From: Cloacibacterium normanense
Lineage (GTDB): Bacteria > Bacteroidota > Bacteroidia > Flavobacteriales > Weeksellaceae
NCBI RefSeq assembly: GCF_002943105.1
Contig: NZ_PTPZ01000001.1
Location: 310,001 to 374,000, forward strand
DNA length: 64,000 bases
Reading direction: 5' to 3'
Positions 1 to 64,000 of the stretch are shown here, piece after piece (the first letter of the stretch is position 1; every line of letters begins with the position of its first letter). The position numbers and the translations under genes are program-made. The notes beneath the pieces are model-generated. The model worked only from the letters and a program-made list of their open reading frames with translations, ran no database searches and was not told the DNA's origin.

Positions 1-75
1 TTGTATTGGTATTCAGTTTTACCATTTCACGGTTTAATTTTCAATGGAATGCTTCGTAAATTAGCTGGGAAATAA
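1..75 (+). CDS. C-terminal end of a truncated gene (possibly DUF2867-type)
   Basis: The window opens inside a plus-strand reading frame that stays open for 24 codons and stops with TAA at 73-75. The visible tail has a WYSVLPFHGLIFNGM stretch followed by a basic end (LRKLAGK). From memory this resembles the C-terminus of DUF2867/SDR-type proteins, but that is a weak resemblance. The gene ends exactly where the convergent gamma-glutamyltransferase gene ends: its stop codon abuts the opposite stop at 76. Start and function cannot be seen. Confidence 0.55.
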   Translation: MYWYSVLPFHGLIFNGMLRKLAGK

Positions 76-1764
76 TTATTCTACGGCAACAGAATCATCG
101 CCACGACTGTCTGCAACTGCGGTTGCATTACCATTTTCGTCGATTACAATCATTTCTGTTCTGCCAATTCCGCCACGTTTTTCAAATTTGTAATTTTTTT
201 GTTCTAAAATTTTCAAAGTACTTTCAGGAAAATTTTTCTCTACAAAAACCACTTCGGGCAACCATTGATGATGAAATTTTGCAGAATTCACCGCTGACTT
301 AGGAGCCATTTTAAAATCAATCACATTCACTATGCTTTGATAGACAGAAGTAGGAATCGTAGTTCCACCAGGAGTTCCCACCACAATGTAAGGTTTTCCC
401 TTTTTCAAAACGATAGTTGGCGTCATCGAAGAAAGCATTCTTTTGTTGGGTTCAATTTTATTGGCTTCACCACCTAATGCACCAAACATATTCGGAACGC
501 CCGGTTTTACAGAAAAATCATCCATTTCATTATTCAAGAAATATCCGCCACCTTTTACCACGACTTTGCTTCCGTATAAACCGTTTAAAGTGGTCGTAAC
601 AGCAACTGCATTTCCAAATTTATCAATAATAGAAATATGCGTAGTTTCGGTAGATTCTTGAGGTTGAGCAATAATTTTCCCTACTTCTGCACTTGGGGTA
701 GCTTTTTCAAAACTAAAATTTTTCCAACGATTTTTTAAATATTCTTCAGAAATAAGCATTTCGGTTTTGTCTTCTATAAAATCTGGGTCTCCCATAAATT
801 CTGCACGGTCTGCAAAAGCTCTGCGTTCTGCTTCTACCATTACTTGAACTGCTTCTGGAGAGTTTTGTTGATATTTTTCTAAATTTTCAAAACTGCTCAT
901 TTTAAGCATTTGAGCCAAAAGAATTCCACCACTCGAAGGAAGCGACATCGAAACAATTTCGTGATTTTTATAATCGAATTGTAATGCTTTTCTTTCTTTG
1001 GTTTTATAATTTTTCAGATCTTCAAGGGTAATAATTCCGTTTCCTCGCTTCATTTCGGAAACTAAAAGTTGAGCGTTTTTACCTTCATAGAAAGCTTTTT
1101 GACCTTGTTTTTGAATTAATTTTAAGGTTTGAGCCAATTCTTTTTGAACTAAAATATCTCCTTTCTTCCAAGGAATTTCTTTGGTAAAAGCTGTTGGATG
1201 TGAATTGTGTTTTAGAAAATCTTCTCGGGTTTCATTAAGTAAATTCGCTTCTCTTTCTGTAAGGGCAAATCCTTTTTGTGCTAAATCTATGGCAGGTTGA
1301 ATTAAAACTGACATCGGTAATTTCCCGAATTTTTGATGCGTGTAAAACATTCCAGAAACCGAACCAGGAACACCGACTGCCAATCTTCCGTTTTGTGATA
1401 AATCAGTATTGGCTTTTCCTTTTTCATCGAGATACATATCTCTGGAAGCGTTTTTAGGAGCAGTTTCTCTATAATCCAATGCGATTTTTTCGCCATCTTT
1501 AGTGTAACCTACTAAAAATCCTCCACCTCCAATATTTCCAGCTTGTGGATAAACAACTGCCAAAGCAAATTGCATAGCAATCACAGCGTCAAAGGCATTT
1601 CCACCCTTTTTTAGAATTTGAGCACCTGCTTCACTTGCGAGAGGATGTGCAGAAACCACCAAACCTTTTTCTTTTGCCTTAACTTCTTTGACAATAGAAA
1701 TGTTAGTGAATTGAGCAGAAACTGTTTGTGCTAAAAAGAGGAGAAGGAAAAGTAGATTTTTCAT
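76..1764 (-). CDS. ggt: Gamma-glutamyltransferase (glutathione hydrolase), secreted
   Basis: This enzyme cleaves the gamma-glutamyl bond of glutathione and related peptides and acts outside the cytoplasm. The 562-residue precursor starts with a signal peptide (residues 1-17, ending SAQ). It matches the usual length of this N-terminal nucleophile family. The autoprocessing site is in ETTHISIIDKFGN, and the first Thr of TTHIS (about residue 374) should become the N-terminal nucleophile of the small subunit. A PGGTTIP segment later in the small subunit fits the substrate pocket. It is a single gene, convergent with the fragment at the window start and divergent from tdh. Family assignment is firm; in vivo substrate is unknown. 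Confidence 0.93.
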   Translation of the reverse strand: MKNLLFLLLFLAQTVSAQFTNISIVKEVKAKEKGLVVSAHPLASEAGAQILKKGGNAFDAVIAMQFALAVVYPQAGNIGGGGFLVGYTKDGEKIALDYRETAPKNASRDMYLDEKGKANTDLSQNGRLAVGVPGSVSGMFYTHQKFGKLPMSVLIQPAIDLAQKGFALTEREANLLNETREDFLKHNSHPTAFTKEIPWKKGDILVQKELAQTLKLIQKQGQKAFYEGKNAQLLVSEMKRGNGIITLEDLKNYKTKERKALQFDYKNHEIVSMSLPSSGGILLAQMLKMSSFENLEKYQQNSPEAVQVMVEAERRAFADRAEFMGDPDFIEDKTEMLISEEYLKNRWKNFSFEKATPSAEVGKIIAQPQESTETTHISIIDKFGNAVAVTTTLNGLYGSKVVVKGGGYFLNNEMDDFSVKPGVPNMFGALGGEANKIEPNKRMLSSMTPTIVLKKGKPYIVVGTPGGTTIPTSVYQSIVNVIDFKMAPKSAVNSAKFHHQWLPEVVFVEKNFPESTLKILEQKNYKFEKRGGIGRTEMIVIDENGNATAVADSRGDDSVAVE

Positions 1765-1879
1765 TGGGAAATATTTTTATCAAAAATAATCGAAAATTTT
1801 AAATGTTTTTCAAAAGACAACAGAATTGAGCTCCGAAAATATTTTAGGTATAAAATTTTTAATAACCCTTTAATTTTTC

Positions 1880-1887
1880 TAAATTTG
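1880..1887 (+). promoter_or_regulatory. -7 box (TAAATTTG) of tdh
   Basis: The sequence matches the Bacteroidota -7 consensus TAnnTTTG and lies 21 bp before the tdh start codon. No clear TTG -33 element is seen at the usual distance. Confidence 0.55.
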
Positions 1888-1908
1888 TGAAAATCCTAAA
1901 ATTTAAAA

Positions 1909-2877
1909 ATGGAAACCGATACGCACACGGAAAAAATTCTTATTACTGGTGCTTTAGGACAAATAGGCACCGAACTGACCAATAGATTAGTGGAAATTCA
2001 TGGCGCAGAAAATGTGATTGCTTCTGGACTAGATAGATGGGACAAGAAGTTGACTTCTGCGGGATTTTATGAAAGAATGGACGTTTCTAACACGCAATTG
2101 GTAAGACAAGTTTGTAAAGATTACGAAATTACTACTGTTTATCATTTGGCTTCTTTATTGTCTGGAACTTCGGAAAGACAGCCACAATTTGCTTGGAAAC
2201 TGAATGTAGAGCCGCTACTGAATTTATTAGAAATGGCGAAAGAGGGTTTGATAAAAAAAGTTTTTTGGCCAAGTTCTATTGCGGTTTTCGGGAAAGGAAT
2301 TCCAAAGGAAAACGTGGGGCAAGATGTGGTTCTAAATCCTACAACGGTGTACGGGATTTCTAAAATGGCAGGAGAAAAATGGTGCGAATATTACCACGAA
2401 AAATATGGTGTAGATATTAGAAGTATCAGATATCCTGGTTTAATTTCTTGGAAAACTCCAGCTGGTGGTGGAACTACTGATTATGCAGTAGAAATCTTCT
2501 ATGAAGCTATTGAAGAAGGAAAATACAAATCTTTCATCTCTGAAAATACAGCAATGCCAATGTTGTATATGGATGATGCGATTAATGCAACATTGCAATT
2601 AATGGATGCTCCATCTGAAAATCTTACGGTAAGAAGTTCATATAATTTGGGCGGAATGAGTTTTACTCCAAAAGAATTGGCAGAAGAAATCAAAAAAGAA
2701 ATTCCAGGATTTGAAATTTCTTACGAGCCAGATTTCAGACAAGCCATCGCTGATTCTTGGCCAGCTTCTATAGATGATTCTGTGGCGAAAAAAGATTGGG
2801 GATTAACCTATGATTTTGGCATTACAGAAATGACCAAAGATATGATTAAGAACCTAAAAGTGAAATTGGGAAAATAA
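1909..2877 (+). CDS. tdh: L-threonine 3-dehydrogenase, extended SDR type
   Basis: The protein probably oxidises L-threonine to 2-amino-3-ketobutyrate with NAD+, the first step of threonine conversion to glycine. The 322-residue chain has an N-terminal Rossmann motif (GALGQIG, about residues 14-20) and the SDR catalytic pair Tyr148-x3-Lys152 in TVYGISKMAGEKW. The segments VFWPSSIAVFG and SIRYPGLISWKTP are typical of the UDP-galactose-4-epimerase-like threonine dehydrogenases known from Flavobacterium frigidimaris. That family is unrelated to the zinc-dependent enterobacterial enzyme. The gene is monocistronic, with its own -7 box and a terminator at 2944-2980. A different NAD-dependent epimerase is the alternative, but the match to the Tdh subgroup is close. 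Confidence 0.85.
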   Translation: METDTHTEKILITGALGQIGTELTNRLVEIHGAENVIASGLDRWDKKLTSAGFYERMDVSNTQLVRQVCKDYEITTVYHLASLLSGTSERQPQFAWKLNVEPLLNLLEMAKEGLIKKVFWPSSIAVFGKGIPKENVGQDVVLNPTTVYGISKMAGEKWCEYYHEKYGVDIRSIRYPGLISWKTPAGGGTTDYAVEIFYEAIEEGKYKSFISENTAMPMLYMDDAINATLQLMDAPSENLTVRSSYNLGGMSFTPKELAEEIKKEIPGFEISYEPDFRQAIADSWPASIDDSVAKKDWGLTYDFGITEMTKDMIKNLKVKLGK

Positions 2878-2943
2878 TCAGGTGATAGAATTTTAGAATG
2901 CTGAGTTCTAGAGAACTTAAATTCTTCACCACAAAATAATTTT

Positions 2944-2980
2944 AAACTTTGTCTGCAGATTGTAGACAAAGTTTTTTATT
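2944..2980 (+). terminator. Intrinsic terminator after tdh
   Basis: An 11-bp perfect stem (AAACTTTGTCT at 2944-2954, AGACAAAGTTT at 2964-2974) with a 9-nt loop is followed by T-rich sequence. The next gene starts only 9 bp downstream. Confidence 0.8.
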
Positions 2981-2988
2981 TTTACGAT

Positions 2989-3741
2989 ATGGTTTTACTT
3001 ACTTTTAACATCATCGCTCCCGAAATTCCAGTTTCTTATCAAAAAATAGTTACTGAAGAGGAACTATTAAAGATTACAACAGATGGAACACAGAAAATTC
3101 TGGAAATTCTAGAAAAATATCAAGTTCACACTACTTTTTTTGTGGAAATTTCTCTGGTGGAAAAGTTACCAGAACTTTTAAAAACCATTGCTAAAAAAGG
3201 TCATGAATTGGGTTTACTCAATAAATATTCTTATCAAAAAGAAATAGAAACGGCTAAAGATTTCTTAGAAGAACTGACAGGAAAAATCATCAGAGGAATG
3301 AGACAGTTTCCCGAAAAAAGGCTAAGTTCTGAAAAACTCAAAGCCATGCAATTTATTTATCGTTCACCGATGGACTTTTCTAATATTTTCTTTTTTAAGA
3401 ATACTTTAGAAAGAAAAATTGCTTACGAAGAACATGAAATTATGGTGATACCAGAAAGTGTTTCGCCGTATTCTAGACTTCCGTATAATGATTTTACGTT
3501 TCAGATGATTCCTATGAAATTTTATCAAAATATGGTAACGGAAACGTTGCAAAAAGAAGAATATGTGATGATTTATCTTAATTCTTGGCAGTTTGTAGAA
3601 CTCAATGATAAAAAGTTTGGATTGTCTTTTTACAGAAAATACAATCTTGGCGTACAAATGGAAGAAAAACTTGATCGTTTTCTAAAATTTGTAGAAGAAA
3701 ATGATTTGGCCATTACCAGAATGAAGGATTTCTTTTTCTAA
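2989..3741 (+). CDS. Polysaccharide deacetylase-like (NodB fold) protein
   Basis: The 250-residue protein has the N-terminal layout of a NodB-type carbohydrate esterase: a first strand (LTFNIIAPEI), a helix preceding HTTFFVE and a KKGHELGLL segment. No signal peptide or membrane segment is visible. The metal site looks reduced. The usual TFDDG-type aspartates are absent from the first strand, and only one His of the H-x3-H motif is obvious. It may therefore be a divergent or inactive member. A weak -7-like box (TATTTTTA, 2977-2984) lies in the tail of the tdh terminator, so read-through from tdh is possible. Substrate unknown. Confidence 0.65.
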   Translation: MVLLTFNIIAPEIPVSYQKIVTEEELLKITTDGTQKILEILEKYQVHTTFFVEISLVEKLPELLKTIAKKGHELGLLNKYSYQKEIETAKDFLEELTGKIIRGMRQFPEKRLSSEKLKAMQFIYRSPMDFSNIFFFKNTLERKIAYEEHEIMVIPESVSPYSRLPYNDFTFQMIPMKFYQNMVTETLQKEEYVMIYLNSWQFVELNDKKFGLSFYRKYNLGVQMEEKLDRFLKFVEENDLAITRMKDFFF

Positions 3742-3747
3742 ATTAAA

Positions 3748-4953
3748 TTATACCAATTCTATAACGGTAATTTCTGGATTGATGCCCACTCTTCCAGGAT
3801 AAGCTATAACTCCGAAACCTCTGTTTACATAGAGATATTTTCCTTCTGATTCATATAAATCTGCCCATTTTTTATATTTGAATTTTACAGGCGACCATTT
3901 GATGTTTTTCAAATCTAAACCAAATTGCATTCCGTGAGTATGACCAGAAAGGGTAAGATGAATATTGGTTTTGTGTTTTTTTACCACTTCGTCAAAGTGA
4001 GTTGGGTCGTGACTCATCAAAACTTTAATCGCATCTTCAGGGACGCCCTTCAAAGCTTTGTCTAAATCACCATATTGTGGAAAAGGTTTGATTCCCCAAT
4101 TTTCTACGCCCAAAAGATAAATTTTCTCTCCATTTTTTTCTAAGGCAATATTTTCATTGCGCAGCATTTTAAAACCAGCTTCTTCTTGATAGTTTTTCAA
4201 AGTTGGAATGTTTTGCGCTTTTTCTTCTCGAGAATTCCAAGCGCCATAATCGCCATAATCATGATTTCCTAAAATAGAAAATTTTCCATCTTTGGCTTTA
4301 ATGCTTTTAAAAAGTGGAATAAATGGTTTGAATTCATCAGCATAATTATTCACCATATCACCGGTGAATAAAACCACATCTGCATCTTGTTCGTTAATCA
4401 AATCAATCGCTTTTTGTAATTTTTGAGGATTGAAAAAACTTCCACTGTGAACATCTGAAATTTGTACGATTTTATAACCTTTAAAATTTTCAGGGAGGTT
4501 TTTAAATCTCAATTTTACTTTTCTTACCGTGTGTCTGTATTTTCCGAAAATTATACCATCTATTACCAATGCTGAGAAAATTCCTGCAGCTGCAAGAGCG
4601 GTAGTAGAAATGAATTTTCTGCGCTCAGGGAAATAGTTTTCTTTAGCGGTGAAATATTTAAAACCAAATTCTACAAATCTGGTAAAATCTCCAATCAATA
4701 AAAATATTACAGACAATAGTTTCGGAAGAACGAAAATCATCATCGCAGAAACCATTAATTGAATTTGTTGATGGTCTCTAGAAGCTTTATTAAATGTTAA
4801 AATCCAAAATAAGATGATACCATAAGCCAAAAGTGTAAAAACCCAATATCCGATTCTGATGTAATTATTGGTAGTAATATTTCTAATCGCTTGATAAACA
4901 TATATTTCGATGATGAAAAATACAGCGAGTAATATTATAAAATTTGTTTTCAT
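3748..4953 (-). CDS. Membrane-anchored metallophosphoesterase (YkuE/YaeI-like)
   Basis: The 401-residue protein begins with hydrophobic segments (four predicted helices in roughly the first 140 residues). A calcineurin-like phosphoesterase domain follows. All signature blocks are present: ISDVHSG, FTGDMVNN, LGNHDYGDYG, MSHDP and SGHTHGMQFG, which supply the two-metal ligands. Family members hydrolyse phospho- or pyrophosphate esters, some acting in lipid A or isoprenoid phosphate metabolism. The exact substrate cannot be read here. It is convergent with the deacetylase-like gene and follows fabH on the same strand, separated by a terminator. Confidence 0.85.
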   Translation of the reverse strand: MKTNFIILLAVFFIIEIYVYQAIRNITTNNYIRIGYWVFTLLAYGIILFWILTFNKASRDHQQIQLMVSAMMIFVLPKLLSVIFLLIGDFTRFVEFGFKYFTAKENYFPERRKFISTTALAAAGIFSALVIDGIIFGKYRHTVRKVKLRFKNLPENFKGYKIVQISDVHSGSFFNPQKLQKAIDLINEQDADVVLFTGDMVNNYADEFKPFIPLFKSIKAKDGKFSILGNHDYGDYGAWNSREEKAQNIPTLKNYQEEAGFKMLRNENIALEKNGEKIYLLGVENWGIKPFPQYGDLDKALKGVPEDAIKVLMSHDPTHFDEVVKKHKTNIHLTLSGHTHGMQFGLDLKNIKWSPVKFKYKKWADLYESEGKYLYVNRGFGVIAYPGRVGINPEITVIELV

Positions 4954-4967
4954 AAATAATTTTTCAT

Positions 4968-5003
4968 AAAAAAAACTCCGACAAGTTAAGTAGTCGAAGT
5001 TTT
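4968..5003 (-). terminator. Intrinsic terminator after fabH-like gene
   Basis: Read on the minus strand, ACTTCGAC (4993-5000) pairs with GTCGGAGT (4975-4982), allowing one G-U pair. The stem is followed by a run of seven T. Confidence 0.75.
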
Positions 5004-5027
5004 GTATATTTTGTTTCAGAATTCTGA

Positions 5028-6095
5028 TTAAGGCATTTTGTAAACAATACAGTTGATGTTCATTCCTGCACCTACAGAACCCATTACTACGTAACCACCT
5101 TTTTTGAAAGAATGACCTTTCATTTCTCCTTTTGCAATTAAATCAAACATCGTAGGAATAGTGGCTACAGAAGAATTTCCTAAATATTGAATCGTCATAG
5201 GAGACACATTTTCATCATATTCTGATTTTCCGTATAATTTGTACAATCTAGAAACCATTGCATGATCCATTTTTGCATTGGCTTGGTGCATTAAGATTTT
5301 ATCAATGTCTTCTATGCCAATTTGAGCATTATCCATTGTTTCTTTTACCGCAGCAGGAACATTTTTGAGAGCATATTCGTAAATTTTACGACCATGCATT
5401 CTGATATACATTTTTTCTTGGTCTGCTTCTGGATTAAGCGAATGAGAATTTTCTAAATACAAAAGTTCTTCTGCATTGTCACAAACGGTATTGGTAGCAA
5501 TAATTCCCACGTTTTCTTGTTCAGATTTTTGTAAAACTACAGCTCCAGCTCCATCTGCGAAAATCATTTTATTTCTGTCAAATGGGTCAGTTACACGACT
5601 TAATGTTTCACCACCAATTACTAAAATGGTTTTTGCTTTTCCTAGTTTAATTAAATCGTCTGCTAAAATCATCGCTTCTACCCAACCTGGACAACCGAAA
5701 ATCATGTCATAAGTGATGCATTTTCTGTTCTTAATGCCCAATTTGTGTTTTACTCTTGCCGCCATATTCGGCATGAAATTCGCCATTCCGTTAGCAGAAA
5801 CTTCTCCAAAATTACTCGCGAAAATGATATAATCGAGGTCTTCTTTTTCTATTTTAGCGTCATAAATGGCTTCTTTAGCAGCTTGTACACCAAGGTCAGA
5901 ATTAAATTGGTCATTTCTCAGATATCTTCTTTCTTCAATTTCTGTGATGTCTACAAATTTTTTAATAATTTCTTCATTGGGTTTATCAATAAAATCTCCT
6001 GCGTCTGTATAAAACTTAGAGTTGATAAAATGAGAGCCATCAATTACTCTTTCTGGAATGCAACTACCTGAACCTACAATTACTGAACTTGGCAT
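5028..6095 (-). CDS. 3-oxoacyl-ACP synthase III family protein (FabH-like)
   Basis: This thiolase-fold ketosynthase condenses an acyl-CoA with malonyl-ACP, or does a related reaction in lipid or polyketide synthesis. The Cys-His-Asn triad is visible: Cys in FGCPGWVEA, His in LMHQANAKMD and Asn in YLGNSSVATIP. I place the start at 6095 (MPSSVIVGSG) rather than the upstream in-frame Met at 6128. The shorter protein (355 residues) fits the family, and the extra residues lie over the promoter region. A -7 box on the same strand at 6126-6133 supports this. It stands alone, so it may be the initiating FabH or a specialised paralogue. Confidence 0.85.
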   Translation of the reverse strand: MPSSVIVGSGSCIPERVIDGSHFINSKFYTDAGDFIDKPNEEIIKKFVDITEIEERRYLRNDQFNSDLGVQAAKEAIYDAKIEKEDLDYIIFASNFGEVSANGMANFMPNMAARVKHKLGIKNRKCITYDMIFGCPGWVEAMILADDLIKLGKAKTILVIGGETLSRVTDPFDRNKMIFADGAGAVVLQKSEQENVGIIATNTVCDNAEELLYLENSHSLNPEADQEKMYIRMHGRKIYEYALKNVPAAVKETMDNAQIGIEDIDKILMHQANAKMDHAMVSRLYKLYGKSEYDENVSPMTIQYLGNSSVATIPTMFDLIAKGEMKGHSFKKGGYVVMGSVGAGMNINCIVYKMP

Positions 6096-6125
6096 AATTT
6101 CTATATTACATTTATAATTAAGGGG

Positions 6126-6133
6126 CAAATTTA
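6126..6133 (-). promoter_or_regulatory. -7 box (TAAATTTG) of the fabH-like gene
   Basis: A perfect TAnnTTTG box on the minus strand lies 31 bp before the chosen start at 6095. It overlaps the alternative upstream start at 6128 and so argues against it. Confidence 0.6.
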
Positions 6134-6170
6134 TAAATTAAATCATAACAAACGCATAGAAAATAATTAT

Positions 6171-6178
6171 TAACTTTG
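6171..6178 (+). promoter_or_regulatory. -7 box (TAACTTTG) of the 6202 gene
   Basis: A TAnnTTTG match 23 bp before the start codon of the gene at 6202. It is divergent from the fabH-like promoter, about 40 bp away. Confidence 0.6.
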
Positions 6179-6201
6179 CAATTCTCAATATTTTTTTAAA
6201 T

Positions 6202-6768
6202 ATGAAAAAAAATGCTCCTCTTATTGGGCTTATTGTCTCGGCAAGTGTAATGCTAATTGCCTTTGGAATTTATTATTTATTTTTAGCAAAGAAAAATGAA
6301 TATTTAGTAGATAATCCTACTACTAAAACCTTTTATTTTAAGATTAATAACGGCGAAGAAAAAATCATTACTTCTGGTCAGTTCGTAAAAGTAGACCTTA
6401 ACAGAGGGAAACAAAACAGTATTAAGGTTTTCGATGATAAAAAGAAGCTTCTTTTTGATTCTGCTTTCAATGTTTCACAATACAGAGGTTTATTGAATAT
6501 TGCCGGAGAAGAATATTTTGTACACCGTCAGTTTTATGGCTATATTCCTAATAAAGATTCCCTTTTAATGGCGAGTACTTTTGAAATGGACGGCGTAAAA
6601 CTTCCTGGGCATGTTACCAAGCATAAAAAATTATACATAGAAGATTTTTATTATAATGTAGACGAAGATTATGATAAAGTCATTAAAAATATTGATAAAG
6701 TAGAATCTAGAACTAAAATTTATAGAAAAGAAGATTTTAAACTGTTCTACAAAGAAAATTATCAATAA
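6202..6768 (+). CDS. Hypothetical single-pass membrane protein
   Basis: I do not recognise this 188-residue protein. It has one N-terminal membrane helix (about residues 6-29). A soluble domain rich in lysine, aspartate and aromatic residues follows, and it is probably outside the cytoplasm. The early soluble part has alternating strand-like pattern. There is no cysteine, so it is not a lipoprotein. It is the first gene of a likely operon with menG and the PorT-like gene (gaps of 54 and 6 bp). Confidence 0.75.
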   Translation: MKKNAPLIGLIVSASVMLIAFGIYYLFLAKKNEYLVDNPTTKTFYFKINNGEEKIITSGQFVKVDLNRGKQNSIKVFDDKKKLLFDSAFNVSQYRGLLNIAGEEYFVHRQFYGYIPNKDSLLMASTFEMDGVKLPGHVTKHKKLYIEDFYYNVDEDYDKVIKNIDKVESRTKIYRKEDFKLFYKENYQ

Positions 6769-6822
6769 TACACCTAGGAAAAAGTTAGCTAAAAATATTA
6801 CTCAATACTTATTAATAAATAC

Positions 6823-7539
6823 ATGCAAGTAAAACCATACAATACCGATCAAAGTAAAAAAACGGAAGTAGAAGATATGTTTGATAACATCGCTCCGAAA
6901 TATGATTTGTTAAATCATGTTTTATCGATGAAAATAGACGTACTTTGGAGAAATACTTTAGTGAAATGGATGAATAAAGATGCTCCAAAACTCGTACTAG
7001 ATGTAGCGACAGGAACAGGAGATCTTGCTATAGCTGTACAAAAAGGAACTGGAGCAGAAGTAGTAGGTTTAGACCTTTCTCAGCAAATGCTGAACGTAGG
7101 AATTGATAAAATTAAAAAACTAAATTTAGACCAAAAGATATCAATGCAAAAAGGAGATGCAGAAAATCTTCCTTTTGAGGATAATAAATTCGATGCAGTT
7201 TCCGTTGCATTTGGAGTAAGAAATTTCGAAAATTTAGAAAAAGGTTTAGCCGAGCTAAGAAGAGTTGTGAAAGAAAATTCTAGCGTTTATATTCTGGAAT
7301 TTTCAAAAGTAGAAGGGTTTTTAGCGCCATTTTATATGTTTTATTTTAAAAATATTTTACCGCAAATCGGTAAATTAGTTTCTAAAGATAATAGAGCATA
7401 TACGTATTTGCCAGATTCTGTAAATGCTTTTCCTTTTGGCGAAAAAATGAAACAAATTTTACTAGACACAGGATACAGCAAAGTAGAATATAAAAAACTA
7501 AGTTTAGGGATAGCTACCATTTATAAAGCGACCAAATAA
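6823..7539 (+). CDS. menG: Demethylmenaquinone methyltransferase
   Basis: The enzyme methylates demethylmenaquinone with S-adenosylmethionine in the last step of menaquinone synthesis (UbiE/MenG family). The 238 residues match the family length. An opening MFDNIAPKYDLLNHVLSM block, a SAM motif I (LDVATGTGDLA) and the VAFGVRNFENL block are all present. Flavobacteria use menaquinone, so the MenG role is expected. The PorT-like gene follows after 6 bp, an arrangement I recall from several Bacteroidota. Confidence 0.95.
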   Translation: MQVKPYNTDQSKKTEVEDMFDNIAPKYDLLNHVLSMKIDVLWRNTLVKWMNKDAPKLVLDVATGTGDLAIAVQKGTGAEVVGLDLSQQMLNVGIDKIKKLNLDQKISMQKGDAENLPFEDNKFDAVSVAFGVRNFENLEKGLAELRRVVKENSSVYILEFSKVEGFLAPFYMFYFKNILPQIGKLVSKDNRAYTYLPDSVNAFPFGEKMKQILLDTGYSKVEYKKLSLGIATIYKATK

Positions 7540-7545
7540 TCACCC

Positions 7546-8322
7546 ATGAAAAAAACGTTAATCAAAACATTCTCGCTCCTTTTTTTAGGAATGTTTTTGT
7601 TTACTCAAGCTCAATTTAGAAACCGAGATAGACAAGATAGAAGACAAGAGCAAGATTCTTATCAATACAGTTATGGTTTTTATTTAAATCTTAACCAATT
7701 TGACTATAAACTCGTTCTAGACCCAAAATATGGAATGGAAGACAAAGTAAATCTTGTTCAAACCAAACCTACTTACAGTTTTGGAGCTGGTTTAATTGGG
7801 AGAATGAGATTGAATGACAACTTTGATTTAAGAATAGAGCCAGGTTTACAATTTGTAGAAAGAGAACTTACTTTTAATACACAATCAAACGACCAATATG
7901 CTGCAGATGCTAGTAATCCTTTTACACCAAAAACGCTTACTGAAGCAGATATGGTAAGAAGAGTGAAATCTACGTATGTAGACATCCCGATTATGCTAGA
8001 AATTCATGCAGACAGATGGTATAATTCTAGACCTTATGCAGCAGCTGGACTTAATTATATGGTGAACTTACAGTCTAATTCTAGTGCTACAGATGACAAT
8101 CAACAAGGAATTTTCAGAAGTACAACCCATAATTTTGCATGGAGCGCAGAAGCAGGAATACAGTTTTATTTCTCAAGATTTAAGTTAACTCCAGCTTTTA
8201 GAGGAACCTTTGCCTTTAATAACGAAATTGTAGCAGATAACGCTGGAACGCCACCTTATTGGACGGCAGCAATCTCTACCATGCAAACAAGAGCTTTCAT
8301 GTTTGTATTGAAATTTGAATAA
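7546..8322 (+). CDS. porT: PorT-like outer membrane beta-barrel protein (type IX secretion)
   Basis: The 258-residue protein has a signal peptide (about residues 1-22, ending TQA). A small barrel follows, ending in the typical aromatic/Phe C-terminus (FVLKFE). The segments YGFYLNLNQFDYKL, RIEPGLQFVERELTF and VDIPIMLEIHADRW resemble PorT/SprT, an outer-membrane component of the type IX secretion/gliding apparatus. Its position directly after menG is consistent with this. It could also be annotated only as a generic outer membrane beta-barrel protein. The window encodes a clear type IX cargo (endonuclease at 61977), so the system must operate in this organism. Confidence 0.7.
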   Translation: MKKTLIKTFSLLFLGMFLFTQAQFRNRDRQDRRQEQDSYQYSYGFYLNLNQFDYKLVLDPKYGMEDKVNLVQTKPTYSFGAGLIGRMRLNDNFDLRIEPGLQFVERELTFNTQSNDQYAADASNPFTPKTLTEADMVRRVKSTYVDIPIMLEIHADRWYNSRPYAAAGLNYMVNLQSNSSATDDNQQGIFRSTTHNFAWSAEAGIQFYFSRFKLTPAFRGTFAFNNEIVADNAGTPPYWTAAISTMQTRAFMFVLKFE

Positions 8323-8348
8323 GAAAAATTTTTCTAAATATTTGATTT

Positions 8349-8380
8349 AAAGAAGATTCTAAGGAGTCTTCTTTTTTTAT
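8349..8380 (+). terminator. Intrinsic terminator after the PorT-like gene
   Basis: AGAAGATTCT (8351-8360) pairs with GGAGTCTTCT (8363-8372) with two G-U pairs, and a T run follows. Confidence 0.8.
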
Positions 8381-8436
8381 TTAAAGTTTTGCTTTAAATT
8401 ATTATTAAATTTCTGTTTAACTGATTATTTTTTTTA

Positions 8437-8444
8437 TATTTTTG
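8437..8444 (+). promoter_or_regulatory. -7 box (TATTTTTG) of the coiled-coil/zapA operon
   Basis: A TAnnTTTG match 24 bp before the start at 8469. A small inverted repeat, GTTAG-AA-CTAAC (8449-8460), sits at the expected transcript start and could be a 5' hairpin or operator. Confidence 0.6.
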
Positions 8445-8468
8445 CATTAGTTAGAACTAACACCTGAA

Positions 8469-8771
8469 ATGCTTAAAGAATTAGAGAATAATTTTTCTTT
8501 ACTTGAAAAAAAGATTTTTGAGATGAATAAAAGTTATCAAAATCTTTTAGAAAAGCATGCTATTCTCTCAGAAGACTTTGAAAATCTGAAAGTTAAATAT
8601 GAAGAAGAGCATAAGAGAAATCAGGAGTTAACAGAAGAGCAAAAAAAAATAAAATTAATCTCAGCAATATCTGGCAATCCAGACCACAATCGATTGATGA
8701 AAAATCATATCAATAGATTGGTCAAAGAAATAGATGCTTGTATTGCACAACTTCAAAATAGTGGCTTGTAA
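8469..8771 (+). CDS. Small coiled-coil protein upstream of zapA
   Basis: The 100-residue protein is almost entirely charged heptad-like helix (E/K rich, leucines at regular spacing, about residues 1-70) with a short C-terminal helix. It has no signal peptide. Its stop codon TAA shares a base with the zapA start (TAATG), so the two are probably translationally coupled. By position it may be a ZapB-like or other divisome coiled-coil partner of ZapA, but the sequence alone does not prove this. Confidence 0.8.
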   Translation: MLKELENNFSLLEKKIFEMNKSYQNLLEKHAILSEDFENLKVKYEEEHKRNQELTEEQKKIKLISAISGNPDHNRLMKNHINRLVKEIDACIAQLQNSGL

Positions 8772-9058
8772 TGGAAGTAAGAAGAATTACCATAAACATT
8801 GCCGGAAGAAATTATCCTCTTAATGTTCCTGCCGCCGAAGAAGAAACACTTCGTAGAGTAGGGAAACAGATAGAAGGAATGATTAGAGAATTTGAAGCTA
8901 ATTTTGATGTTAAGGATAAACAAGATGCACTCGCAATGTGCGCCCTAAAATTAGGAGCAAATGCAGAAGTACATCAACTTAACTCAGAAAAAATTATAAA
9001 AAATGCTAATGATAGATTAATGCAAATTAATCAGCAATTAGATGAATTAGAAAAGTAA
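8771..9058 (+). CDS. zapA: Cell division protein ZapA
   Basis: ZapA binds and bundles FtsZ protofilaments at the division ring. The 95-residue protein shows the family start (RITINIAGRNYPLNV), a globular head and a C-terminal coiled coil. The stretch ALKLGANAEVHQ fits the start of the dimerisation helix. It overlaps the preceding coiled-coil gene by one base. A 6S-like RNA follows directly, the same neighbour that zapA has in gamma-proteobacteria. Confidence 0.88.
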   Translation: MEVRRITINIAGRNYPLNVPAAEEETLRRVGKQIEGMIREFEANFDVKDKQDALAMCALKLGANAEVHQLNSEKIIKNANDRLMQINQQLDELEK

Positions 9059-9079
9059 AAACTTTTCTATAAAAACTTG

Positions 9080-9246
9080 CCTACAATAGTTCTAACACAT
9101 TACAGGTAAACTCAACGCTAAACAATTACCGAACGAATGTCTTTGCAATGGCGTGCTGCTTTACGCAGATTACAGAGCATAGAAAACAGTTCAAATCGTG
9201 TTGATTAGGAGTTTACTCTATATCACTGAACTGTTGTAGGTTTTTT
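9080..9246 (+). ncRNA. ssrS: 6S-like RNA (6S-Flavo type) candidate
   Basis: The 230-bp gap between zapA and rny holds no open frame but folds like 6S RNA, the RNA that sequesters housekeeping RNA polymerase. A 13-bp closing stem is formed by CCTACAATAGTTC (9080-9092) and GAACTGTTGTAGG (9228-9240), with one G-U pair. An inner perfect 8-bp stem follows (GTAAACTC 9106-9113, GAGTTTAC 9209-9216), separated by unpaired asymmetric strands. The apical region is about 95 nt long. A T run directly after the closing stem would terminate transcription. An Rfam model 6S-Flavo exists for this phylum, and zapA linkage of 6S RNA is well known in gamma-proteobacteria. No covariance search was possible. Confidence 0.72.
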
Positions 9247-9288
9247 ATTTTTAAAAATTAAGTAATTGACAATTAAAACTCGATATAT

Positions 9289-10860
9289 ATGGATTTAACC
9301 ACTATTATTATCGGTGCTGTTTGCCTGATTTTAGGTTTGGTTGCAGGAACGTTGTTCGCAAAAAGTTCCCTAAACTCTAAAGCTAAATTCATCGTGAAAG
9401 ATGCTAAAAAAAGCGCCGAAAACATTATAGAAAACGCGAATGTAAAGGCTGAAGCTATTAAAAAAGAAAAAGAAGCTCAAGCAAAAGTAAAATTCTTAGA
9501 ACTCAAATCTCAGCATGACGAAAACATTAACAGTCGTGAGAAAAAAATGCAAGAAGCTGAGAAAAGAATTAGAGACAAAGAACAAAAACTAAATGACGAA
9601 CTTTCTAAAACCGGAAAACTAGAAAAAGATTTAGAAAGACAAAAAGCAGAGTACGATAAAAAACATGAAATCGTACAGAAAAAACAACAAGAATTAGACG
9701 TAGCAATTGCTCAAAAAGTAGAAATGTTAGAAAAAATTTCTAACTATTCGGCAGAAGAAGCAAAAGCAGAACTCGTAGAGTCTATGAAAGCTGAAGCGAA
9801 AACCAAAGCTCAGGCTCACGTTCAATCTATCATGGAAGAAGCGCAATTGAACGCTAAAAATGAGGCAAGAAAAATTGTGATTCAAACCATTCAGAGAATT
9901 GGTACAGAACAAGCAGTAGAAAATTCAGTGTCTGTATTTAATATAGAATCTGATGAGGTAAAAGGTAGAATCATCGGTAGAGAAGGTAGAAATATCAGAG
10001 CGCTAGAAGCTGCAACAGGTGTAGAAATCATCGTAGATGATACTCCAGAAGCTATTTTGCTTTCTTGTTTTGACCCAGTAAGAAGAGAAGTGGCTAGATT
10101 ATCACTTCACAGATTGGTAACAGACGGTAGAATTCACCCAGCGAGAATAGAAGAAGTTGTAGAAAAAACGCGTAAACAAATAGAAGAAGAAATCATAGAA
10201 GTGGGGAAAAGAACCATCATTGATTTAGGAATTCACGGTTTACATCCAGAATTGGTTAAAATCGTAGGTAGAATGAAATTCCGTTCTTCTTATGGTCAAA
10301 ACTTACTACAGCACTCTAGAGAAGTGGCAAATATCGCTGCTACTATGGCTGCTGAATTAGGCTTAAACGTAAAATTAGCAAAAAGAGCAGGTTTATTACA
10401 CGATATTGGTAAGGTTCCTGAGCAAGAATCAGAACTTCCTCACGCACTTTTAGGAATGCAATGGGCTGAGAAATTTGGAGAAAATCCAGAAGTAGTAAAT
10501 GCAATTGGAGCGCACCATGACGAGGTAGAAATGACTTCTTTATTATCACCAATAATTCAAGTAGCCGATGCGATTTCTGGAGCAAGACCAGGAGCTAGAA
10601 GACAAGTTTTAGAATCTTATATCCAAAGGTTAAAAGACTTAGAAGCTGCTGCATTAAGCTTTGATGGCGTGTCTAGTGCATTTGCGATTCAAGCAGGTAG
10701 AGAATTGAGAGTGATGGTAGAATCTGCAAAAGTAACAGATGAAGTGGCTCATCAACTTTCTTATGACATTTCTGAAAAAATTCAGAATGAGTTAACTTAC
10801 CCTGGTCAGGTAAAAGTGACGGTAATCAGAGAAACGAGAGCCGTAAATATCGCAAGATAA
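9289..10860 (+). CDS. rny: Ribonuclease Y
   Basis: RNase Y is a membrane-anchored endoribonuclease that starts mRNA decay. The 523-residue protein shows an N-terminal membrane helix (about residues 3-24) and a long charged coiled coil (to about residue 190). The KH domain contains [13 protein letters not shown], and the HD domain has the metal motif LLHDIGK and the later GAHHDE. The order and length match the family. A strong terminator follows. It is downstream of the 6S-like RNA but probably has its own transcript. Confidence 0.95.
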
Positions 10861-10884
10861 TTACTCTTCAAAATAACAAATTAA

Positions 10885-10917
10885 AACTCCTTTCAAATTT
10901 TCGAGAGGAGTTTTTTT
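10885..10917 (+). terminator. Intrinsic terminator after rny
   Basis: AACTCCTTTC pairs with GAGAGGAGTT (10885-10912, one G-U pair), and a run of seven T follows. Confidence 0.85.
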
Positions 10918-10973
10918 ATTGCAAATTTTTACAAATAATAGATTCTGAGAGTGTAAAAATAATTTGATTTAAC

Positions 10974-11134
10974 CTTTCCTGAATTGGGATGAAGAGAAAT
11001 TCTTTTGATTGAAACTTTCCCAACTTGGGACGGAGAGAAATTGTTTTACTTTAAACTTTCCTAATTTGGGATGAATAGAAATATTTTTGGTTCAACTTTT
11101 CCCAACTTGGGACGGATAGAAACTGTTTTGCGGC
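10974..11134. repeat. Four tandem copies of a 41-bp intergenic repeat
   Basis: Units begin at 10974, 11015, 11056 and 11097 and are exactly 41 bp apart. Each starts with CTTTCC and then carries a TTGGGA core and a GAGAAA or TAGAAA block. Units alternate: 1 and 3 are one variant, 2 and 4 the other, whose core is the palindrome TCCCAA-C-TTGGGA. The array begins about 60 bp after the rny terminator and ends at the stop codon of the thioesterase gene (11135). Function unknown. Confidence 0.85.
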
Positions 11135-11599
11135 TTACAAGAACGGTTTCATTTCGTCTTCTATTTGTTTCCTTAGATCCATCAGTTTGATGGCGTATTG
11201 TTCCATTTGTTTTTCCTGTTCAGTTTCAGGGATGAATTTGGGAACTTCTATGGTGTTTCCTTCGTCATCTACTGCCACAAAAACGATGATGCAATGTGTT
11301 TTTTTCTCAAATTCTTTGCGTTTTATATTTCTAGAAAATACATTGATGGCAATATGCATACTGCTTTTGCCGGTGTAAATTACTTCGGCTTCTACTTTTA
11401 CAATGTGACCAATTTTTATAGGCGAAAAGAACCTGATTCCACCTACATAAACCGTGACACAATAACTAGAACTCCAAGAACTTGCACATGCATAACCAGC
11501 TTGGTCTATCCATTTCATTACGCTTCCACCGTGTACATTTCCGCCATAATTTACGTCTCCAGGCTCAGAAATAAACTGAAAAATAGTCTTGTTGCTCAT
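11135..11599 (-). CDS. Acyl-CoA thioesterase (hotdog fold, YciA-like)
   Basis: The protein probably hydrolyses acyl-CoA thioesters in the cytoplasm. Its single hotdog domain contains the family block GNVHGGSVMKWIDQAGYACA, which holds the central hotdog helix and active-site residues. A C-terminal stretch like that of the YciA/BACH group follows. I start it at 11599 (MSNKTIF), giving 154 residues. The upstream Met at 11629 adds a poorly conserved extension. Its stop codon abuts the last unit of the 41-bp repeat array. Confidence 0.85.
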   Translation of the reverse strand: MSNKTIFQFISEPGDVNYGGNVHGGSVMKWIDQAGYACASSWSSSYCVTVYVGGIRFFSPIKIGHIVKVEAEVIYTGKSSMHIAINVFSRNIKRKEFEKKTHCIIVFVAVDDEGNTIEVPKFIPETEQEKQMEQYAIKLMDLRKQIEDEMKPFL

Positions 11600-11656
11600 T
11601 TGCTCTAAAATTTGAATAAAGATATTCAATAATTTTTGAAATATAGAGATTAATCT

Positions 11657-11664
11657 TATTTTTG
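11657..11664 (+). promoter_or_regulatory. -7 box (TATTTTTG) of the ArsC-like gene
   Basis: A TAnnTTTG match with a TTTTTG -33-like element 18 bp upstream. The start codon lies only 4 bp after the box, so the transcript would be leaderless or nearly so. Confidence 0.6.
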
Positions 11665-11668
11665 AAAG

Positions 11669-12016
11669 ATGAAAAAAGTATATTTTTTAAAGACTTGCAG
11701 CACTTGCAAAAGAATCATGTCTGAATTCGACTTAACTGATTTTGAACAAAGAGAAATCAAATCAAAAGCTGTTTCTGAGGAAGAATTACAAGAAATGTAT
11801 GACTTGTCCAATTCTTATGAAGCGCTTTTTAGCAAAAAATCTACTCAAATCAAGGAACGAAATATAGAGGTGAAATCTTTACAAGAAGAAGATTTTAAAA
11901 AACTGATTTTAGAGGATTATCGTTTTCTAAAACGCCCAGTTTTTATCATCAGTCAAGAGATTTTTATAGGAAGTGACAAGAAAAATATTGAACTTTTAAG
12001 AGAAAAATTAAAATAA
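11669..12016 (+). CDS. ArsC/Spx-family thioredoxin-fold protein
   Basis: The 115-residue protein has the ArsC/Spx fold: an N-terminal CSTC redox motif (residues 10-13) and the conserved RPVFII segment (about residues 90-95). Members include glutaredoxin-dependent arsenate reductases and the RNA polymerase-binding Spx/MgsR regulators. No ars genes are near, so a general redox or Spx-like role is as likely as arsenate reduction. The promoter box ends 4 bp before the start codon. A symmetrical terminator shared with gcvT follows. Confidence 0.8.
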   Translation: MKKVYFLKTCSTCKRIMSEFDLTDFEQREIKSKAVSEEELQEMYDLSNSYEALFSKKSTQIKERNIEVKSLQEEDFKKLILEDYRFLKRPVFIISQEIFIGSDKKNIELLREKLK

Positions 12017-12045
12017 AAAAGCAGTTCGAAAAGAACTGCTTTTTG
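12015..12045. terminator. Bidirectional terminator between ArsC-like gene and gcvT
   Basis: A near-perfect palindrome (AAAAAGCAGTTC, 5-nt loop, GAACTGCTTTTT) has A and T tails on both sides and can end both convergent transcripts. Confidence 0.88.
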
Positions 12046-12065
12046 AGTATGTTATAAAAATTTCC

Positions 12066-13148
12066 TTATACAAATGGTAATTTTACCACTTTAGCAGGAA
12101 TATTTTTATTTCTGATTTGAATAAAGATTTCAGAATCTAATTTGAAGTAAGGTTTAGCTACATAAGCAAGACCAACTCCTACTTTTTTCAAAGGACTCAT
12201 GGTTCCAGAAGTTACTTTCCCGATTTCATTTCCTTTTGCATCTACCACCAAATAATCATGTCTAGGAATGGCTTTTTCCTGCATTTCGAAGCCTACTAAT
12301 TTTCTAGAAACGCCTTCTTCTTTTTGTTTTAAAAGGAATTCTTTATCTACAAATTCTTTGTCGAATTTAGTAATCCAGCCTAATCCAGCTTCTAATGGAG
12401 AAGTGGTATCATCAATATCATTTCCGTATAAACAGAAACCTTTCTCTAGTCTCAAAGTATCTCTAGAAGCCAAACCACAAGGAATAAGTCCGAATTCTTC
12501 CCCTGCTTTTGTCAATTCATCCCAAAGTTTTTCTGCATTTTCGTTTCCGAAATAAATTTCAAAACCGCCACTTCCTGTATAGCCAGTGTTTGAAATAATT
12601 ACATTTTCTACACCTGCTACAGTTCCTACCGTAAAATGATAGTAAGGAATTTCAGAAAGATTGGTGTCGGTAAGTTTTTGAAGGGTTTCTACAGCTTTCG
12701 GACCTTGAATCGCAATAAGAGAAGTTTCATCTGAAATATTGCTTAATTGAGCTCCGAATTTTTCATTATAATGAGAAAAGTGATTCCAATCTTTTTCGAT
12801 GTTAGAAGCGTTTACTACTACAAAATATTTTTCGTCATTCATTTTATAAACGATTAAATCGTCTACTATTCCGCCTTTTCCATTCGGTAGACAAGAATAT
12901 TGTGCTTGTCCGTTCGTCAGTTTTTCTACATTATTGGATGTGATAAATTGGAGTAAGTTTTTAGCTTCTGATCCTTCTACATAAAATTGTCCCATGTGTG
13001 AAACATCAAAAATTCCTACTTTTTCGCGTACAGCAAAATGCTCTTCTGTAACGCCAGAATATTGTACAGGCATTTCAAAACCTGCGAAAGGAACCATTTT
13101 AGCTCCTAAAGAAACGTGCTTGTTATACAGCGCTGTTTTTTTATCCAT
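12066..13148 (-). CDS. gcvT: Aminomethyltransferase (glycine cleavage T protein)
   Basis: GcvT transfers the aminomethyl carbon of glycine, carried on lipoyl-GcvH, to tetrahydrofolate. The 360-residue length and the motifs are standard: MVPFAGFEMPVQY near the N-terminus, GIFDVSHMGQF, and the C-terminal GxVTSGTMSP-type block (here KVTSGTMSPLKK). Other gcv genes are not in the window. It lies downstream of idi on the same strand with a hexamer repeat array between them. With tdh in the same window, both ends of threonine-to-glycine-to-C1 metabolism are represented, though not as an operon. Confidence 0.95.
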   Translation of the reverse strand: MDKKTALYNKHVSLGAKMVPFAGFEMPVQYSGVTEEHFAVREKVGIFDVSHMGQFYVEGSEAKNLLQFITSNNVEKLTNGQAQYSCLPNGKGGIVDDLIVYKMNDEKYFVVVNASNIEKDWNHFSHYNEKFGAQLSNISDETSLIAIQGPKAVETLQKLTDTNLSEIPYYHFTVGTVAGVENVIISNTGYTGSGGFEIYFGNENAEKLWDELTKAGEEFGLIPCGLASRDTLRLEKGFCLYGNDIDDTTSPLEAGLGWITKFDKEFVDKEFLLKQKEEGVSRKLVGFEMQEKAIPRHDYLVVDAKGNEIGKVTSGTMSPLKKVGVGLAYVAKPYFKLDSEIFIQIRNKNIPAKVVKLPFV

Positions 13149-13191
13149 TTTTTATTTTTTTAACTTGATAAAAGATATTATTTAATTTTTA

Positions 13192-13251
13192 ACCTTTGCC
13201 TCTACCTTTACCTTTACCTTTACCTTTACCTCTACATCTACCTCTACCTTA
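13192..13251. repeat. Hexamer array (ACCTTT-type, ten units)
   Basis: Ten consecutive 6-bp units of the ACCTTT family (five exact ACCTTT plus variants such as ACCTCT and ACATCT) fill most of the gcvT-idi spacer. The last unit, ACCTTA, contains the idi stop codon (13249-13251). On the coding strand it reads as GGTAAA or GGTAGA repeats. Confidence 0.9.
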
Positions 13252-13758
13252 AAGATGATGCTTGTATTCTTCTAAAATGATTTTAAACCATTCAGTAAAA
13301 TGTTCAGGGTTTTGTTTCATTTCTTGGTCTAAATTTTCCATAGAAATATATCTTACTTCGGCTACTTCTTCTAAATTGAGTTGAAAATCTCCCTCGTAAT
13401 TTCCTACGAAAACATGGTCTAATTCGTGCTCCCAAAGATTTCCACCTACATCTGCTTTATAAATAAAATAGAATTTTTCAGAAATTTCTGTATCTATTCC
13501 CAATTCTTCTTTTAATCTTCTTTTGGCTGCTTCTTCATAGGTTTCATTCGCTCTAGGATGGGAGCAACAAGCATTCGTCCATTGATTGGGAGAATGGTAT
13601 TTTTCGGCAGCTCTTTTCTGGAGTAGCATTTCGCCTTTTGAATTAAATAAAAATACAGAAAACGCTCGGTGCAACAAACCATTGATATGTGCTTGCTGTT
13701 TTTCCATCAAGCCTAGAACTTCATCATTTTCGGTAACTAAAACTACTTTTTCTTCCAT
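13249..13758 (-). CDS. idi: Isopentenyl-diphosphate delta-isomerase, type I
   Basis: The enzyme interconverts isopentenyl and dimethylallyl diphosphate for isoprenoid synthesis. The Nudix-fold protein contains WTNACCSHPRANETYEEAA, with the catalytic Cys and the metal-binding His, followed by RLKEELGI. The start at 13758 (MEEKVVLVTEN, 169 residues) is preferred over 13776, because a -7 box at 13774-13781 overlaps the upstream Met. The stop codon falls in the last unit of the hexamer array. Confidence 0.92.
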   Translation of the reverse strand: MEEKVVLVTENDEVLGLMEKQQAHINGLLHRAFSVFLFNSKGEMLLQKRAAEKYHSPNQWTNACCSHPRANETYEEAAKRRLKEELGIDTEISEKFYFIYKADVGGNLWEHELDHVFVGNYEGDFQLNLEEVAEVRYISMENLDQEMKQNPEHFTEWFKIILEEYKHHL

Positions 13759-13773
13759 AATTGTTCGACTTCT

Positions 13774-13781
13774 CAAATTTA
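13774..13781 (-). promoter_or_regulatory. -7 box (TAAATTTG) of idi
   Basis: A minus-strand TAnnTTTG match 15 bp before the chosen idi start. It supports the shorter reading frame. Confidence 0.55.
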
Positions 13782-13908
13782 ATGATAATCTACGAGATAA
13801 AGAATTGATTTTAGAAATTTGAATTTTTTATACTTTACATAGCTTTTTTGTGCGTAAAATTTTTAAAAAACCTTTATTAATTAGGGATTTAATATCTATA
13901 ATTTTCTC

Positions 13909-13916
13909 TAACTTTG
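13909..13916 (+). promoter_or_regulatory. -7 box (TAACTTTG) of serA
   Basis: A TAnnTTTG match 131 bp before serA. It implies a 5' leader of about 125 nt, which is long for this genome and contains an 18-codon open frame at 13953-14009. Confidence 0.5.
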
Positions 13917-13952
13917 CAACTTGAAAATCAGATATTGGAGCATAATATACAA

Positions 13953-14009
13953 ATGCTGCGGCTGAAATTCTTGTTAAAGACAAAATTTTTGAGCAACAAG
14001 AATTTATAG
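13953..14009 (+). other. Possible leader-peptide frame in the serA 5' region
   Basis: An ATG-started frame of 18 codons (MLRLKFLLKTKF...) ends at TAG, 39 bp before serA. It has six leucines and three more hydrophobic residues. No clear terminator hairpin follows, so attenuation is only a possibility and the frame may be chance. Confidence 0.25.
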
Positions 14010-14047
14010 ATTCTAAATTTTTAACGATTAATCTAAAAAAAATATAA

Positions 14048-15004
14048 ATGAAGGTATTAGCAAATGATGGATTGACACTATCAGGAATCAATGCTTTAGA
14101 AGAAAAAGGATTCACGGTAATTACAGAAAAAGTTCCTCAAGAAGAACTTGTTTCTTACATCAATGCAGAAAAAATCAGCACACTTTTGGTAAGAAGTGCA
14201 ACTAAGGTGACTAAGGAAATCATAGATAACTGCCCATCTCTACAAATCATAGGAAGAGGTGGAGTAGGAATGGATAACATAGAAGTAGCATACGCTAGAG
14301 AAAAAGGACTTCATGTAATCAATACACCAGCTGCTTCCTCTGAAAGCGTGGCAGAATTGGTTTTTGCACATTTATTTACAGGATGCAGATTTTTACAAGA
14401 TTCTAATAGAAAAATGCCTTTTTCGGGTCAAGCAGAATTTGCGAAACTTAAGAAATCTTATGAAAAAGGTTTAGAATTAAGAGGGAAAACCATTGGTATT
14501 GTTGGATTGGGTAGAATTGGTCAAGAAGTAGCAAGAATCGCGCTAGGATTAGGAATGAAAGTAGTTGCTTCTGATGTAATGATTGATAAAACAAGTGTAA
14601 GAGTAGATTTCTATAACAATCAATATATCGATATAGAAATTGTAACCGAACCTTTCGGTGAAGTGATAAAAAAAGCGGACTTTATAACGCTTCATGTTCC
14701 TGCTCAAAAATCTGCGATTATCGGCAAAGAAGAAATCGCTAAAATGAAAGATGGAGTAGCGTTAATCAATTGTGCAAGAGGTGGCGTAATAGATGAAGAA
14801 GCCTTAATAGAAGCATTAGACGCGGGTAAAGTTTCTTTTGCGGGATTAGATGTTTTCGTAAATGAACCTACACCATCAGAAAAAATTCTTACCCATCCTA
14901 AAATTTCATTAACACCTCATACTGGAGCGTCTACGTTAGAAGCTCAAGACAGAATTGGTGAAGAATTGGCGATGCAGGTTGCAAGTATTTTAAAAATTTC
15001 ATAA
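14048..15004 (+). CDS. serA: D-3-phosphoglycerate dehydrogenase (short form)
   Basis: The protein probably oxidises 3-phosphoglycerate in the first step of serine synthesis. The 318-residue D-2-hydroxyacid dehydrogenase has the NAD motif GIVGLGRIGQEV (about residue 150). The catalytic Arg is in NCARGGVIDEEAL, with a Glu in the following block and the His in LTPHTGAST. It lacks the C-terminal ACT domain, as short SerA enzymes do. Serine feedback at that domain is therefore absent. A related 2-hydroxyacid dehydrogenase is possible, but serB in the same window fits the serine route. Confidence 0.85.
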   Translation: MKVLANDGLTLSGINALEEKGFTVITEKVPQEELVSYINAEKISTLLVRSATKVTKEIIDNCPSLQIIGRGGVGMDNIEVAYAREKGLHVINTPAASSESVAELVFAHLFTGCRFLQDSNRKMPFSGQAEFAKLKKSYEKGLELRGKTIGIVGLGRIGQEVARIALGLGMKVVASDVMIDKTSVRVDFYNNQYIDIEIVTEPFGEVIKKADFITLHVPAQKSAIIGKEEIAKMKDGVALINCARGGVIDEEALIEALDAGKVSFAGLDVFVNEPTPSEKILTHPKISLTPHTGASTLEAQDRIGEELAMQVASILKIS

Positions 15005-15005
15005 T

Positions 15006-15036
15006 AAAAAACTCCGAAAATTTTCGGAGTTTCTTT
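15006..15036. terminator. Bidirectional terminator between serA and mscL
   Basis: A perfect palindromic stem (AAAACTCCGAAAA then TTTTCGGAGTTT, 15008-15032) is flanked by A and T runs. Confidence 0.88.
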
Positions 15037-15041
15037 TTGTA

Positions 15042-15431
15042 TTAAATTTTTGATTTGTTTTTTAATAAATCTCTTATTTCTGCTAAAAGTTCTTCTTGTG
15101 TTGGTCCTGCAGGTGCAGATGGAGCTGGTTCTTCTTTCTTTTTCATCGTATTAATTACTTTTATTAATAAAAAGATGACAAAAGAAATGATCAAAAAGCT
15201 GAGTACAGCAGCAAGGAAATTACCATATAAAATTCCACCATCAGTTTTTAATTCTTGGATTTTTTCTAAGTTTGCAGCCTTTAGAGCTGGTGTTAGTAAA
15301 GCAGGTGTGATGACATCATCTACCAATGAACTAACGATTTTTCCGAAGGCAGCACCTATAATTACTCCTACTGCTAAATCCATTGCATTTCCTTTAGCAA
15401 TAAATTCTCTAAATTCTTTTATTAATCCCAT
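15042..15431 (-). CDS. mscL: Large-conductance mechanosensitive channel
   Basis: MscL opens under membrane tension to release solutes on osmotic downshock. The 129-residue protein has the amphipathic N-terminus (MGLIKEFREFIAKGN) and the pore helix DLAVGVIIGAAFGKIVSSLV. A second membrane helix (about residues 70-92) and a charged C-terminal helix follow. A -7 box lies at 15454-15461. Confidence 0.95.
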   Translation of the reverse strand: MGLIKEFREFIAKGNAMDLAVGVIIGAAFGKIVSSLVDDVITPALLTPALKAANLEKIQELKTDGGILYGNFLAAVLSFLIISFVIFLLIKVINTMKKKEEPAPSAPAGPTQEELLAEIRDLLKNKSKI

Positions 15432-15453
15432 AGTTTTATAATTTATATTTTAA

Positions 15454-15461
15454 CAAATGTA
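15454..15461 (-). promoter_or_regulatory. -7 box (TACATTTG) of mscL
   Basis: A minus-strand TAnnTTTG match 23 bp before the mscL start. Confidence 0.55.
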
Positions 15462-15540
15462 AAAATTTAATCTAAACATTCTTTGAAATTTGTTAAAAAT
15501 TTTAGATAAAAACAGTCTCTATATTGATTAGTTTTTGTTG

Positions 15541-15548
15541 TAAATTTG
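15541..15548 (+). promoter_or_regulatory. -7 box (TAAATTTG) of nnr
   Basis: A TAnnTTTG match 18 bp before the nnr start codon. Confidence 0.55.
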
Positions 15549-15566
15549 TAAAACACAATCCCTGTT

Positions 15567-17066
15567 ATGAAAATTTTTTCAGCTGCTCAAATTAAAAATG
15601 GAGATTTATTTACCATCAAAAATGAACCCATTGCTTCTGTTCATTTAATGGAAAAAGCAGCGATGGCTTGTACAGATTTTATTCACCATAAGTATCTTAA
15701 AACGCAAAATATTCTTATTTTTTGTGGTCATGGAAATAATGGAGGAGATGGTTTGGCAATAGCCAGATTGCTTTATCAAAAAGGTTTTGATGTAGATGTA
15801 TTTATGGATAAATCGAAAAAGGAATTGTCTAAAGATGCGGAAATCAATCACCATAGATTAAAAGAGTTTTTAGGAATCAGAATTCTAGATTTTACCGATT
15901 TTAATGAGAGTTTCATTAATGAAGATTCCATCATTGTAGATGCTTTGTTCGGTACAGGATTGAACAGAAAAATCGAAGGTGAAGTAGCCAAAATCATTCT
16001 AAAACTCAACCAAATTCATGCTCATAAAATTGCGATTGATATTCCTTCAGGAGTCTTTGCCGATGGAAATATGCCCGAAAATGCGGTCGTTTTCAAAGCA
16101 GATGAAACTTTGTCTTTACAGTTCTGCAAACAATCATTTTTGCATCCAGAAATCAGCGAATATTGTGGTAAAATTCATATTTTAGAAATCGGAATCAGTA
16201 AAAAATATATAGAAAATACTGAAACGCCACATTATATTATAGACGAGGAAATTATAATAAAAATTTATAAAAAAAGAAAAGATACTTCTCACAAAGGAAA
16301 TTATGGCAAAACATGCATTGTAGCGGGAAGTTTTGGGAAAATTGGAGCTGCGGTTCTGGCCACGAAATCAGCTTTGTATTCCGGGAGCGGATTAACCTAT
16401 GTTTTGGCGCCAAAATGCGGTTACGAAATTCTGCAAACCACTTGTCCAGAAGCCATGTATTTATACGGTGGAGAAGATTTTATTAAAAATTTTTCGGTAG
16501 AGAATGATTTTACGAATGGAATAGGTCCTGGATTGGGAACAGATTACGAAACTGAGGAAAAATTAATGCATTTTCTCAAAAATTATAATGAGCCATTGGT
16601 TTTAGATGCAGATGCGTTGAATTTGATTTCCAAAAATCCAGAAAATTTAAATTTAATTCCAAAAAAATCAATTATTACGCCTCATCCTAAAGAGTTTTCT
16701 AGACTTTTTGGAGAATCCAAAGATTCTTTTGAGCGATTAGTATTAGCCAAATCAAAGGCAAAAGAATTGAATATTTATATCGTTCTCAAAGGTCATCATA
16801 CCCAAATCATCACTCCTGAAGGAAACGTATTTTATAATATTACAGGAAATTCTGGCTTGGCAAAAGGCGGAAGTGGAGATGTTTTGTTGGGGATTATCAC
16901 CTCGTTTTTAGCACAAGTTTATTCGCCTGAAAATGCAGCGATTTTTGGTGTTTGGCTTCATGGGAAAGCTGCGGATTTCACCGCCGAAAAATATTCTAAA
17001 GAAGCGATGCTTGCTTCAGATGTCATTCAGCATATTGGAGAAGTCTTTAAATATTTACAAAAATAA
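15567..17066 (+). CDS. nnr: Bifunctional NAD(P)H-hydrate epimerase / ADP-dependent dehydratase
   Basis: This metabolite-repair enzyme restores NAD(P)H from its hydrated forms. The N-terminal half is a YjeF_N epimerase domain, with GHGNNGGDGLAIARLL at about residue 53. The C-terminal half is a ribokinase-like dehydratase containing GNYGKTCIVAGSFGKIGAA and the nucleotide site AKGGSGDVLLGIITSF. The length (499) is normal for the fused form. It is monocistronic, with its own -7 box and a terminator shared with lgt. Confidence 0.93.
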   Translation: MKIFSAAQIKNGDLFTIKNEPIASVHLMEKAAMACTDFIHHKYLKTQNILIFCGHGNNGGDGLAIARLLYQKGFDVDVFMDKSKKELSKDAEINHHRLKEFLGIRILDFTDFNESFINEDSIIVDALFGTGLNRKIEGEVAKIILKLNQIHAHKIAIDIPSGVFADGNMPENAVVFKADETLSLQFCKQSFLHPEISEYCGKIHILEIGISKKYIENTETPHYIIDEEIIIKIYKKRKDTSHKGNYGKTCIVAGSFGKIGAAVLATKSALYSGSGLTYVLAPKCGYEILQTTCPEAMYLYGGEDFIKNFSVENDFTNGIGPGLGTDYETEEKLMHFLKNYNEPLVLDADALNLISKNPENLNLIPKKSIITPHPKEFSRLFGESKDSFERLVLAKSKAKELNIYIVLKGHHTQIITPEGNVFYNITGNSGLAKGGSGDVLLGIITSFLAQVYSPENAAIFGVWLHGKAADFTAEKYSKEAMLASDVIQHIGEVFKYLQK

Positions 17067-17096
17067 AGGGAAACAATTTACTGTTTCCCTTTTTTA
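17065..17096. terminator. Bidirectional terminator between nnr and lgt
   Basis: AAAGGGAAACA (17065-17075) pairs perfectly with TGTTTCCCTTT (17082-17092). It has a 6-nt loop and a T tail for the plus-strand transcript. Confidence 0.85.
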
Positions 17097-17101
17097 TGAT
17101 G

Positions 17102-17959
17102 TTAGAATTTGTCTTCGTATTTGAAATTTTTAGAATAAAGCATTACCGCTAATCCTATAATGACCAGTGGAATTGATAAAACCTGACCTGTATTGAGAAT
17201 TCCAAGGGTAATTTTTTCTTCTCCTTGAGGTTCTTTTAAGAATTCTACTAAAAATCTGATGGTCCAAAGTACAGCAAAGAAAAACCCGAAAAGCCAACCT
17301 TGACTGTATTTTTTCTTCGTGTAAAGATAAATTCCCCACATTACAAAAAATAATGCTAAATAAGAAAATGCCTCAAACAATTGAGTAGGATAGCGTGGAA
17401 CAATTTCTCCGTATTCCATACTTTGTTGATGAAATAATACAGCAAATGGTGAATCTGGTGCTGGTTTTCCTACGATTTCTGAGTTGAAAAAATTTCCCAT
17501 TCTGATAAAAAATCCAGCTAAAGCCACAGTAATCGCCAATCTATCTAATAACCAAAGTGGATTTTTCTTCAAAACTTTTATCGCAATAATAATGGTAGAA
17601 ACTACCAAAACAATCGCCGCACCGTGACTTGCAAGTCCTGAAAATCCCGTGAATTTAAATTCTGGAACCGTCTGAATAGGCAAGAAAACACTCCAGAAAT
17701 CTTGTTTAAATAATTCTGGTTGATAGAAAATTACGTGACCTAATCTTGCGCCGAGAATCGTTCCGATTAAAGTCCAAGTGAAAATGGTGTCTAAACTTTT
17801 TTCGCTTTCGTGGTCTATTTTAAACATTTTTACAAATAAATAGTAACCAATTCCGAATGCTAAAACAAACATTAAACTGTAATAGTGTAAGGTAAAAGTC
17901 CCGATTTCTATTCCTTTAGAAGGATCCCAAGTGAAATATAATAGCGTAGCTAAATTCAT
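17102..17959 (-). CDS. lgt: Prolipoprotein diacylglyceryl transferase
   Basis: Lgt attaches diacylglycerol to the lipobox Cys of prolipoproteins in the inner membrane. The 285-residue protein has about seven membrane helices. The signature RMGNFFNSEIVGKP carries the essential Arg and Asn of the Lgt motif, and HGAAI supplies a conserved His. It is followed upstream on the same strand by yidD (28-bp gap), so the two envelope-assembly genes may be co-transcribed. Lipoproteins encoded in this window (20159, 21149, 44770) are among its expected substrates. Confidence 0.95.
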   Translation of the reverse strand: MNLATLLYFTWDPSKGIEIGTFTLHYYSLMFVLAFGIGYYLFVKMFKIDHESEKSLDTIFTWTLIGTILGARLGHVIFYQPELFKQDFWSVFLPIQTVPEFKFTGFSGLASHGAAIVLVVSTIIIAIKVLKKNPLWLLDRLAITVALAGFFIRMGNFFNSEIVGKPAPDSPFAVLFHQQSMEYGEIVPRYPTQLFEAFSYLALFFVMWGIYLYTKKKYSQGWLFGFFFAVLWTIRFLVEFLKEPQGEEKITLGILNTGQVLSIPLVIIGLAVMLYSKNFKYEDKF

Positions 17960-17987
17960 ATATTTTTATTGATTTGTTAGTATTTTT

Positions 17988-18233
17988 TTAATGTTGATGC
18001 TCTTTTTTGGGCGGAACAGGATCGTAACCGCTTCCTCCCCAAGGATGACAGCTAGAAATTCTCTTTGCACTGAGATAAATTCCTTTAAAAAATCCGTGAA
18101 CTTTTAATGCTTCCAAGGTATAATGCGAACATGTTGGCTCATATCTGCAATTTTTTCCCAACCATGGAGAAATTCCGTATTGATATATTTTGATCAATAC
18201 AATGAGCGGAAATATGAGAATTTTATTGAGCAT
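17988..18233 (-). CDS. yidD: Membrane protein insertion efficiency factor YidD
   Basis: The short protein (81 residues) has the complete family signature: [20 protein letters not shown] followed by [11 protein letters not shown] and the [12 protein letters not shown] tail. YidD assists YidC-dependent membrane insertion. A minus-strand -7 box at 18241-18248 ends only 7 bp before the ATG, so the transcript should be nearly leaderless and lgt would lie downstream in the same operon. Confidence 0.95.
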
Positions 18234-18240
18234 TACCTTG

Positions 18241-18248
18241 CAAAAATA
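18241..18248 (-). promoter_or_regulatory. -7 box (TATTTTTG) of yidD-lgt
   Basis: A minus-strand TAnnTTTG match 7 bp before the yidD start. Confidence 0.55.
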
Positions 18249-18261
18249 GGATAATAATTGA

Positions 18262-18269
18262 TAAATTTG
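18262..18269 (+). promoter_or_regulatory. -7 box (TAAATTTG) of the 18296 gene
   Basis: A TAnnTTTG match 26 bp before the start of the gene at 18296. It is divergent from the yidD promoter. Confidence 0.5.
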
Positions 18270-18295
18270 AAATTTAAGAATTCAAAATATTCTCC

Positions 18296-18700
18296 ATGAC
18301 AGTTAATTACAGCAAAAAGAGACTTTTTTTCAATTTATTTTTAGGAATTCTCTGGTTTTTTATTGGCGCAAGTTATTTAGTTGGCGAAGAAAAACTGATG
18401 TGGCATCATTATGGATTTGTAGTTATAGGATTACTTTATTTGTCGACTTTCTTATTTGAATTTTTCAAAAAATATTTTAAAATTACTTCTCAAGAAATCG
18501 TTTTGTTTGGACTAAAAAATAAAAAGATAGCTTTTAAAGATTTACTGGAAATCAAATATTTTGCAGGAGATTATATTTTGAAAGATAAAAACCAGAGCAT
18601 TAACATTGTCAAGACACAAATAGAAAAAAATCAATTAGAAGATTCTGAAAATATGTGGAACGAAGTAAAATCTACTTTTGAAAATTCGACTCAGCCTTAA
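18296..18700 (+). CDS. Hypothetical membrane protein (PH-like cytoplasmic domain)
   Basis: I do not recognise a named family. The 134-residue protein has two membrane helices (about residues 10-27 and 38-58). A small domain follows, with strand pattern and the segment FGLKNKKIAFKDLLEIKY, which resembles bacterial PH-like membrane proteins. The stop codon lies inside a CCTTAA hexamer array, and rarA begins 26 bp later, so the two may be one transcript. Confidence 0.75.
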   Translation: MTVNYSKKRLFFNLFLGILWFFIGASYLVGEEKLMWHHYGFVVIGLLYLSTFLFEFFKKYFKITSQEIVLFGLKNKKIAFKDLLEIKYFAGDYILKDKNQSINIVKTQIEKNQLEDSENMWNEVKSTFENSTQP

Positions 18701-18724
18701 CCTTAACCTTAACCTTAACCTCAA
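18695..18724. repeat. Hexamer array (CCTTAA, five units)
   Basis: Four exact CCTTAA units and one CCTCAA variant. The first unit contains the stop codon of the upstream gene, and the array ends 2 bp before the TTG start of rarA. The array occupies the place where a ribosome binding site would be expected. Confidence 0.9.
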
Positions 18725-18726
18725 TT

Positions 18727-20007
18727 TTGAACCCAAACATACCTTTAGCCGAAAAACTCAGACCTAAAACACTCGACGAAGTTTTAGGGCAAGAACATCT
18801 TTCTGGAAACAACGGAACCATCCGTAAAATGCTAGAAAATGACACGCTCAATTCTCTCATTTTATGGGGACCTCCCGGAACTGGAAAGACTACTTTGGCA
18901 GAAATTATTTCTTCTACTTCTGGAAGGAAATTTTTCAAGCTTTCGGCGGTTTCTTCTGGAGTAAAAGAAGTGAGAGAAGTGATAGAAGATGCTAATAAAC
19001 AGAATCTTTTCACAGGGAAATCACCGATTTTGTTCATAGACGAGATTCACCGTTTTAATAAATCTCAACAAGACTCACTGCTTCAAGCGGTGGAAAAAGG
19101 TTGGATAGTCTTAATTGGAGCCACTACGGAAAATCCAAGTTTCGAAGTGGTTTCGGCGTTGCTTTCTCGTTCACAAGTGTATGTTTTGAAGTCTCTAAGT
19201 TTTGAAAAATTAGAAGAACTCGCAGAAATAGCGCTTTCCAGATACAATGAAGAAGAACAAACACATTTTACACTCAAAGAAAAAGAAGCGCTGATTCAAT
19301 ATTCTGGTGGCGATGCTCGAAAACTCATTAATTCTATAGAATTGGTTCTCAATCAATTCAAAAATGTAAAAGAAAAAGAAATCACCAACGAAGATGTACT
19401 TTCGGTTTTACAAGAAACGATGGCGCTTTATGATAAAAATGGGGATCAGCACTATGATATTATTTCGGCGTTTATCAAATCTATGCGCGGTTCTGACCCA
19501 AATGGAGCGGTATATTGGCTTGCCAGAATGATTTCGGGTGGTGAAGATGTAAAATTTATAGCACGCAGAATGCTCATTTTAGCAGCTGAAGATATTGGTT
19601 TGGCAAATCCAAATGCTTTGACGGTTGCCAATAATTGCTTTCAAGCGGTAAATGTCATTGGAAATCCTGAATCTAGAATTATTTTGAGTGAAACAGCGGT
19701 TTATTTGGCTTGTTCACCGAAATCTAACTCTACTTATAAAGCGATTGATGCTGCTCTTGCTGTTGTAAAACAAACCGGGAATTTGCCAGTTCCGTTGCAT
19801 CTGAGAAATGCACCTACAAAACTGATGAAAGACTTAGATTATGGCAAAGAATATCAATATGCCCATTCTTACGAAGGAAATTTTGTAAACCAAGAATTCT
19901 TGCCCGATGAAATTTCTGGAACGCAATTCTATGTTCCTGGCGAAAACGCTACAGAAAGAAAAATCCGCGAAGAATTGCAAAAAAAATGGAAGGGAAAATA
20001 TTCTTAG
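18727..20007 (+). CDS. rarA: Replication-associated recombination protein A (MgsA/RarA)
   Basis: RarA is a clamp-loader-like AAA+ ATPase acting at stalled replication forks. The 426-residue protein has Walker A (LWGPPGTGKTTLAE), Walker B (LFIDEIHRFNKSQQD) and the sensor block ATTENPSFEV. The C-terminal MgsA tetramerisation domain contains MISGGEDVKFIARRM. The start is the TTG at 18727, giving NPNIPLAEKLRPKTL, the standard N-terminus. No ATG occurs in frame upstream, and the next one is too far in. A non-ATG start directly behind a hexamer array is unusual and may lower or tune expression. Confidence 0.93.
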   Translation: MNPNIPLAEKLRPKTLDEVLGQEHLSGNNGTIRKMLENDTLNSLILWGPPGTGKTTLAEIISSTSGRKFFKLSAVSSGVKEVREVIEDANKQNLFTGKSPILFIDEIHRFNKSQQDSLLQAVEKGWIVLIGATTENPSFEVVSALLSRSQVYVLKSLSFEKLEELAEIALSRYNEEEQTHFTLKEKEALIQYSGGDARKLINSIELVLNQFKNVKEKEITNEDVLSVLQETMALYDKNGDQHYDIISAFIKSMRGSDPNGAVYWLARMISGGEDVKFIARRMLILAAEDIGLANPNALTVANNCFQAVNVIGNPESRIILSETAVYLACSPKSNSTYKAIDAALAVVKQTGNLPVPLHLRNAPTKLMKDLDYGKEYQYAHSYEGNFVNQEFLPDEISGTQFYVPGENATERKIREELQKKWKGKYS

Positions 20008-20010
20008 GAA

Positions 20011-20031
20011 GCTAGATGATAGAGATTAGAT
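20011..20031. repeat. Short heptamer array after rarA
   Basis: Three 7-bp units (GCTAGAT, then GATAGAG, then ATTAGAT) begin 4 bp after the rarA stop. They resemble the arrays at 53504 and 31632. Confidence 0.6.
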
Positions 20032-20040
20032 TTTTATGAA

Positions 20041-20160
20041 GCGTTCCATAGGAACGCTATATGTGTAGAAAATTTTCCCAAATAAAATAAGTTCCATAGG
20101 AACGAAAGGTTTGTAGAAATAATGACCAACTAGAAAGGCGTTCCGTAGGAGCGCTATATT
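20041..20160. repeat. Three copies of a dispersed palindrome (GTTCC-ATA-GGAAC type)
   Basis: The hairpins GCGTTCC-ATA-GGAACGC (20041-20057), GTTCC-ATA-GGAAC (20091-20103) and GCGTTCC-GTA-GGAGCGC (20138-20154) share the downstream word TGTAGAAA in the first two copies. The third runs into the stop codon of the lipoprotein gene at 20159. From memory, similar elements recur in flavobacterial genomes. Confidence 0.8.
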
Positions 20161-20656
20161 ATTTTTTCAAAGAATACATTAAATTAGTAATTCGCAAAAA
20201 AACGCCATCAAAACCTTTTCCTGTTTGAGGGTTGTTTCTCGTAATCACATTGTATTTCCCGTTATAATAATATTGAAATCGATATTTTATACCATCATCA
20301 ACTGCATTTTCTTTATATCCTTCTAAATTTTCAAAGTTTAACTCTTTAAGTTCTTTGATGAATTTTTCATATTTTTCTCTACTGATATTAACCTTTGAAG
20401 TTTTTACCTTTTTAAATTCTTTTTCTAGATAATAAACCGAATAAACATCATTTTTGTTTTCAATCACAAGAATATCAGAACTTCCAGACATTTCAACTTC
20501 CGAGATTAGTCTGAAAATTTCAGTGTCATTAGTTTCAATAATTTCTTCTAATGATTTGTCTAAATTAAATATTTCATCATTTTTGCTAATGTAATTTGTT
20601 GATTTGCAAGAATTGAATGTTAAAATAGTGATGACTAAGAAGAGGAAATTTTTCAT
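20159..20656 (-). CDS. Hypothetical lipoprotein
   Basis: The 165-residue protein has a lipoprotein signal (hydrophobic residues 4-14, lipobox FNSC at 14-17), so it should be lipidated by Lgt. The mature part is acidic and charged, with a GFDGVFLRITNLMYSLKK end. I do not recognise a family. A minus-strand -7 box lies at 20673-20680, and the 3' end overlaps a dispersed palindrome. Confidence 0.75.
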   Translation of the reverse strand: MKNFLFLVITILTFNSCKSTNYISKNDEIFNLDKSLEEIIETNDTEIFRLISEVEMSGSSDILVIENKNDVYSVYYLEKEFKKVKTSKVNISREKYEKFIKELKELNFENLEGYKENAVDDGIKYRFQYYYNGKYNVITRNNPQTGKGFDGVFLRITNLMYSLKK

Positions 20657-20672
20657 GGATTAAAAGCTTTAA

Positions 20673-20680
20673 TCAAAGTT
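20673..20680 (-). promoter_or_regulatory. -7 box (TAACTTTG) of the lipoprotein gene
   Basis: A minus-strand TAnnTTTG match 16 bp before the start at 20656. Confidence 0.5.
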
Positions 20681-20714
20681 ACAAAAATCACAAAGAGTTA
20701 TATTTAAAATTCCT

Positions 20715-20722
20715 TAAATTTG
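20715..20722 (+). promoter_or_regulatory. -7 box (TAAATTTG) of the copper/SCO1 module
   Basis: A TAnnTTTG match 14 bp before the start at 20737. It is the likely promoter for the three-gene cluster to 22114. Confidence 0.55.
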
Positions 20723-20736
20723 TTATTCTTTAAAAA

Positions 20737-21096
20737 ATGAGAATTGTAATTGCTATATTTTTATTTCTGGTGATGTCAGTACGTTCTGTGCTGCCATTAT
20801 TAGATTATGTGGTGAATTACAACTATATTTCTACTCAGCTTTGCGAAAACCAATCTGAGCCTGATTTGCGATGCAACGGAAAATGCTACGTGAAACACGA
20901 AATGGCAAAATCTTCTGAAAATGAGTCGACAAAAATTCAGAAAGTGGAGTTTTTACAATTATTTCTTCCTACGGAAAGTTTAGTGATACAAGAACAGGAA
21001 CATCAGGATTTTTCAAAAACGAAAGTTTTTATCCATCACTTTAATTTTACTTTTCAAGATTTTTACCCTGAGTTTTTTCATCCACCTTTAGTTTGA
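20737..21096 (+). CDS. Small exported protein with a CNGKCY motif, SCO1-linked
   Basis: The 119-residue protein has an N-terminal hydrophobic segment (about residues 1-22), then CENQ and CNGKCYVKHEM and a C-terminus ending FFHPPLV. The spaced cysteines and nearby histidines suggest a metal or redox site outside the cytoplasm. Genes of this shape sit next to SCO1/YHS genes in many flavobacteria (from memory). It begins a likely operon with the YHS lipoprotein and the SCO1 homologue. I have no functional name for it. Confidence 0.75.
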   Translation: MRIVIAIFLFLVMSVRSVLPLLDYVVNYNYISTQLCENQSEPDLRCNGKCYVKHEMAKSSENESTKIQKVEFLQLFLPTESLVIQEQEHQDFSKTKVFIHHFNFTFQDFYPEFFHPPLV

Positions 21097-21148
21097 AATT
21101 AATTTTCGTACTTTTATTCAATTAATTTTAACTTAAAAAAATCAAAAA

Positions 21149-21415
21149 ATGAAATATACATTAACCGTTGCTTTTGTAGCAATTTCTATATTATCTTCTT
21201 GTCAACAGACTCCAGAAACCAAAAAAGTTCATGATCATAAAAAAACTACCCAAAAACTAGACGTAAAAGTGGTGAACGAAGAAGACCCAATTTGTGGAAT
21301 GAAAACAGCACAGTTTTTAAAAGATACTGCTGTTTATAAAGGAAAAACCTATGGTTTCTGCAATAAACTTTGCAAAGAAGAATTCAAAAAAAATCCAAAA
21401 AAATACGCGAAATAA
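21149..21415 (+). CDS. YHS-domain lipoprotein
   Basis: The 88-residue protein has a lipoprotein signal (lipobox LSSC, about residues 15-18). A His-rich stretch (KKVHDHKK) and a YHS domain with DPICGMKTA and YGFCNKLCKEEF follow. YHS domains bind metals, often copper, and occur in copper transport proteins. The gene is 9 bp upstream of the SCO1 homologue. A role in periplasmic copper delivery or buffering is likely. Confidence 0.85.
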   Translation: MKYTLTVAFVAISILSSCQQTPETKKVHDHKKTTQKLDVKVVNEEDPICGMKTAQFLKDTAVYKGKTYGFCNKLCKEEFKKNPKKYAK

Positions 21416-21424
21416 TTTCTGAAC

Positions 21425-22114
21425 ATGACGAAACCTAAAAAAGCGTCTGGTTTTGGAATGAATAAAATGCTGGTATACCAAATGATAGCTTTAGTGGCTA
21501 TTGTTCTGGCATTTATCGCAGGAAATTACTTTTTCAAGAAAAGTCTTCATACGGTAATGAAGGCGCCAAATTTTGAATTAATCGACCAGAATAATCACAG
21601 AATTTCAAATACAGATATGCTGGGAAAAGTCTATGTAGTAGAGTTTTTCTACGCGAGATGCCCTACAATTTGCCCGATTATGAATAACAATCTGAAATTC
21701 GTAGATAAAGCGATTAAGAGCAAAGATTTTGGAATTATTTCCATTTCTATAGACCCAGAAAATGACACGCCAGAATTTTTAAAAGCACATGCCAAAAAAC
21801 TTGGAGTTACCAATCCCAATTGGCATTTTTTGACAGGAAATAGAGATTACATCGGTGATTTAGCCAATGAATTTGATATTTATGTAGGCGATAAAGATGA
21901 CCAATCAGAAAGTCTTAATCACAGCGGAATGCTGGCTTTGGTAGACAAAGAAGGCAATGTGAGATGCAGATTTGGAAAAGATGGCATGCCAATTCTTTAT
22001 TACTCTGGATTGAATTATGATGATCAAGAAGGGAAAAATGCGAGTTTAAAAGGCAAATTCCAGCCAGACAGAAAATTATTGATAGAAGATATTCAGACAC
22101 TTCTAGAAGAATAA
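21425..22114 (+). CDS. SCO1/SenC family copper chaperone
   Basis: SCO proteins deliver copper to the CuA site of cytochrome oxidase or act as thiol reductases. The 229-residue protein has one N-terminal membrane anchor (about residues 14-35) and a thioredoxin-like domain. The copper ligands are visible as CPTIC in FFYARCPTICPIM and the distal His in LNHSGMLALVD. It closes the copper module. Confidence 0.92.
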   Translation: MTKPKKASGFGMNKMLVYQMIALVAIVLAFIAGNYFFKKSLHTVMKAPNFELIDQNNHRISNTDMLGKVYVVEFFYARCPTICPIMNNNLKFVDKAIKSKDFGIISISIDPENDTPEFLKAHAKKLGVTNPNWHFLTGNRDYIGDLANEFDIYVGDKDDQSESLNHSGMLALVDKEGNVRCRFGKDGMPILYYSGLNYDDQEGKNASLKGKFQPDRKLLIEDIQTLLEE

Positions 22115-22146
22115 AAAAACGGTGAGAAATTTTCTCACCGTTTTCA
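22114..22146. terminator. Bidirectional terminator between SCO1 gene and hsp20
   Basis: A perfect stem (AAACGGTGAGAAA then TTTCTCACCGTTT) is flanked by A and T runs between the two convergent genes. Confidence 0.88.
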
Positions 22147-22150
22147 TTTG

Positions 22151-22600
22151 TTATTTAATTTCTATGGATTTCACTTCTTTTTTAGCGTTTTCTCTTTTAG
22201 GAACCGCCAATTTCAGAATGCCGTTGTCATATTTTGCTTCGATGTGTTCTACATCTACAATATCAGAAGGCATGGTAAATGAACGGGTGAATGATTGATA
22301 ATTAAATTCTCTTCTGGTGTAGTTTTTCTTCTCATCTCTTTCTTCGTTTTCGGTTTGAGATTCCGAAGAAATGGTGAGAATATTTCGATCGATGTTAATT
22401 TTAAAATCTTCTTTTTTCAATCCTGGAACCGCCATTTCAATTTCGTAATGGTTATCGGTTTCTTTCACGTTTACAGAAGGCATAGTAAATCCCATTTCTG
22501 TAAGGTTTTTTTCATTCCAGTTAAATAAATCTTTGGTAAAAAAATCATCAAAGAAACTATTTAACCCTGTCATTGGATTTCTTTTCATTAAAGTTGACAT
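22151..22600 (-). CDS. Hsp20/alpha-crystallin small heat shock protein
   Basis: Small heat shock proteins hold unfolding proteins in a refoldable state. The alpha-crystallin domain spans roughly residues 40-140 and includes YEIEMAVPGLKKEDFKI and the closing GILKLAVPK motif, preceded by the usual N-terminal FDDFF segment. The start is placed at 22600 (MSTLMKRNPM, 149 residues), as the extension to 22642 is not family-like. It is transcribed toward the SCO1 terminator. Confidence 0.92.
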   Translation of the reverse strand: MSTLMKRNPMTGLNSFFDDFFTKDLFNWNEKNLTEMGFTMPSVNVKETDNHYEIEMAVPGLKKEDFKINIDRNILTISSESQTENEERDEKKNYTRREFNYQSFTRSFTMPSDIVDVEHIEAKYDNGILKLAVPKRENAKKEVKSIEIK

Positions 22601-22642
22601 TTTTTTAAGTTTTAAGGTTAAACTTCCGTGATGAAACAGCAA

Positions 22643-22682
22643 TAAAAAATCGCTGAATTTTCAAAACAAAATTACAGCGATT
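22643..22682 (-). terminator. Intrinsic terminator after pheA
   Basis: Read on the minus strand, AATCGCTG pairs with CAGCGATT (22675-22682 with 22648-22655). An inner AATTTT/AAAATT extension continues the stem, giving about 14 bp with one bulge, and a T run follows. It separates pheA from hsp20. A TAnnTTTG word (TAATTTTG, 22667-22674) lies inside the loop side and could be the hsp20 promoter. Confidence 0.78.
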
Positions 22683-22766
22683 AAAAGATTTTAGAAAGTG
22701 TTTTTAGATAAATTTAGATTGAAAATTTCTATAATTTATAAATTTAATATTCTAAAAATCAATAGT

Positions 22767-23606
22767 TTAACTTTCTATTAAATATTCGTTATAGTGACCT
22801 AAAAATTTCACTTCTGTATCGAGAGATTTCAGTTCTTCTAATGCATTATTAGACAAGACAGGGTGCCATTCATTCGCCACATTAATGAAGAAAAAGTAAT
22901 TTCCTAGTCCTGTTTTCAGGGTTCGGCTTTCAATTTTAGTTAAATTCATTTTTCTCCATGCAAAAACAGAGAGAACCTGATGTAAACCTCCTGCATGATC
23001 TTCTGGCAAAGTAATGATAAGAGAGGTTTTTTCGGTGATTTTATTTTGGGAAAGATTCAGTCTTTCTCCCTTTTTAGAAATAACAATAAACTTGGTGTGA
23101 TTTTGTTCAATATCTTGAATATTCTGGTGAATGATTTTCAGTCCGTATAATTTTGCGGCATAAGAATTGGCAATTGCAGCATATTTTTTTTCAGGATTTT
23201 CGGCCACTCTTTTAGCAGCAGCAGCAGTAGAACCGAATTCTTGCTTAATCACATCTTTATATTCTTTGTCCAAAAAATGATAACATTGCGCCAAAGCTTG
23301 AGGATGAGAATAAATTTTCTCAATTTCGGTATTATCTGGGTGAATCATCAGTTGATGAGAAATGGGCATTACTACTTCTGTTTCTACAAAAATTCCGTCA
23401 AAATCATAAAGATAATCCAGCGTCATAGAAACAGTTCCTTCGATAGAATTTTCGAGGGGAACAACGGCTTTTTCTACCAAATCATCTTGAACTGCCTTGA
23501 AACAATCTAAAATATTAGACTGTGGCAAGAGTTCTTCATTGGGGAAAATTTGTGAAGTAGCAAGCTGTGTAAAACTAGCTTGTGGTCCGAGGAAAGCGAT
23601 TTTCAT
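22767..23606 (-). CDS. pheA: Prephenate dehydratase (monofunctional)
   Basis: The enzyme converts prephenate to phenylpyruvate for phenylalanine synthesis. The start at 23606 (MKIAFLGPQASFTQLA) gives 279 residues: a prephenate dehydratase domain followed by a C-terminal ACT domain. The catalytic TRF-type motif appears as NHTKF, with Lys in place of Arg. The ACT domain contains HQVLSVFAWRKMNLTKIESR and should sense phenylalanine. No chorismate mutase domain is fused. A -7 box at 23611-23618 ends 4 bp before the ATG, so the mRNA should be leaderless; this also rules out the start at 23675. Confidence 0.92.
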   Translation of the reverse strand: MKIAFLGPQASFTQLATSQIFPNEELLPQSNILDCFKAVQDDLVEKAVVPLENSIEGTVSMTLDYLYDFDGIFVETEVVMPISHQLMIHPDNTEIEKIYSHPQALAQCYHFLDKEYKDVIKQEFGSTAAAAKRVAENPEKKYAAIANSYAAKLYGLKIIHQNIQDIEQNHTKFIVISKKGERLNLSQNKITEKTSLIITLPEDHAGGLHQVLSVFAWRKMNLTKIESRTLKTGLGNYFFFINVANEWHPVLSNNALEELKSLDTEVKFLGHYNEYLIES

Positions 23607-23610
23607 AGAA

Positions 23611-23618
23611 CAAATGTA
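23611..23618 (-). promoter_or_regulatory. -7 box (TACATTTG) of pheA
   Basis: A minus-strand TAnnTTTG match whose last base is 5 bp upstream of the ATG. It predicts transcription starting at or near the start codon. Confidence 0.6.
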
Positions 23619-23636
23619 AAAATTTTGAACGGAAAA

Positions 23637-23665
23637 TAAAAACCTCCCAAAAATGAGAGGTTTTC
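23637..23665 (-). terminator. Intrinsic terminator after acs
   Basis: AAAACCTC (23639-23646) pairs with GAGGTTTT (23657-23664). The minus-strand transcript continues into a T-rich stretch. Confidence 0.72.
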
Positions 23666-23691
23666 GTGTGACCAAAAATTAACAATAATCA

Positions 23692-25602
23692 TTAGTTGAT
23701 CCTTCCATCTTTTATTTCGTCTACAATTTCTGGATTGAGTAGGGTAGAAATATCTCCGAAGTTGCTGAAATCTCCTTCGGCAATTTTTCTTAAAATTCTA
23801 CGCATAATTTTTCCAGAACGTGTTTTTGGCAGGCCAGAAACAAACTGTATTTTATCTAATTTAGCTATTGGACCGATGGTATCAGAAATCAGCATATTGA
23901 TTTCTTTTCTCAAGTGGTCTTTGTCTCTGCTTTCACCAGTTTCTTTTAGAATGACAAATCCGTACAATGCATTTCCTTTAATATCATGAGGGAAACCTAC
24001 AATTGCAGATTCTGCAACAGCAGGGTGTAAGTTGATGCTATCTTCAATAGGTGCAGTTCCTAAATTATGTCCAGAAACGATGATCACATCATCTACACGA
24101 CCTGTAATTCTATAATACCCTGTTTCGTCTCTTAATGCGCCATCACCTGTGAAATATTTCCCTGGGAAAGCAGTGAAATACGTTTCTTTATATCTTTGAT
24201 GGTCGCCCCAAATTGTTCTGGCAATTCCCGGCCAAGGAAAACGGATACAAAGGTTTCCATCTACTTGATTTCCTGTGATTTCATTTCTTTTTTCATCCAT
24301 TAGAACCGGTTGAATTCCCGGAAGTGGAAGGGTAGCGTAAGTTGGCTTAGTTGGCGTAACAAAAGGAAGCGGAGAAATCATAATTCCGCCTGTTTCGGTT
24401 TGCCACCAAGTATCTACTATTGGACATTTTTTCTTGCCAACATGGTCATTATACCAATGCCAAGCTTCGTCATTAATAGGCTCACCTACTGAACCAATCA
24501 CTCTAAGACTTGATAAATCATGTTTTTCAACCCAAGAAGAAGATTCTTTAGCCAAAGAACGAATCGCAGTAGGAGCGGTGTAGAATTGCGTTACTTTATG
24601 CTTTTCAATCACAGCCCAGAAACGGTCTGGCTCTGGATAAGTAGGAACGCCTTCAAAAATAACCGTAGTTGCTCCGTTAGTTAGGGGTCCGTAAAGAATG
24701 TAAGAATGACCTGTAATCCAACCAATATCTGCAGTACACCAATAAATATCATTTTCTTTATAATTGAAAACATTTTTAAAGGTATAACCGGTGTAAACCA
24801 TGTAACCAGCAGTAGTGTGCAACATTCCTTTTGGCTTTCCTGTAGAACCAGAAGTGTAAAGAATGAATAATGGATCTTCTGCATCCATAATTTTTGTAAC
24901 GAAATCAGCAGAAGCTTTTGGATAATAATCATCTAACCAAACATCTCTTCCTTCTTTCATTTTCACTTCGGTGTTGGTTCTTTTTACCACCAATACTTTT
25001 TCTACAGAAGGTGTTTTTTCTACGGCTTCATCGATGATTCCTTTTAGGTCAATAGCTTTGTTTCCTCTGTAACTTCCGTCTGAAGTAATAATCATTTTTG
25101 CTTCACAGTCATTCACTCTAGAAGTTACTGCAGAAGCAGAAAATCCAGCGAAAATAACAGAATGTACTGCACCCATTTTAGCACAAGCCAACATAGTAAC
25201 CGCCAATTCTGGAATCATCGGTAAATAAATACAAACTCTGTCACCTTTTTTTACGCCCAATTCTGTAAGAACATTCGCCATTTTGCAAACTCTCTCGTGA
25301 AGTTCACGATAAGAAATGTATTGCGCTTCTTCATTTGGATCGTTAGGTTCCCAGATAATCGCGGTTTTATCACCTCTTTCTGCTAAATGTCTGTCTAAAC
25401 AGTTTTTGGTAATATTGAGTTTTGCCCCTTTAAACCATTCGATTTTGGCTTCTTCCATGTCAAATTTTACCACTTTGTTCCAGCGCTGATACCAAACAAA
25501 GTTTTCATCTGCAATTTTGTCCCAGAATTTTTTAGGATTCTTGATTGATTTTTTGTACTGCTTGAAATAATCAGGCAAATCGTGAATTACATAATTTTTC
25601 AT
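23692..25602 (-). CDS. acs: Acetyl-CoA synthetase (AMP-forming)
   Basis: Acs activates acetate to acetyl-CoA via acetyl-AMP. The 636-residue protein has the ANL-superfamily core motif LYTSGSTGKPKGMLHT and WWQTETGG. The C-terminal hinge block ends in PKTRSGKIMRRILR, whose Lys is the usual acetylation-controlled catalytic residue. It is the last gene of a minus-strand module that starts with a porin and carrier and includes a kinase/receiver pair. The terminator at 23637 ends the operon. prpE lies 45 bp upstream. Confidence 0.95.
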   Translation of the reverse strand: MKNYVIHDLPDYFKQYKKSIKNPKKFWDKIADENFVWYQRWNKVVKFDMEEAKIEWFKGAKLNITKNCLDRHLAERGDKTAIIWEPNDPNEEAQYISYRELHERVCKMANVLTELGVKKGDRVCIYLPMIPELAVTMLACAKMGAVHSVIFAGFSASAVTSRVNDCEAKMIITSDGSYRGNKAIDLKGIIDEAVEKTPSVEKVLVVKRTNTEVKMKEGRDVWLDDYYPKASADFVTKIMDAEDPLFILYTSGSTGKPKGMLHTTAGYMVYTGYTFKNVFNYKENDIYWCTADIGWITGHSYILYGPLTNGATTVIFEGVPTYPEPDRFWAVIEKHKVTQFYTAPTAIRSLAKESSSWVEKHDLSSLRVIGSVGEPINDEAWHWYNDHVGKKKCPIVDTWWQTETGGIMISPLPFVTPTKPTYATLPLPGIQPVLMDEKRNEITGNQVDGNLCIRFPWPGIARTIWGDHQRYKETYFTAFPGKYFTGDGALRDETGYYRITGRVDDVIIVSGHNLGTAPIEDSINLHPAVAESAIVGFPHDIKGNALYGFVILKETGESRDKDHLRKEINMLISDTIGPIAKLDKIQFVSGLPKTRSGKIMRRILRKIAEGDFSNFGDISTLLNPEIVDEIKDGRIN

Positions 25603-25647
25603 ATCAAATTTTAATTTTTTTAGATTCCTTGTGAAAGGAAAGTATCT

Positions 25648-27540
25648 TTATTTTCTATATTCTTCGAATTTTTCTTGAAGTTCACCAATGATTGCTTCAT
25701 CATCTATGGTAGAAGGAATTTGGAATTCTTTTCCGTCTAACATAGTTCTGATGAGCTTTCTCAAAATTTTTCCACTTCGGGTTTTTGGGAGTCGTTTTAC
25801 CACGACAATGTTTCTTAATGCGGCAACTGCTCCAATTTTTTCTCTAACCAATGCTATGACTTCTTTTTCAACTTCGGTTTCAGAAATTTGAGTTCCAGAT
25901 TTTAAAACCACCAATCCGAAAGGAATTTGACCTTTTAAATCATCTTCTATTCCTACTACACAGCATTCTGCTACATCTTTGTGCCCAGAAACGGCTTCTT
26001 CCATTTCTGCGGTCGAAAGTCGGTGTCCTGCTACATTGATGATGTCATCTACTCTTCCAGTGATGAAAATATATCCGTCTTCATCTCTGATGGCGCCATC
26101 TCCAGAAAAATAATATCCTGGGAATTTTGCTAAATAACCATAGTGGAATCTTTCATAATCTCCCCAAATTCCCATTAAAGCTCCTGGAGGAAGCGGTAGT
26201 TTTATCACCAAATAACCTTCGTGATGTGCTTCTAGTTCGTAACCTTCTTCGTCAAAGATTTTAATATCATAACCCGGTATTGGTTTTCCAGCGGAAGCAC
26301 GTTTTACGCCATCGTCTTCTACGCCGCGCATCAGTGATAACATAGGCCAACCAGATTCTGTTTGCCACCAATGGTCAATAGGAGTGATGCCTACTTTTTC
26401 TTCGTACCAGTCTAACGTGGCTACATCGCATCTTTCACCCGCTAAAAACTGGGTTCTGAAATGGGATAAATCGTATTTTTTGATGAATTCACCATCTGGA
26501 TCTTCTTTTTTAATCGCTCTAATAGCAGTAGGAGCGGTAAACATCACAGAAACTTTATATTCAGAGAGAATTCTCCAAGTAATTCCTGCATCTGGCGTCA
26601 TAATCGGTTTTCCTTCGAAAATAATAGAGGTATTTCTGTTGATGAGCGGTCCGTAAATAATGTAACTGTGACCAACTACCCAACCAATATCTGAAGCAGC
26701 CCAGAAAACTTCGCCGGGTTTTGCTCCATAAATTTTTTCAATGGAAAATTTAAGTGCGGTGGCATAACCTCCCGTATCACGTACTACACCTTTCGGTTTT
26801 CCTGTAGTTCCTGAGGTATAAAGAATATAAAGTGGATGTGTAGATTTTACAGGAACGCAATCTGCAGGTTCTGATTTTTCTAACAATTCTTGAAAATTGG
26901 TCAGTTGAGGTTCGTTTTCCCAATCTACTTTATTTCCCCAAAGTTGACGGTCAAAAACCACAATATGTTCAGGTTTATGAGCAGCCATTTCATAAGCTTC
27001 TTTCACGAAAGGCAAATAAGGAATTCTCTTTTTTACTTCTACACCAGCGCTTGCAGTAATAATTGCTTTTGGATTACAATCATCAATTCTAATGGCTAAT
27101 TCATGTGGCGCAAAACCTCCAAAAACCACAGAATGAGTGATTCCTAATCTAGCACAAGCGAGCATTGCATAGGCAGCTTGAGGAATCATAGGCATGTAAA
27201 TAATGGCATTGTCACCTTTTTTTAACCCTAACGATTTCAAACCTCCTGCGAATTTTGATACATTTTCTTTTAACTCGTTAAAAGTAATTTTCTGTTTCGT
27301 ATCCGTAACAGGGGAGTCATAAATGTAGGCAACTTGGTCACCATAACCATCTTCTATGTGCTTGTCTATGGCGAGATAACATGCGTTCAACTCTCCATCT
27401 GCAAACCATACAGGATAGTTGTTTTCTCCTTGAGAAAGAATCGTTTGAGGTTTTTTGAACCAATGAATTTGGTCGGCTTGTTCTGCCCAAAATTGTTCCT
27501 TGTTTTCAATACTGTTCAAGAACATTTCATGCGCTTTCAT
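25648..27540 (-). CDS. prpE: Propionyl-CoA synthetase-like acyl-CoA ligase
   Basis: This second AMP-forming ligase (630 residues) is closer to PrpE than to Acs. It has the family-specific N-terminus with EQFWAEQADQIHW, the ATP motif LYTSGTTGKPKGVVRDTGGY and IDHWWQTESGWPM. The C-terminal catalytic Lys is in LPKTRSGKILRKL. Propionate is the likely substrate, but acetate or other short acids are possible. It is paired with acs in one operon, so the cell activates a range of short-chain acids through this locus. Confidence 0.85.
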   Translation of the reverse strand: MKAHEMFLNSIENKEQFWAEQADQIHWFKKPQTILSQGENNYPVWFADGELNACYLAIDKHIEDGYGDQVAYIYDSPVTDTKQKITFNELKENVSKFAGGLKSLGLKKGDNAIIYMPMIPQAAYAMLACARLGITHSVVFGGFAPHELAIRIDDCNPKAIITASAGVEVKKRIPYLPFVKEAYEMAAHKPEHIVVFDRQLWGNKVDWENEPQLTNFQELLEKSEPADCVPVKSTHPLYILYTSGTTGKPKGVVRDTGGYATALKFSIEKIYGAKPGEVFWAASDIGWVVGHSYIIYGPLINRNTSIIFEGKPIMTPDAGITWRILSEYKVSVMFTAPTAIRAIKKEDPDGEFIKKYDLSHFRTQFLAGERCDVATLDWYEEKVGITPIDHWWQTESGWPMLSLMRGVEDDGVKRASAGKPIPGYDIKIFDEEGYELEAHHEGYLVIKLPLPPGALMGIWGDYERFHYGYLAKFPGYYFSGDGAIRDEDGYIFITGRVDDIINVAGHRLSTAEMEEAVSGHKDVAECCVVGIEDDLKGQIPFGLVVLKSGTQISETEVEKEVIALVREKIGAVAALRNIVVVKRLPKTRSGKILRKLIRTMLDGKEFQIPSTIDDEAIIGELQEKFEEYRK

Positions 27541-27616
27541 AATTTTAGATTTTTTTGGATTTGGATTTCAGATTTTACACTGAAACAATTAATATTTTGT
27601 AGATTTTTTTTAAATT

Positions 27617-27979
27617 TTAAGCTAACAATTCTTCCACTTGCTGAACCAGTTTCTTGATAGAGTAAGGCTTGGTAACATAAGCATCAGCTCCCAGACTCAA
27701 ACCTTTTTCGATGTCTGCAGGATTGGTTTTTGCAGATAAGAAAATGACTTTACATTGATTGAGTTTTTCTTGTTTTTTTATTTCTTGCAACGTGGTGTAA
27801 CCATCTACATTGGGCATCATGATATCGAGTAAAATAATATCTGGTGTTTCCTCCTTTAATAATTCTAAAACTTCCGAGCCATCTCTTGCGATGAAGACTT
27901 CATAACCTGCTTTTCGGAAGGTGTATTCTAAGGTCATGATGATTTTGTGTTCGTCGTCTGCTATAAGTATCTTTTTCAT
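27617..27979 (-). CDS. Receiver-only response regulator (CheY-like)
   Basis: The 120-residue protein is a single receiver domain with the acidic pocket (Asp9, Asp10), phosphorylation site Asp52 (LLDIMMP), Ser82 and Lys104 (VTKP). There is no DNA-binding output domain. It lies between prpE and the gene for the transporter-fused kinase, which is its likely partner although a four-helix-bundle gene now separates them. It must act through protein contacts or by feeding back on the kinase. Confidence 0.92.
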   Translation of the reverse strand: MKKILIADDEHKIIMTLEYTFRKAGYEVFIARDGSEVLELLKEETPDIILLDIMMPNVDGYTTLQEIKKQEKLNQCKVIFLSAKTNPADIEKGLSLGADAYVTKPYSIKKLVQQVEELLA

Positions 27980-27987
27980 TTTTATTT

Positions 27988-28022
27988 TAGATTTCAGATG
28001 TTAGACATCAGATTTTAGATTT
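27988..28022. repeat. Heptamer array, five units, overlapping a stop codon
   Basis: Five 7-bp units in register (TAGATTT, CAGATGT, TAGACAT, CAGATTT and TAGATTT). The stop codon of the four-helix-bundle gene (28015-28017) lies inside. The centre can fold as GATG-TTAGA-CATC. Confidence 0.85.
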
Positions 28023-28368
28023 TTAAATTTATTTTAAAACTGTAAATCATTTTTTGAATTTCATTTAATTCTGATAATAAAATGTTTACTTTTTCTTCTT
28101 TCATTAATTCTAGTTCTTTAATTAAAATAAGTTGTGTTTGGAGTTCAAAAGAAGAACCATTTGCGATTCCTAAAAAATGATTGAACTCGGTATTGCTATT
28201 TCTACCAGCGCCTTCTGCAATATTCGAAGGAATAGAAATGGCAGCTCTTTTTATTTGAGAAATTAATCCAAATTTTTCTTCATGGGGTATCTCTGTACAT
28301 GCTAAATATATATTTTTTGCGAGTTGAATTGATTTTTGCCAAAAAATTAATTTTTCAAATTGATGCAT
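28015..28368 (-). CDS. Four-helix bundle protein (23S rRNA IVS / Avd-like family)
   Basis: The 117-residue protein belongs to the bundle family first seen in 23S rRNA intervening sequences. It opens with FEKLIFWQKSIQLAKNIY, then has the core motif ISQIKRAAISIPSNIAEGAGR and the FNHFLGIANGSSFELQTQL helix. Relatives include the Avd accessory protein of diversity-generating elements; function is otherwise unknown. It sits inside the two-component operon, between receiver and kinase genes, with a heptamer array at each edge. This looks like an inserted cassette. Confidence 0.9.
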   Translation of the reverse strand: MHQFEKLIFWQKSIQLAKNIYLACTEIPHEEKFGLISQIKRAAISIPSNIAEGAGRNSNTEFNHFLGIANGSSFELQTQLILIKELELMKEEKVNILLSELNEIQKMIYSFKINLKI

Positions 28369-28403
28369 GGTTATTTTATGTTTTTATAATTGATATTCTT
28401 ATA

Positions 28404-28438
28404 TCTAGTATCTCAAATCTCATGTCTCAAATCTCAAG
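28404..28438. repeat. Heptamer array, five units, overlapping the kinase stop codon
   Basis: Five 7-bp units all starting TCT (TCTAGTA, TCTCAAA, TCTCATG, TCTCAAA, TCTCAAG). The stop codon of the kinase gene (28420-28422) lies inside, so the array encodes the last residues of the kinase. Confidence 0.87.
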
Positions 28439-31080
28439 ATAATGTTAAAAACCACTCCAATTTCTTTATTTTCTGCGGAGATTTCGCCTTTGTGCGCTTC
28501 AATAATTTTTTTACAAATGGCTAATCCTAATCCTGTTCCTATGGGTTTTCTAATGTTTTGATTTTTGGATTGATAAAACTTATCGAAAATCAGTTCTATA
28601 TCTTCTTCAGGGATTTTTTTACCCGTGTTGAAAATGCTGATGTTCAGTTGTCCCTCTTTTTCTATAAATTTAGTTTGAATCATGCCACTTTCATCTGTGA
28701 ATTTGTAAGCATTTCCTAAAATATTCTGAAAAACTTGAATCATTCTGGCTTCATCATATTCGTATTCTTTTTGGTTCAATAAATCAATTTCAGAATGGTG
28801 AATATTTTTCTGTTGAATCAAATGCAGAATAGGTTTTAACGCTTTGTGATAAGTCTCTACAATATTATTTTTCTGAATATTAAGTTGAATAATTCCTGAT
28901 TCTAACTTGTCTAAATACAAAATATCATTGATGATTTCGTTCAATCGGTCAGACTCAGAAATGATGTTTCCTAAGAACTCTTTTTTAATTTCGGTAGGGA
29001 TTTCGTCATCGTCTAACAGAATTTCGCTGGCAGCTCTAATTGCGGTGATAGGTGTTCTGAGTTCATGAGCTACAGAATCTAGGAAATCATCTTTTTGTTT
29101 GTCTTTTTCAATCAAATTGGTGTTGGCAACTTGCAAATCTTCAGAAAGTCTTCTGAGTTGTTTAGACTGTTCGGTGAGTTTTCTATTGAGGGTGATGTTT
29201 TCTTTAGATTCTTCTAAAATATTGAGTACTTCTGGCAAAGAAATTTTATCTTCTTTGGTGACGCCTTCCACCAAAATTTTGGCAGAAGCAGTACCGATTC
29301 TTCCCGCCAAAAGGTTTTCCGAAAACTTAATCAAACGTGAGTCAGCAGTATCGGTTTCATCTGTAATATTGTATTTCATATTAAAGATTTTCAGCGCTTG
29401 TTTGGTTTTTTTTTCGCCTAAAAATCTTACCAGAATTTTTTCAATATCAGAAATATTCGCTTTTCCTTTCCAGATGTATGCGCCTTCATGATTTTGAATG
29501 TATTGGTCTATATCAATATAAATTTCTGCAAAATTTCGCTCTCTGTAATTGCCTTTTACACTTACTGAAATCACTGCAAAAAGGAAAGAATTGACTAAAA
29601 TGCTCCAGAAAAAAACTTGAGCAAGGGTAGACAGATAAGGAATTCTAAAAAAATCAAGAATTCTATAATTTTCTAATGAAAATTCAGGGTTAATGGTCTG
29701 GATATATTGTGGAATAATCAAATTCACATAACAAATAATAACTCCCGCGATAATTCCTGTTACAGCACCATAATAACTGCCTCTTCTCCAAAAGATAGCC
29801 CCAAAAAATGAAGGTGCTAATTGAGCAATGAGTACAAATGAAACCAAACCTACAGAGAATAAACTGGATTTGATGATGAGGTATTTGTAGAATAAAAACG
29901 CAGAAATAATCAACATGAAAATGCTTACTTTTCTGATGCTCACAATATTCTTCGTATTGAAATTTTCTGGATTTTTCTTGAAAGTATCAATCCAACCGTA
30001 AGGAATAATGACATTGTTCGAAAGCATGACAGAAAGCGTAATACTCGAAATGATAATCATAGAAACACTGGCACTTAATCCACCTAAAAATACCATCACA
30101 GAAACCAATATATTTCCAAATTTTTGAGGAATAAGAATAGGGAAAAGCTCTGGATTTACATTTTGACCTTCAAAGAGAATTCTTCCGCCCCATGCAATTG
30201 GGAATACAAAAAAATTAAAAATCAAAAGGTAAAGCGGAAACAACCAAATGGCTGTTTTCAAGTGTTTTTCCTTTCTGTTTTCTACAATTGTGGTGTGGAA
30301 TTGTCTTGGCAATAGAAAAATGGCAGACATAGAAAGGAGAGACGTAATTGCGAAATTAATGCTTCCTTCTAATCCATTAAAAGTGTTTTTAGCAGCAAAA
30401 TCCTCAAATTTTTGAGCCTGTTGATAGATGTCTTCAAAACCATTGAAAACTCCATATGTTACAAATAAACCGAGGACTACAAAGAATATCAATTTTAAGA
30501 AACTTTCTACAGCTACTGCAGAAATAATTCCCAATCTTTTTTCTGAAGCATCTACATACCTCGTTCCGTAATAAGATGAAAAAATAGCAATAAGAATCAC
30601 CACATAAGTCGCAGTATCGGTAAAAACATTGTCCGAGTTTTCAGAAAGGGTAATCTGATGAAAAGTATCAGAAATCGCTTTAATTTGGATTCCGATATAT
30701 GGAATAATCGCGAGAATACAAACGATGGAAATCAGTGCGCCAAAAGATCTACTGTTTCCGTATCTCAAAGAAATAAAATCGGCAATTGAACTGATTTTAT
30801 TGACTCTAGAAATTCTAATGATTTTATTATTGATGACAATCCAAGCGGGAATAATAATAATAGGACCGATGTAAATTGCCAAATATTCTAAACCTTGATT
30901 AGCAGCAACACCAATACTTCCGTAATACGTCCAAGCGGTGCAATATACCGCTAATGAAAGGGAATAAATATAAGGATTATTCGCCCAAAAATTACTCTTC
31001 TTCTTCTCTGCCCAGTAAGCAATGAAGAACAAAAGTGCTAAATAAAGCATGATGATGGCAAATAACTGAAAATTATTCAT
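28420..31080 (-). CDS. Sodium:solute symporter-fused sensor histidine kinase (CrbS/CbrA-like)
   Basis: The N-terminal half (about residues 1-500) is an SLC5-type sodium:solute symporter with some 13 membrane helices. A STAC-like linker follows, then a coiled coil and a kinase core with H-box HELRTP (His near residue 672), N-box FQNILGNAYKF and G-box GTGLGLAICKKI. There is no attached receiver. The ATG at 31080 (886 residues) is a better start than the TTG one codon earlier. CrbS in Vibrio and Pseudomonas has this architecture and controls acs. Here the kinase gene lies in the same cluster as acs and prpE. It overlaps the upstream small membrane protein gene by 8 bp. Confidence 0.9.
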   Translation of the reverse strand: MNNFQLFAIIMLYLALLFFIAYWAEKKKSNFWANNPYIYSLSLAVYCTAWTYYGSIGVAANQGLEYLAIYIGPIIIIPAWIVINNKIIRISRVNKISSIADFISLRYGNSRSFGALISIVCILAIIPYIGIQIKAISDTFHQITLSENSDNVFTDTATYVVILIAIFSSYYGTRYVDASEKRLGIISAVAVESFLKLIFFVVLGLFVTYGVFNGFEDIYQQAQKFEDFAAKNTFNGLEGSINFAITSLLSMSAIFLLPRQFHTTIVENRKEKHLKTAIWLFPLYLLIFNFFVFPIAWGGRILFEGQNVNPELFPILIPQKFGNILVSVMVFLGGLSASVSMIIISSITLSVMLSNNVIIPYGWIDTFKKNPENFNTKNIVSIRKVSIFMLIISAFLFYKYLIIKSSLFSVGLVSFVLIAQLAPSFFGAIFWRRGSYYGAVTGIIAGVIICYVNLIIPQYIQTINPEFSLENYRILDFFRIPYLSTLAQVFFWSILVNSFLFAVISVSVKGNYRERNFAEIYIDIDQYIQNHEGAYIWKGKANISDIEKILVRFLGEKKTKQALKIFNMKYNITDETDTADSRLIKFSENLLAGRIGTASAKILVEGVTKEDKISLPEVLNILEESKENITLNRKLTEQSKQLRRLSEDLQVANTNLIEKDKQKDDFLDSVAHELRTPITAIRAASEILLDDDEIPTEIKKEFLGNIISESDRLNEIINDILYLDKLESGIIQLNIQKNNIVETYHKALKPILHLIQQKNIHHSEIDLLNQKEYEYDEARMIQVFQNILGNAYKFTDESGMIQTKFIEKEGQLNISIFNTGKKIPEEDIELIFDKFYQSKNQNIRKPIGTGLGLAICKKIIEAHKGEISAENKEIGVVFNIILRFET

Positions 31081-31267
31081 CAAATTTTTTAAATATTACA
31101 AAAGAAATGATACTTGAAGCGAACCAAATTCCGAAAATGTAAATGTAAATAAACGGAAGCCCAAAATAGGCTTTTACCTGATTGAACAAAAGCAAAATAG
31201 GTGCATTGAACAATACAAAAAGCACCATACTTAGAATCACCAATTTTTGCTCGTGTCTTTTTTTCAT
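31073..31267 (-). CDS. Small two-helix membrane protein upstream of the kinase
   Basis: The 64-residue protein consists of a charged N-terminus and two membrane helices (about residues 9-31 and 38-59). It overlaps the kinase start, which suggests translational coupling. In size and layout it resembles small DUF485/DUF997-like partners of solute:sodium symporters. It may be a subunit or folding partner of the symporter half, but the family could not be confirmed. Confidence 0.75.
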   Translation of the reverse strand: MKKRHEQKLVILSMVLFVLFNAPILLLFNQVKAYFGLPFIYIYIFGIWFASSIISFVIFKKFDE

Positions 31268-31356
31268 TTTTCAGAAGGGTTATCTAAAAATCAGAATTGA
31301 GATTTCAGTTTTCCAATGACTGAAAAAGCTGAAATCTCTTTATCTGATACCAAAAA

Positions 31357-31584
31357 TTATTTTTTATCGGCAGAATATTCGCCTTTCAGAGCATATAAAC
31401 CGAAAGTTGCTAATCCACCTACCACAATAGGCATTAAAATAAAAACGATGATGCTCCCGAAAACCAAGTCTTCTTGTTTACCCGAAGTTATTTTTGGAAT
31501 TCCTAGAACAGTCAATCCAAGGTAAGCTACCACTGCTGCTAGAGCTAGCCAAACGATACCTAATATTTTTTTTATTGCGTCCAT
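31357..31584 (-). CDS. Small membrane protein, DUF6814-like
   Basis: The 75-residue protein has two membrane helices (about residues 6-27 and 41-66) and a charged end (GEYSADKK). From memory it matches a small flavobacterial family (DUF6814) found next to MFS carriers, and the MFS gene here lies 116 bp upstream on the same strand. The role is unknown; it may accompany the carrier. Confidence 0.72.
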   Translation of the reverse strand: MDAIKKILGIVWLALAAVVAYLGLTVLGIPKITSGKQEDLVFGSIIVFILMPIVVGGLATFGLYALKGEYSADKK

Positions 31585-31631
31585 TTTTTTGTTTTTTAAA
31601 GTTAGTAAAAATTTTTAAAATTTTGTTGGGT

Positions 31632-31706
31632 GATAGAAGTTAGATGCAGGGTGCTGTTTTTTTTGTGTAACTTCCTGCATCCATCATCTCTCATCCATCA
31701 TTAATC
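31632..31706. repeat. Two facing heptamer arrays forming a hairpin, overlapping the MFS stop
   Basis: Left part (31632-31659): GATAGAA, GTTAGAT, GCAGGGT and GCTGTTT. Right part (31672-31706): TTCCTGC, ATCCATC, ATCTCTC, ATCCATC and ATTAATC, with the MFS stop codon (31701-31703) in the last unit. GATGCAGG and CCTGCATC can pair across the gap, giving a terminator-like hairpin. Confidence 0.85.
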
Positions 31707-33284
31707 CTCTACATTTCTATCTTTTCCGTCTAGATAAATTACCCCAATGATTAAACTCACCGCTGCTACGATGATTGGATACCAAAGACCTTGTAAGTAA
31801 TATTCTGGATTTCCGGCGTCTTTAGCCGAGGTTACCAAATAAGTAGCTACTGCAGGCAATAAACCTCCGAAGATACCATTACCAATGTGATAAGGAAGCG
31901 ACATAGAAGTATATCTAATTCTGATAGGGAACATTTCTACTAAGAAAGCAGCAATAGGTCCATAAACCATCGTTACGAAAACAACTTGTAAGAAAACCCA
32001 GAAAGCAAGTGTCCATTTGGTAGTACTGTCTATTGTTTTCGTGATTTTAGTTTCTACTTTATCTTTTCCTTTTTCGTCTAGTAAAACTTTTCCGTTTTCT
32101 AGATGTTTAGTCACTACTTCTTTTACATTGCTTCCGTCTGCATAGAATTTTTGAGTAGTGTAAATAGAGTCTACTTTAGTTCCTTCTAGAACTTTAGCAG
32201 TTGCTTCAGAAGTGAATTTGTCTTTTAATTCTTGTTTTTGAGAAAAATCACCTAGTTTAAACATTTGGTTATAAATAGGTCTGTATGCGAAAATTGCCAA
32301 TAAAAGACCAAGCATCATAATTGGTTTTCTTCCTACTTTATCAGATAACCAACCGAATAATACGAATAATGGAGTTCCGATAAATAATGCGGCTGCCATC
32401 AATGAGTCTACTTGTGCAGATTCTATATTCATTACTTTTTGCATGAAAGACATCGCGTAGAACTGACCAGTGTACCAAACTACACCTTGTCCCATTACAG
32501 CACCGAATAATGCTAACAATACATATTTAAAGTTGTATTTATTCCCGAAAGATTCTTTTAATGGATTGGTAGAAGTTTTTCCTTCTTTTTTAGCTTTTGC
32601 AAAAAGTGGAGATTCTTTCATGTTTTTTCTAATGATATAAGAAACGCCCACCATTAAAATAGAAATCCAGAAAGGAACTCTCCATCCCCAATTGTCAAAT
32701 TCTTCTGCAGTTAATGAACTTTTAGTCACCAAAATCACGATAAGTGAAATGAATAAACCAGAAGTGGCAGTGGTCTGAATCCAAGAAGTCCAGTAACCAC
32801 GTCTGTTATGCTCTGCATATTCTGCTACATAAGTTGCAGCACCTCCGTATTCACCACCAAGTGCTAAACCTTGTAATAAACGAAGAATTAATACTAAAAC
32901 TGGAGCCATAAAACCGATGGTTTCATAACTTGGGATACACCCGATTAAGAAAGTAGAGAATCCCATGATTAATAAAGTAACCAAGAAAGTATACTTTCTA
33001 CCAATAATATCCCCTAATCTTCCGAAAAATAAAGCTCCGAAAGGTCTTACTACGAATCCAGCTGCAAAAGTGGCTAGTGTAGATAAAAATGCTGCAGTAG
33101 GATTATCTGCTGGGAAAAATTTAGTAGATAAAACTACAGCTAAACTCCCGAAAATATAGAAATCATACCATTCGATAAGCGTTCCCAGAGAAGACGCCAT
33201 GATAATACTCCAAAGAGTTGAAGATTTTTTACGTTCATCTACGTAAGCATCATGCTCTGCTTGTGTGTTAAATTGATGACTCAT
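31701..33284 (-). CDS. MFS transporter, metabolite:H+ symporter (MHS) type
   Basis: The 527-residue carrier has about 12 membrane helices. It shows MHS signatures: EWYDFYIFGSLA in helix 1, the GRLGDIIGRK loop, GLALGGEYGGAATYVAEYA and the second-half loop LSDKVGRKP. It carries an extra hydrophilic stretch of about 86 residues (roughly 338-423) between helices 9 and 10, predicted on the outer side. MHS members take up proline, citrate, shikimate and similar acids. In this cluster a short-chain monocarboxylate is the most likely cargo. The porin gene lies 45 bp upstream. Confidence 0.88.
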   Translation of the reverse strand: MSHQFNTQAEHDAYVDERKKSSTLWSIIMASSLGTLIEWYDFYIFGSLAVVLSTKFFPADNPTAAFLSTLATFAAGFVVRPFGALFFGRLGDIIGRKYTFLVTLLIMGFSTFLIGCIPSYETIGFMAPVLVLILRLLQGLALGGEYGGAATYVAEYAEHNRRGYWTSWIQTTATSGLFISLIVILVTKSSLTAEEFDNWGWRVPFWISILMVGVSYIIRKNMKESPLFAKAKKEGKTSTNPLKESFGNKYNFKYVLLALFGAVMGQGVVWYTGQFYAMSFMQKVMNIESAQVDSLMAAALFIGTPLFVLFGWLSDKVGRKPIMMLGLLLAIFAYRPIYNQMFKLGDFSQKQELKDKFTSEATAKVLEGTKVDSIYTTQKFYADGSNVKEVVTKHLENGKVLLDEKGKDKVETKITKTIDSTTKWTLAFWVFLQVVFVTMVYGPIAAFLVEMFPIRIRYTSMSLPYHIGNGIFGGLLPAVATYLVTSAKDAGNPEYYLQGLWYPIIVAAVSLIIGVIYLDGKDRNVED

Positions 33285-33329
33285 GTGTTTATTTTTTTAG
33301 TTTTGTTAATAATTTATTGATAAATTTTT

Positions 33330-34571
33330 TTAGAAAGAATAAGAAGCACTTACCAATGCGCGGAAATTTCCTACATTGGTTTCATTGTTTCCAGAAGTTG
33401 CATCGGTTTTTAAATCGCCCCAAGTTGCGGCAGTGTATTCTAATTCTGGCGAAATTTTAAATTTATTTTGCTTGAAATCTACTCTAGCTGAAGCTCTCCA
33501 AACATTATCTACCACTCTGGTTCCAGAAACACCTCTTACATAAAGTGATTTGTAATTAGCATCTTCTAAACCACTGTTTTTCGTGTATCCAAAGAAAACT
33601 CCAGGGGCTACATTCGGTTTATTACTCGCAATGTCTACCCAAAAAGCTGAGGTTTTAGTAGGTTTGTAAGAATCTATTCCGTTAGTTTCAGCATAAGAAG
33701 CATAACCACCAAGCATCACCAAATGATGCAAATTTCCACCAGAAATTCCATAGAATTTTGCAACTACATTTTCATTAGAATATTTAAAATATCCCATGAG
33801 CATGGTAGAATTGAGTTTTTCATCAGAAGCCAATCCACCACTGGTAATCACAGGTTTTAAAGATTGATATTCTGCACCTACACCTGCAATCACATTTTTG
33901 GTTTTGTATTGCAATTGTGCGTGTAAAGTAGGAGTAGTAGAATTAAAAGTAGGAGAGTTATTAGCGTTTCCAGAAACTACAGGAGCTTGAAACTCTCGGT
34001 CTTTGTAAGCGACTAAATCTAAAGAAAGATTTGAGGTTAAACTTTGTCTGAATCGAATTTGACCCACCCAGCCAAAAGGATTAAACATAATTCCCGTGCT
34101 GAAATTGGCAACTCCCGGGAAAACTTCAGGAACAAAAGAAGGGTACCAAGTCTGTCCTAAAGTAAGGGAAGATTTTTCCCAAGCCAATTGTGCATAAGCA
34201 TGTCTTAATCTGAAAAGACCAATGCTTTCTTGAGTGTTTCCAAAGAAGTCGCCTTCTAATTTTCCACTCGCTTTTGCGCCCCAAACATTGGGACCTTTAA
34301 AATTTACACCCAATCGAGAAACTACTGATAAAAAATTACTGGCACCAGTAGCATTAATATCATCACCATTTGCATCTAATTTTTTGTCTAAAGGATAAAG
34401 GTTGAGATGGTATTCTCTCACTTGTGCAGACTGTCTCGAATCGAAAATATAATCTGCTCTTGCAAAACCATAGAGACTTACATCCCATTCTTTTGGTTTC
34501 TCTTGAGAGAATAAAGCATTGCTAAATAATAAACTAGCAATACCAGCGAAGATTAATTGAGTTTTCTTCAT
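33330..34571 (-). CDS. Outer membrane porin, first gene of the acid-uptake cluster
   Basis: The 413-residue protein has a signal peptide (about residues 1-22, ending FSQ). It has alternating strand pattern with many aromatic residues (YGFARADYIFDSRQSAQ, LTLGQTWYPSF) and ends in a beta-barrel Phe (LVSASYSF). It resembles general porins of the DcaP/OprB type found in Bacteroidota. As the promoter-proximal gene before the carrier and CoA ligases, it probably admits short-chain acids through the outer membrane. No TAnnTTTG box is visible upstream, which suggests an activated promoter. Confidence 0.85.
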   Translation of the reverse strand: MKKTQLIFAGIASLLFSNALFSQEKPKEWDVSLYGFARADYIFDSRQSAQVREYHLNLYPLDKKLDANGDDINATGASNFLSVVSRLGVNFKGPNVWGAKASGKLEGDFFGNTQESIGLFRLRHAYAQLAWEKSSLTLGQTWYPSFVPEVFPGVANFSTGIMFNPFGWVGQIRFRQSLTSNLSLDLVAYKDREFQAPVVSGNANNSPTFNSTTPTLHAQLQYKTKNVIAGVGAEYQSLKPVITSGGLASDEKLNSTMLMGYFKYSNENVVAKFYGISGGNLHHLVMLGGYASYAETNGIDSYKPTKTSAFWVDIASNKPNVAPGVFFGYTKNSGLEDANYKSLYVRGVSGTRVVDNVWRASARVDFKQNKFKISPELEYTAATWGDLKTDATSGNNETNVGNFRALVSASYSF

Positions 34572-34666
34572 AATATTAAACAGTTTTTTGTGATTTTAAC
34601 ATCGCTAAACTGATAATAAAAAAAACTCTATAAAAATTTTGTATATATTTTTGTAAATAAGTATAG

Positions 34667-35086
34667 TTACTTTTTAAAACGTTCCCATTTTATCATCATA
34701 AACTTATCTCCGAATTCGGTAATGATGAGCCCAGAACCTTTGAGATTTTCTTCATTTCTGATGTATTCTGCCAGTTCTATTTGTTTGAAAACCTTATAAG
34801 TAGCATGGAAATCAGAATGTGGAGGTTTTTTTATATTGTATTCCTTAATCCAGGAACTGATGGTGACATGAGAAATACCCAGAATACGCTCTATTTCTCG
34901 TAAACTGAGGCCTTCTAAATAGAGTTGTAAAGCTTTCGTTACATAGTAATCATCTATCTTTTTGCCAATTTTATTGACGGTGAAATAGTAATTGCAGTCT
35001 CTACAAAAATAGCGCTGTTTTCCTTTAACAATGCCACTTTTTACGATTTCGGAGTTTTCGCATTTCGGGCAACAATTTATTTTCAT
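34667..35086 (-). CDS. IS1/InsA-type zinc-ribbon and HTH protein (probable regulator)
   Basis: The start at 35086 (MKINCCPKC) gives 139 residues. Residues 4-34 form a zinc ribbon (CPKC and CRDC pairs), as in the InsA half of IS1. A helix-turn-helix with GLSLREIERILGISHVTISS follows, and then a C-terminal segment ending FMMIKWERFKK with no DDE catalytic residues. No terminal inverted repeats or target duplications were seen. It therefore looks like a domesticated DNA-binding protein, not a live insertion sequence. It lies just upstream of the porin gene on the same strand and could regulate the acid-uptake cluster. A -7 box is at 35101-35108. Confidence 0.8.
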   Translation of the reverse strand: MKINCCPKCENSEIVKSGIVKGKQRYFCRDCNYYFTVNKIGKKIDDYYVTKALQLYLEGLSLREIERILGISHVTISSWIKEYNIKKPPHSDFHATYKVFKQIELAEYIRNEENLKGSGLIITEFGDKFMMIKWERFKK

Positions 35087-35100
35087 ATATACATTTTTAG

Positions 35101-35108
35101 CAAAGATA
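35101..35108 (-). promoter_or_regulatory. -7 box (TATCTTTG) of the zinc-ribbon/HTH gene
   Basis: A minus-strand TAnnTTTG match 14 bp before the start at 35086. It supports that start over 35122. Confidence 0.5.
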
Positions 35109-35157
35109 TACTTATTTTGCAATAATAATGTTAAATAAAATTAATTTTTTCTAAAAA

Positions 35158-35189
35158 TTTTGAAGGCAAAAAGTTAATATGTATATTTG
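35158..35189 (+). promoter_or_regulatory. Promoter of the pyrB-carA-carB operon
   Basis: TTTTG (35158-35162) and the -7 box TATATTTG (35182-35189) are 19 bp apart, a full Bacteroidota promoter. Transcription should start near 35193-35196, where the leader peptide begins. Confidence 0.75.
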
Positions 35190-35195
35190 CAACCA

Positions 35196-35270
35196 ATGAA
35201 AACGATAAATTTTTTATTGAACATAAATATCGGACTTCAATCCGACGGACAAAATATTTTTATTTATTGA
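35196..35270 (+). CDS. pyr operon leader peptide (24 residues)
   Basis: An ATG 6 bp after the -7 box opens a 24-codon frame (MKTINFLLNINIG..., ending FIY) that stops at TGA 35268-35270. This is one base before the terminator stem. The frame covers a pause-type hairpin (TCGGA-CTTCAA-TCCGA, 35230-35245) and a U-rich stretch (35255-35268). A ribosome at the stop codon would cover the left arm of the terminator. This matches the logic of the E. coli pyrBI leader, in which ribosome-polymerase coupling reads the UTP level. The transcript would be leaderless. Confidence 0.65.
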   Translation: MKTINFLLNINIGLQSDGQNIFIY

Positions 35271-35271
35271 A

Positions 35272-35302
35272 AACGAAGCTGTTGGGGCTTCGTTTTTTTT
35301 GC
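35272..35302 (+). terminator. Attenuator hairpin before pyrB
   Basis: AACGAAGC (35272-35279) pairs perfectly with GCTTCGTT (35287-35294) around a 7-nt loop, and a T run follows. It lies between the promoter and pyrB, with no gene end before it other than the leader peptide. It can therefore only regulate the operon. Confidence 0.85.
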
Positions 35303-35319
35303 TTAAAAACCAGAAAATC

Positions 35320-36210
35320 ATGATTAAATTATCCAGATTGTCACTTGAAAGCGTTGAAAAATTATTAAATCAAGCGCTAGAATTCGCAAACGGCAAAACA
35401 GTAAAGGCCAAATCAGACATTTTTGTAGCGAATCTTTTCTTTGAAGACAGCACCAGAACGAAAATAAGTTTTGAGGTGGCTGAGAAAAAATTAGGATTGC
35501 ACGTAGTGCATTTTGATGAGTCAAAAAGTTCTATCAATAAAGGCGAAAGTCTTTTAGATACGATTAAAACGCTGGAATCAATTGGGATAAACCTTTCCGT
35601 AATCAGACACCAAAAAACCAGATTTTATGATGAATTGAAAGGTGTGAAAATGGGTGTGGTAAATGCAGGAGACGGAATTGGACATCACCCAAGTCAAGCG
35701 TTACTAGATTTAATAACCATCAAACAAGAATTTGGTGATTTTAAAGATTTGAAAGTGGGAATCGTAGGAGATATCAAACACAGTAGAGTAGCCAATTCTG
35801 ATGCAGATACACTGAGAAGATTAGGTGCGAAAGTATATTTTTCTGGACCAAGAGAATGGTTTGACGAAGGAAGTATAATGAATGGAACCTACAGAGATTT
35901 AGATGCAATGATTACTGATGTAGATGTGCTCATTTTATTAAGAATTCAGCACGAAAGACATGATGAAAAAATGAAATTGACGCCTCAAGATTATCTCAAA
36001 AAATATGGTCTTACCAAAGAGCGTGAGCAAAAAATGAAACCAAATGCCATCATCATGCATCCCGCTCCAATCAATAGAGGGGTAGAAATAGACAATGATT
36101 TGGTAGAATGTGAACGTTCTAGAATCTTTAAACAAATGCAAAATGGAGTATTTGCAAGAATGGCCATCTTGAAAAAAGTGTTAGAAGAAAGAGGTTTTGA
36201 ATTTGAATAA
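35320..36210 (+). CDS. pyrB: Aspartate carbamoyltransferase catalytic subunit
   Basis: PyrB makes carbamoyl-aspartate from carbamoyl phosphate and aspartate, the committed step of pyrimidine synthesis. The 296-residue protein has the carbamoyl-phosphate motif FEDSTRTKISFE and the HHPSQALLD block. The HPAPINRGVEI motif sits near the end. The ATG at 35320 is used; the TTG at 35299 lies in the terminator T tract. No pyrI regulatory subunit and no PyrR gene accompany it, which fits control by the upstream attenuator. carA and carB follow. Confidence 0.95.
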   Translation: MIKLSRLSLESVEKLLNQALEFANGKTVKAKSDIFVANLFFEDSTRTKISFEVAEKKLGLHVVHFDESKSSINKGESLLDTIKTLESIGINLSVIRHQKTRFYDELKGVKMGVVNAGDGIGHHPSQALLDLITIKQEFGDFKDLKVGIVGDIKHSRVANSDADTLRRLGAKVYFSGPREWFDEGSIMNGTYRDLDAMITDVDVLILLRIQHERHDEKMKLTPQDYLKKYGLTKEREQKMKPNAIIMHPAPINRGVEIDNDLVECERSRIFKQMQNGVFARMAILKKVLEERGFEFE

Positions 36211-36271
36211 ATTAATACAGATAAAAGTGAAAAGTCAGAGTAATACTGCTCTGGAAATCTATTAAAAAGGA

Positions 36272-37351
36272 ATGAAAAAGAAATTAATTTTAGAATCAGG
36301 TGAAGTTTTTCACGGACAAGGTTTTGGTGCAAATACCGATACTGAAGGAGAAGTGGTGTTCAATACTGGAATGACTGGTTATCAAGAACTCATTTCAGAC
36401 CCTTCATATTGCGGTCAGATTGTAACCATGACTTATCCATTAATTGGTAATTACGGAATTAATAGAGATGATTTCGAAAGTATTGAGCCCGCAATTAAAG
36501 GCTTAATCGTGAGGGAATTATGTGATTTTCCTTCTAATTTCAGAAGTCAATTGTCTCTAGATGAATTTTTTGCCAAAAAAAAGCTATCAGGAATTTCAGG
36601 GATTGATACCAGAAAACTGACTAGAATTATCAGAAATCACGGGGTTTTAAAAGGAAAAATTGTAGATGAAAATGCAAATGAAACAGCAGTAATTGCTGAA
36701 CTGAAAACTAAAAATTTCCCAACCAATCAAGTAGAGCAAGTTTCTACCAAAACGCCTTATGCAAGTCCGGGAAGAGGTTTCAAAGTGGTTTTAGTGGACT
36801 TTGGTTCTAAATTAGGCATCATCAGAGAACTTTCGCAGAGAGATTGCGACATCATCGTGGTATCTCAAGATACAACTGCAGATGAGATTCTGTTAATGAA
36901 TCCAGATGGAGTAATGCTTTCTAACGGTCCTGGTGATCCACAAGATGTAAAAGGTGCTTCAGAATTAATTAATGGTTTACTTGGGAAAGTTCCAATCTTC
37001 GGAATTTGTTTAGGTCACCAGTTAATTGGTTTGGCTTGTGGAGCAAAAACCTATAAATTAAAATTCGGTCACAGAGGTGGAAATCACCCAGTTCTAGATT
37101 TAAAAACAGGAAAAGTAGCGATTACTTCTCAGAATCACGGTTATGCAATAGACGAAGAATCTCTAGAAAGCACCGATTTAGAAGTAACACACATCGCTCT
37201 GAATGATAAAACAAACGAAGGAGTTCGTCATAAAAAATATCCATGTTTTTCAGTACAATATCACCCAGAAGCAAGTCCAGGTCCAGAAGATGCGAATTAT
37301 CTTTTTGATGAATTTGTAGAAATGATGGAAGAGTTTAAAATTAAGAACTAA
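36272..37351 (+). CDS. carA: Carbamoyl-phosphate synthase small subunit
   Basis: CarA is the glutaminase subunit that feeds ammonia to CarB. The 359-residue protein has the N-terminal CPSase domain ([14 protein letters not shown]) and a class I amidotransferase domain with the nucleophile in FGICLGHQL. The His-Glu pair is in YHPEASPGP. It lies 61 bp after pyrB and 26 bp before carB in the same operon. Confidence 0.96.
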
Positions 37352-37377
37352 TTACTAAAAATTTGTAAAAAGAAAAA

Positions 37378-40300
37378 ATGAAAAGAACAGATATTAAAAC
37401 CATTTTAGTAATAGGAAGCGGTCCAATTATCATCGGGCAAGCTGCAGAATTTGACTATGCAGGAACTCAGGCTTGCCTTGCATTAAAAGAAGAAGGGTAC
37501 AGAGTAATCCTCATCAATTCTAATCCTGCAACCATCATGACCGATGTAGAAATTGCAGACAAAGTGTATATAGAGCCTATTTCTCTTCCATTTGTAAGTC
37601 ATATCATCAGAAAAGAACGTCCAGATGCGCTTTTGCCAACTTTGGGTGGACAAACTGGATTGAACATGGCGGTAGAATTACAGAATTCTGGAATTTTAGA
37701 AGAATGTGGAGTAGAAGTTCTTGGGACTAAACTTTCTGCCATCAATAGAGCAGAAGACAGAGATTTGTTCCGTGAATTAATGAGAGAATTAAACGAGCCG
37801 GTTCCAGATTCTGATATTGTAAATACAGTAGAAGGCGCATTAGCTTTTGCAGAAAAAATTGGTTATCCATTAATTGTTCGTCCTGCTTTTACCATGGGTG
37901 GAACAGGTGGTGGAATCGCTCATGATGAATACCAACTGACAGAAATTGCAGAACTTGGACTGAAATATTCTCCAGTGACTCAATGTTTAATTGAAAAATC
38001 AATTGCTGGGTTTAAAGAAATAGAATACGAAGTAATGCGCGACAAAAACGATAACGCTATCGTGGTTTGTAATATGGAAAACATAGATCCAGTAGGTGTT
38101 CATACTGGAGATTCTATCGTAGTTGCGCCTTCGCAAACGCTTTCTGACAGAGAATATCAGATGCTCAGAAATGCTTCACTTAAAATTATTAGAGCTCTCG
38201 GAATAGAAGGAGGCTGTAACGTACAGTTGGCTTTAGACCCTCATTCTTTCAACTATTATATTATCGAAGTAAATCCTAGAGTTTCTAGAAGTTCGGCTTT
38301 AGCAAGTAAAGCAACAGGTTATCCTATTGCGAAATTAGCTGCTAAAATTGCAGTGGGACTTACTTTAGACGAAATGCTTAATCCAGTTACAGGAAAAACT
38401 TATGCTTGTTTCGAGCCTGCTCTGGATTATGTGGTAACTAAAATTCCTAGATTCCCATTTGATAAATTCGAAACGGCTGACAGAAGACTTTCTACCCAAA
38501 TGAAAGCAACGGGTGAAGTAATGGCGATTGGTAGAAGTTTTGAAGAATCATTAATGAAAGCTATTCGTTCTTTAGAAACGGGATTGCAACATTTAGGATT
38601 AAAAACCAAACCTGCACTTGCCTTAACAGACGAAGATATCGAACGCAGAATTAGAGTGTGTGATGACGAAAGATTATTCATCATAGGCGAAGCTTTAAGA
38701 AGAGGTTATGATTGGGAAACCATCGTAGAATGGAGTAAAATAGATAAATTCTTCGTTTGGAAATTCAAAAAACTGATTGATTTTGAAAAAACCATTGCGG
38801 AAAATAAATTCAACAAAGAAATATTACTGGAAGCGAAAAGATTAGGCTTCTCAGACATTAATATCGCACATCTTTGGGAAACAGACCACAGAGAAATCTT
38901 CAAGTTCAGAAAAGAAAACGGAGTGATGCCAGTTTATAAAATGGTAGATACTTGTGCTGCAGAATTTGAATCTGAAACCCCTTATTTCTACGGAACGTAT
39001 GAAGAAGAAAACGAGAGCATCCCTTCGGTTAAAGAAAAAATCATCGTTTTAGGTTCTGGTCCTATCAGAATTGGTCAAGGGGTAGAATTTGATTACGCTA
39101 CTGTTCATTCAGTTTGGGCAATCAAACAAATGGGTTACGAAGCGATTATCATCAATAACAATCCAGAAACCGTTTCTACAGATTTCTCGATTTCGGATAA
39201 GCTATATTTCGAGCCTCTAACAGAGGAAGATGTAATGAACATCATAGAACTCGAAAAACCAAAAGGAGTGATTGTACAATTTGGTGGACAAACCGCGATC
39301 AACCTTGCAGATAAATTAGCAGCTCATGGTGTAGAAATTCTGGGGACTTCTCTAGAAGATTTAGACAGAGCCGAAAACAGAGATAAATTCGAACATGCAC
39401 TTCAAGAATTAGGCATTCCACAACCATTGGGTAAAACGTGTTTCTCTAAAGAAGAAGCAATTAAAATTGCCAATGAAATCGGATTCCCAGTATTGGTGAG
39501 ACCAAGTTACGTTCTGGGAGGAAGAGCGATGGAAATAGTATACAACGATGCAGAATTAGACCATTACATGGAACATGCGGTAGATGCAAGTCCAGAACAC
39601 CCTGTTTTAGTAGACCGTTACCTCACCGGAAAAGAAGTAGAAGTAGACGCGATTTGCGATGGCGAAACCACCGTAATTCCAGGAATTATGGAACATATCG
39701 AAAGAGCGGGAGTTCACTCAGGAGATTCTATTGCAGTATATCCTCCACAAACGCTTACTCCAGACCAGATTGCAACATTGGAAGATTATACCAAACGTTT
39801 AGCAAAAGGTTTGAAAGTAGTAGGTTTAATGAATATTCAGTATGTAATTTCTGATGGAAATGTCTATGTGATTGAGGTAAATCCTCGTTCATCAAGAACC
39901 GTTCCTTTCTTGTCAAAAATCACAGAAGTTCCGATGGCGAATTTGGCGACCAAAGCAATTCTCGGAGCAAATCTGAAAGATTTAGGCTATCAAGATGGAT
40001 TGGTTCCAAATAAAGAAGGAATTTTTGTAAAAGTACCAGTCTTCTCATTCAGTAAATTAACAAGAGTAGATGTAACACTGGGGCCAGAAATGAAATCTAC
40101 AGGAGAAGTAATGGGCAAAGATTCTACGCTAGAAAAAGCCTTGTACAAAGGTTTAATCGGTGCAGGTAGAAAAGTGCCTTTACACGGTTCTATCTTATTC
40201 ACCATAGATGATGTAAATAAACCAGAAGCCGCAAAATTAGCAAAAAGATTCTACGATATCGGTTTCAAAATTTGGGCAACCAGAGGAACTTCTAGATATT

Positions 40301-40557
40301 TTAACGAACTTAATATTCCAACCAAAATTGGATATAAAATAGAAGAAGAAACAGAGAACTTAATCAGTTTAATCCAAAAAGGAAAAGTACAATATGTAGT
40401 GAATACCACTACGAAAGGAAAACAATCGATGAATGACGGGTTCTTAATCCGTAGAACTTCGGTAGAAAATGGCGTTCCTTGTCTTACCAGTATGGATACT
40501 GTAGAAGCAATGCTCAAAGTTATCGAAAGCATGACTTTCAAAATGGAAAAAATGTAA
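37378..40557 (+). CDS. carB: Carbamoyl-phosphate synthase large subunit
   Basis: CarB makes carbamoyl phosphate from bicarbonate, ammonia and two ATP, for both pyrimidine and arginine synthesis. The 1059 residues contain two homologous ATP-grasp halves. The first opens with [20 protein letters not shown] and the second with [22 protein letters not shown]-terminal MGS-like allosteric domain (about residues 930-1059) follows. Length and motifs are complete. A strong terminator follows. Confidence 0.97.
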
Positions 40558-40578
40558 AAATTTTCTCTAGAAATACCA

Positions 40579-40617
40579 ATCCTTCAAGGTTTTAAAACTT
40601 TGAAGGATTTTTTTTGT
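40579..40617 (+). terminator. Intrinsic terminator after carB
   Basis: AATCCTTCAAGGTTTT pairs with AAAACTTTGAAGGATT (40579-40609, one mismatch), and eight T follow. The right arm and T run are then duplicated (TTGAAGGATTTTTTTT again at 40620-40634). Confidence 0.85.
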
Positions 40618-40663
40618 CTTGAAGGATTTTTTTTATCTTTATCAAAAATTAAAAATAAAAAAT

Positions 40664-41278
40664 ATGAAAAAACTGATATTTTCTTTAGCATTGGCAGTAA
40701 GTGTACACGCTTTTGCTCAACAATATAACATTCCAGCAGTTAGTCCAAGACAAACCGTAGAACAGCAATTTTCGGTGACCAAAATCTCTATAGAATATGG
40801 TAGACCTGCGGTAAAAGGAAGAAAAATCTTCGGAGAATTGGTTCCTTTCGGTCAAGTATGGAGAGCTGGAGCCAATGAAGCCACCAAAATTACTTTTGGT
40901 CAAGAAGTGCTTTTTGGCGGTCAAAAAGTGAAAAAAGGAACCTATGCATTGTATGTAGTTCCTCAAGAAAAAGAATGGAAAATCATTTTAAATAGAGGGG
41001 TTAACAATTGGGGAGCTTATACCTATGATGCAAAAGACGATGTAGCAACCACTACCGTTCCTGTAAAAATGATGAATGAAAAAATGGAGCGTTTTACCAT
41101 TAATTTCGAAGACATTACAGACGAAAAACTGAATTTAGTTTTCGAGTGGGACAAAACCAGAGCAGATGTTCCGGTAGAAATTCTGAATGTAGAAGAAACG
41201 CTACAGATTATTGATAATTTAAAAGCCATTAAAAAAATAGAAAGCGATATCAAAAAGAAAAACGAACCGAAAAAGTAA
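40664..41278 (+). CDS. DUF2911 domain protein, secreted
   Basis: The start at 40664 gives 204 residues with a signal peptide (about residues 1-19, ending AFA). The DUF2911 core follows (ISIEYGRPAVKGRKIFGELV, then VWRAGANEATKITF and GTYALYVVPQE). Function is unknown; the family is common in Bacteroidota and is exported. A lysine-rich tail closes the protein. A dispersed repeat region starts right after its stop. Confidence 0.85.
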   Translation: MKKLIFSLALAVSVHAFAQQYNIPAVSPRQTVEQQFSVTKISIEYGRPAVKGRKIFGELVPFGQVWRAGANEATKITFGQEVLFGGQKVKKGTYALYVVPQEKEWKIILNRGVNNWGAYTYDAKDDVATTTVPVKMMNEKMERFTINFEDITDEKLNLVFEWDKTRADVPVEILNVEETLQIIDNLKAIKKIESDIKKKNEPKK

Positions 41279-41503
41279 TTTTTGGGCGCGTCCTTTTTTT
41301 GCCAACGCTAAAAACGCTTTTAGAAATTTTTCTAAAAGCGTTTTTTCATCCGCCGAAAAAAGGTCGGTCTTCGTGTAGTCGCTTTTTTAATTTTTTTCTA
41401 AAAATTTAAAAAGAGCTCCAACAATACACTTCGCCCTCGCGCAAAAACAACAGAATTTTAAATAATTGTCACTCTGAGCGGTAGTCGAAGAGTCCCATCC
41501 AAC

Positions 41504-41545
41504 ATTTCACATCTAAAATCTCACATCTAAAATCTAAAATCAAAA
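41504..41545. repeat. Heptamer array, six units
   Basis: Six 7-bp units (ATTTCAC, ATCTAAA, ATCTCAC, ATCTAAA, ATCTAAA and ATCAAAA) in exact register. Unlike the other arrays it is not next to a stop codon. Confidence 0.88.
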
Positions 41546-41600
41546 ATACTTGTTCATTTTTCGGTTGTATCATCCATTCCTAAAAATTTACATTTGCATT

Positions 41601-41633
41601 ACTTTGTCAAAGTTTTAAAATCTTTGACAAAGT
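41601..41633. repeat. 12-bp inverted repeat upstream of ada
   Basis: ACTTTGTCAAAG (41601-41612) and CTTTGACAAAGT (41622-41633) form a perfect inverted repeat around 9 bp. It shares the half ACTTTGTC with the terminator at 2944. It could be an operator, a terminator of unknown transcripts or a dispersed hairpin. Confidence 0.7.
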
Positions 41634-41675
41634 TTATCATATCTTTTTTCAATCATTATATATCAATCATCATTT

Positions 41676-42719
41676 ATGAACTTACCTAACGATATCATGT
41701 ATAATGCTTCTTTCAATAAAGATGCAAGTTTTGAAGGCGTTTTTTGGATGGGCGTAAAAACTACAGGAATTTTCTGTAGACCAACATGCACTGCCCGAAA
41801 ACCAAAACCCGAAAACGTAGAATTTTTCAGCAATACGAAAGATGCGATTCTAAAAGGATATCGCCCTTGTAAGGTTTGTAAACCATTAGAAAAACTGAAC
41901 GAAACCCCGAAATATATTCAGGAAATCATCACAGAATTAGCAGAAAATCCTTCTTTGAAGTTCAAAGATTACGACTTGGTAAAACGCGGAATAGAACCTG
42001 CAACCATGAGACGTTGGTTTCTGAAAAATCACGGAATCACGTTTCAGGCGTATCAAAGAATGTTCAGAATTAATTCTGCATTTAAGAAAATACAACAAGG
42101 CGAAACCGTAACAGAAACCGCTCTGGAAAGTGGCTACGAAAGTTTAAGTGGTTTTACCGAAAGTTTTAAAAATGTTTTCGGAGTGTCTCCTAAAAATTCT
42201 AAAAATCAGAAAGTAATTGATTTAAAACGCATCGAAACGCCACTCGGAACCATGTATGCTGCTGCAACGGATGAAGGAATTTGTATGCTAGAATTTACAG
42301 ACAGAAAAATGCTGGAAACCGAATTAAAACACCTCTCTAAATCCTTAAATGCCAATATTATTCAAGGAGAGAATCCTTATTTTAAAATTTTAGAAGAACA
42401 AATTACCGAATATTTTGAAGGAAAAAGAAAAGAATTTACTGTTCCACTTCATTTTGTAGGTTCAGATTTTCAGAAATCAGTTTGGGAAGTGTTGATGAAA
42501 ATTCCCTACGGTGAAACATGGAGCTATGCCCAACAATCTGAAATTTTGGGAGATAGCAAAAAAGTAAGAGCAGTGGCAAATGCCAATGGAATGAATAAAA
42601 TATCCATCTTGGTTCCTTGTCACAGAGTGATTGGCAGCGATGGAAATCTTACAGGTTATGGCGGTGGAATTTGGCGAAAACAAAAACTACTAGAATTAGA
42701 AGGCGCTATTCTATTCTAA
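41676..42719 (+). CDS. ada: Ada-type methylated-DNA-protein cysteine methyltransferase and regulator
   Basis: The 347-residue protein combines the Ada zinc domain with an AraC-type HTH and an O6-methylguanine methyltransferase domain. The zinc domain has FCRPTCTARKP and CKVCKP; its Cys accept methyl from phosphotriesters. The HTH (about residues 90-180) includes the SGYESLSGFTESFKNVFG motif. The methyltransferase active site is ILVPCHRVIG. Methylation of the N-terminal Cys should turn the protein into an activator of its own promoter. It is monocistronic here. Confidence 0.94.
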   Translation: MNLPNDIMYNASFNKDASFEGVFWMGVKTTGIFCRPTCTARKPKPENVEFFSNTKDAILKGYRPCKVCKPLEKLNETPKYIQEIITELAENPSLKFKDYDLVKRGIEPATMRRWFLKNHGITFQAYQRMFRINSAFKKIQQGETVTETALESGYESLSGFTESFKNVFGVSPKNSKNQKVIDLKRIETPLGTMYAAATDEGICMLEFTDRKMLETELKHLSKSLNANIIQGENPYFKILEEQITEYFEGKRKEFTVPLHFVGSDFQKSVWEVLMKIPYGETWSYAQQSEILGDSKKVRAVANANGMNKISILVPCHRVIGSDGNLTGYGGGIWRKQKLLELEGAILF

Positions 42720-42782
42720 TTATTTATGTTTTTTCAATTAAAACTTCGGTTTTAAATAGATAGCATCAATTCTTTTAATTTC

Positions 42783-42798
42783 TGTAACACTTGTTACA
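42783..42798. promoter_or_regulatory. Palindromic operator TGTAAC-N4-GTTACA upstream of the rhodanese gene
   Basis: A perfect 6+6 bp inverted repeat with a 4-bp spacer (ACTT). Its centre is 33.0 bp upstream of the centre of the -7-like box at 42820-42827, near -41 from the predicted transcript start. That is the position used by Crp/Fnr-family activators at class II promoters. The same element with the same spacing precedes tolC (43322). Confidence 0.75.
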
Positions 42799-42819
42799 AA
42801 GCGGTTTTTCAGAAAAATT

Positions 42820-42827
42820 CAATTTTG
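42820..42827 (+). promoter_or_regulatory. -7-like box (CAATTTTG) of the rhodanese gene
   Basis: A one-mismatch version of TAnnTTTG with no TTG -33 element at the expected distance, consistent with an activator-dependent promoter. Confidence 0.5.
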
Positions 42828-42880
42828 CATTTAATAAAGATCAACAGAGTCTTTTTTAACCCAATAAATTGAGAATTTCC

Positions 42881-43246
42881 ATGAAAAGCATTTGTCCTAA
42901 TACCTTTCAAACGATGATAAACGATACCATTCAGTTGGTAGACGTCAGAGAACGCTATGAATTTGAATTGTATAAAATGAATCTTCCTATCGTAGAAAAT
43001 ATTCCCTTCAGCGAGATAGAAGAGTTATGGTCACATTTTGATGCTGATAAAAAAATCGTTTTGGTTTGTAACAACAGTGTCAGAAGTAAAAGTGTTGCCA
43101 AATACTTGGAAGACAGAGACTTTAACCAGATTTACTATTTAGAAGGTGGTTTGGTGAAATGGCAACAAAATAATTTACCTCTTTTTGGAAATCCACCAGA
43201 AATAATTTCCCATTCCCTTTCTATAACTGGAGAATGTTTAAATTGA
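42881..43246 (+). CDS. Rhodanese-domain sulfurtransferase
   Basis: The 121-residue protein (start ATG 42881, preferred to the TTG at 42869) is a single rhodanese domain: LVDVRERYEFEL, the active-site loop CNNSVRSKSVA with Cys63, and the closing YYLEGGLVKWQ. It has no signal peptide, so it handles sulfane sulfur or persulfide in the cytoplasm. It has its own terminator at 43269 but shares its operator with the adjacent efflux operon. A DUF2892 membrane protein closes that operon. In E. coli YgaP, rhodanese and DUF2892 parts are fused. Confidence 0.9.
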   Translation: MKSICPNTFQTMINDTIQLVDVRERYEFELYKMNLPIVENIPFSEIEELWSHFDADKKIVLVCNNSVRSKSVAKYLEDRDFNQIYYLEGGLVKWQQNNLPLFGNPPEIISHSLSITGECLN

Positions 43247-43268
43247 AATATCGAAAATTACCTTTTGA

Positions 43269-43298
43269 AACGTCAGAATTTTTCTGGCGTTTTTTTCT
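43269..43298 (+). terminator. Intrinsic terminator after the rhodanese gene
   Basis: AACGTCAGAA (43269-43278) pairs with TTCTGGCGTT (43282-43291) with one G-U pair, and T runs follow. It makes the rhodanese and tolC transcripts separate. Confidence 0.8.
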
Positions 43299-43321
43299 TT
43301 CTAACAAAAGAATTTTCTGAA

Positions 43322-43337
43322 TGTAACATAAGTTACT
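43322..43337. promoter_or_regulatory. Palindromic operator TGTAAC-N4-GTTACt upstream of tolC
   Basis: It matches the operator at 42783 except for the last base (spacer ATAA). Its centre is again exactly 33 bp upstream of the centre of the -7 box at 43359-43366, which also lacks a TTG -33 element. Confidence 0.75.
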
Positions 43338-43358
43338 GCACATGATTTTTCTCACTTC

Positions 43359-43366
43359 TATTTTTG
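43359..43366 (+). promoter_or_regulatory. -7 box (TATTTTTG) of the tolC-RND operon
   Basis: A full TAnnTTTG match 80 bp before the tolC start at 43447. No -33 TTG is seen; the palindrome at 43322 lies in the activator position instead. Confidence 0.6.
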
Positions 43367-43446
43367 CCGAAGAAATAGAGAACGTATATTAAAATTCTCG
43401 ATTTCAATAATTAAAATAAATGACAAAAAAGAAAAATTTAAATACA

Positions 43447-44754
43447 ATGAGAAAATTTTTAACGGTAGTTTTTGTTTTTTCGCTCGTTCTGAAAGGTTTC
43501 TCTCAAGATACCATCAGAATTTCTAGAGCAGAATTAGAACAAAGAATGGTAGACCAAAATCTTCAAGTGAAATTGGCTAATGACGAAGCCAAATTAGCAC
43601 AAGCAGAACTATTGGGAACGAGAGCAATGTATTTACCCAACGTAAATGCTTCTTACACCTTTTCGAATACCAATAATCCTTTGTATGCTTTCGGTTCTAA
43701 ATTGAATCAAGAGCGTATCACGCAAATGGATTTTGACCCAGCTAAATTAAATGCTCCAGACGCGATTTCTAATTTCGCTACTAAAATTGAGGTGCAACAA
43801 CCCATCATCAACATGGATGCGGTGTATCTTAAAAAAGCAGGACAAGTAAAATCTGAAGTTTTAAAAATTAAAGCAGAAAGAACCAAAGAGTACATTCAGT
43901 TTGAGTTCAAAAAAGCATATATGCAACTGCAATTAGCGTACAGAATGCTTGAAACACTTGAAAATGCTAAAACCACAACGCTAGCCAATAAAAAAGTAAT
44001 CGACAATTATTTCAAAAACGGAATGATTCAGAAAACAGAAGTGTTGTACATAGACGTTCGTGTAAAAGATATTGAAAATCAAATCGCTTATGCGAATTCT
44101 AACATAAAAAATGCTTCGGATTACCTTTATTTCTTATTAGACGAAGAGTCTTTCAATAAGGTTTTCAAGCCTACTGAAAAATTAGAATTTCAAAACCAGA
44201 TTTTAGAAAATACGGCTACACTAAATGTAGAAAGAAAAGACTTACAGGCGTATCAAAAATCTCTGGAAGCGTACGATTATCTGATTAAATCAACCAAAGC
44301 CAAATTTTTACCAAGATTAAATGCTTTCGGAAGTTTTGAATTGTATGATAACAAATTTGCACAATTTGGTGCCAATGGTTATTTGGCAGGAGTTCAGTTG
44401 TCTTGGAATGTTTTTGATGGATTAAAAGCAAAATCTGAACAGGAAAAATACAAAGCAGAACTCACCAAAGCACAAACCGAAATCACTCAGTATAATAGAC
44501 AAAGTCAGTTAGAACTCAATAAAGCAAATCGCCAACTTCAAGATGCCGAAAATAAAGTAAATCTTACTAAACTAGCGCTGGAACAAAGCAAAGAAGCCTA
44601 CAGAATTCGTAAAAACAGATACGACCAAGGTTTAGAGAAATCATCAGACTTATTAATGAGCGAAACCACGATGTCTCAAAAAGATTTGGAATATCAACAA
44701 GCTATTTTTGAATACAATGTCGCTTTAGAATACTATAAATTTTTAAAACAATAA
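43447..44754 (+). CDS. TolC-family outer membrane efflux protein
   Basis: The start at 43447 (MRKFLTVVFVFSLVLKGFSQ) gives a clean signal peptide and 435 residues; the Met at 43420 would put a charged extension before it. Two repeats of long alpha-helices with TolC-like heptads are visible, and the protein ends in the usual FEYNVALEYYKF helix. It forms the outer-membrane duct of the tripartite pump encoded by this operon. Confidence 0.92.
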   Translation: MRKFLTVVFVFSLVLKGFSQDTIRISRAELEQRMVDQNLQVKLANDEAKLAQAELLGTRAMYLPNVNASYTFSNTNNPLYAFGSKLNQERITQMDFDPAKLNAPDAISNFATKIEVQQPIINMDAVYLKKAGQVKSEVLKIKAERTKEYIQFEFKKAYMQLQLAYRMLETLENAKTTTLANKKVIDNYFKNGMIQKTEVLYIDVRVKDIENQIAYANSNIKNASDYLYFLLDEESFNKVFKPTEKLEFQNQILENTATLNVERKDLQAYQKSLEAYDYLIKSTKAKFLPRLNAFGSFELYDNKFAQFGANGYLAGVQLSWNVFDGLKAKSEQEKYKAELTKAQTEITQYNRQSQLELNKANRQLQDAENKVNLTKLALEQSKEAYRIRKNRYDQGLEKSSDLLMSETTMSQKDLEYQQAIFEYNVALEYYKFLKQ

Positions 44755-44769
44755 CAATAAAATCTACAT

Positions 44770-45858
44770 ATGAAAACATATATTTATTCAGCATTATTTT
44801 TAGGAAGCGTATTCCTTGCAAGTTGTTCTTCAGACGAAAATAAATCTTCAGAATTGAATGACAAACCAATCGCGGTTACCGTAAATAAATCTGCCACCAA
44901 CGCAGTAGGTTCTAATGCTACAGCAAGTGGAAAATTAGTCGCTAAAAATTCGGTAAATGTTTCTACCAGAATGATGGGGTACATTACTGCAATGCGCGCA
45001 GAAGTTGGGCAATATGTGAATGCGGGTCAACTTTTAGTAAGCATCAACAGTACAGATATTCAGGCAAAAGGCGGACAAGCTTCTGCTGGAATAGCCCAAG
45101 CTCAAGCCAATTATAATATTGCGAAAAAAGATTTTGAAAGATTTCAAAATTTATATAAAAATCAATCAGCTTCTCAAAAAGAATTAGATGATATGAGAGC
45201 GCGCTACGAAATGGCTCAAGCTGGTTTACAAGCAGCTCAACAAATGAAAAACGAAGTAAACGCTCAGTACAGATATACCAACGTTACAGCACCTATTTCT
45301 GGTACGGTTACTGCGAAATATGCCAGTCAAGGGGATATGGCAAGTCCAGGAATGCCTTTACTAACTATAGAATCTCCGGGAGCTTTGCAAGCGCAAGTTT
45401 TGGTTTCTGAACAGAATATTACCCTTTTAAAATCTGGAATGTCTGTAAAAGTAACTTTAAAATCTACCAACAAAGAAGTTTCGGGTACGGTTTCAGAAAT
45501 CAGCAAATCTTCTGCAAATACAGGTGGACAATACATGGTGAAAATCAATGTTCCTGCTTCTAAAGATTTATTACCAGGGATGTTTGTGAATGTTCAGTTT
45601 CCTTTCAAAAATTCTGGAAATGTAAACCAAGATTTTCAGGATGGCGTAATGATTCCTAAATCTGCAATTGTAGAAAACGGACAGTTAACCGGCGTTTATA
45701 CCGTAAGTTCACAAAATACAGCAGTTCTAAGATGGGTAAAAGTGGGTAAAACTTTCGGTGATCAAGTAGAAATTTTATCAGGTTTAAATTCAAATGACAA
45801 GTACATCATTTCAGCACAAGGAAAATTGTTTAACGGTGCAAAAGTTAGTTTAAAATAA
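44770..45858 (+). CDS. RND efflux periplasmic adaptor (membrane fusion lipoprotein)
   Basis: The 362-residue adaptor has a lipoprotein signal (FLASC, about residues 15-19). The split lipoyl/barrel-sandwich halves (SVNVSTRMMGYITAM and VTAPISGTVTAKYASQGDM) flank an alpha-helical hairpin. A beta-barrel and a membrane-proximal domain follow. It links the TolC protein to the inner-membrane permease. A heptamer repeat array fills most of the 77-bp gap to the permease gene. Confidence 0.93.
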   Translation: MKTYIYSALFLGSVFLASCSSDENKSSELNDKPIAVTVNKSATNAVGSNATASGKLVAKNSVNVSTRMMGYITAMRAEVGQYVNAGQLLVSINSTDIQAKGGQASAGIAQAQANYNIAKKDFERFQNLYKNQSASQKELDDMRARYEMAQAGLQAAQQMKNEVNAQYRYTNVTAPISGTVTAKYASQGDMASPGMPLLTIESPGALQAQVLVSEQNITLLKSGMSVKVTLKSTNKEVSGTVSEISKSSANTGGQYMVKINVPASKDLLPGMFVNVQFPFKNSGNVNQDFQDGVMIPKSAIVENGQLTGVYTVSSQNTAVLRWVKVGKTFGDQVEILSGLNSNDKYIISAQGKLFNGAKVSLK

Positions 45859-45861
45859 TAT

Positions 45862-45923
45862 GAGTTCCGAGATACGAGATACGAGTTTTTTACTCGAAAC
45901 CCGTAACCCGAAACCCGTAACAA
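45862..45923. repeat. Two heptamer arrays inside the efflux operon
   Basis: GAGTTCC, GAGATAC, GAGATAC and GAGTTTT (45862-45889) are followed in register by TTACTCG, AAACCCG, TAACCCG and AAACCCG (45890-45917). The array starts 3 bp after the adaptor stop codon and can fold by pairing CGAGT with ACTCG. Confidence 0.87.
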
Positions 45924-45935
45924 ATAGAGAATAGT

Positions 45936-48900
45936 ATGGAAAAAGGATTTGCAGGACGCATCGCCGAGTTTTTTATCAATTCAAAATTAACAATTTTGTT
46001 GATGATTGCATTGATGATTATTGGGGTGTACAGTTCCACATTAATACCAAGAGAAGAAGAGCCACAGATTATTGTTCCGATGGCAGACGTAATGGTAGGT
46101 TATCCCGGTGCTTCACCGAAAGAGGTAGAAAGCAGAGTGGTAAAACCATTAGAAAAAATCATCTCAAACATAAAAGGAGTAGAGCACGTTCATTCTATGG
46201 CAATGAACGGACAAGCCATGATTATCGTTCAGTTTTATGTAGGCGAAGATACAGAGCGTTCTTACGTGAAACTCTATGACGAACTCATGAAAAATAAAAA
46301 TATTTTTCCGAAAGGCGTTTATGAACCGATGGTGAAAACCCGTTCTATTGATGATGTTCCGATGTTGGGTTTAACACTTTGGAGTGAAAAATATAACGAT
46401 TACGAACTTCGTCAGATGACAGAAGAATTGTCTTCGGAAATCAAGAAAATTAAAGACGTTTCTTTAACCAAAGTCATTGGAGGAAGAAACCGCCAGTTAA
46501 AAGTTGAGTTAGACAAAGATAAAATGGCTGAATTGAGCATTGATGCATTAAACGTAATGCAAATGATTCAAGCCAATAACGGAAGTTCACAATCAGGAAG
46601 TTTTGATTCTAATGACACAGAATATCTATTGACGACAGGACAGTTTTTAAGTTCTGCAGAGGATGTAGAAAATTTGGTGGTGGGAACTTCGCAAAATATG
46701 CCAGTTTACTTGAAACAAGTCGCAAAAATAGAAGATGGAGCGCAATCTCCAGCGAATTATGTGAGTTTCGGTTACGGAAATGCTAATGAAAATGGCAAAA
46801 AATTCAAATCAGAATATCCTGCGGTTACACTTTCGGTTTCTAAAGTGAAAGGAGCTGATGCAATGAAAATTTCGGAGCAAATTTTGGATAAAGTAAATGA
46901 ATTGAAGAAAACTTTAATTCCAAATGATGTTCATGTAGAAATTACGAGAAACTACGGAGAAACCGCTTCTCACAAAGTTTCAGAATTATTAATGCACCTT
47001 GGTGTAGCGATTTTAGCGGTTACCATTTTGGTAATGCTCGCAATGGGTTGGAGAGGCGGATTAGTCGTGTTCTTCTCAGTTCCTTTAACCTTTGCATTAA
47101 CGCTTTTCAGTTACTATATGTTGGGTTACACCCTAAACAGAATTACACTTTTCGCATTGGTTTTTGTGGTGGGAATTGTAGTAGATGACAGTATTATTAT
47201 TGCTGAAAACATGCACCGACATTTCCACATGAAGAAATTGCCATTCAAACAAGCGGCTATTTATGCCATTAATGAAGTTGGAAACCCAACCATTTTGGCA
47301 ACGTTCACCGTAATTGCTGCCATTTTACCAATGGCTTTCGTAAGCGGAATGATGGGACCTTATATGTCTCCAATGCCAATTGGTGCTTCTATTGCGATGA
47401 TGCTTTCATTGTTCGTAGCGTTAACCGTTACTCCTTATTTAGGTTATCATTTATTGAAAGTAAAAGATAACGAAGAGCACAAGGAAGAACAGGGAATGGA
47501 AACCAGCAAAATATATAAAATTTACAAAAAAATAGAGCAGCCATTCTTAGACAGCGGCAAAAAACGTTGGACGATGATGGGAATTACGGTAGTACTATTG
47601 TTGATTTCTATGTTGGCTTTCGCTACAAAATGGGTAGCAGTAAAAATGCTTCCTTTTGACAATAAAAATGAAATCCAAGTGGTGATTGATATGCCAGAAG
47701 GAACGACTTTGGAAAGAACGGCATCAGTTTCTCAAGAAATTGCGCAGTACTTGAAAACCGTTCCAGAAGTGGTGAATTATCAGTCTTACGTTGGATCTTC
47801 TGCACCGATTACTTTCAATGGTTTGGTTCGTCACTACGATATGCGTGGACAAAGCAATACCGCTGATATTCAGGTGAATTTATTACACAAAGAAGACAGA
47901 GATAATCAAAGTCACGATGTAGCGAAGAATATTCGTCCAGAAATTCAGAAAATTGCGAAAAAATACAATGCCAATGTAAAAATCGTAGAAGTTCCACCTG
48001 GTCCGCCAGTTTTATCAACCATTGTTGCAGAAATTTATGGCCCAGATTACGATGAGCAAATTAAAGTAGCCAACCAAGTTCAAAATATTCTGAACAATAC
48101 AGATGATGTGGTAGATGTAGATTGGATGGTAGAAGCGCCACAAAAAGAGTTTAAATTGGTTGCTGATAAAGAAAAAGCAATGTTGAACGGTGTTGCACCA
48201 GCGCAAATTGTAGGAAATCTTACGTATTTAATGGGTGAACATCCTATCGGAAATCTGTATGATGAAAAATCAAATGATGCGGTAGATATCGTAATGAAAT
48301 TGAATGATGCGGATAAAACATCAATTACTGACATTACTGATTTGAAAATTAAAGGACAAATGGGGAATATGGTTCCTGTAAGTGATTTAGTGAAAGTTCA
48401 GCGCGAAGAATTACAGAAAACCATTTACAGAAAAGACCAAAAAAGGGTAGTGTATGTATTAGCAGATATGGCAGGAGGTTTAGAAAGTCCAGCCTATGCA
48501 ATCTTAGGAATGGAAGAGAAATTGAAAAAAATACAACTTCCAAAAGGATATTCTATTAATGAACTGTACATGAATCAGCCAACTAATGAAGACGATTACA
48601 CGGTGAAATGGGACGGAGAATGGCAAATTACGTTAGAAGTATTCCGAGATTTAGGAGCAGCTTTTGCAGTGGTAATTATCATTATCTACATGCTGATTGT
48701 AGGTTGGTTCCAAAACTTTAAAACACCAATGGTCATGATGGTTGCGATTCCGCTTTCTTTGATTGGTATTGTACTTGGTCACTGGTTATTAGGAGCGTTC
48801 TTCACCGCAACTTCATTCATCGGAATGATTGCTTTAGCGGGAGTCATGGTAAGAAACTCGGTATTGCTCATTGACTTTATAGAAATTCGACTCAATGAAG

Positions 48901-49181
48901 GAATTCCAATTAAACAAGCGATTATAGAAGCAGGAGCTGTAAGAACTACACCAATTTTATTAACAACGGGAGCGGTAGTTATAGGAGCGGTAATCATCTT
49001 ATTCGACCCTATTTTCCAAGGATTAGCCATTTCATTAGTTTTTGGAGCAATCGTTTCTACTTTGTTGACGCTAATTGTCATTCCGTTGATTTATTACATG
49101 ACCGAAAAGAAAAAATGGGAGAAAATACACGCAGATGAAAAAAGTGAATATGGTGAGATTTCTTCAGAGGATAACTTATAA
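45936..49181 (+). CDS. RND efflux permease
   Basis: The 1081-residue inner-membrane pump has 12 membrane helices and two large periplasmic loops (about residues 35-340 and 560-880). The helix-4 motif VVGIVVDDSIIIAENM carries the paired Asp of the proton relay. It has an early PREEEPQIIVPMADV segment typical of the AcrB-type branch with a DEEP-like motif. The substrate cannot be read. Its operon partners (PII-like protein, DUF2892, co-regulated rhodanese) point to sulfur- or metal-linked stress more than drug efflux. Confidence 0.93.
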   Translation: MEKGFAGRIAEFFINSKLTILLMIALMIIGVYSSTLIPREEEPQIIVPMADVMVGYPGASPKEVESRVVKPLEKIISNIKGVEHVHSMAMNGQAMIIVQFYVGEDTERSYVKLYDELMKNKNIFPKGVYEPMVKTRSIDDVPMLGLTLWSEKYNDYELRQMTEELSSEIKKIKDVSLTKVIGGRNRQLKVELDKDKMAELSIDALNVMQMIQANNGSSQSGSFDSNDTEYLLTTGQFLSSAEDVENLVVGTSQNMPVYLKQVAKIEDGAQSPANYVSFGYGNANENGKKFKSEYPAVTLSVSKVKGADAMKISEQILDKVNELKKTLIPNDVHVEITRNYGETASHKVSELLMHLGVAILAVTILVMLAMGWRGGLVVFFSVPLTFALTLFSYYMLGYTLNRITLFALVFVVGIVVDDSIIIAENMHRHFHMKKLPFKQAAIYAINEVGNPTILATFTVIAAILPMAFVSGMMGPYMSPMPIGASIAMMLSLFVALTVTPYLGYHLLKVKDNEEHKEEQGMETSKIYKIYKKIEQPFLDSGKKRWTMMGITVVLLLISMLAFATKWVAVKMLPFDNKNEIQVVIDMPEGTTLERTASVSQEIAQYLKTVPEVVNYQSYVGSSAPITFNGLVRHYDMRGQSNTADIQVNLLHKEDRDNQSHDVAKNIRPEIQKIAKKYNANVKIVEVPPGPPVLSTIVAEIYGPDYDEQIKVANQVQNILNNTDDVVDVDWMVEAPQKEFKLVADKEKAMLNGVAPAQIVGNLTYLMGEHPIGNLYDEKSNDAVDIVMKLNDADKTSITDITDLKIKGQMGNMVPVSDLVKVQREELQKTIYRKDQKRVVYVLADMAGGLESPAYAILGMEEKLKKIQLPKGYSINELYMNQPTNEDDYTVKWDGEWQITLEVFRDLGAAFAVVIIIIYMLIVGWFQNFKTPMVMMVAIPLSLIGIVLGHWLLGAFFTATSFIGMIALAGVMVRNSVLLIDFIEIRLNEGIPIKQAIIEAGAVRTTPILLTTGAVVIGAVIILFDPIFQGLAISLVFGAIVSTLLTLIVIPLIYYMTEKKKWEKIHADEKSEYGEISSEDNL

Positions 49182-49197
49182 AAAAAATGTATTCAAT

Positions 49198-49500
49198 ATG
49201 AAACTTTTAATGATTACAGCGATTAGAGAATTTGAGAAAAATGTAAAAGATATTCTCAATCATTCTGGAGTAAAATCTTTTTCATATCACTATGTAAAAG
49301 GTTACAAAAATGAAAGCGATGGCAGTTCAGAAAACTGGTTCGGAGCTTCACACACTGAGATAGATTCTGTATTATTTGCCGTTTTTATCGACGAGAATTT
49401 TACTGAAGAAGTGTATAGAAAAGTGGAGTTTTTCAATGGAAAACAAAAATCCCTTTCTAAAATCCACGTGGCTACAATGAATATAGAAAAATCAATATAA
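49198..49500 (+). CDS. PII-like small protein linked to RND efflux
   Basis: The 100-residue protein (start at 49198, MKLLMITAIREF) has the strand-helix-strand-strand-helix-strand order of PII/CutA folds. These are strand 1 (KLLMITAI), helix EFEKNVKDILNHSG, strands with SFSYHYVKGYK and DSVLFAVFIDEN, helix EEVYRKVEFFNGKQ and last strand KIHVATMNIE. The acidic loop between strands 2 and 3 would be the T-loop. PII-like proteins (for example DUF3240) occur beside metal RND pumps. No family was confirmed, so regulation of the pump is an inference. The upstream Met at 49135 overlaps the permease gene and is unlikely. Confidence 0.7.
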   Translation: MKLLMITAIREFEKNVKDILNHSGVKSFSYHYVKGYKNESDGSSENWFGASHTEIDSVLFAVFIDENFTEEVYRKVEFFNGKQKSLSKIHVATMNIEKSI

Positions 49501-49510
49501 CAATAAAAAT

Positions 49511-49717
49511 ATGAAGACAAGAGTAATCCACGGGTTCGCAGGAACCATGATATTAACAAGTTTGTTACTGGGAATTTTTGTACACCAAAATTGGTTTTGG
49601 TTAACAGGTTTCGTAGGTGCTAATTTGTTTCAAAACGCTTTTACCAACTGGTGTTTGTTAAGTACCATTTTAGAAAAATTGGGCTTAAAAGACGAAAAAG
49701 ACACTTGTTGTAACTAA
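49511..49717 (+). CDS. DUF2892 (YgaP transmembrane domain) protein
   Basis: The 68-residue protein has two membrane helices (about residues 7-24 and 27-50) and the family motif ANLFQNAFTNWCLL. It ends with DTCCN, which offers cysteines at the cytoplasmic face. This domain is the membrane half of YgaP-type rhodaneses. Here the rhodanese half is a separate, probably co-regulated gene at 42881. It ends the efflux operon; a terminator follows at 49739. Confidence 0.85.
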   Translation: MKTRVIHGFAGTMILTSLLLGIFVHQNWFWLTGFVGANLFQNAFTNWCLLSTILEKLGLKDEKDTCCN

Positions 49718-49738
49718 TAAATTTTCAATTGTGTTTAT

Positions 49739-49776
49739 AGGCTTCGTTTGTATTTTACAAATGGGGCCTTTTTTTT
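49739..49776 (+). terminator. Intrinsic terminator after the efflux operon
   Basis: AGGC (49739-49742) and an inner TTTGTA pair with TACAAA and GCCT (49766-49769), with internal mismatches. Eight T follow. The GNAT promoter overlaps its tail. Confidence 0.72.
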
Positions 49777-49778
49777 AT

Positions 49779-49786
49779 TACATTTG
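49779..49786 (+). promoter_or_regulatory. -7 box (TACATTTG) of the GNAT gene
   Basis: A TAnnTTTG match 14 bp before the start codon at 49801. Confidence 0.55.
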
Positions 49787-49800
49787 TTAAAATTAACATC

Positions 49801-50328
49801 ATGGATTTCAGCATACAACCCATTTTAGAAACGCACAAAGTAAGACTGGTTCCGCTTCAGGAATCAGATTTCGAAAGATTGTATCAAGTCGCTTCAGACC
49901 CTTTGGTTTGGGAACAACACCCGAATAAAAACCGTTTTCAAAAAGATATTTTTAGAAATTTTTTTGATGGAGGCATGATTTCCGAAGGCGCTTTTATCAT
50001 CATCGATAAAATGAGCAATGAAGTAGCGGGAAGTACCAGATTTTACAGTTATGACGAAGATGAAAACTCTATTTTCATAGGCTATACTTTTTATGGTAGG
50101 AAATTTTGGGGCGGTCAGTTGAATCCTATTGTTAAAAAAATGATGCTAGACTACATTTTCCAATATGTAGATTTGGTAAAGTTTCATGTAGGCGCAGAAA
50201 ATTGGCGTTCCCGAAAAGCCATGGAAAAATTAGGAGCCGAATTCAAAGGAGAAGTAATGGTAGCCTATCATGGAGAACCTACCAAACAAAATGTAGAATA
50301 TTGGATTAAAAAAGAAAACTGGAAATAA
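49801..50328 (+). CDS. GNAT family N-acetyltransferase (RimJ/RimL-like)
   Basis: The 175-residue protein has the RimJ/RimL-type start (LETHKVRLVPLQESDFERLY). The acetyl-CoA region includes FIGYTFYGRKFWGG, and VGAENWRSRKAMEKLGAEF is the usual last-helix block of this subfamily. It would acetylate an amino group on a protein or small molecule; the target is unknown. It converges with the serB operon with no gap before the 46-residue gene. Confidence 0.88.
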   Translation: MDFSIQPILETHKVRLVPLQESDFERLYQVASDPLVWEQHPNKNRFQKDIFRNFFDGGMISEGAFIIIDKMSNEVAGSTRFYSYDEDENSIFIGYTFYGRKFWGGQLNPIVKKMMLDYIFQYVDLVKFHVGAENWRSRKAMEKLGAEFKGEVMVAYHGEPTKQNVEYWIKKENWK

Positions 50329-50469
50329 TTACATACAACCTTTCAAAGCATTAGCTCCCCAAATAATAGCAATCAAAGAAAGCGTTCCTTTGACTGAGAA
50401 AAATAAAATGCCGAGCCAACCGTATTTTTTAAGAAGGGTTTTCCATTTTGGAGTCTTTTTTTCTTCCAT
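50329..50469 (-). CDS. Small membrane protein downstream of serB (46 residues)
   Basis: A short frame, easily missed because of its size, begins at the ATG at 50467-50469 (MEEKKTPKWKTLLKKYGWLG) and stops at TAA 50329-50331. It has a basic N-terminus, one membrane helix (about residues 17-42) and a GCM end. It begins 23 bp after the serB stop on the same strand and fills the space to the GNAT stop exactly. I regard it as a real gene of the serB operon with unknown function. Confidence 0.7.
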   Translation of the reverse strand: MEEKKTPKWKTLLKKYGWLGILFFSVKGTLSLIAIIWGANALKGCM

Positions 50470-50492
50470 AAATATTTTTTTTAATTAAAATG

Positions 50493-51719
50493 TTAAAAAT
50501 CTTCGTTGATGTGTTTATCTCTAAATCCTAAAAAGTATAAAACCCCGTCTAAACCAATGGAAGAGATAGATTGTCTGGCATTTTCTTTAACCTTTGGTTT
50601 GGCGTGAAAAGCAATTCCCAAACCTGCAATGTTCAGCATTGGTAAATCATTAGCGCCATCTCCTACAGCAATCACTTGATCTAATTCTATATTTTCTACC
50701 TGAGCCAAAAATTTCAAAAGTTCTGCTTTTCTGTTTCCATCTACAATGTCTCCCAAATGTTTCCCCGTAAGCTTTCCGTCTTTTATTTCGAGTTCGTTGG
50801 CATATAAATAATCTACTCCAAAACGTTTTTTTAGATATTTCCCGAAAAAGGTAAATCCTCCAGAAAGAATAGCGATTTTATAACCACATTTCTTTAAAAT
50901 ATGCATCAGTCGGTCTGCACCATCCATAATCGGAAGATTTTCTGCAATTTCTTGCAATACAGATTCGTCTAAACCTTCGAGAAGCGAAACACGTTTTTTA
51001 AAACTTTCGCTAAAATCTATTTCGCCGCGCATCGCTGCTTCGGTGATGGCTCTTACTTCTTCACCAGCTCCAGCTTTTTCTGCTAATTCATCAATAACTT
51101 CTGTTTTGATTAAAGTAGAATCCATGTCAAAACAGATTAATCGTCTGTTTCTGCGGTAAATATTATCTTTTTGGAAAGAAATATCAATGTCTAATGCGCC
51201 ACTTAAAGTCACAAATTTTTCGTGAATCAAATTCACATTTTGAGGAGTTCCACGCACCGAAAATTCTATACAAGACCTGTTTTGACTATCGTCTTCAGAA
51301 TCGAGTGGAATTCTTCCCGTCAAACGTTTAATGGTATCGATGTTGAGACCTTGCTCTGCAATAACTTTGGTGACATGAGCTAATTGGTTGGCTTCTATTT
51401 TTTGACCAAGAACCGTAATTACGTAGCTTTCTTTACCTTGCCTAGAAACCCATTGATCATAGTCTGCTCTTTCTATGGGCGTAAATTTCGCTTGTACACC
51501 AAGTTCGTATGATTTAAAAAGCAAGTCTTTCAAAATATTGCCTTGCATTTGTGGGTCTAATCGAAACAAAATGCCTAAAGATAAAGATTGATGAATGTTT
51601 GCCTGACCAATATCGAGAATCGTTGCATTGTGTTTACTTAAAATTTCAGTGAGCGATGAGGTTACCCCGGGTTTATCTTCTCCAGTAATACTCATTAATA
51701 CAATTTCATGTTTGGTCAT
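50493..51719 (-). CDS. serB: Phosphoserine phosphatase with N-terminal ACT domains
   Basis: SerB hydrolyses phosphoserine to serine in the last step of serine synthesis. The start at 51719 (MTKHEIVLMSITGEDKPG) gives 408 residues. Two ACT-type domains (about residues 1-180) probably sense serine. The HAD phosphatase domain then has the nucleophile motif DMDSTLIKTEVIDELA, SGGFTFF and VGDGANDLPML. The -7 box at 51734-51741 lies within the alternative longer frame starting at 51755, which argues against that start. Confidence 0.94.
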   Translation of the reverse strand: MTKHEIVLMSITGEDKPGVTSSLTEILSKHNATILDIGQANIHQSLSLGILFRLDPQMQGNILKDLLFKSYELGVQAKFTPIERADYDQWVSRQGKESYVITVLGQKIEANQLAHVTKVIAEQGLNIDTIKRLTGRIPLDSEDDSQNRSCIEFSVRGTPQNVNLIHEKFVTLSGALDIDISFQKDNIYRRNRRLICFDMDSTLIKTEVIDELAEKAGAGEEVRAITEAAMRGEIDFSESFKKRVSLLEGLDESVLQEIAENLPIMDGADRLMHILKKCGYKIAILSGGFTFFGKYLKKRFGVDYLYANELEIKDGKLTGKHLGDIVDGNRKAELLKFLAQVENIELDQVIAVGDGANDLPMLNIAGLGIAFHAKPKVKENARQSISSIGLDGVLYFLGFRDKHINEDF

Positions 51720-51733
51720 ATCAATTCTTTGCC

Positions 51734-51741
51734 CAAAAATA
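51734..51741 (-). promoter_or_regulatory. -7 box (TATTTTTG) of serB
   Basis: A minus-strand TAnnTTTG match 14 bp before the serB start at 51719. Confidence 0.55.
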
Positions 51742-51946
51742 CACAATTTCTGCAAAATTCCCTTTCACTAACTTTCGTTTTCTTTTCTGAAATTTTTAAT
51801 TTAATAGATATTTTATCTTTCAAATTCTTTTATTGTAAAAAATAAATTTATCTAACGTTTAATTTTGAAAAATATTTAACAAAATGCGAATTTTTTTATT
51901 GATTCTTTAAAATTTGATATATTTACCGAAATTCAAATTCAACATA

Positions 51947-53500
51947 ATGTCAAAGAAAAATAAAGATTTCGGGATTGAAAAAGTTTTAAAAAATTTAGGA
52001 ATTAAAGCAGAGAATAAAGGTACTTCTACCGGCGGAAAATGGTTTGCCACAGGAAAAGTAATCGAAAGTTACTCACCAGTAGATGGAAATTTAATTGCTA
52101 AAGTCACCGCTTCTTCTAAAAAAGACTACGAAAAAGTAATCGCAGAAGCAGAAAAAGCATTCAAGGAATTCAGATTGATGCCAGCTCCAAAACGTGGAGA
52201 AATCGTAAGACAGTTTGGCGATAAACTCAGAAAACATAAAGAAGATTTAGGAAAACTCGTTTCTTACGAAATGGGGAAATCACTGCAGGAAGGTTTGGGC
52301 GAAGTTCAGGAAATGATAGACATCTGCGATTTTGCAGTAGGTTTATCTCGTCAGTTACATGGTTTAACCATGCATTCAGAACGTCCAGGTCACAGAATGT
52401 ACGAACAATATCATCCATTAGGCATTGTAGGAATTATTTCTGCATTCAATTTTCCAGTGGCCGTTTGGTCTTGGAATACTGCGTTAGCTTGGATTTGTGG
52501 AGATGTTTGCGTGTGGAAACCTTCAGAAAAAACACCATTGTGCGGTATTGCTTGTCAAAACATCATCACAGAAGTGCTTCAAGAGAATAATCTTCCTTTA
52601 GGAATTTCAAATTTAGTCATCGGAGATGCAGAAATTGGGGATTTAATGGCAAAAGACACTAGAATTCCTCTAGTTTCGGCAACAGGTTCTACCAGAATGG
52701 GAAAAATTGTAGCTCAAAATGTAGCGGCTAGATTAGGAAAATCTCTTCTAGAATTAGGAGGTAACAATGCAATTATCGTAACACCGGATGCTGACATTAA
52801 AATGACGGTAATTGGTGCGGTTTTCGGAGCGGTAGGAACTGCAGGTCAACGTTGTACTTCAACCAGAAGACTCATCATTCACGAAAGCATTTATGATAAA
52901 GTAAAAGATGCGATTGTAGCAGCTTACGGACAATTAAAAATAGGAAATCCTCTAGATCAGAATAATCACGTAGGTCCGCTGATTGATACAGATGCTGTGA
53001 AAATGTACGAAGAGGCATTGAAAAAAGTGAAAAAAGAAGGCGGTAAACTGATTGTTGAAGGGGGCGTTTTGAAAGGAAAAGGCTACGAAAGCGGTTGCTA
53101 TGTAAAACCAGCGATTGCCGAAGCTGAAAACCACTTTGAAATTGTACAGCACGAAACTTTTGCGCCGATTTTATACTTGTTAAAATATTCAGGAGACGTA
53201 GAAAATGCCATTGAAATTCAAAATGGAGTAGCGCAAGGTTTATCTTCTGCGATTATGACAAATAATCTTAGAGAAGCTGAAAAATTCCTTTCTCACGCAG
53301 GTTCAGATTGTGGAATTGCCAATGTAAACATCGGAACTTCTGGTGCTGAAATTGGTGGAGCTTTCGGTGGAGAAAAAGAAACAGGAGGCGGTAGAGAATC
53401 AGGTTCAGACGCTTGGAAAGTTTACATGAGAAGACAAACCAACACCATCAATTACACCACAAACCTACCTTTAGCACAAGGAATTAAGTTTGATTTGTAA
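51947..53500 (+). CDS. amaB: L-aminoadipate-semialdehyde dehydrogenase
   Basis: The start at 51947 gives 517 residues of the aldehyde dehydrogenase family. The catalytic Cys is in GTAGQRCTSTRRL, the Glu in LLELGGNNAI, and the N-terminal motif is FNFPVAVWSWN. It is close to the AmaB/ALDH7 group that oxidises 2-aminoadipate 6-semialdehyde to 2-aminoadipate. The lysine 6-aminotransferase gene downstream makes exactly this substrate. Together they convert lysine to aminoadipate. The 217-bp gap to lat is filled with repeats. Confidence 0.9.
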   Translation: MSKKNKDFGIEKVLKNLGIKAENKGTSTGGKWFATGKVIESYSPVDGNLIAKVTASSKKDYEKVIAEAEKAFKEFRLMPAPKRGEIVRQFGDKLRKHKEDLGKLVSYEMGKSLQEGLGEVQEMIDICDFAVGLSRQLHGLTMHSERPGHRMYEQYHPLGIVGIISAFNFPVAVWSWNTALAWICGDVCVWKPSEKTPLCGIACQNIITEVLQENNLPLGISNLVIGDAEIGDLMAKDTRIPLVSATGSTRMGKIVAQNVAARLGKSLLELGGNNAIIVTPDADIKMTVIGAVFGAVGTAGQRCTSTRRLIIHESIYDKVKDAIVAAYGQLKIGNPLDQNNHVGPLIDTDAVKMYEEALKKVKKEGGKLIVEGGVLKGKGYESGCYVKPAIAEAENHFEIVQHETFAPILYLLKYSGDVENAIEIQNGVAQGLSSAIMTNNLREAEKFLSHAGSDCGIANVNIGTSGAEIGGAFGGEKETGGGRESGSDAWKVYMRRQTNTINYTTNLPLAQGIKFDL

Positions 53501-53503
53501 AAT

Positions 53504-53531
53504 GCTAGATGTTAGATGCAGGATGCTGGAA
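53504..53531. repeat. Heptamer array after amaB, four units
   Basis: GCTAGAT, GTTAGAT, GCAGGAT and GCTGGAA begin 3 bp after the stop. They parallel the units at 31632-31659 one by one. Confidence 0.85.
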
Positions 53532-53545
53532 GTCTGATTAAACAA

Positions 53546-53618
53546 GCAACGAAGTTGCGTAAGAAATAGCATAGTGCGAAGCGCTATAAAAATATTATAA
53601 ATTGAATCGCACAGCGAT
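53546..53618. repeat. Three mini-hairpins between amaB and lat
   Basis: GCAAC-GAA-GTTGC (53546-53558), AGTGC-GAA-GCGCT (53573-53585) and ATCGC-ACA-GCGAT (53606-53618) each have a 5-bp stem and a 3-nt loop. They differ in stem sequence but share size and spacing. Confidence 0.7.
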
Positions 53619-53662
53619 GAATGATTTCAAAGAATTGTAATTTATTCCAATAATTTAAAAAA

Positions 53663-53710
53663 CATCAAAACATCAAATCAACAAATTAACAAATTAACAA
53701 ATTATCACAT
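53663..53710. repeat. Octamer array upstream of lat, six units
   Basis: CATCAAAA, CATCAAAT, CAACAAAT, TAACAAAT, TAACAAAT and TATCACAT run in register and end 7 bp before the lat start codon. No TAnnTTTG box is seen here. Confidence 0.75.
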
Positions 53711-53717
53711 TAATCAT

Positions 53718-55055
53718 ATGAACAAAACAATAGAATTAAGCCACGAAGTTGCAGGCAACAAAGTAAAAGCAACATTAGGAAAACATATTTTAGCAGATGG
53801 TTTTGATTTCGTAATGGATTACGAAAAATCTCACGGCTCTTGGATTCATGACCGTTTAACAGGAACAGAATTTCTAGATATGTTTTCTATGTTCGGTTCT
53901 GCTTCTGTGGGTTATAATCATCCCTATATCGTAGGAAAATCTGCTTGGTTAGGCAAAATGGCGGTGTACAAACCTACCATGTCTGATGTGTATTTGCAGG
54001 AATATGCAGATTTTGTAGAAACTTTTAGCAGAGTTGCGATTCCAGAAGAATTGCCGTATTGTTTCTTTGTAGAAGGAGGAGCTTTAGCAGTAGAAAATGC
54101 TTTGAAAACAGCTTTCGACTGGAAAACCAGAAAAAATTGGCTCAAAGGAAGCAAAACAGAAGGTTCTGTAGCAATTCACTTTAAACAGGCTTTCCATGGA
54201 AGAAGTGGGTATACACTAAGTTTAACCAATACCAACGACCCAAGAAAATATCAATATTTTCCATTGTTTGATTGGCCAAGAATCATCAATCCGAAATTGT
54301 ATTTCCCAATCACCGAAGAAAATTTACAGGAAACCATCAAGAATGAACAATTGGCTTTTGTACAGATTGAAGAAGCGATTTTATCAAATCAAGATAAGGC
54401 AGCTTGTATCATCATCGAAACCATTCAAGCAGAAGGTGGAGATAATCATTTCCGTGATGAATTTTTAGTAGAATTAAGAAGAATCTGCGACGAAAACGAA
54501 ATGTTGCTCATTTTTGATGAGGTGCAAACAGGAATCGGAATTACAGGTAAAATGTGGGCGTTCCAAAATTACAGCGTAGTTCCAGACGTGATTTCTTTCG
54601 GGAAAAAAGCACAAGTTTGTGGTATTTTGGCAAGCAAAACCAAGCTAGATGAAGTAGAACACCACGTTTTTGCTGAAAGTTCTAGAATCAACTCTACTTT
54701 CGGAGGGAATTTCATTGATATGCTAAGATTCCAATTGGTTTTAGAAATTATTGAAAAAGAAAATCTTTTAGAAAATGTTCAGAAACAAGGTGAGTTTTTA
54801 TTAGAAGGTTTGCAAAAACTTCAAGCGAAGTTTCCGCATCTAATTTCTAATGCAAGAGGAAGAGGATTAATGTGTGCTTTTGATTTACCGGATGGAAAAG
54901 CAAGAGCCGATTTCCAAGAAAGACTCTTCGAAGAAAACGTAATTGTACTCATTTGTGGCGAAAAATCGATTAGATTCCGTCCACATTTGAATGTGACTCA
55001 AGAAGACTTGCAATTTGCTTTGGATAAAATAGAGAAAATTGCTTCCAACTACTAA
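53718..55055 (+). CDS. lat: L-lysine 6-aminotransferase
   Basis: The PLP-dependent class III aminotransferase (445 residues) transfers the epsilon-amino group of lysine to 2-oxoglutarate. The Asp of the cofactor site is in LLIFDEVQTGIG and the Schiff-base Lys is in VISFGKKAQVCGI. The N-terminal MFSMFGSASVGYNHP and AFHGRSGYTLSLTNT blocks are typical of Lat. Its product is the substrate of the upstream amaB enzyme. Pairing of lat and amaB makes the lysine assignment stronger than sequence alone. Confidence 0.9.
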   Translation: MNKTIELSHEVAGNKVKATLGKHILADGFDFVMDYEKSHGSWIHDRLTGTEFLDMFSMFGSASVGYNHPYIVGKSAWLGKMAVYKPTMSDVYLQEYADFVETFSRVAIPEELPYCFFVEGGALAVENALKTAFDWKTRKNWLKGSKTEGSVAIHFKQAFHGRSGYTLSLTNTNDPRKYQYFPLFDWPRIINPKLYFPITEENLQETIKNEQLAFVQIEEAILSNQDKAACIIIETIQAEGGDNHFRDEFLVELRRICDENEMLLIFDEVQTGIGITGKMWAFQNYSVVPDVISFGKKAQVCGILASKTKLDEVEHHVFAESSRINSTFGGNFIDMLRFQLVLEIIEKENLLENVQKQGEFLLEGLQKLQAKFPHLISNARGRGLMCAFDLPDGKARADFQERLFEENVIVLICGEKSIRFRPHLNVTQEDLQFALDKIEKIASNY

Positions 55056-55186
55056 AACTTTTAACATTTACTATATTTCTCACAATCGTTCAATTTTTAA
55101 AAATTGGGCGATTTTTTTTGACCTCTTTTCATTTCAAAAAATATTCCTATTTTTAAAAAATCTAAAAATAGTTCATTATTATTGAT

Positions 55187-58155
55187 ATGAAGAAAGTATT
55201 GAGTCTCTTTTCTTGCATTCTTTTCAGTTGGATGCAAGCGCAATTAGGGTATTGGCAAAATGATACCACTACCAAAGATCAAAGCATTTATGCAATTAGA
55301 AACATTACCTTGTATCAGGATTACAAAACAGTGATTCCAGATGCAGTTTTGGTCATTCAGAAAGTGGCAAAGTGTTAGAATCGGGTAAAGTAGCAATCCC
55401 GAAAAATGCAGTGGTGATTGATGGGAAAGGAAAGTTTGTCTATCCTTCATTTATTGATTTGTATACCAATATTGGCGTAGAAAAAGCTGAGGCAAAACAA
55501 GCAGATTCTAGAAGTATATATTTGCCTAATACCGCTTCTGCAGCAGCGTACAATGATGCTGTAAAAGCCTATTCTAGGGCAGTAGATCAATTTACCAATC
55601 AAGGAAAAGACTACGAAGAATACTTAAATCAAGGTTTCGGTACAGTTTTAAGTTTCAATCAGGATGGAATCGTGAGAGGTTCTGCGGTGCTGTACAATTT
55701 AGGAAACGGAAAACCTGCAGAAAAAATCATCAAAGAAGATGCTGCACTCATGCTTTCTTTTGATAAAGGCAGTTCTAGGCAGTCTTATCCTACTTCTTTG
55801 GCGGGTTCTATTGCCTTATTGAGACAGTTTTATTTAGATGCAGATTGGTATGAAAAAGGAGGAAATGCAGTAGAGAAAAATCTAAATTTAGAAGCTTTTA
55901 ATCAATATAAAAAATTACCAACCATCATAGAAACTTCTGAAAAATGGGACGTTTTAAGAGCGGATAAAATTGGGGACGAAGCCTTACAACAATTCGTTTT
56001 TATGGGTTCTGGAAATGAATACCAGAGAGCCAAAGAAATGAAATCTACAGGGGGATTCTTCTTATTGCCTTTAGAATATCCAAAACCGTATCAGGTGAAT
56101 GATGCTTTAGATGTGGAAAATGCCAATGTTGCTGAATTAAAGCATTGGGAATTAGCGCCTTATAATGCCATATTTCTTCAAAAAGAAAATGTAGACTTTG
56201 CCTTCACGATGAACAAGTTGAAAGACAAATCTTCATTCTTAGGAAAAATAAGAGAACTCTATAAAAATGGTTTATCTAAAGAAGTAATTCTGAAATCTTT
56301 GACCGAAAACCCTGCAAAAATTGTAAAATCTGAAGCAAATTTGGGGAATTTAAGAAAGGGAAGTTATGCTAATTTCTTATTATTTACTGAAGATTTATTC
56401 AGCAAAGATGCCGTTTTACAGGAAAATTGGGTGGCAGGTAAAAATTTCGTAGTCAATAAATTGTTAGACCAAGACATTAGAGGAGTGTATCAACTCACCA
56501 TCAATAATCAGAACTATGATTTAAAAATTGCAGGCTCTCTTCTGAAGCCTGAAGCTAAAGTAAGTCAGGAGAAAAAAGACGGAAAAGCAAAACTAAACGT
56601 AAGCGACTATAAAATGGCTCTGGAATTGGTTTTACCGAAAGATTCTGTACAGAATTATAGAATTCTTTATCCGCTTGCAGATTATAAAAACACCAATGGT
56701 TTTGCCCTGAACAAACAAGGAAACAAAGTTCCTTACAGCATCACTTTCGTAAAAAATAATGAAACCGAAACCAAAAAAGAAGAAGAAACGCCAAAAGAAA
56801 TCGGTAAAATTTGGTATCCTTTTGCAGCTTTTGGAAGCGAACATGTACCGACTCAAAAAGACTATATCATTAGAAATGCTACGGTTTGGACCAATACCTC
56901 AAAAGGAATTGTAAAAAATTATGATGTTAAAATTTCTAAAGGAAAAATCGTAGAAGTAGGAACTCAGTTAAGCAAAGGAAACGCTGAAGAAATTGATGGA
57001 ACCAACTTGCATTTAACCAACGGAATTATCGATGAACACACGCACATCGGACTTTCTAGAGGAGTAAATGAAGCGGGAAGCAACTCTTCTGCGGAGGTAA
57101 GAATGAGTGATGTTATCAATCCTGATGATGTGAATTTTTACAGACAAATTGTAGGTGGTGTTACCACAGCTCAACAACTGCATGGTTCTGCAAACCCAAT
57201 TGGTGGGCAGTCTTCCATTGTAAAATTTGCTTGGGGAGAAAATGCAGAAAATATGAAGTTTCCAAATGCACCTCAGTTCATCAAATTTGCTTTGGGAGAA
57301 AACGTAAAACAATCGAATTGGGGCAATAATCCTAATCGTTTTCCTCAGTCGAGAGGTGGAGTAGAACAGGCATTTGACTTTTGGTTTACCAGAGCTTTAG
57401 AATATGAAAAAGAAAAGCAAACCAATAAAAATTACAGAAAAGATTTAAGACTGGAAACGCATTTAGAAATTTTAAAATCTAAACGCTACATCACGTGTCA
57501 CTCTTATGTGCAGAGCGAAATCAACATGTTTATGAAAATTGCAGAGAAATTTAATTTCAAAGTCAATACGTTCACGCACATCTTAGAAGGGTACAAAGTG
57601 GCAGACAAGATGAAAATTCACGGAGCAAATGCTTCTACATTCTCAGATTGGTGGGGTTACAAAGAAGAAGTGAGAGAAGCGATTCCTTACAATGCAGCGA
57701 TTTTATTAAAGTCTGGCGTGAATACAGCCATCAATTCAGATGATGCAGAAATGGCGAGAAGACTCAATCAGGAAGCAGGAAAATTAGCAAAATACGGAAA
57801 TATTTCTCAAGAAGAGGCTTGGAAAACCGTTACCCTTAATCCTGCCAAAATGCTAAAGTTAGACCAAAAATTAGGAACAATTGAAGTCGGTAAAGATGCT
57901 GATTTGGTATTGTGGACGGACAATCCATTGAGTATTTATGCCACAGTAAATAAAACTTTTGTAGACGGAAAACTCATTTTTGATGCTCAAAAGCAAGCCG
58001 AAAAAGATGAAATGGTAAAGAATGAGAAAAACAGAATTATTCAAAAAATGTTATTCTCTGACGATGCTAAAAAAGGAAATACCCAATCGGTAAAAACAGA
58101 GCAAAAGAAATTGTATCACTGTGACACTTTAGAAGAAGATTTTCATCAACACTAA
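55187..58155 (+). pseudogene. Large secreted amidohydrolase, interrupted by a frameshift at 55361
   Basis: Two frames together encode a secreted amidohydrolase of about 990 residues. Frame 1 (55187-55378) has the signal peptide (ending WMQAQ) and the first strands, ending PDAVLVIQ. Frame 2 (55372-58155) continues with SGKVLESGKVAIP. Adding one A to the AAA at 55361-55363 restores the frame. The N-terminal module has lost the metal His pair (FIDLYTN). The C-terminal module keeps it (IIDEHTHIG), with later His in TCHSYVQSE and THILEG and Asp in NSDDAEM. It may be a true mutation, a sequencing slip or slippage during expression. It lies 12 bp before a second amidohydrolase gene. Confidence 0.8.
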
Positions 58156-58167
58156 AAATTAAATTTC

Positions 58168-59436
58168 ATGAAAAAAATATTTTTCACTTTATATATTTTG
58201 GTTTCGGCAATGGTTTTGGCACAAAGACCAAATCCTGCACCTGCACAAAAAAATCCAATTGCGATTACCAATGCCACGATTCACACCGCTACAGGAACGG
58301 TTTTAAATAATGCTTCCCTAGTTTTTGAAAACGGAAAAATTACCCAGATTAATGGAATCATTCCGAGTAATGCAGAAGTCATCAATGTCCAAAATAAACA
58401 TGTTTATCCGGGTTTTATTTTGGTGAACAATACATTAGGCTTGGTGGAAATTTCCGCAACCAATGCCACTGTAGATTATAGAGAAGCCAATGACATTTCG
58501 CCAGAAGTCCGTTCGCTCATCTCTTTTAATACAGATTCTCACGTTATTCCTGTGATTAGAAGCAATGGCGTTTTATTGACTCAGCCAGTTCTGAAACATG
58601 GGACATTGTCTTGCACCTCTTCCATCATGCAATTAGACGCTTGGAACTGGGAAGATGCAGTGGTAGCTACGGATAATGTTTTGCATCTTTCTTGGCCTGA
58701 AATTTTTAGAATAGACGATGAAAAAAGAAACAAAGAATTCCAAACCAGAAGAACAGAAAAAATTAAAGAACTGACTTTACTGTTTCAAAGAGCGCAACAA
58801 TATGATAATCAGCAAGTCAAAGATTATAAACTGAATGCCATAAAACCAGTCTTTGAAAACAGAAAACTATTTGTAGAAGTAGCAGGAGCCAATGAAACGC
58901 TGGAAGTGATTGCTTGGGCCAATAAATTAAACCTTAGAAATGTAGTGCTCATCGGTGAAAGCAATTTGGTAGGGGTTTTAGATGATATCAAAAAAAGCAA
59001 TTTCCCACTCATCATCAAGAGAGTTCACAGTTTGCCAGTCAACAGTTCTGATTCTCCGAGATTACCGTATGAATTTGCAAAATTGGTGCAAGATAAAGGT
59101 ATTCTCTATGGGTTAGATTACAGCGGAGATATGGAATACCAAAATTCTAGAAATCTTCCGTTTTTGGCTGGAACTACAGTTGCTTATGGTGTAGAAAAAG
59201 AAAAAGCCTTACAAAGCATCACCATTAACCTAGCCAAAATGTTGGGAATAGATAAAAACTACGGAACTTTAGAAGTAGGCAAAAGCGCAACACTCTTCAT
59301 TTCTGAGGGCGATGCACTGGATCAATTGACCAATAATGTTACTGAAGCCTTCATAGATGGTAGAAAAATTAATCTAGACAATCAGCAGAAAGAACTTTAC
59401 AAAACATATCAAGAGAAGTATCGATTAAATCAGTAA
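58168..59436 (+). CDS. Amidohydrolase-like secreted protein lacking the metal His pair
   Basis: The 422-residue protein has a signal peptide (about residues 1-19) and the composite-barrel framework of amidohydrolases (ITNATIHTATGTVLNNASLV, then KHVYPGFILVNNTLG, and the C-terminal YGTLEVGKSATLFI). The position where active enzymes have HxH after PGF(I/V)D reads VNN, and no other obvious metal ligands remain. It is therefore probably catalytically inactive or uses other residues. It is coupled to the large amidohydrolase upstream and may form a heteromer with it. Confidence 0.82.
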   Translation: MKKIFFTLYILVSAMVLAQRPNPAPAQKNPIAITNATIHTATGTVLNNASLVFENGKITQINGIIPSNAEVINVQNKHVYPGFILVNNTLGLVEISATNATVDYREANDISPEVRSLISFNTDSHVIPVIRSNGVLLTQPVLKHGTLSCTSSIMQLDAWNWEDAVVATDNVLHLSWPEIFRIDDEKRNKEFQTRRTEKIKELTLLFQRAQQYDNQQVKDYKLNAIKPVFENRKLFVEVAGANETLEVIAWANKLNLRNVVLIGESNLVGVLDDIKKSNFPLIIKRVHSLPVNSSDSPRLPYEFAKLVQDKGILYGLDYSGDMEYQNSRNLPFLAGTTVAYGVEKEKALQSITINLAKMLGIDKNYGTLEVGKSATLFISEGDALDQLTNNVTEAFIDGRKINLDNQQKELYKTYQEKYRLNQ

Positions 59437-59452
59437 TTTTTATAAATTTGTG

Positions 59453-59460
59453 TTAAAATT
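59453..59460 (+). promoter_or_regulatory. -7 box (TAAATTTG) of the DUF2007 gene
   Basis: A TAnnTTTG match ending 6 bp before the ATG, predicting a leaderless mRNA. Confidence 0.55.
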
Positions 59461-59466
59461 AGAAAT

Positions 59467-59700
59467 ATGGGAGCAGAATTACCAAGAGTTTCGGTATTTG
59501 AAGCAGATGAAATGGTTCAGATACAAATCGTGAAAAAGAAATTAGAAGATGCAGGAATCGCTTGTTCAGTAAGCAATAAATACCTTAATAATTTGCTTTC
59601 TACACCTACTGCAACCGCGCTAAAGTTGGAGGTGAACATTCATGACGAGCAAAAAGCTTTTGAAATAATAGACCATTATTTGGCAGAAAAAGAAAACTAA
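59467..59700 (+). CDS. DUF2007 family protein
   Basis: The 77-residue protein has the ferredoxin-like DUF2007 pattern: VSVFEADEMVQIQIVKKKLEDAGI, then a loop and LKLEVNIHDEQKAFEIID. The family is often labelled a putative signal-transducing protein; function is not established. It has its own nearly leaderless promoter and lies 14 bp before tRNA-Ala. Confidence 0.85.
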   Translation: MGAELPRVSVFEADEMVQIQIVKKKLEDAGIACSVSNKYLNNLLSTPTATALKLEVNIHDEQKAFEIIDHYLAEKEN

Positions 59701-59714
59701 GTTTTCTTTTTTAT

Positions 59715-59788
59715 GGGGAATTAGCTCATCTGGCTAGAGCGTTAGACTGGCAGTCTAAAGGTGGTGGGTTCGAGTCCCATATTCTCCA
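59715..59788 (+). tRNA. tRNA-Ala (anticodon GGC)
   Basis: The 74-nt cloverleaf is complete: acceptor GGGGAAT with ATTCTCC, D arm AGCTC...GAGC, anticodon stem TTAGA/TCTAA with loop CTGGCAG (anticodon GGC), T arm GTGGG-TTCGAGT-CCCAT and discriminator A. The acceptor has G3-U70, the identity element of tRNA-Ala. CCA is not encoded in full. A terminator follows at 59801. Confidence 0.95.
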
Positions 59789-59800
59789 CAAATAAACTTT

Positions 59801-59832
59801 AAAACACTTGCAATTTTGTGAGTGTTTTTTTG
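59801..59832 (+). terminator. Intrinsic terminator after tRNA-Ala
   Basis: AAAACACT (59801-59808) pairs with AGTGTTTT (59821-59828), and further T follow. Confidence 0.8.
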
Positions 59833-59847
59833 TTTTAAAACAAATTT

Positions 59848-59865
59848 TATACCCGAAAAGGTATA
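59848..59865. promoter_or_regulatory. Palindromic operator 1 (TATACC-N6-GGTATA) upstream of topB
   Basis: A perfect inverted repeat with spacer CGAAAA, extended by one more base pair on each side (TTATACC/GGTATAA). It is 41 bp, about four helical turns, from its sister site at 59889. XRE-family repressors use operators of this shape. Confidence 0.65.
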
Positions 59866-59888
59866 ATCTATATAATTAAATCTATTTT

Positions 59889-59906
59889 TATACCCGAGAA
59901 GGTATA
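59889..59906. promoter_or_regulatory. Palindromic operator 2 (TATACC-N6-GGTATA) upstream of topB
   Basis: The second copy, with spacer CGAGAA. It lies 34 bp upstream of a possible -7 box (TATTTTTG, 59940-59947). Confidence 0.65.
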
Positions 59907-59939
59907 TTATTTAACTTTCAAAACGCATTCCTTAAAGCA

Positions 59940-59947
59940 TATTTTTG
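59940..59947 (+). promoter_or_regulatory. -7 box (TATTTTTG) candidate of topB
   Basis: A TAnnTTTG match 62 bp before topB. A weaker box, CATTTTTG (59981-59988), lies closer to the start codon and is an alternative. Confidence 0.45.
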
Positions 59948-60009
59948 TAAATTTATTTCTTTTTTAAAATAAAAAAAATGCATTTTTGCAGCCCTTTTAG
60001 AATTCAACC

Positions 60010-61857
60010 ATGAAACTTTGTATTGCAGAAAAACCAAGTGTAGCAAGAGATATCGCTAAAGTTTTGGGAGCCACCACTCCTAAAAGTGGCTATATGGAAG
60101 GCAATGGTTACTGCGTAACGTGGACTTTCGGACATCTCTGCACCTTGAAAGAACCTCACGATTATGCACCCGAATACAAAGCGTGGAATCTCTTCTTACT
60201 GCCCATAATTCCTAAAAATTTCGGAATTAAATTGATTAATAATACCGGTGTAGAAAGACAGTTCAAAGTCATTGAGTCTTTGGTCAAAGAATGTGATGAG
60301 GTCATCAATTGTGGGGATGCTGGTCAAGAAGGAGAACTCATTCAGCGATGGGTTTTACAAAAAGCCAAATGTGATAAACCCGTAAAAAGATTGTGGATTT
60401 CTTCTTTGACCGAAGATGCCATAAAGGAAGGTTTTGAAAAATTAAAATCTGCTGAAGATTACAAAAATCTCTACTTAGCAGGTAACGCCAGAGCAATAGG
60501 AGATTGGCTTCTCGGAATTAATGCTACCCGTTTATTCACCAAAAAATTTGGCGGAAACAAAGCCGTTTTATCAATTGGGAGAGTACAAACGCCTACTTTG
60601 GCAATGCTCGTAAAACGCCAAAAAGAAATAGACGCCTTCGTGCAAAAAGACTATTGGGAGCTTAAAACCAAATACCGAGAAGTAATTTTCACAGCAGCAA
60701 TTGACCGTTTACAATCGGCAGAAAGAGCTGAAAAAGGTTTGGAATATCTCAAACAAAATCTTTTTGAAATCATTGCTTTTGAAATCAAAGAAGGAAAAGA
60801 AAAAAATCCTCGATTGTTTGACTTAACGGGACTTCAGGTAGAAGCTAATAAAAAATACGGATTTTCAGCAGAAAGCACACTTAATTATATCCAAAGCCTC
60901 TACGAGAAAAAACACACTACTTATCCTAGAGTAGATACCACCTATCTTTCGGAGAATTTATATCCAAAAATTTCGGGAATTCTTAGAAGCATGAATTTTT
61001 ATTCAGACTTAACAGCTCCTCTTTTAGAAGCGCCAATTCCAATGTCAAAAGCCGTTTTTGATGATGCCAAAGTGACTGACCATCATGCAATTATCCCAAC
61101 GGAAATTCCGCCAACTTCCAATTTAACCAGAGAAGAAAAATTAGTCTATGATTTGGTGGCGAAGCGTTTTATAGCGGTTTTTTATCCAGAATGTAAAATT
61201 TCGAATACTTTGGTAGAAGGTCAGGTAGGAACCATCAATTTCAAAGCATCGGGAAAACAAATTCTCGAGCCAGGTTGGCGCTTAGTCTATGCCAAAGACC
61301 AAAAAGAAACGACTGAAAAAGAAGAAAAAAACGAAGAACAACTTATTCCCGAATTTACAGTGGGCGAAAAAGGCGAACACGAACCTTTCGTGCATCAGGG
61401 AAGAACTTCTCCGCCAAAACCATATACAGAAGCTACATTGCTGAGAGCCATGGAAACTGCAGGAAGACAAGTGGAAGACGAAGAACTGCGTGAACTTTTG
61501 AAAAACAACGGCATCGGTAGACCTTCTACCAGAGCAAACATCATAGAAACACTTTTTAAAAGAAAATACATCGAAAAGAAAAGGAAAAATCTTTTCGCGA
61601 CTCAAACGGGTATTGATTTAATTGATACCATAGAAGATGAATTATTAAAAAGTGCCGAACTAACAGGAGAGTGGGAACAAAAACTCAGAAAAATTGAAAA
61701 AGGCGAATATGAAGCGCAAAAATTCAAAGAAGAACTTATCGAAATGGTAACCCAACTCACCAAAAAAGTCATAGACAGCAAAGGAAAAGTAATCTCTTTT
61801 CAAGAAGAAAAACCTGCCAAAACAAAAGACAAAAAGAACAAATCTCATGACAAATGA
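60010..61857 (+). CDS. topB: DNA topoisomerase III (type IA)
   Basis: TopB relaxes and decatenates DNA through a 5'-phosphotyrosine intermediate. The 615-residue protein starts with a Toprim domain (CIAEKPSVARDIAKVLG and the acidic motif CGDAGQEGELIQRW). The active-site Tyr is in TTYPRVDTTYLSE, and the IGRPSTRANIIETLF motif follows. It ends in a lysine-rich tail without C-terminal zinc fingers, shorter than E. coli TopB. It stands alone behind two palindromic operators, so it may be regulated, or the operators may be relics of a lost neighbour. Confidence 0.92.
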   Translation: MKLCIAEKPSVARDIAKVLGATTPKSGYMEGNGYCVTWTFGHLCTLKEPHDYAPEYKAWNLFLLPIIPKNFGIKLINNTGVERQFKVIESLVKECDEVINCGDAGQEGELIQRWVLQKAKCDKPVKRLWISSLTEDAIKEGFEKLKSAEDYKNLYLAGNARAIGDWLLGINATRLFTKKFGGNKAVLSIGRVQTPTLAMLVKRQKEIDAFVQKDYWELKTKYREVIFTAAIDRLQSAERAEKGLEYLKQNLFEIIAFEIKEGKEKNPRLFDLTGLQVEANKKYGFSAESTLNYIQSLYEKKHTTYPRVDTTYLSENLYPKISGILRSMNFYSDLTAPLLEAPIPMSKAVFDDAKVTDHHAIIPTEIPPTSNLTREEKLVYDLVAKRFIAVFYPECKISNTLVEGQVGTINFKASGKQILEPGWRLVYAKDQKETTEKEEKNEEQLIPEFTVGEKGEHEPFVHQGRTSPPKPYTEATLLRAMETAGRQVEDEELRELLKNNGIGRPSTRANIIETLFKRKYIEKKRKNLFATQTGIDLIDTIEDELLKSAELTGEWEQKLRKIEKGEYEAQKFKEELIEMVTQLTKKVIDSKGKVISFQEEKPAKTKDKKNKSHDK

Positions 61858-61924
61858 TTTAAAATAATCATATAAGACTATTGTCTTTTAATTATAATTA
61901 AAAAATAATGAATCATTATAAAAT

Positions 61925-61959
61925 AAAAAGCCAGAAGAAAATTTTTCTTCTGGCTTTTT
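61925..61959. terminator. Bidirectional terminator between topB and endonuclease
   Basis: A near-perfect palindrome (AAAAAGCCAGAAGAAAA then TTTTCTTCTGGCTTTTT) separates the two convergent genes. Confidence 0.9.
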
Positions 61960-61976
61960 CACATTACAATTTATAA

Positions 61977-63755
61977 TTAGTCTACAATTATTTTTGTTGA
62001 TTTACCTTGAATTTTTACAATATAAACTCCTTTTGGTAATTTAGTAAGATTAACTTTTTCTTTATTTCCTACATTTTTTACAACTTGAATCAATCTGCCA
62101 TTCAAATCATAAATTTGAACACTTTCTTTTTTAGTAATACCGCTAATGTAAAACTCGTTGTTTGTTACTGGGTTTGGATAGATGGATAATTTTGAATTTT
62201 TTAAATTCACGTCATCAGTAGCCATAGCAGAATAACAAGTCCATGTTAAATTATCAAAAGAGACTCTATTGTTACTAGTATCTACTAATTCTATAATTAC
62301 ATTTCCTTCAACATTAATGTCATTAATGACTTGTGTTGTTGCTGTTTTAGAATAAGGGATTTGAGCTTTTACTACACCATTTACTTTAAGGCTATAGCTT
62401 CCCGCAGAATCAGAAAAAGGTAAATAGGTTCTCACTGTTAATGAACCTATTCCACCTGAGATAGTAGAAGATTTTAATGTTCCGTTTTTAATACAAATTG
62501 CTTTATTATTGTTACCATCAATATAAATTTGTGAATCTGTTCTAGCACTAGTTGCCGTCCATACAATGTTTTTATTTGTCCACGTTCTTCCTGCATAAGA
62601 AGAATCTGCTGTAGGGATACTTTCAAAATCTTCTGTTCCACAAGATGTTCCTGAGCCAGTTCCGCCTGTATCTCCTGTTCCACCAGTTGCTTCTGTTGTT
62701 CCACTTACGGTATTGCTGTTGGTTGATTTATTTCCGGCATAATCTCTAGCTACAATATAAAAACTGTAAGTAGTAGATGGAGATAGACTAGAAATAGTAG
62801 CGCCAGGATTATATACAGTTGTATTGTAGATATTATCCACATATACATCATAGCTGCCAATTCCTACATTATCTGTAGAAGCTGTCCATGCTAAAACAAT
62901 ACTTGTAGAGGTTTTTCCTGTAACATTTAAGTTAGTAGGAGTTGTAGGAGCTTCAGTGTCTGTAGTGGAACCACTTCCACCTCCAGAAATGCTGTCTGGC
63001 CAAGTGTTCTGTGCAGACGGACCTCCCCAGATTACGGTTGCTAAATATGGATTATCTATAAATGGATTTCTATTGTGCTGAATATTATACACTACATTAT
63101 TTCTATTTCTTTCAAAGTCAGACACAGGATCTTCAACATTCCATTTAAGAAGTATATCTGGGAAATCAGAAGAATAAGTAGCAGGATTCATTGTGATATT
63201 TAGAGGTAAACATTGGTTCTTATATCTCACATACATGTACATTAGTATTCTTGCTACGTCACCTTTCCATTCATCTCCTGGATACCAACCTCCTCGATTA
63301 GTAGAATAAGCCGTAGCACCTGAACCATCGTCAAATAATAAACTTCCTCTAGTACTATTTAATGTGTTGTCTGCAGGGCGAAGATGGTGACCATCTGATC
63401 CAGGACCAGATGTTCCTAGATTTGGTGTTCCTTTTGATTTTGCATAAACGTGCTCTCTATTCCAAGTTCCAGAGTAAGGACGACTTCTTTGATGGGTTCC
63501 AGATGCTTGAGAGCCATATATCAACAGTAAATTAGAAGGATTTTGAGGATCTGCGTCACTTGTTTTAAAAAGGTCTGCTAATCCCGCAGAATAAGAAATA
63601 TTCTGTGTGTGTGTATTGGTAATAAGTGTAGCAAGGTCTGCTTTAAGATCATTTTTTGTCTTGCTAAAATTAATGCCAGAATAGTAAGAAGGCGCTGATT
63701 GCGCAAAAGCAAACACTGTAAGAATGCATGCCAAGAAAGAAATTTTTAATTTCAT
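61977..63755 (-). CDS. Secreted endonuclease I with Fn3 and type IX sorting domain
   Basis: The 592-residue precursor has a signal peptide (about residues 1-18). An endonuclease I domain with the His-Me finger motif WNREHVYAKSKG and DGHHLRPAD follows (about residues 20-260). Next are a fibronectin type III domain (TPTNLNVTGKTSTSIVLAW) and a carbohydrate-binding-like domain. It ends with a type IX secretion sorting domain (LSIYPNPVTNNEFYI ... LPKGVYIVKIQG). It should be exported across both membranes, giving an extracellular or surface nuclease for DNA scavenging. Confidence 0.92.
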   Translation of the reverse strand: MKLKISFLACILTVFAFAQSAPSYYSGINFSKTKNDLKADLATLITNTHTQNISYSAGLADLFKTSDADPQNPSNLLLIYGSQASGTHQRSRPYSGTWNREHVYAKSKGTPNLGTSGPGSDGHHLRPADNTLNSTRGSLLFDDGSGATAYSTNRGGWYPGDEWKGDVARILMYMYVRYKNQCLPLNITMNPATYSSDFPDILLKWNVEDPVSDFERNRNNVVYNIQHNRNPFIDNPYLATVIWGGPSAQNTWPDSISGGGSGSTTDTEAPTTPTNLNVTGKTSTSIVLAWTASTDNVGIGSYDVYVDNIYNTTVYNPGATISSLSPSTTYSFYIVARDYAGNKSTNSNTVSGTTEATGGTGDTGGTGSGTSCGTEDFESIPTADSSYAGRTWTNKNIVWTATSARTDSQIYIDGNNNKAICIKNGTLKSSTISGGIGSLTVRTYLPFSDSAGSYSLKVNGVVKAQIPYSKTATTQVINDINVEGNVIIELVDTSNNRVSFDNLTWTCYSAMATDDVNLKNSKLSIYPNPVTNNEFYISGITKKESVQIYDLNGRLIQVVKNVGNKEKVNLTKLPKGVYIVKIQGKSTKIIVD

Positions 63756-63760
63756 AATGT

Positions 63761-64000
63761 TTAGGGGATAAAAATGTTTAATAACATTGTGTTTTTATAA
63801 TGTATAGATAATTTATGGTTAAAGAGATCAATTCTAAATAATTGGTCAAACTTTAGGAAGATATAATTTTTAAACTCAAAAAATAATGCAATAAATGTTT
63901 GATTTTCTAACTCTATTTTTACTTCTACAGGGGTATTATTTTCTAATGTTGAGATATTTGTATAAACTAGACCTTCATTTTTATCAATGGCAACTACTTT
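63761..64000 (-). CDS. C-terminal part of a truncated gene at the window end
   Basis: A minus-strand frame is open from the window edge and stops at TAA 63761-63763, giving the last 79 residues of a protein. The tail is rich in aromatic and charged residues (FFEFKNYIFLKF, HYKNTMLLNIF). It contains no type IX sorting motif and I recognise no family. It lies 5 bp upstream of the endonuclease start, so the two may form an operon. Confidence 0.6.
   Translation of the reverse strand, partial: KVVAIDKNEGLVYTNISTLENNTPVEVKIELENQTFIALFFEFKNYIFLKFDQLFRIDLFNHKLSIHYKNTMLLNIFIP

Follow-up and report, generated by a model that had tools for sequence, protein, structure and literature searches.

The pyrB-carA-carB operon in the stretch of Cloacibacterium normanense DNA analysed here (64,000 nucleotides; hereafter the window) is preceded by a compact leader whose sequence points, with a probability that we put at about 0.8, to a pyrBI-type, UTP-sensitive, translation-coupled attenuator. 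The parts of this leader are plainly legible in the DNA and are conserved throughout the family Weeksellaceae, and selection is evident on its reading frame, its stop position and its U content.

Downstream of the leader, on the forward strand, lie pyrB, encoding the aspartate carbamoyltransferase catalytic subunit (35320–36210; NF002032, 357.7 bits against a cut-off of 263), carA (36272–37351; NF009475, 493.2 bits) and carB (37378–40557; NF003671, 1619.3 bits). Of the 121 loci read across the family, 113 have carA as the next gene after pyrB; contig ends truncate two of the remaining eight. Divergent from the leader, on the reverse strand (34667–35122), is a gene for a 151-amino acid IS1-like zinc-binding protein (NF033558, 78.9 bits; cut-off 100). 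Because its relatives (55–100% identity over 130–153 residues) lie near pyrB at 29 of the 121 loci, it resembles a conserved cellular gene more than an active transposase.

Architecture of the pyrB leader

All parts of the leader lie on the forward strand. A candidate −33 element, TTTTG (35158–35162; consensus from PMC7366714), is followed by the Bacteroidota −7 promoter box TATATTTG (35182–35189; TAnnTTTG) and, after a six-nucleotide spacer (CAACCA), by an ATG (35196–35198) that opens an ORF of 24 codons plus TGA (35196–35270, with the stop at 35268–35270), encoding the peptide MKTINFLLNINIGLQSDGQNIFIY. Within this ORF are a small hairpin, TCGGA-CTTCAA-TCCGA (35230–35245), which is a candidate pause hairpin, and a U-rich tract, ATATTTTTATTTATT (35254–35268), which is a candidate UTP-sensitive pause region. 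One base past the leader stop begins an intrinsic terminator (35272–35300), consisting of an 8-bp stem with arms AACGAAGC and GCTTCGTT (35272–35294), a loop of 7 nt (or 5 nt with a T-G pair) and a T8 run (35293–35300); the pyrB ATG follows at 35320. This terminator is the sole forward-strand site that a terminator scan returned between 35000 and 35400. The initial annotation had described just such an arrangement (promoter, 24-codon ORF, hairpin, U-rich tract, stop-abutting terminator and T run), and on direct reading each of these elements is present. An Rfam search of the window gave a tRNA as its sole match at gathering score and left the leader uncovered, while a search with the leader itself gave six matches, every one below gathering score.

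The spacing between promoter and start codon is short throughout the family: the gap from TAnnTTTG to ATG is 5–7 nt in 78 unique leaders, under a search pattern that permitted 4–7 nt, and the TA and TTTG of the −7 box are invariant across a 33-sequence alignment whose members were chosen by that very pattern. In F. psychrophilum the mapped TAnnTTTG box spans −12 to −5 (PMC9723704), and the same rule would predict a 5′ UTR of about 1–3 nt for these leaders and of about 2 nt for that of the window. In that species 5.5% of 890 mapped mRNAs are leaderless, and translation initiation in Bacteroidota is described as proceeding largely without Shine-Dalgarno sequences (PMC9723704). A leaderless start had been put forward earlier as a new twist of this peptide; near-leaderless spacing is indeed kept across the 78 leaders, and a leaderless transcript is what it predicts, but the spacing is not peculiar to pyrB, as TAnnTTTG also lies 0–10 nt ahead of the first ATG in 29 of the 376 ORFs scanned over 464 kb.

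Distribution across the Weeksellaceae

Upstream DNA was oriented and read at 121 Weeksellaceae pyrB loci (30 + 28 + 63 named), which draw the same genomes from two collections and yield 78 unique leader sequences; left out were a locus whose contig ends inside pyrB (L063) and four that are not this gene (L002 and L032–L034). A strict layout, in which a terminator is required and the ORF reaches to no more than 6 nt from it, was found at 117 of the 121 loci and a looser pattern at 120, the strict misses being L052 and its duplicate L125, L056 and L062. As a control, both patterns were applied to 464 kb of this genome, with 358 ORFs of 100 codons or more. The strict layout precedes one of these, which is pyrB, and the loose pattern three. 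Outside the family, both patterns are absent from 17 Bacillaceae pyrB loci and from 27 pyrB loci of other Bacteroidota, the latter scan covering about 500 nt before the match, so any leader placed before an upstream pyrR would escape it; whole-genome searching with the covariance model R1 closes this gap for R1-like elements only. That the leader layout is more than a chance occurrence is confirmed.

R1, which was built on 33 leaders of the set, matches 253 of the 296 genomes of the family, representing 26 of its 33 genera; some of these matches are in-sample, and the E-values are rough. PyrB homologues were found in 262 of the 296 genomes, also in 26 of the 33 genera. Against 395 genomes of the phylum, R1 matched ten, namely nine family members and one spurious site (G332, E 0.006), the sole match outside the family, which was rejected on account of a terminator lying after the end of an ORF. 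Seven other matches within the Cloacibacterium genome (E 1.2–3.0) look like ordinary post-gene terminators and were likewise rejected as copies of the leader.

A weak R1 match (E 0.0067) is also present in G021, a genome in which no pyrB was found, and second or third matches occur in G012, G052 and G151, two of those in G012 adjoining pyrB. In G012 pyrB is present twice, with a separate leader before each copy (C11:102526–102641 and C42:1377–1492); this genome may be a strain mixture. Nine of 17 family genomes searched gave no pyrB match at E 1e-20 (G007, G009, G018, G021, G028, G029, G031, G040 and G047; G007 and G031 are incomplete genomes), and some pyrB-less members of the family may have lost pyrimidine synthesis.

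Selection on the leader and the proposed switch

The evidence that the leader ORF is maintained comes from 21 divergent leaders, chosen by identity below 72% and not as one per genus: frame 0 is open to 9 nt before the terminator stem in 20 of the 21, and the other two frames in 1 and 4, where shuffled sequences lead one to expect 3.5. Among the 78 unique leaders, the ATG lies 69–87 nt ahead of the stem, and the stop codon falls −1 to +6 nt from the stem in 67, into or through it in nine, and 9 and 16 nt early in two (L052 and L056); in 76 of the 78, the ORF thus ends no more than 6 nt short of the stem or extends further. Over the 464 kb of this genome that were scanned, the terminator of an ordinary gene begins a median of 24 nt past the stop, with a distance of 3 nt or less in 5 of 109. 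The terminator between promoter and pyrB has nine consensus pairs, of which five have changed on both sides.

Composition of the ORF shifts towards its end. In the last six codons of the 21 divergent leaders, codons ending in T outnumber those ending in C by 75 to 7, against 78 to 47 further upstream in the ORF (Fisher p 1.7e-6); the corresponding ratio in pyrB-carA-carB of the window is 318:180. Given this bias towards U at synonymous positions, it is the nucleotide, not the encoded residue, that is selected in the U-rich stretch before the terminator. The peptides themselves differ widely among genera, although stretches such as FPLDD are common to some.

As a conserved element, the small hairpin has modest support. 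Such hairpins vary in sequence among the leaders and lie a median of 10 nt (3–13) before the first U run, an offset partly set by the search, which was confined to stems ending 13–33 nt before the terminator. Their energies relative to shuffled sequences give a mean z of −1.1 over the 21 leaders, two being singly significant at p <0.05; a stem scan gives a combined p of 2.7e-4 over the divergent leaders, with 4 of 21 singly at p <0.05. The hairpin of the window is not individually significant (p 0.33 against shuffled energy), and an unconstrained stem scan of this leader favours a different stem (p 0.20). Hairpins located 10–13 nt upstream stabilise pauses (PMC12288461), and the similar offset seen here was counted in favour of a pausing role; for pyrL, compensatory mutants and NusA are reported to have given no sign that a hairpin contributes to pausing (PMC9291695). 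A NusG-type motif, TTNTTT, occurs in 14 of the 21 divergent and 55 of the 78 unique leaders, counted without a shuffle control; it resembles a plain U tract too closely to be claimed as a feature of the leader. The alignment across relatives called for in the initial annotation bears out its pyrBI-type reading through family-wide conservation of frame, terminator and U tract, and less firmly through the hairpin.

From these features we infer a start site, translation of the leader, polymerase pausing, UTP as the signal and occlusion of the terminator by the ribosome, which would combine as follows. Transcription would start at, or a few bases before, the AUG of the tiny leader ORF, and a ribosome would load once the 5′ end of the RNA emerges, while RNA polymerase would form the small hairpin and, about 10 nt further on, enter the U-rich tract. 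With ample UTP, polymerase would keep its lead over the ribosome and the terminator, at about +75, would fold, ending transcription before pyrB. With scarce UTP, polymerase would pause in the U tract, allowing the ribosome to catch up and reach the stop codon, which abuts the terminator stem and in some relatives lies past its start; there the ribosome would cover the 5′ arm, the terminator could not fold, and pyrB-carA-carB would be transcribed.

In E. coli, terminators in the first 100 bp are effective, since the ribosome still lags behind polymerase unless a pause allows it to close up, and relocating a stop codon so that it lay 5 bp ahead of a terminator lowered termination from about 90% to below 10%, an effect that needed translation (PMC4824070). 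The pyrL switch depends on polymerase pausing at low UTP, on a template that demands U (PMC10135430). Bacteroidota are absent from one list of phyla with runaway transcription (PMC13323073).

Most of the conserved features could also be accounted for without a UTP sensor, by a geometry in which a ribosome is placed to interfere with a terminator. A generic translation-gated attenuator would read translation of the leader (growth state, initiation capacity or the general NTP level), and its U tract would merely slow polymerase or keep the RNA unstructured. Yet the selection is for U and not for A/U (151 T against 43 A at positions −14 to −5), the genes downstream make UTP, and in this genome the element is found at pyrB only, both by R1 over the whole genome and by the strict scan over 464 kb; we regard such a gate as unlikely.

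We give still less credence to attenuation of the trp/his type, in which the leader peptide would sense an amino acid or charged tRNA, for instance through the terminal Ile, Tyr and Phe codons of the ORF. A short ORF does lie before the terminator, the C-terminal parts of the leader peptides repeatedly contain Ile, Tyr and Phe, and attenuators of this kind have been suggested for amino-acid operons of F. psychrophilum (PMC9723704). Against this, the peptides vary widely between genera and share limited stretches, the synonymous-site preference for U marks the nucleotide as selected, and pairing of the ORF region with the 5′ arm of the terminator, as an antiterminator would require, was not found (5.38 bases, 5.02 when shuffled). 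When the leader peptides were compared by eye, no conserved series of codons for a single amino acid was seen. The leader stop moreover abuts the stem, whereas amino-acid attenuators keep more than 20 bp between the two (PMC4824070). None of the rival explanations considered accounts for U bias, frame and stop position together, and the leader fits a pyrL-type scheme.

PyrR, the origin of pyrB and related systems

Pyrimidine genes of Bacillus are controlled by PyrR attenuation. With the PyrR model NF003549, none of 23 Weeksellaceae genomes scored over the cut-off, their weak matches reaching at most 34 bits, and 11 of 11 other Bacteroidota tested did so. In those 11 genomes pyrB lies downstream of pyrR, and their PyrB is 40–42% identical to that of the window. 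At 27 pyrB loci of the phylum, two of them from genomes already among the 11, pyrR is adjacent in 18 and not in nine, and no leader of this kind was seen upstream of the nine. PyrR is not universal in Bacteroidota, as the control Bacteroides ihuae gave no match, and lacking it does not set the Weeksellaceae apart. The Cloacibacterium genome has no match to PyrI anywhere and none to PyrR over the cut-off, in agreement with the earlier remark that neither gene lies near the leader.

These results also bear on the possibility that termination is governed by a bound protein or ligand (PyrR-like, or a riboswitch), the ORF being incidental, or that control is exerted by the divergent 151-amino acid zinc/HTH-like protein. 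Adjacency of pyrR to pyrB in many Bacteroidota and the gene for the 151-amino acid protein upstream of pyrB speak for it; PyrR falls below the cut-off in all 23 Weeksellaceae, no Rfam family matches at gathering score, the leader frame is conserved, and the 151-amino acid neighbour is present at only 29 of the 121 loci within the upstream DNA examined. We consider this explanation highly improbable. On the attenuator reading preferred here, the translated leader would stand in for work that PyrR does elsewhere in Bacteroidota.

The enzyme itself differs from that of other members of the phylum: PyrB of the window and family is 59–63% identical to Bacillaceae PyrB, against 34–46% to that of the other Bacteroidota listed. 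A ranking of PDB chains, the top-ranked of which we take to be the B. subtilis and S. aureus enzymes, also points to a Bacillota-like affinity. These identities suggest that Weeksellaceae pyrB came from a Bacillota-like source by horizontal transfer. One may then picture an independent invention of pyrL logic, whereby in an ancestor of the Weeksellaceae a Bacillota-type pyrB replaced the PyrR-linked one, and a family-wide UTP sensor took shape on a nearly leaderless mRNA, from a 5′-terminal ORF of about 70 nt, a programmed pause and a stop-touching terminator. We hold this history to have slightly better than an even chance, the patchy occurrence of PyrR in Bacteroidota, including its absence from Bacteroides ihuae, having lowered our estimate. 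PyrR-linked control acts on the same gene, and the Weeksellaceae PyrB is Bacillaceae-like, but the Weeksellaceae differ in having no PyrR over the cut-off and a translated leader.

The closest parallel is the pyrBI/pyrL system of E. coli K-12, which likewise has a short leader ORF before pyrB with no protein regulator, a U-demanding leader (PMC10135430) and a terminator that a ribosome could block on completing the ORF or passing through it. The pyrBI terminator lies inside the leader gene, and terminators of amino-acid attenuators lie more than 20 bp past theirs (PMC4824070). The two differ in several respects: pyrL has a Shine-Dalgarno-like GGAGG where the Weeksellaceae start is near-leaderless, it comprises 44 codons where most Weeksellaceae leaders have 19–26, and its stop lies beyond the T run where most of theirs abut the stem. 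The operon here is pyrB-carA-carB without pyrI, under a Bacteroidota promoter. Given the different phylum and layout, the two leaders are probably convergent. With trp/his attenuators the Weeksellaceae leader would share a decision on termination made by translation of a short peptide; it differs in having no antiterminator that we could find, no diagnostic codon run and a stop beside the terminator.

We found no description of leader attenuation of pyrimidine genes in Bacteroidota in the open-licence literature. The initial annotation knew of no description of such a device in the phylum, which stands for pyrimidine genes in the literature searched; leader-peptide attenuation has, however, been suggested for amino-acid operons of F. 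psychrophilum (PMC9723704), and sORFs reminiscent of leader peptides are mentioned in PMC7366714. The principle is thus known; the lineage, the compact near-leaderless form and the contrast with PyrR appear to be new. If the reading is right, a phylum remote from the enterobacteria also couples transcription to translation in order to sense UTP, and does so with a translated leader that stands where relatives keep a regulator protein. A near-leaderless start would make the timing of initiation part of the sensor, and independent invention would imply that Bacteroidota ribosomes trail RNA polymerase closely from the first codons. At a single locus, the pyrB leader would offer a natural reporter of ribosome-polymerase coupling in Bacteroidota, showing both if it occurs and how soon it sets in.

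One genus, g16, diverges from the rest of the family. None of its nine genomes with pyrB is among the R1 matches, and no terminator of the kind described next was found at one of its loci (L179). At the other eight (L062, L175–L178 and L180–L182), one frame without an ATG is open for 153–186 nt up to and through a different terminator, and in six of these eight an in-frame TTG-AAT is a possible start. This long layout is closer to that of E. coli pyrL (the E. coli sequence being read at L231).
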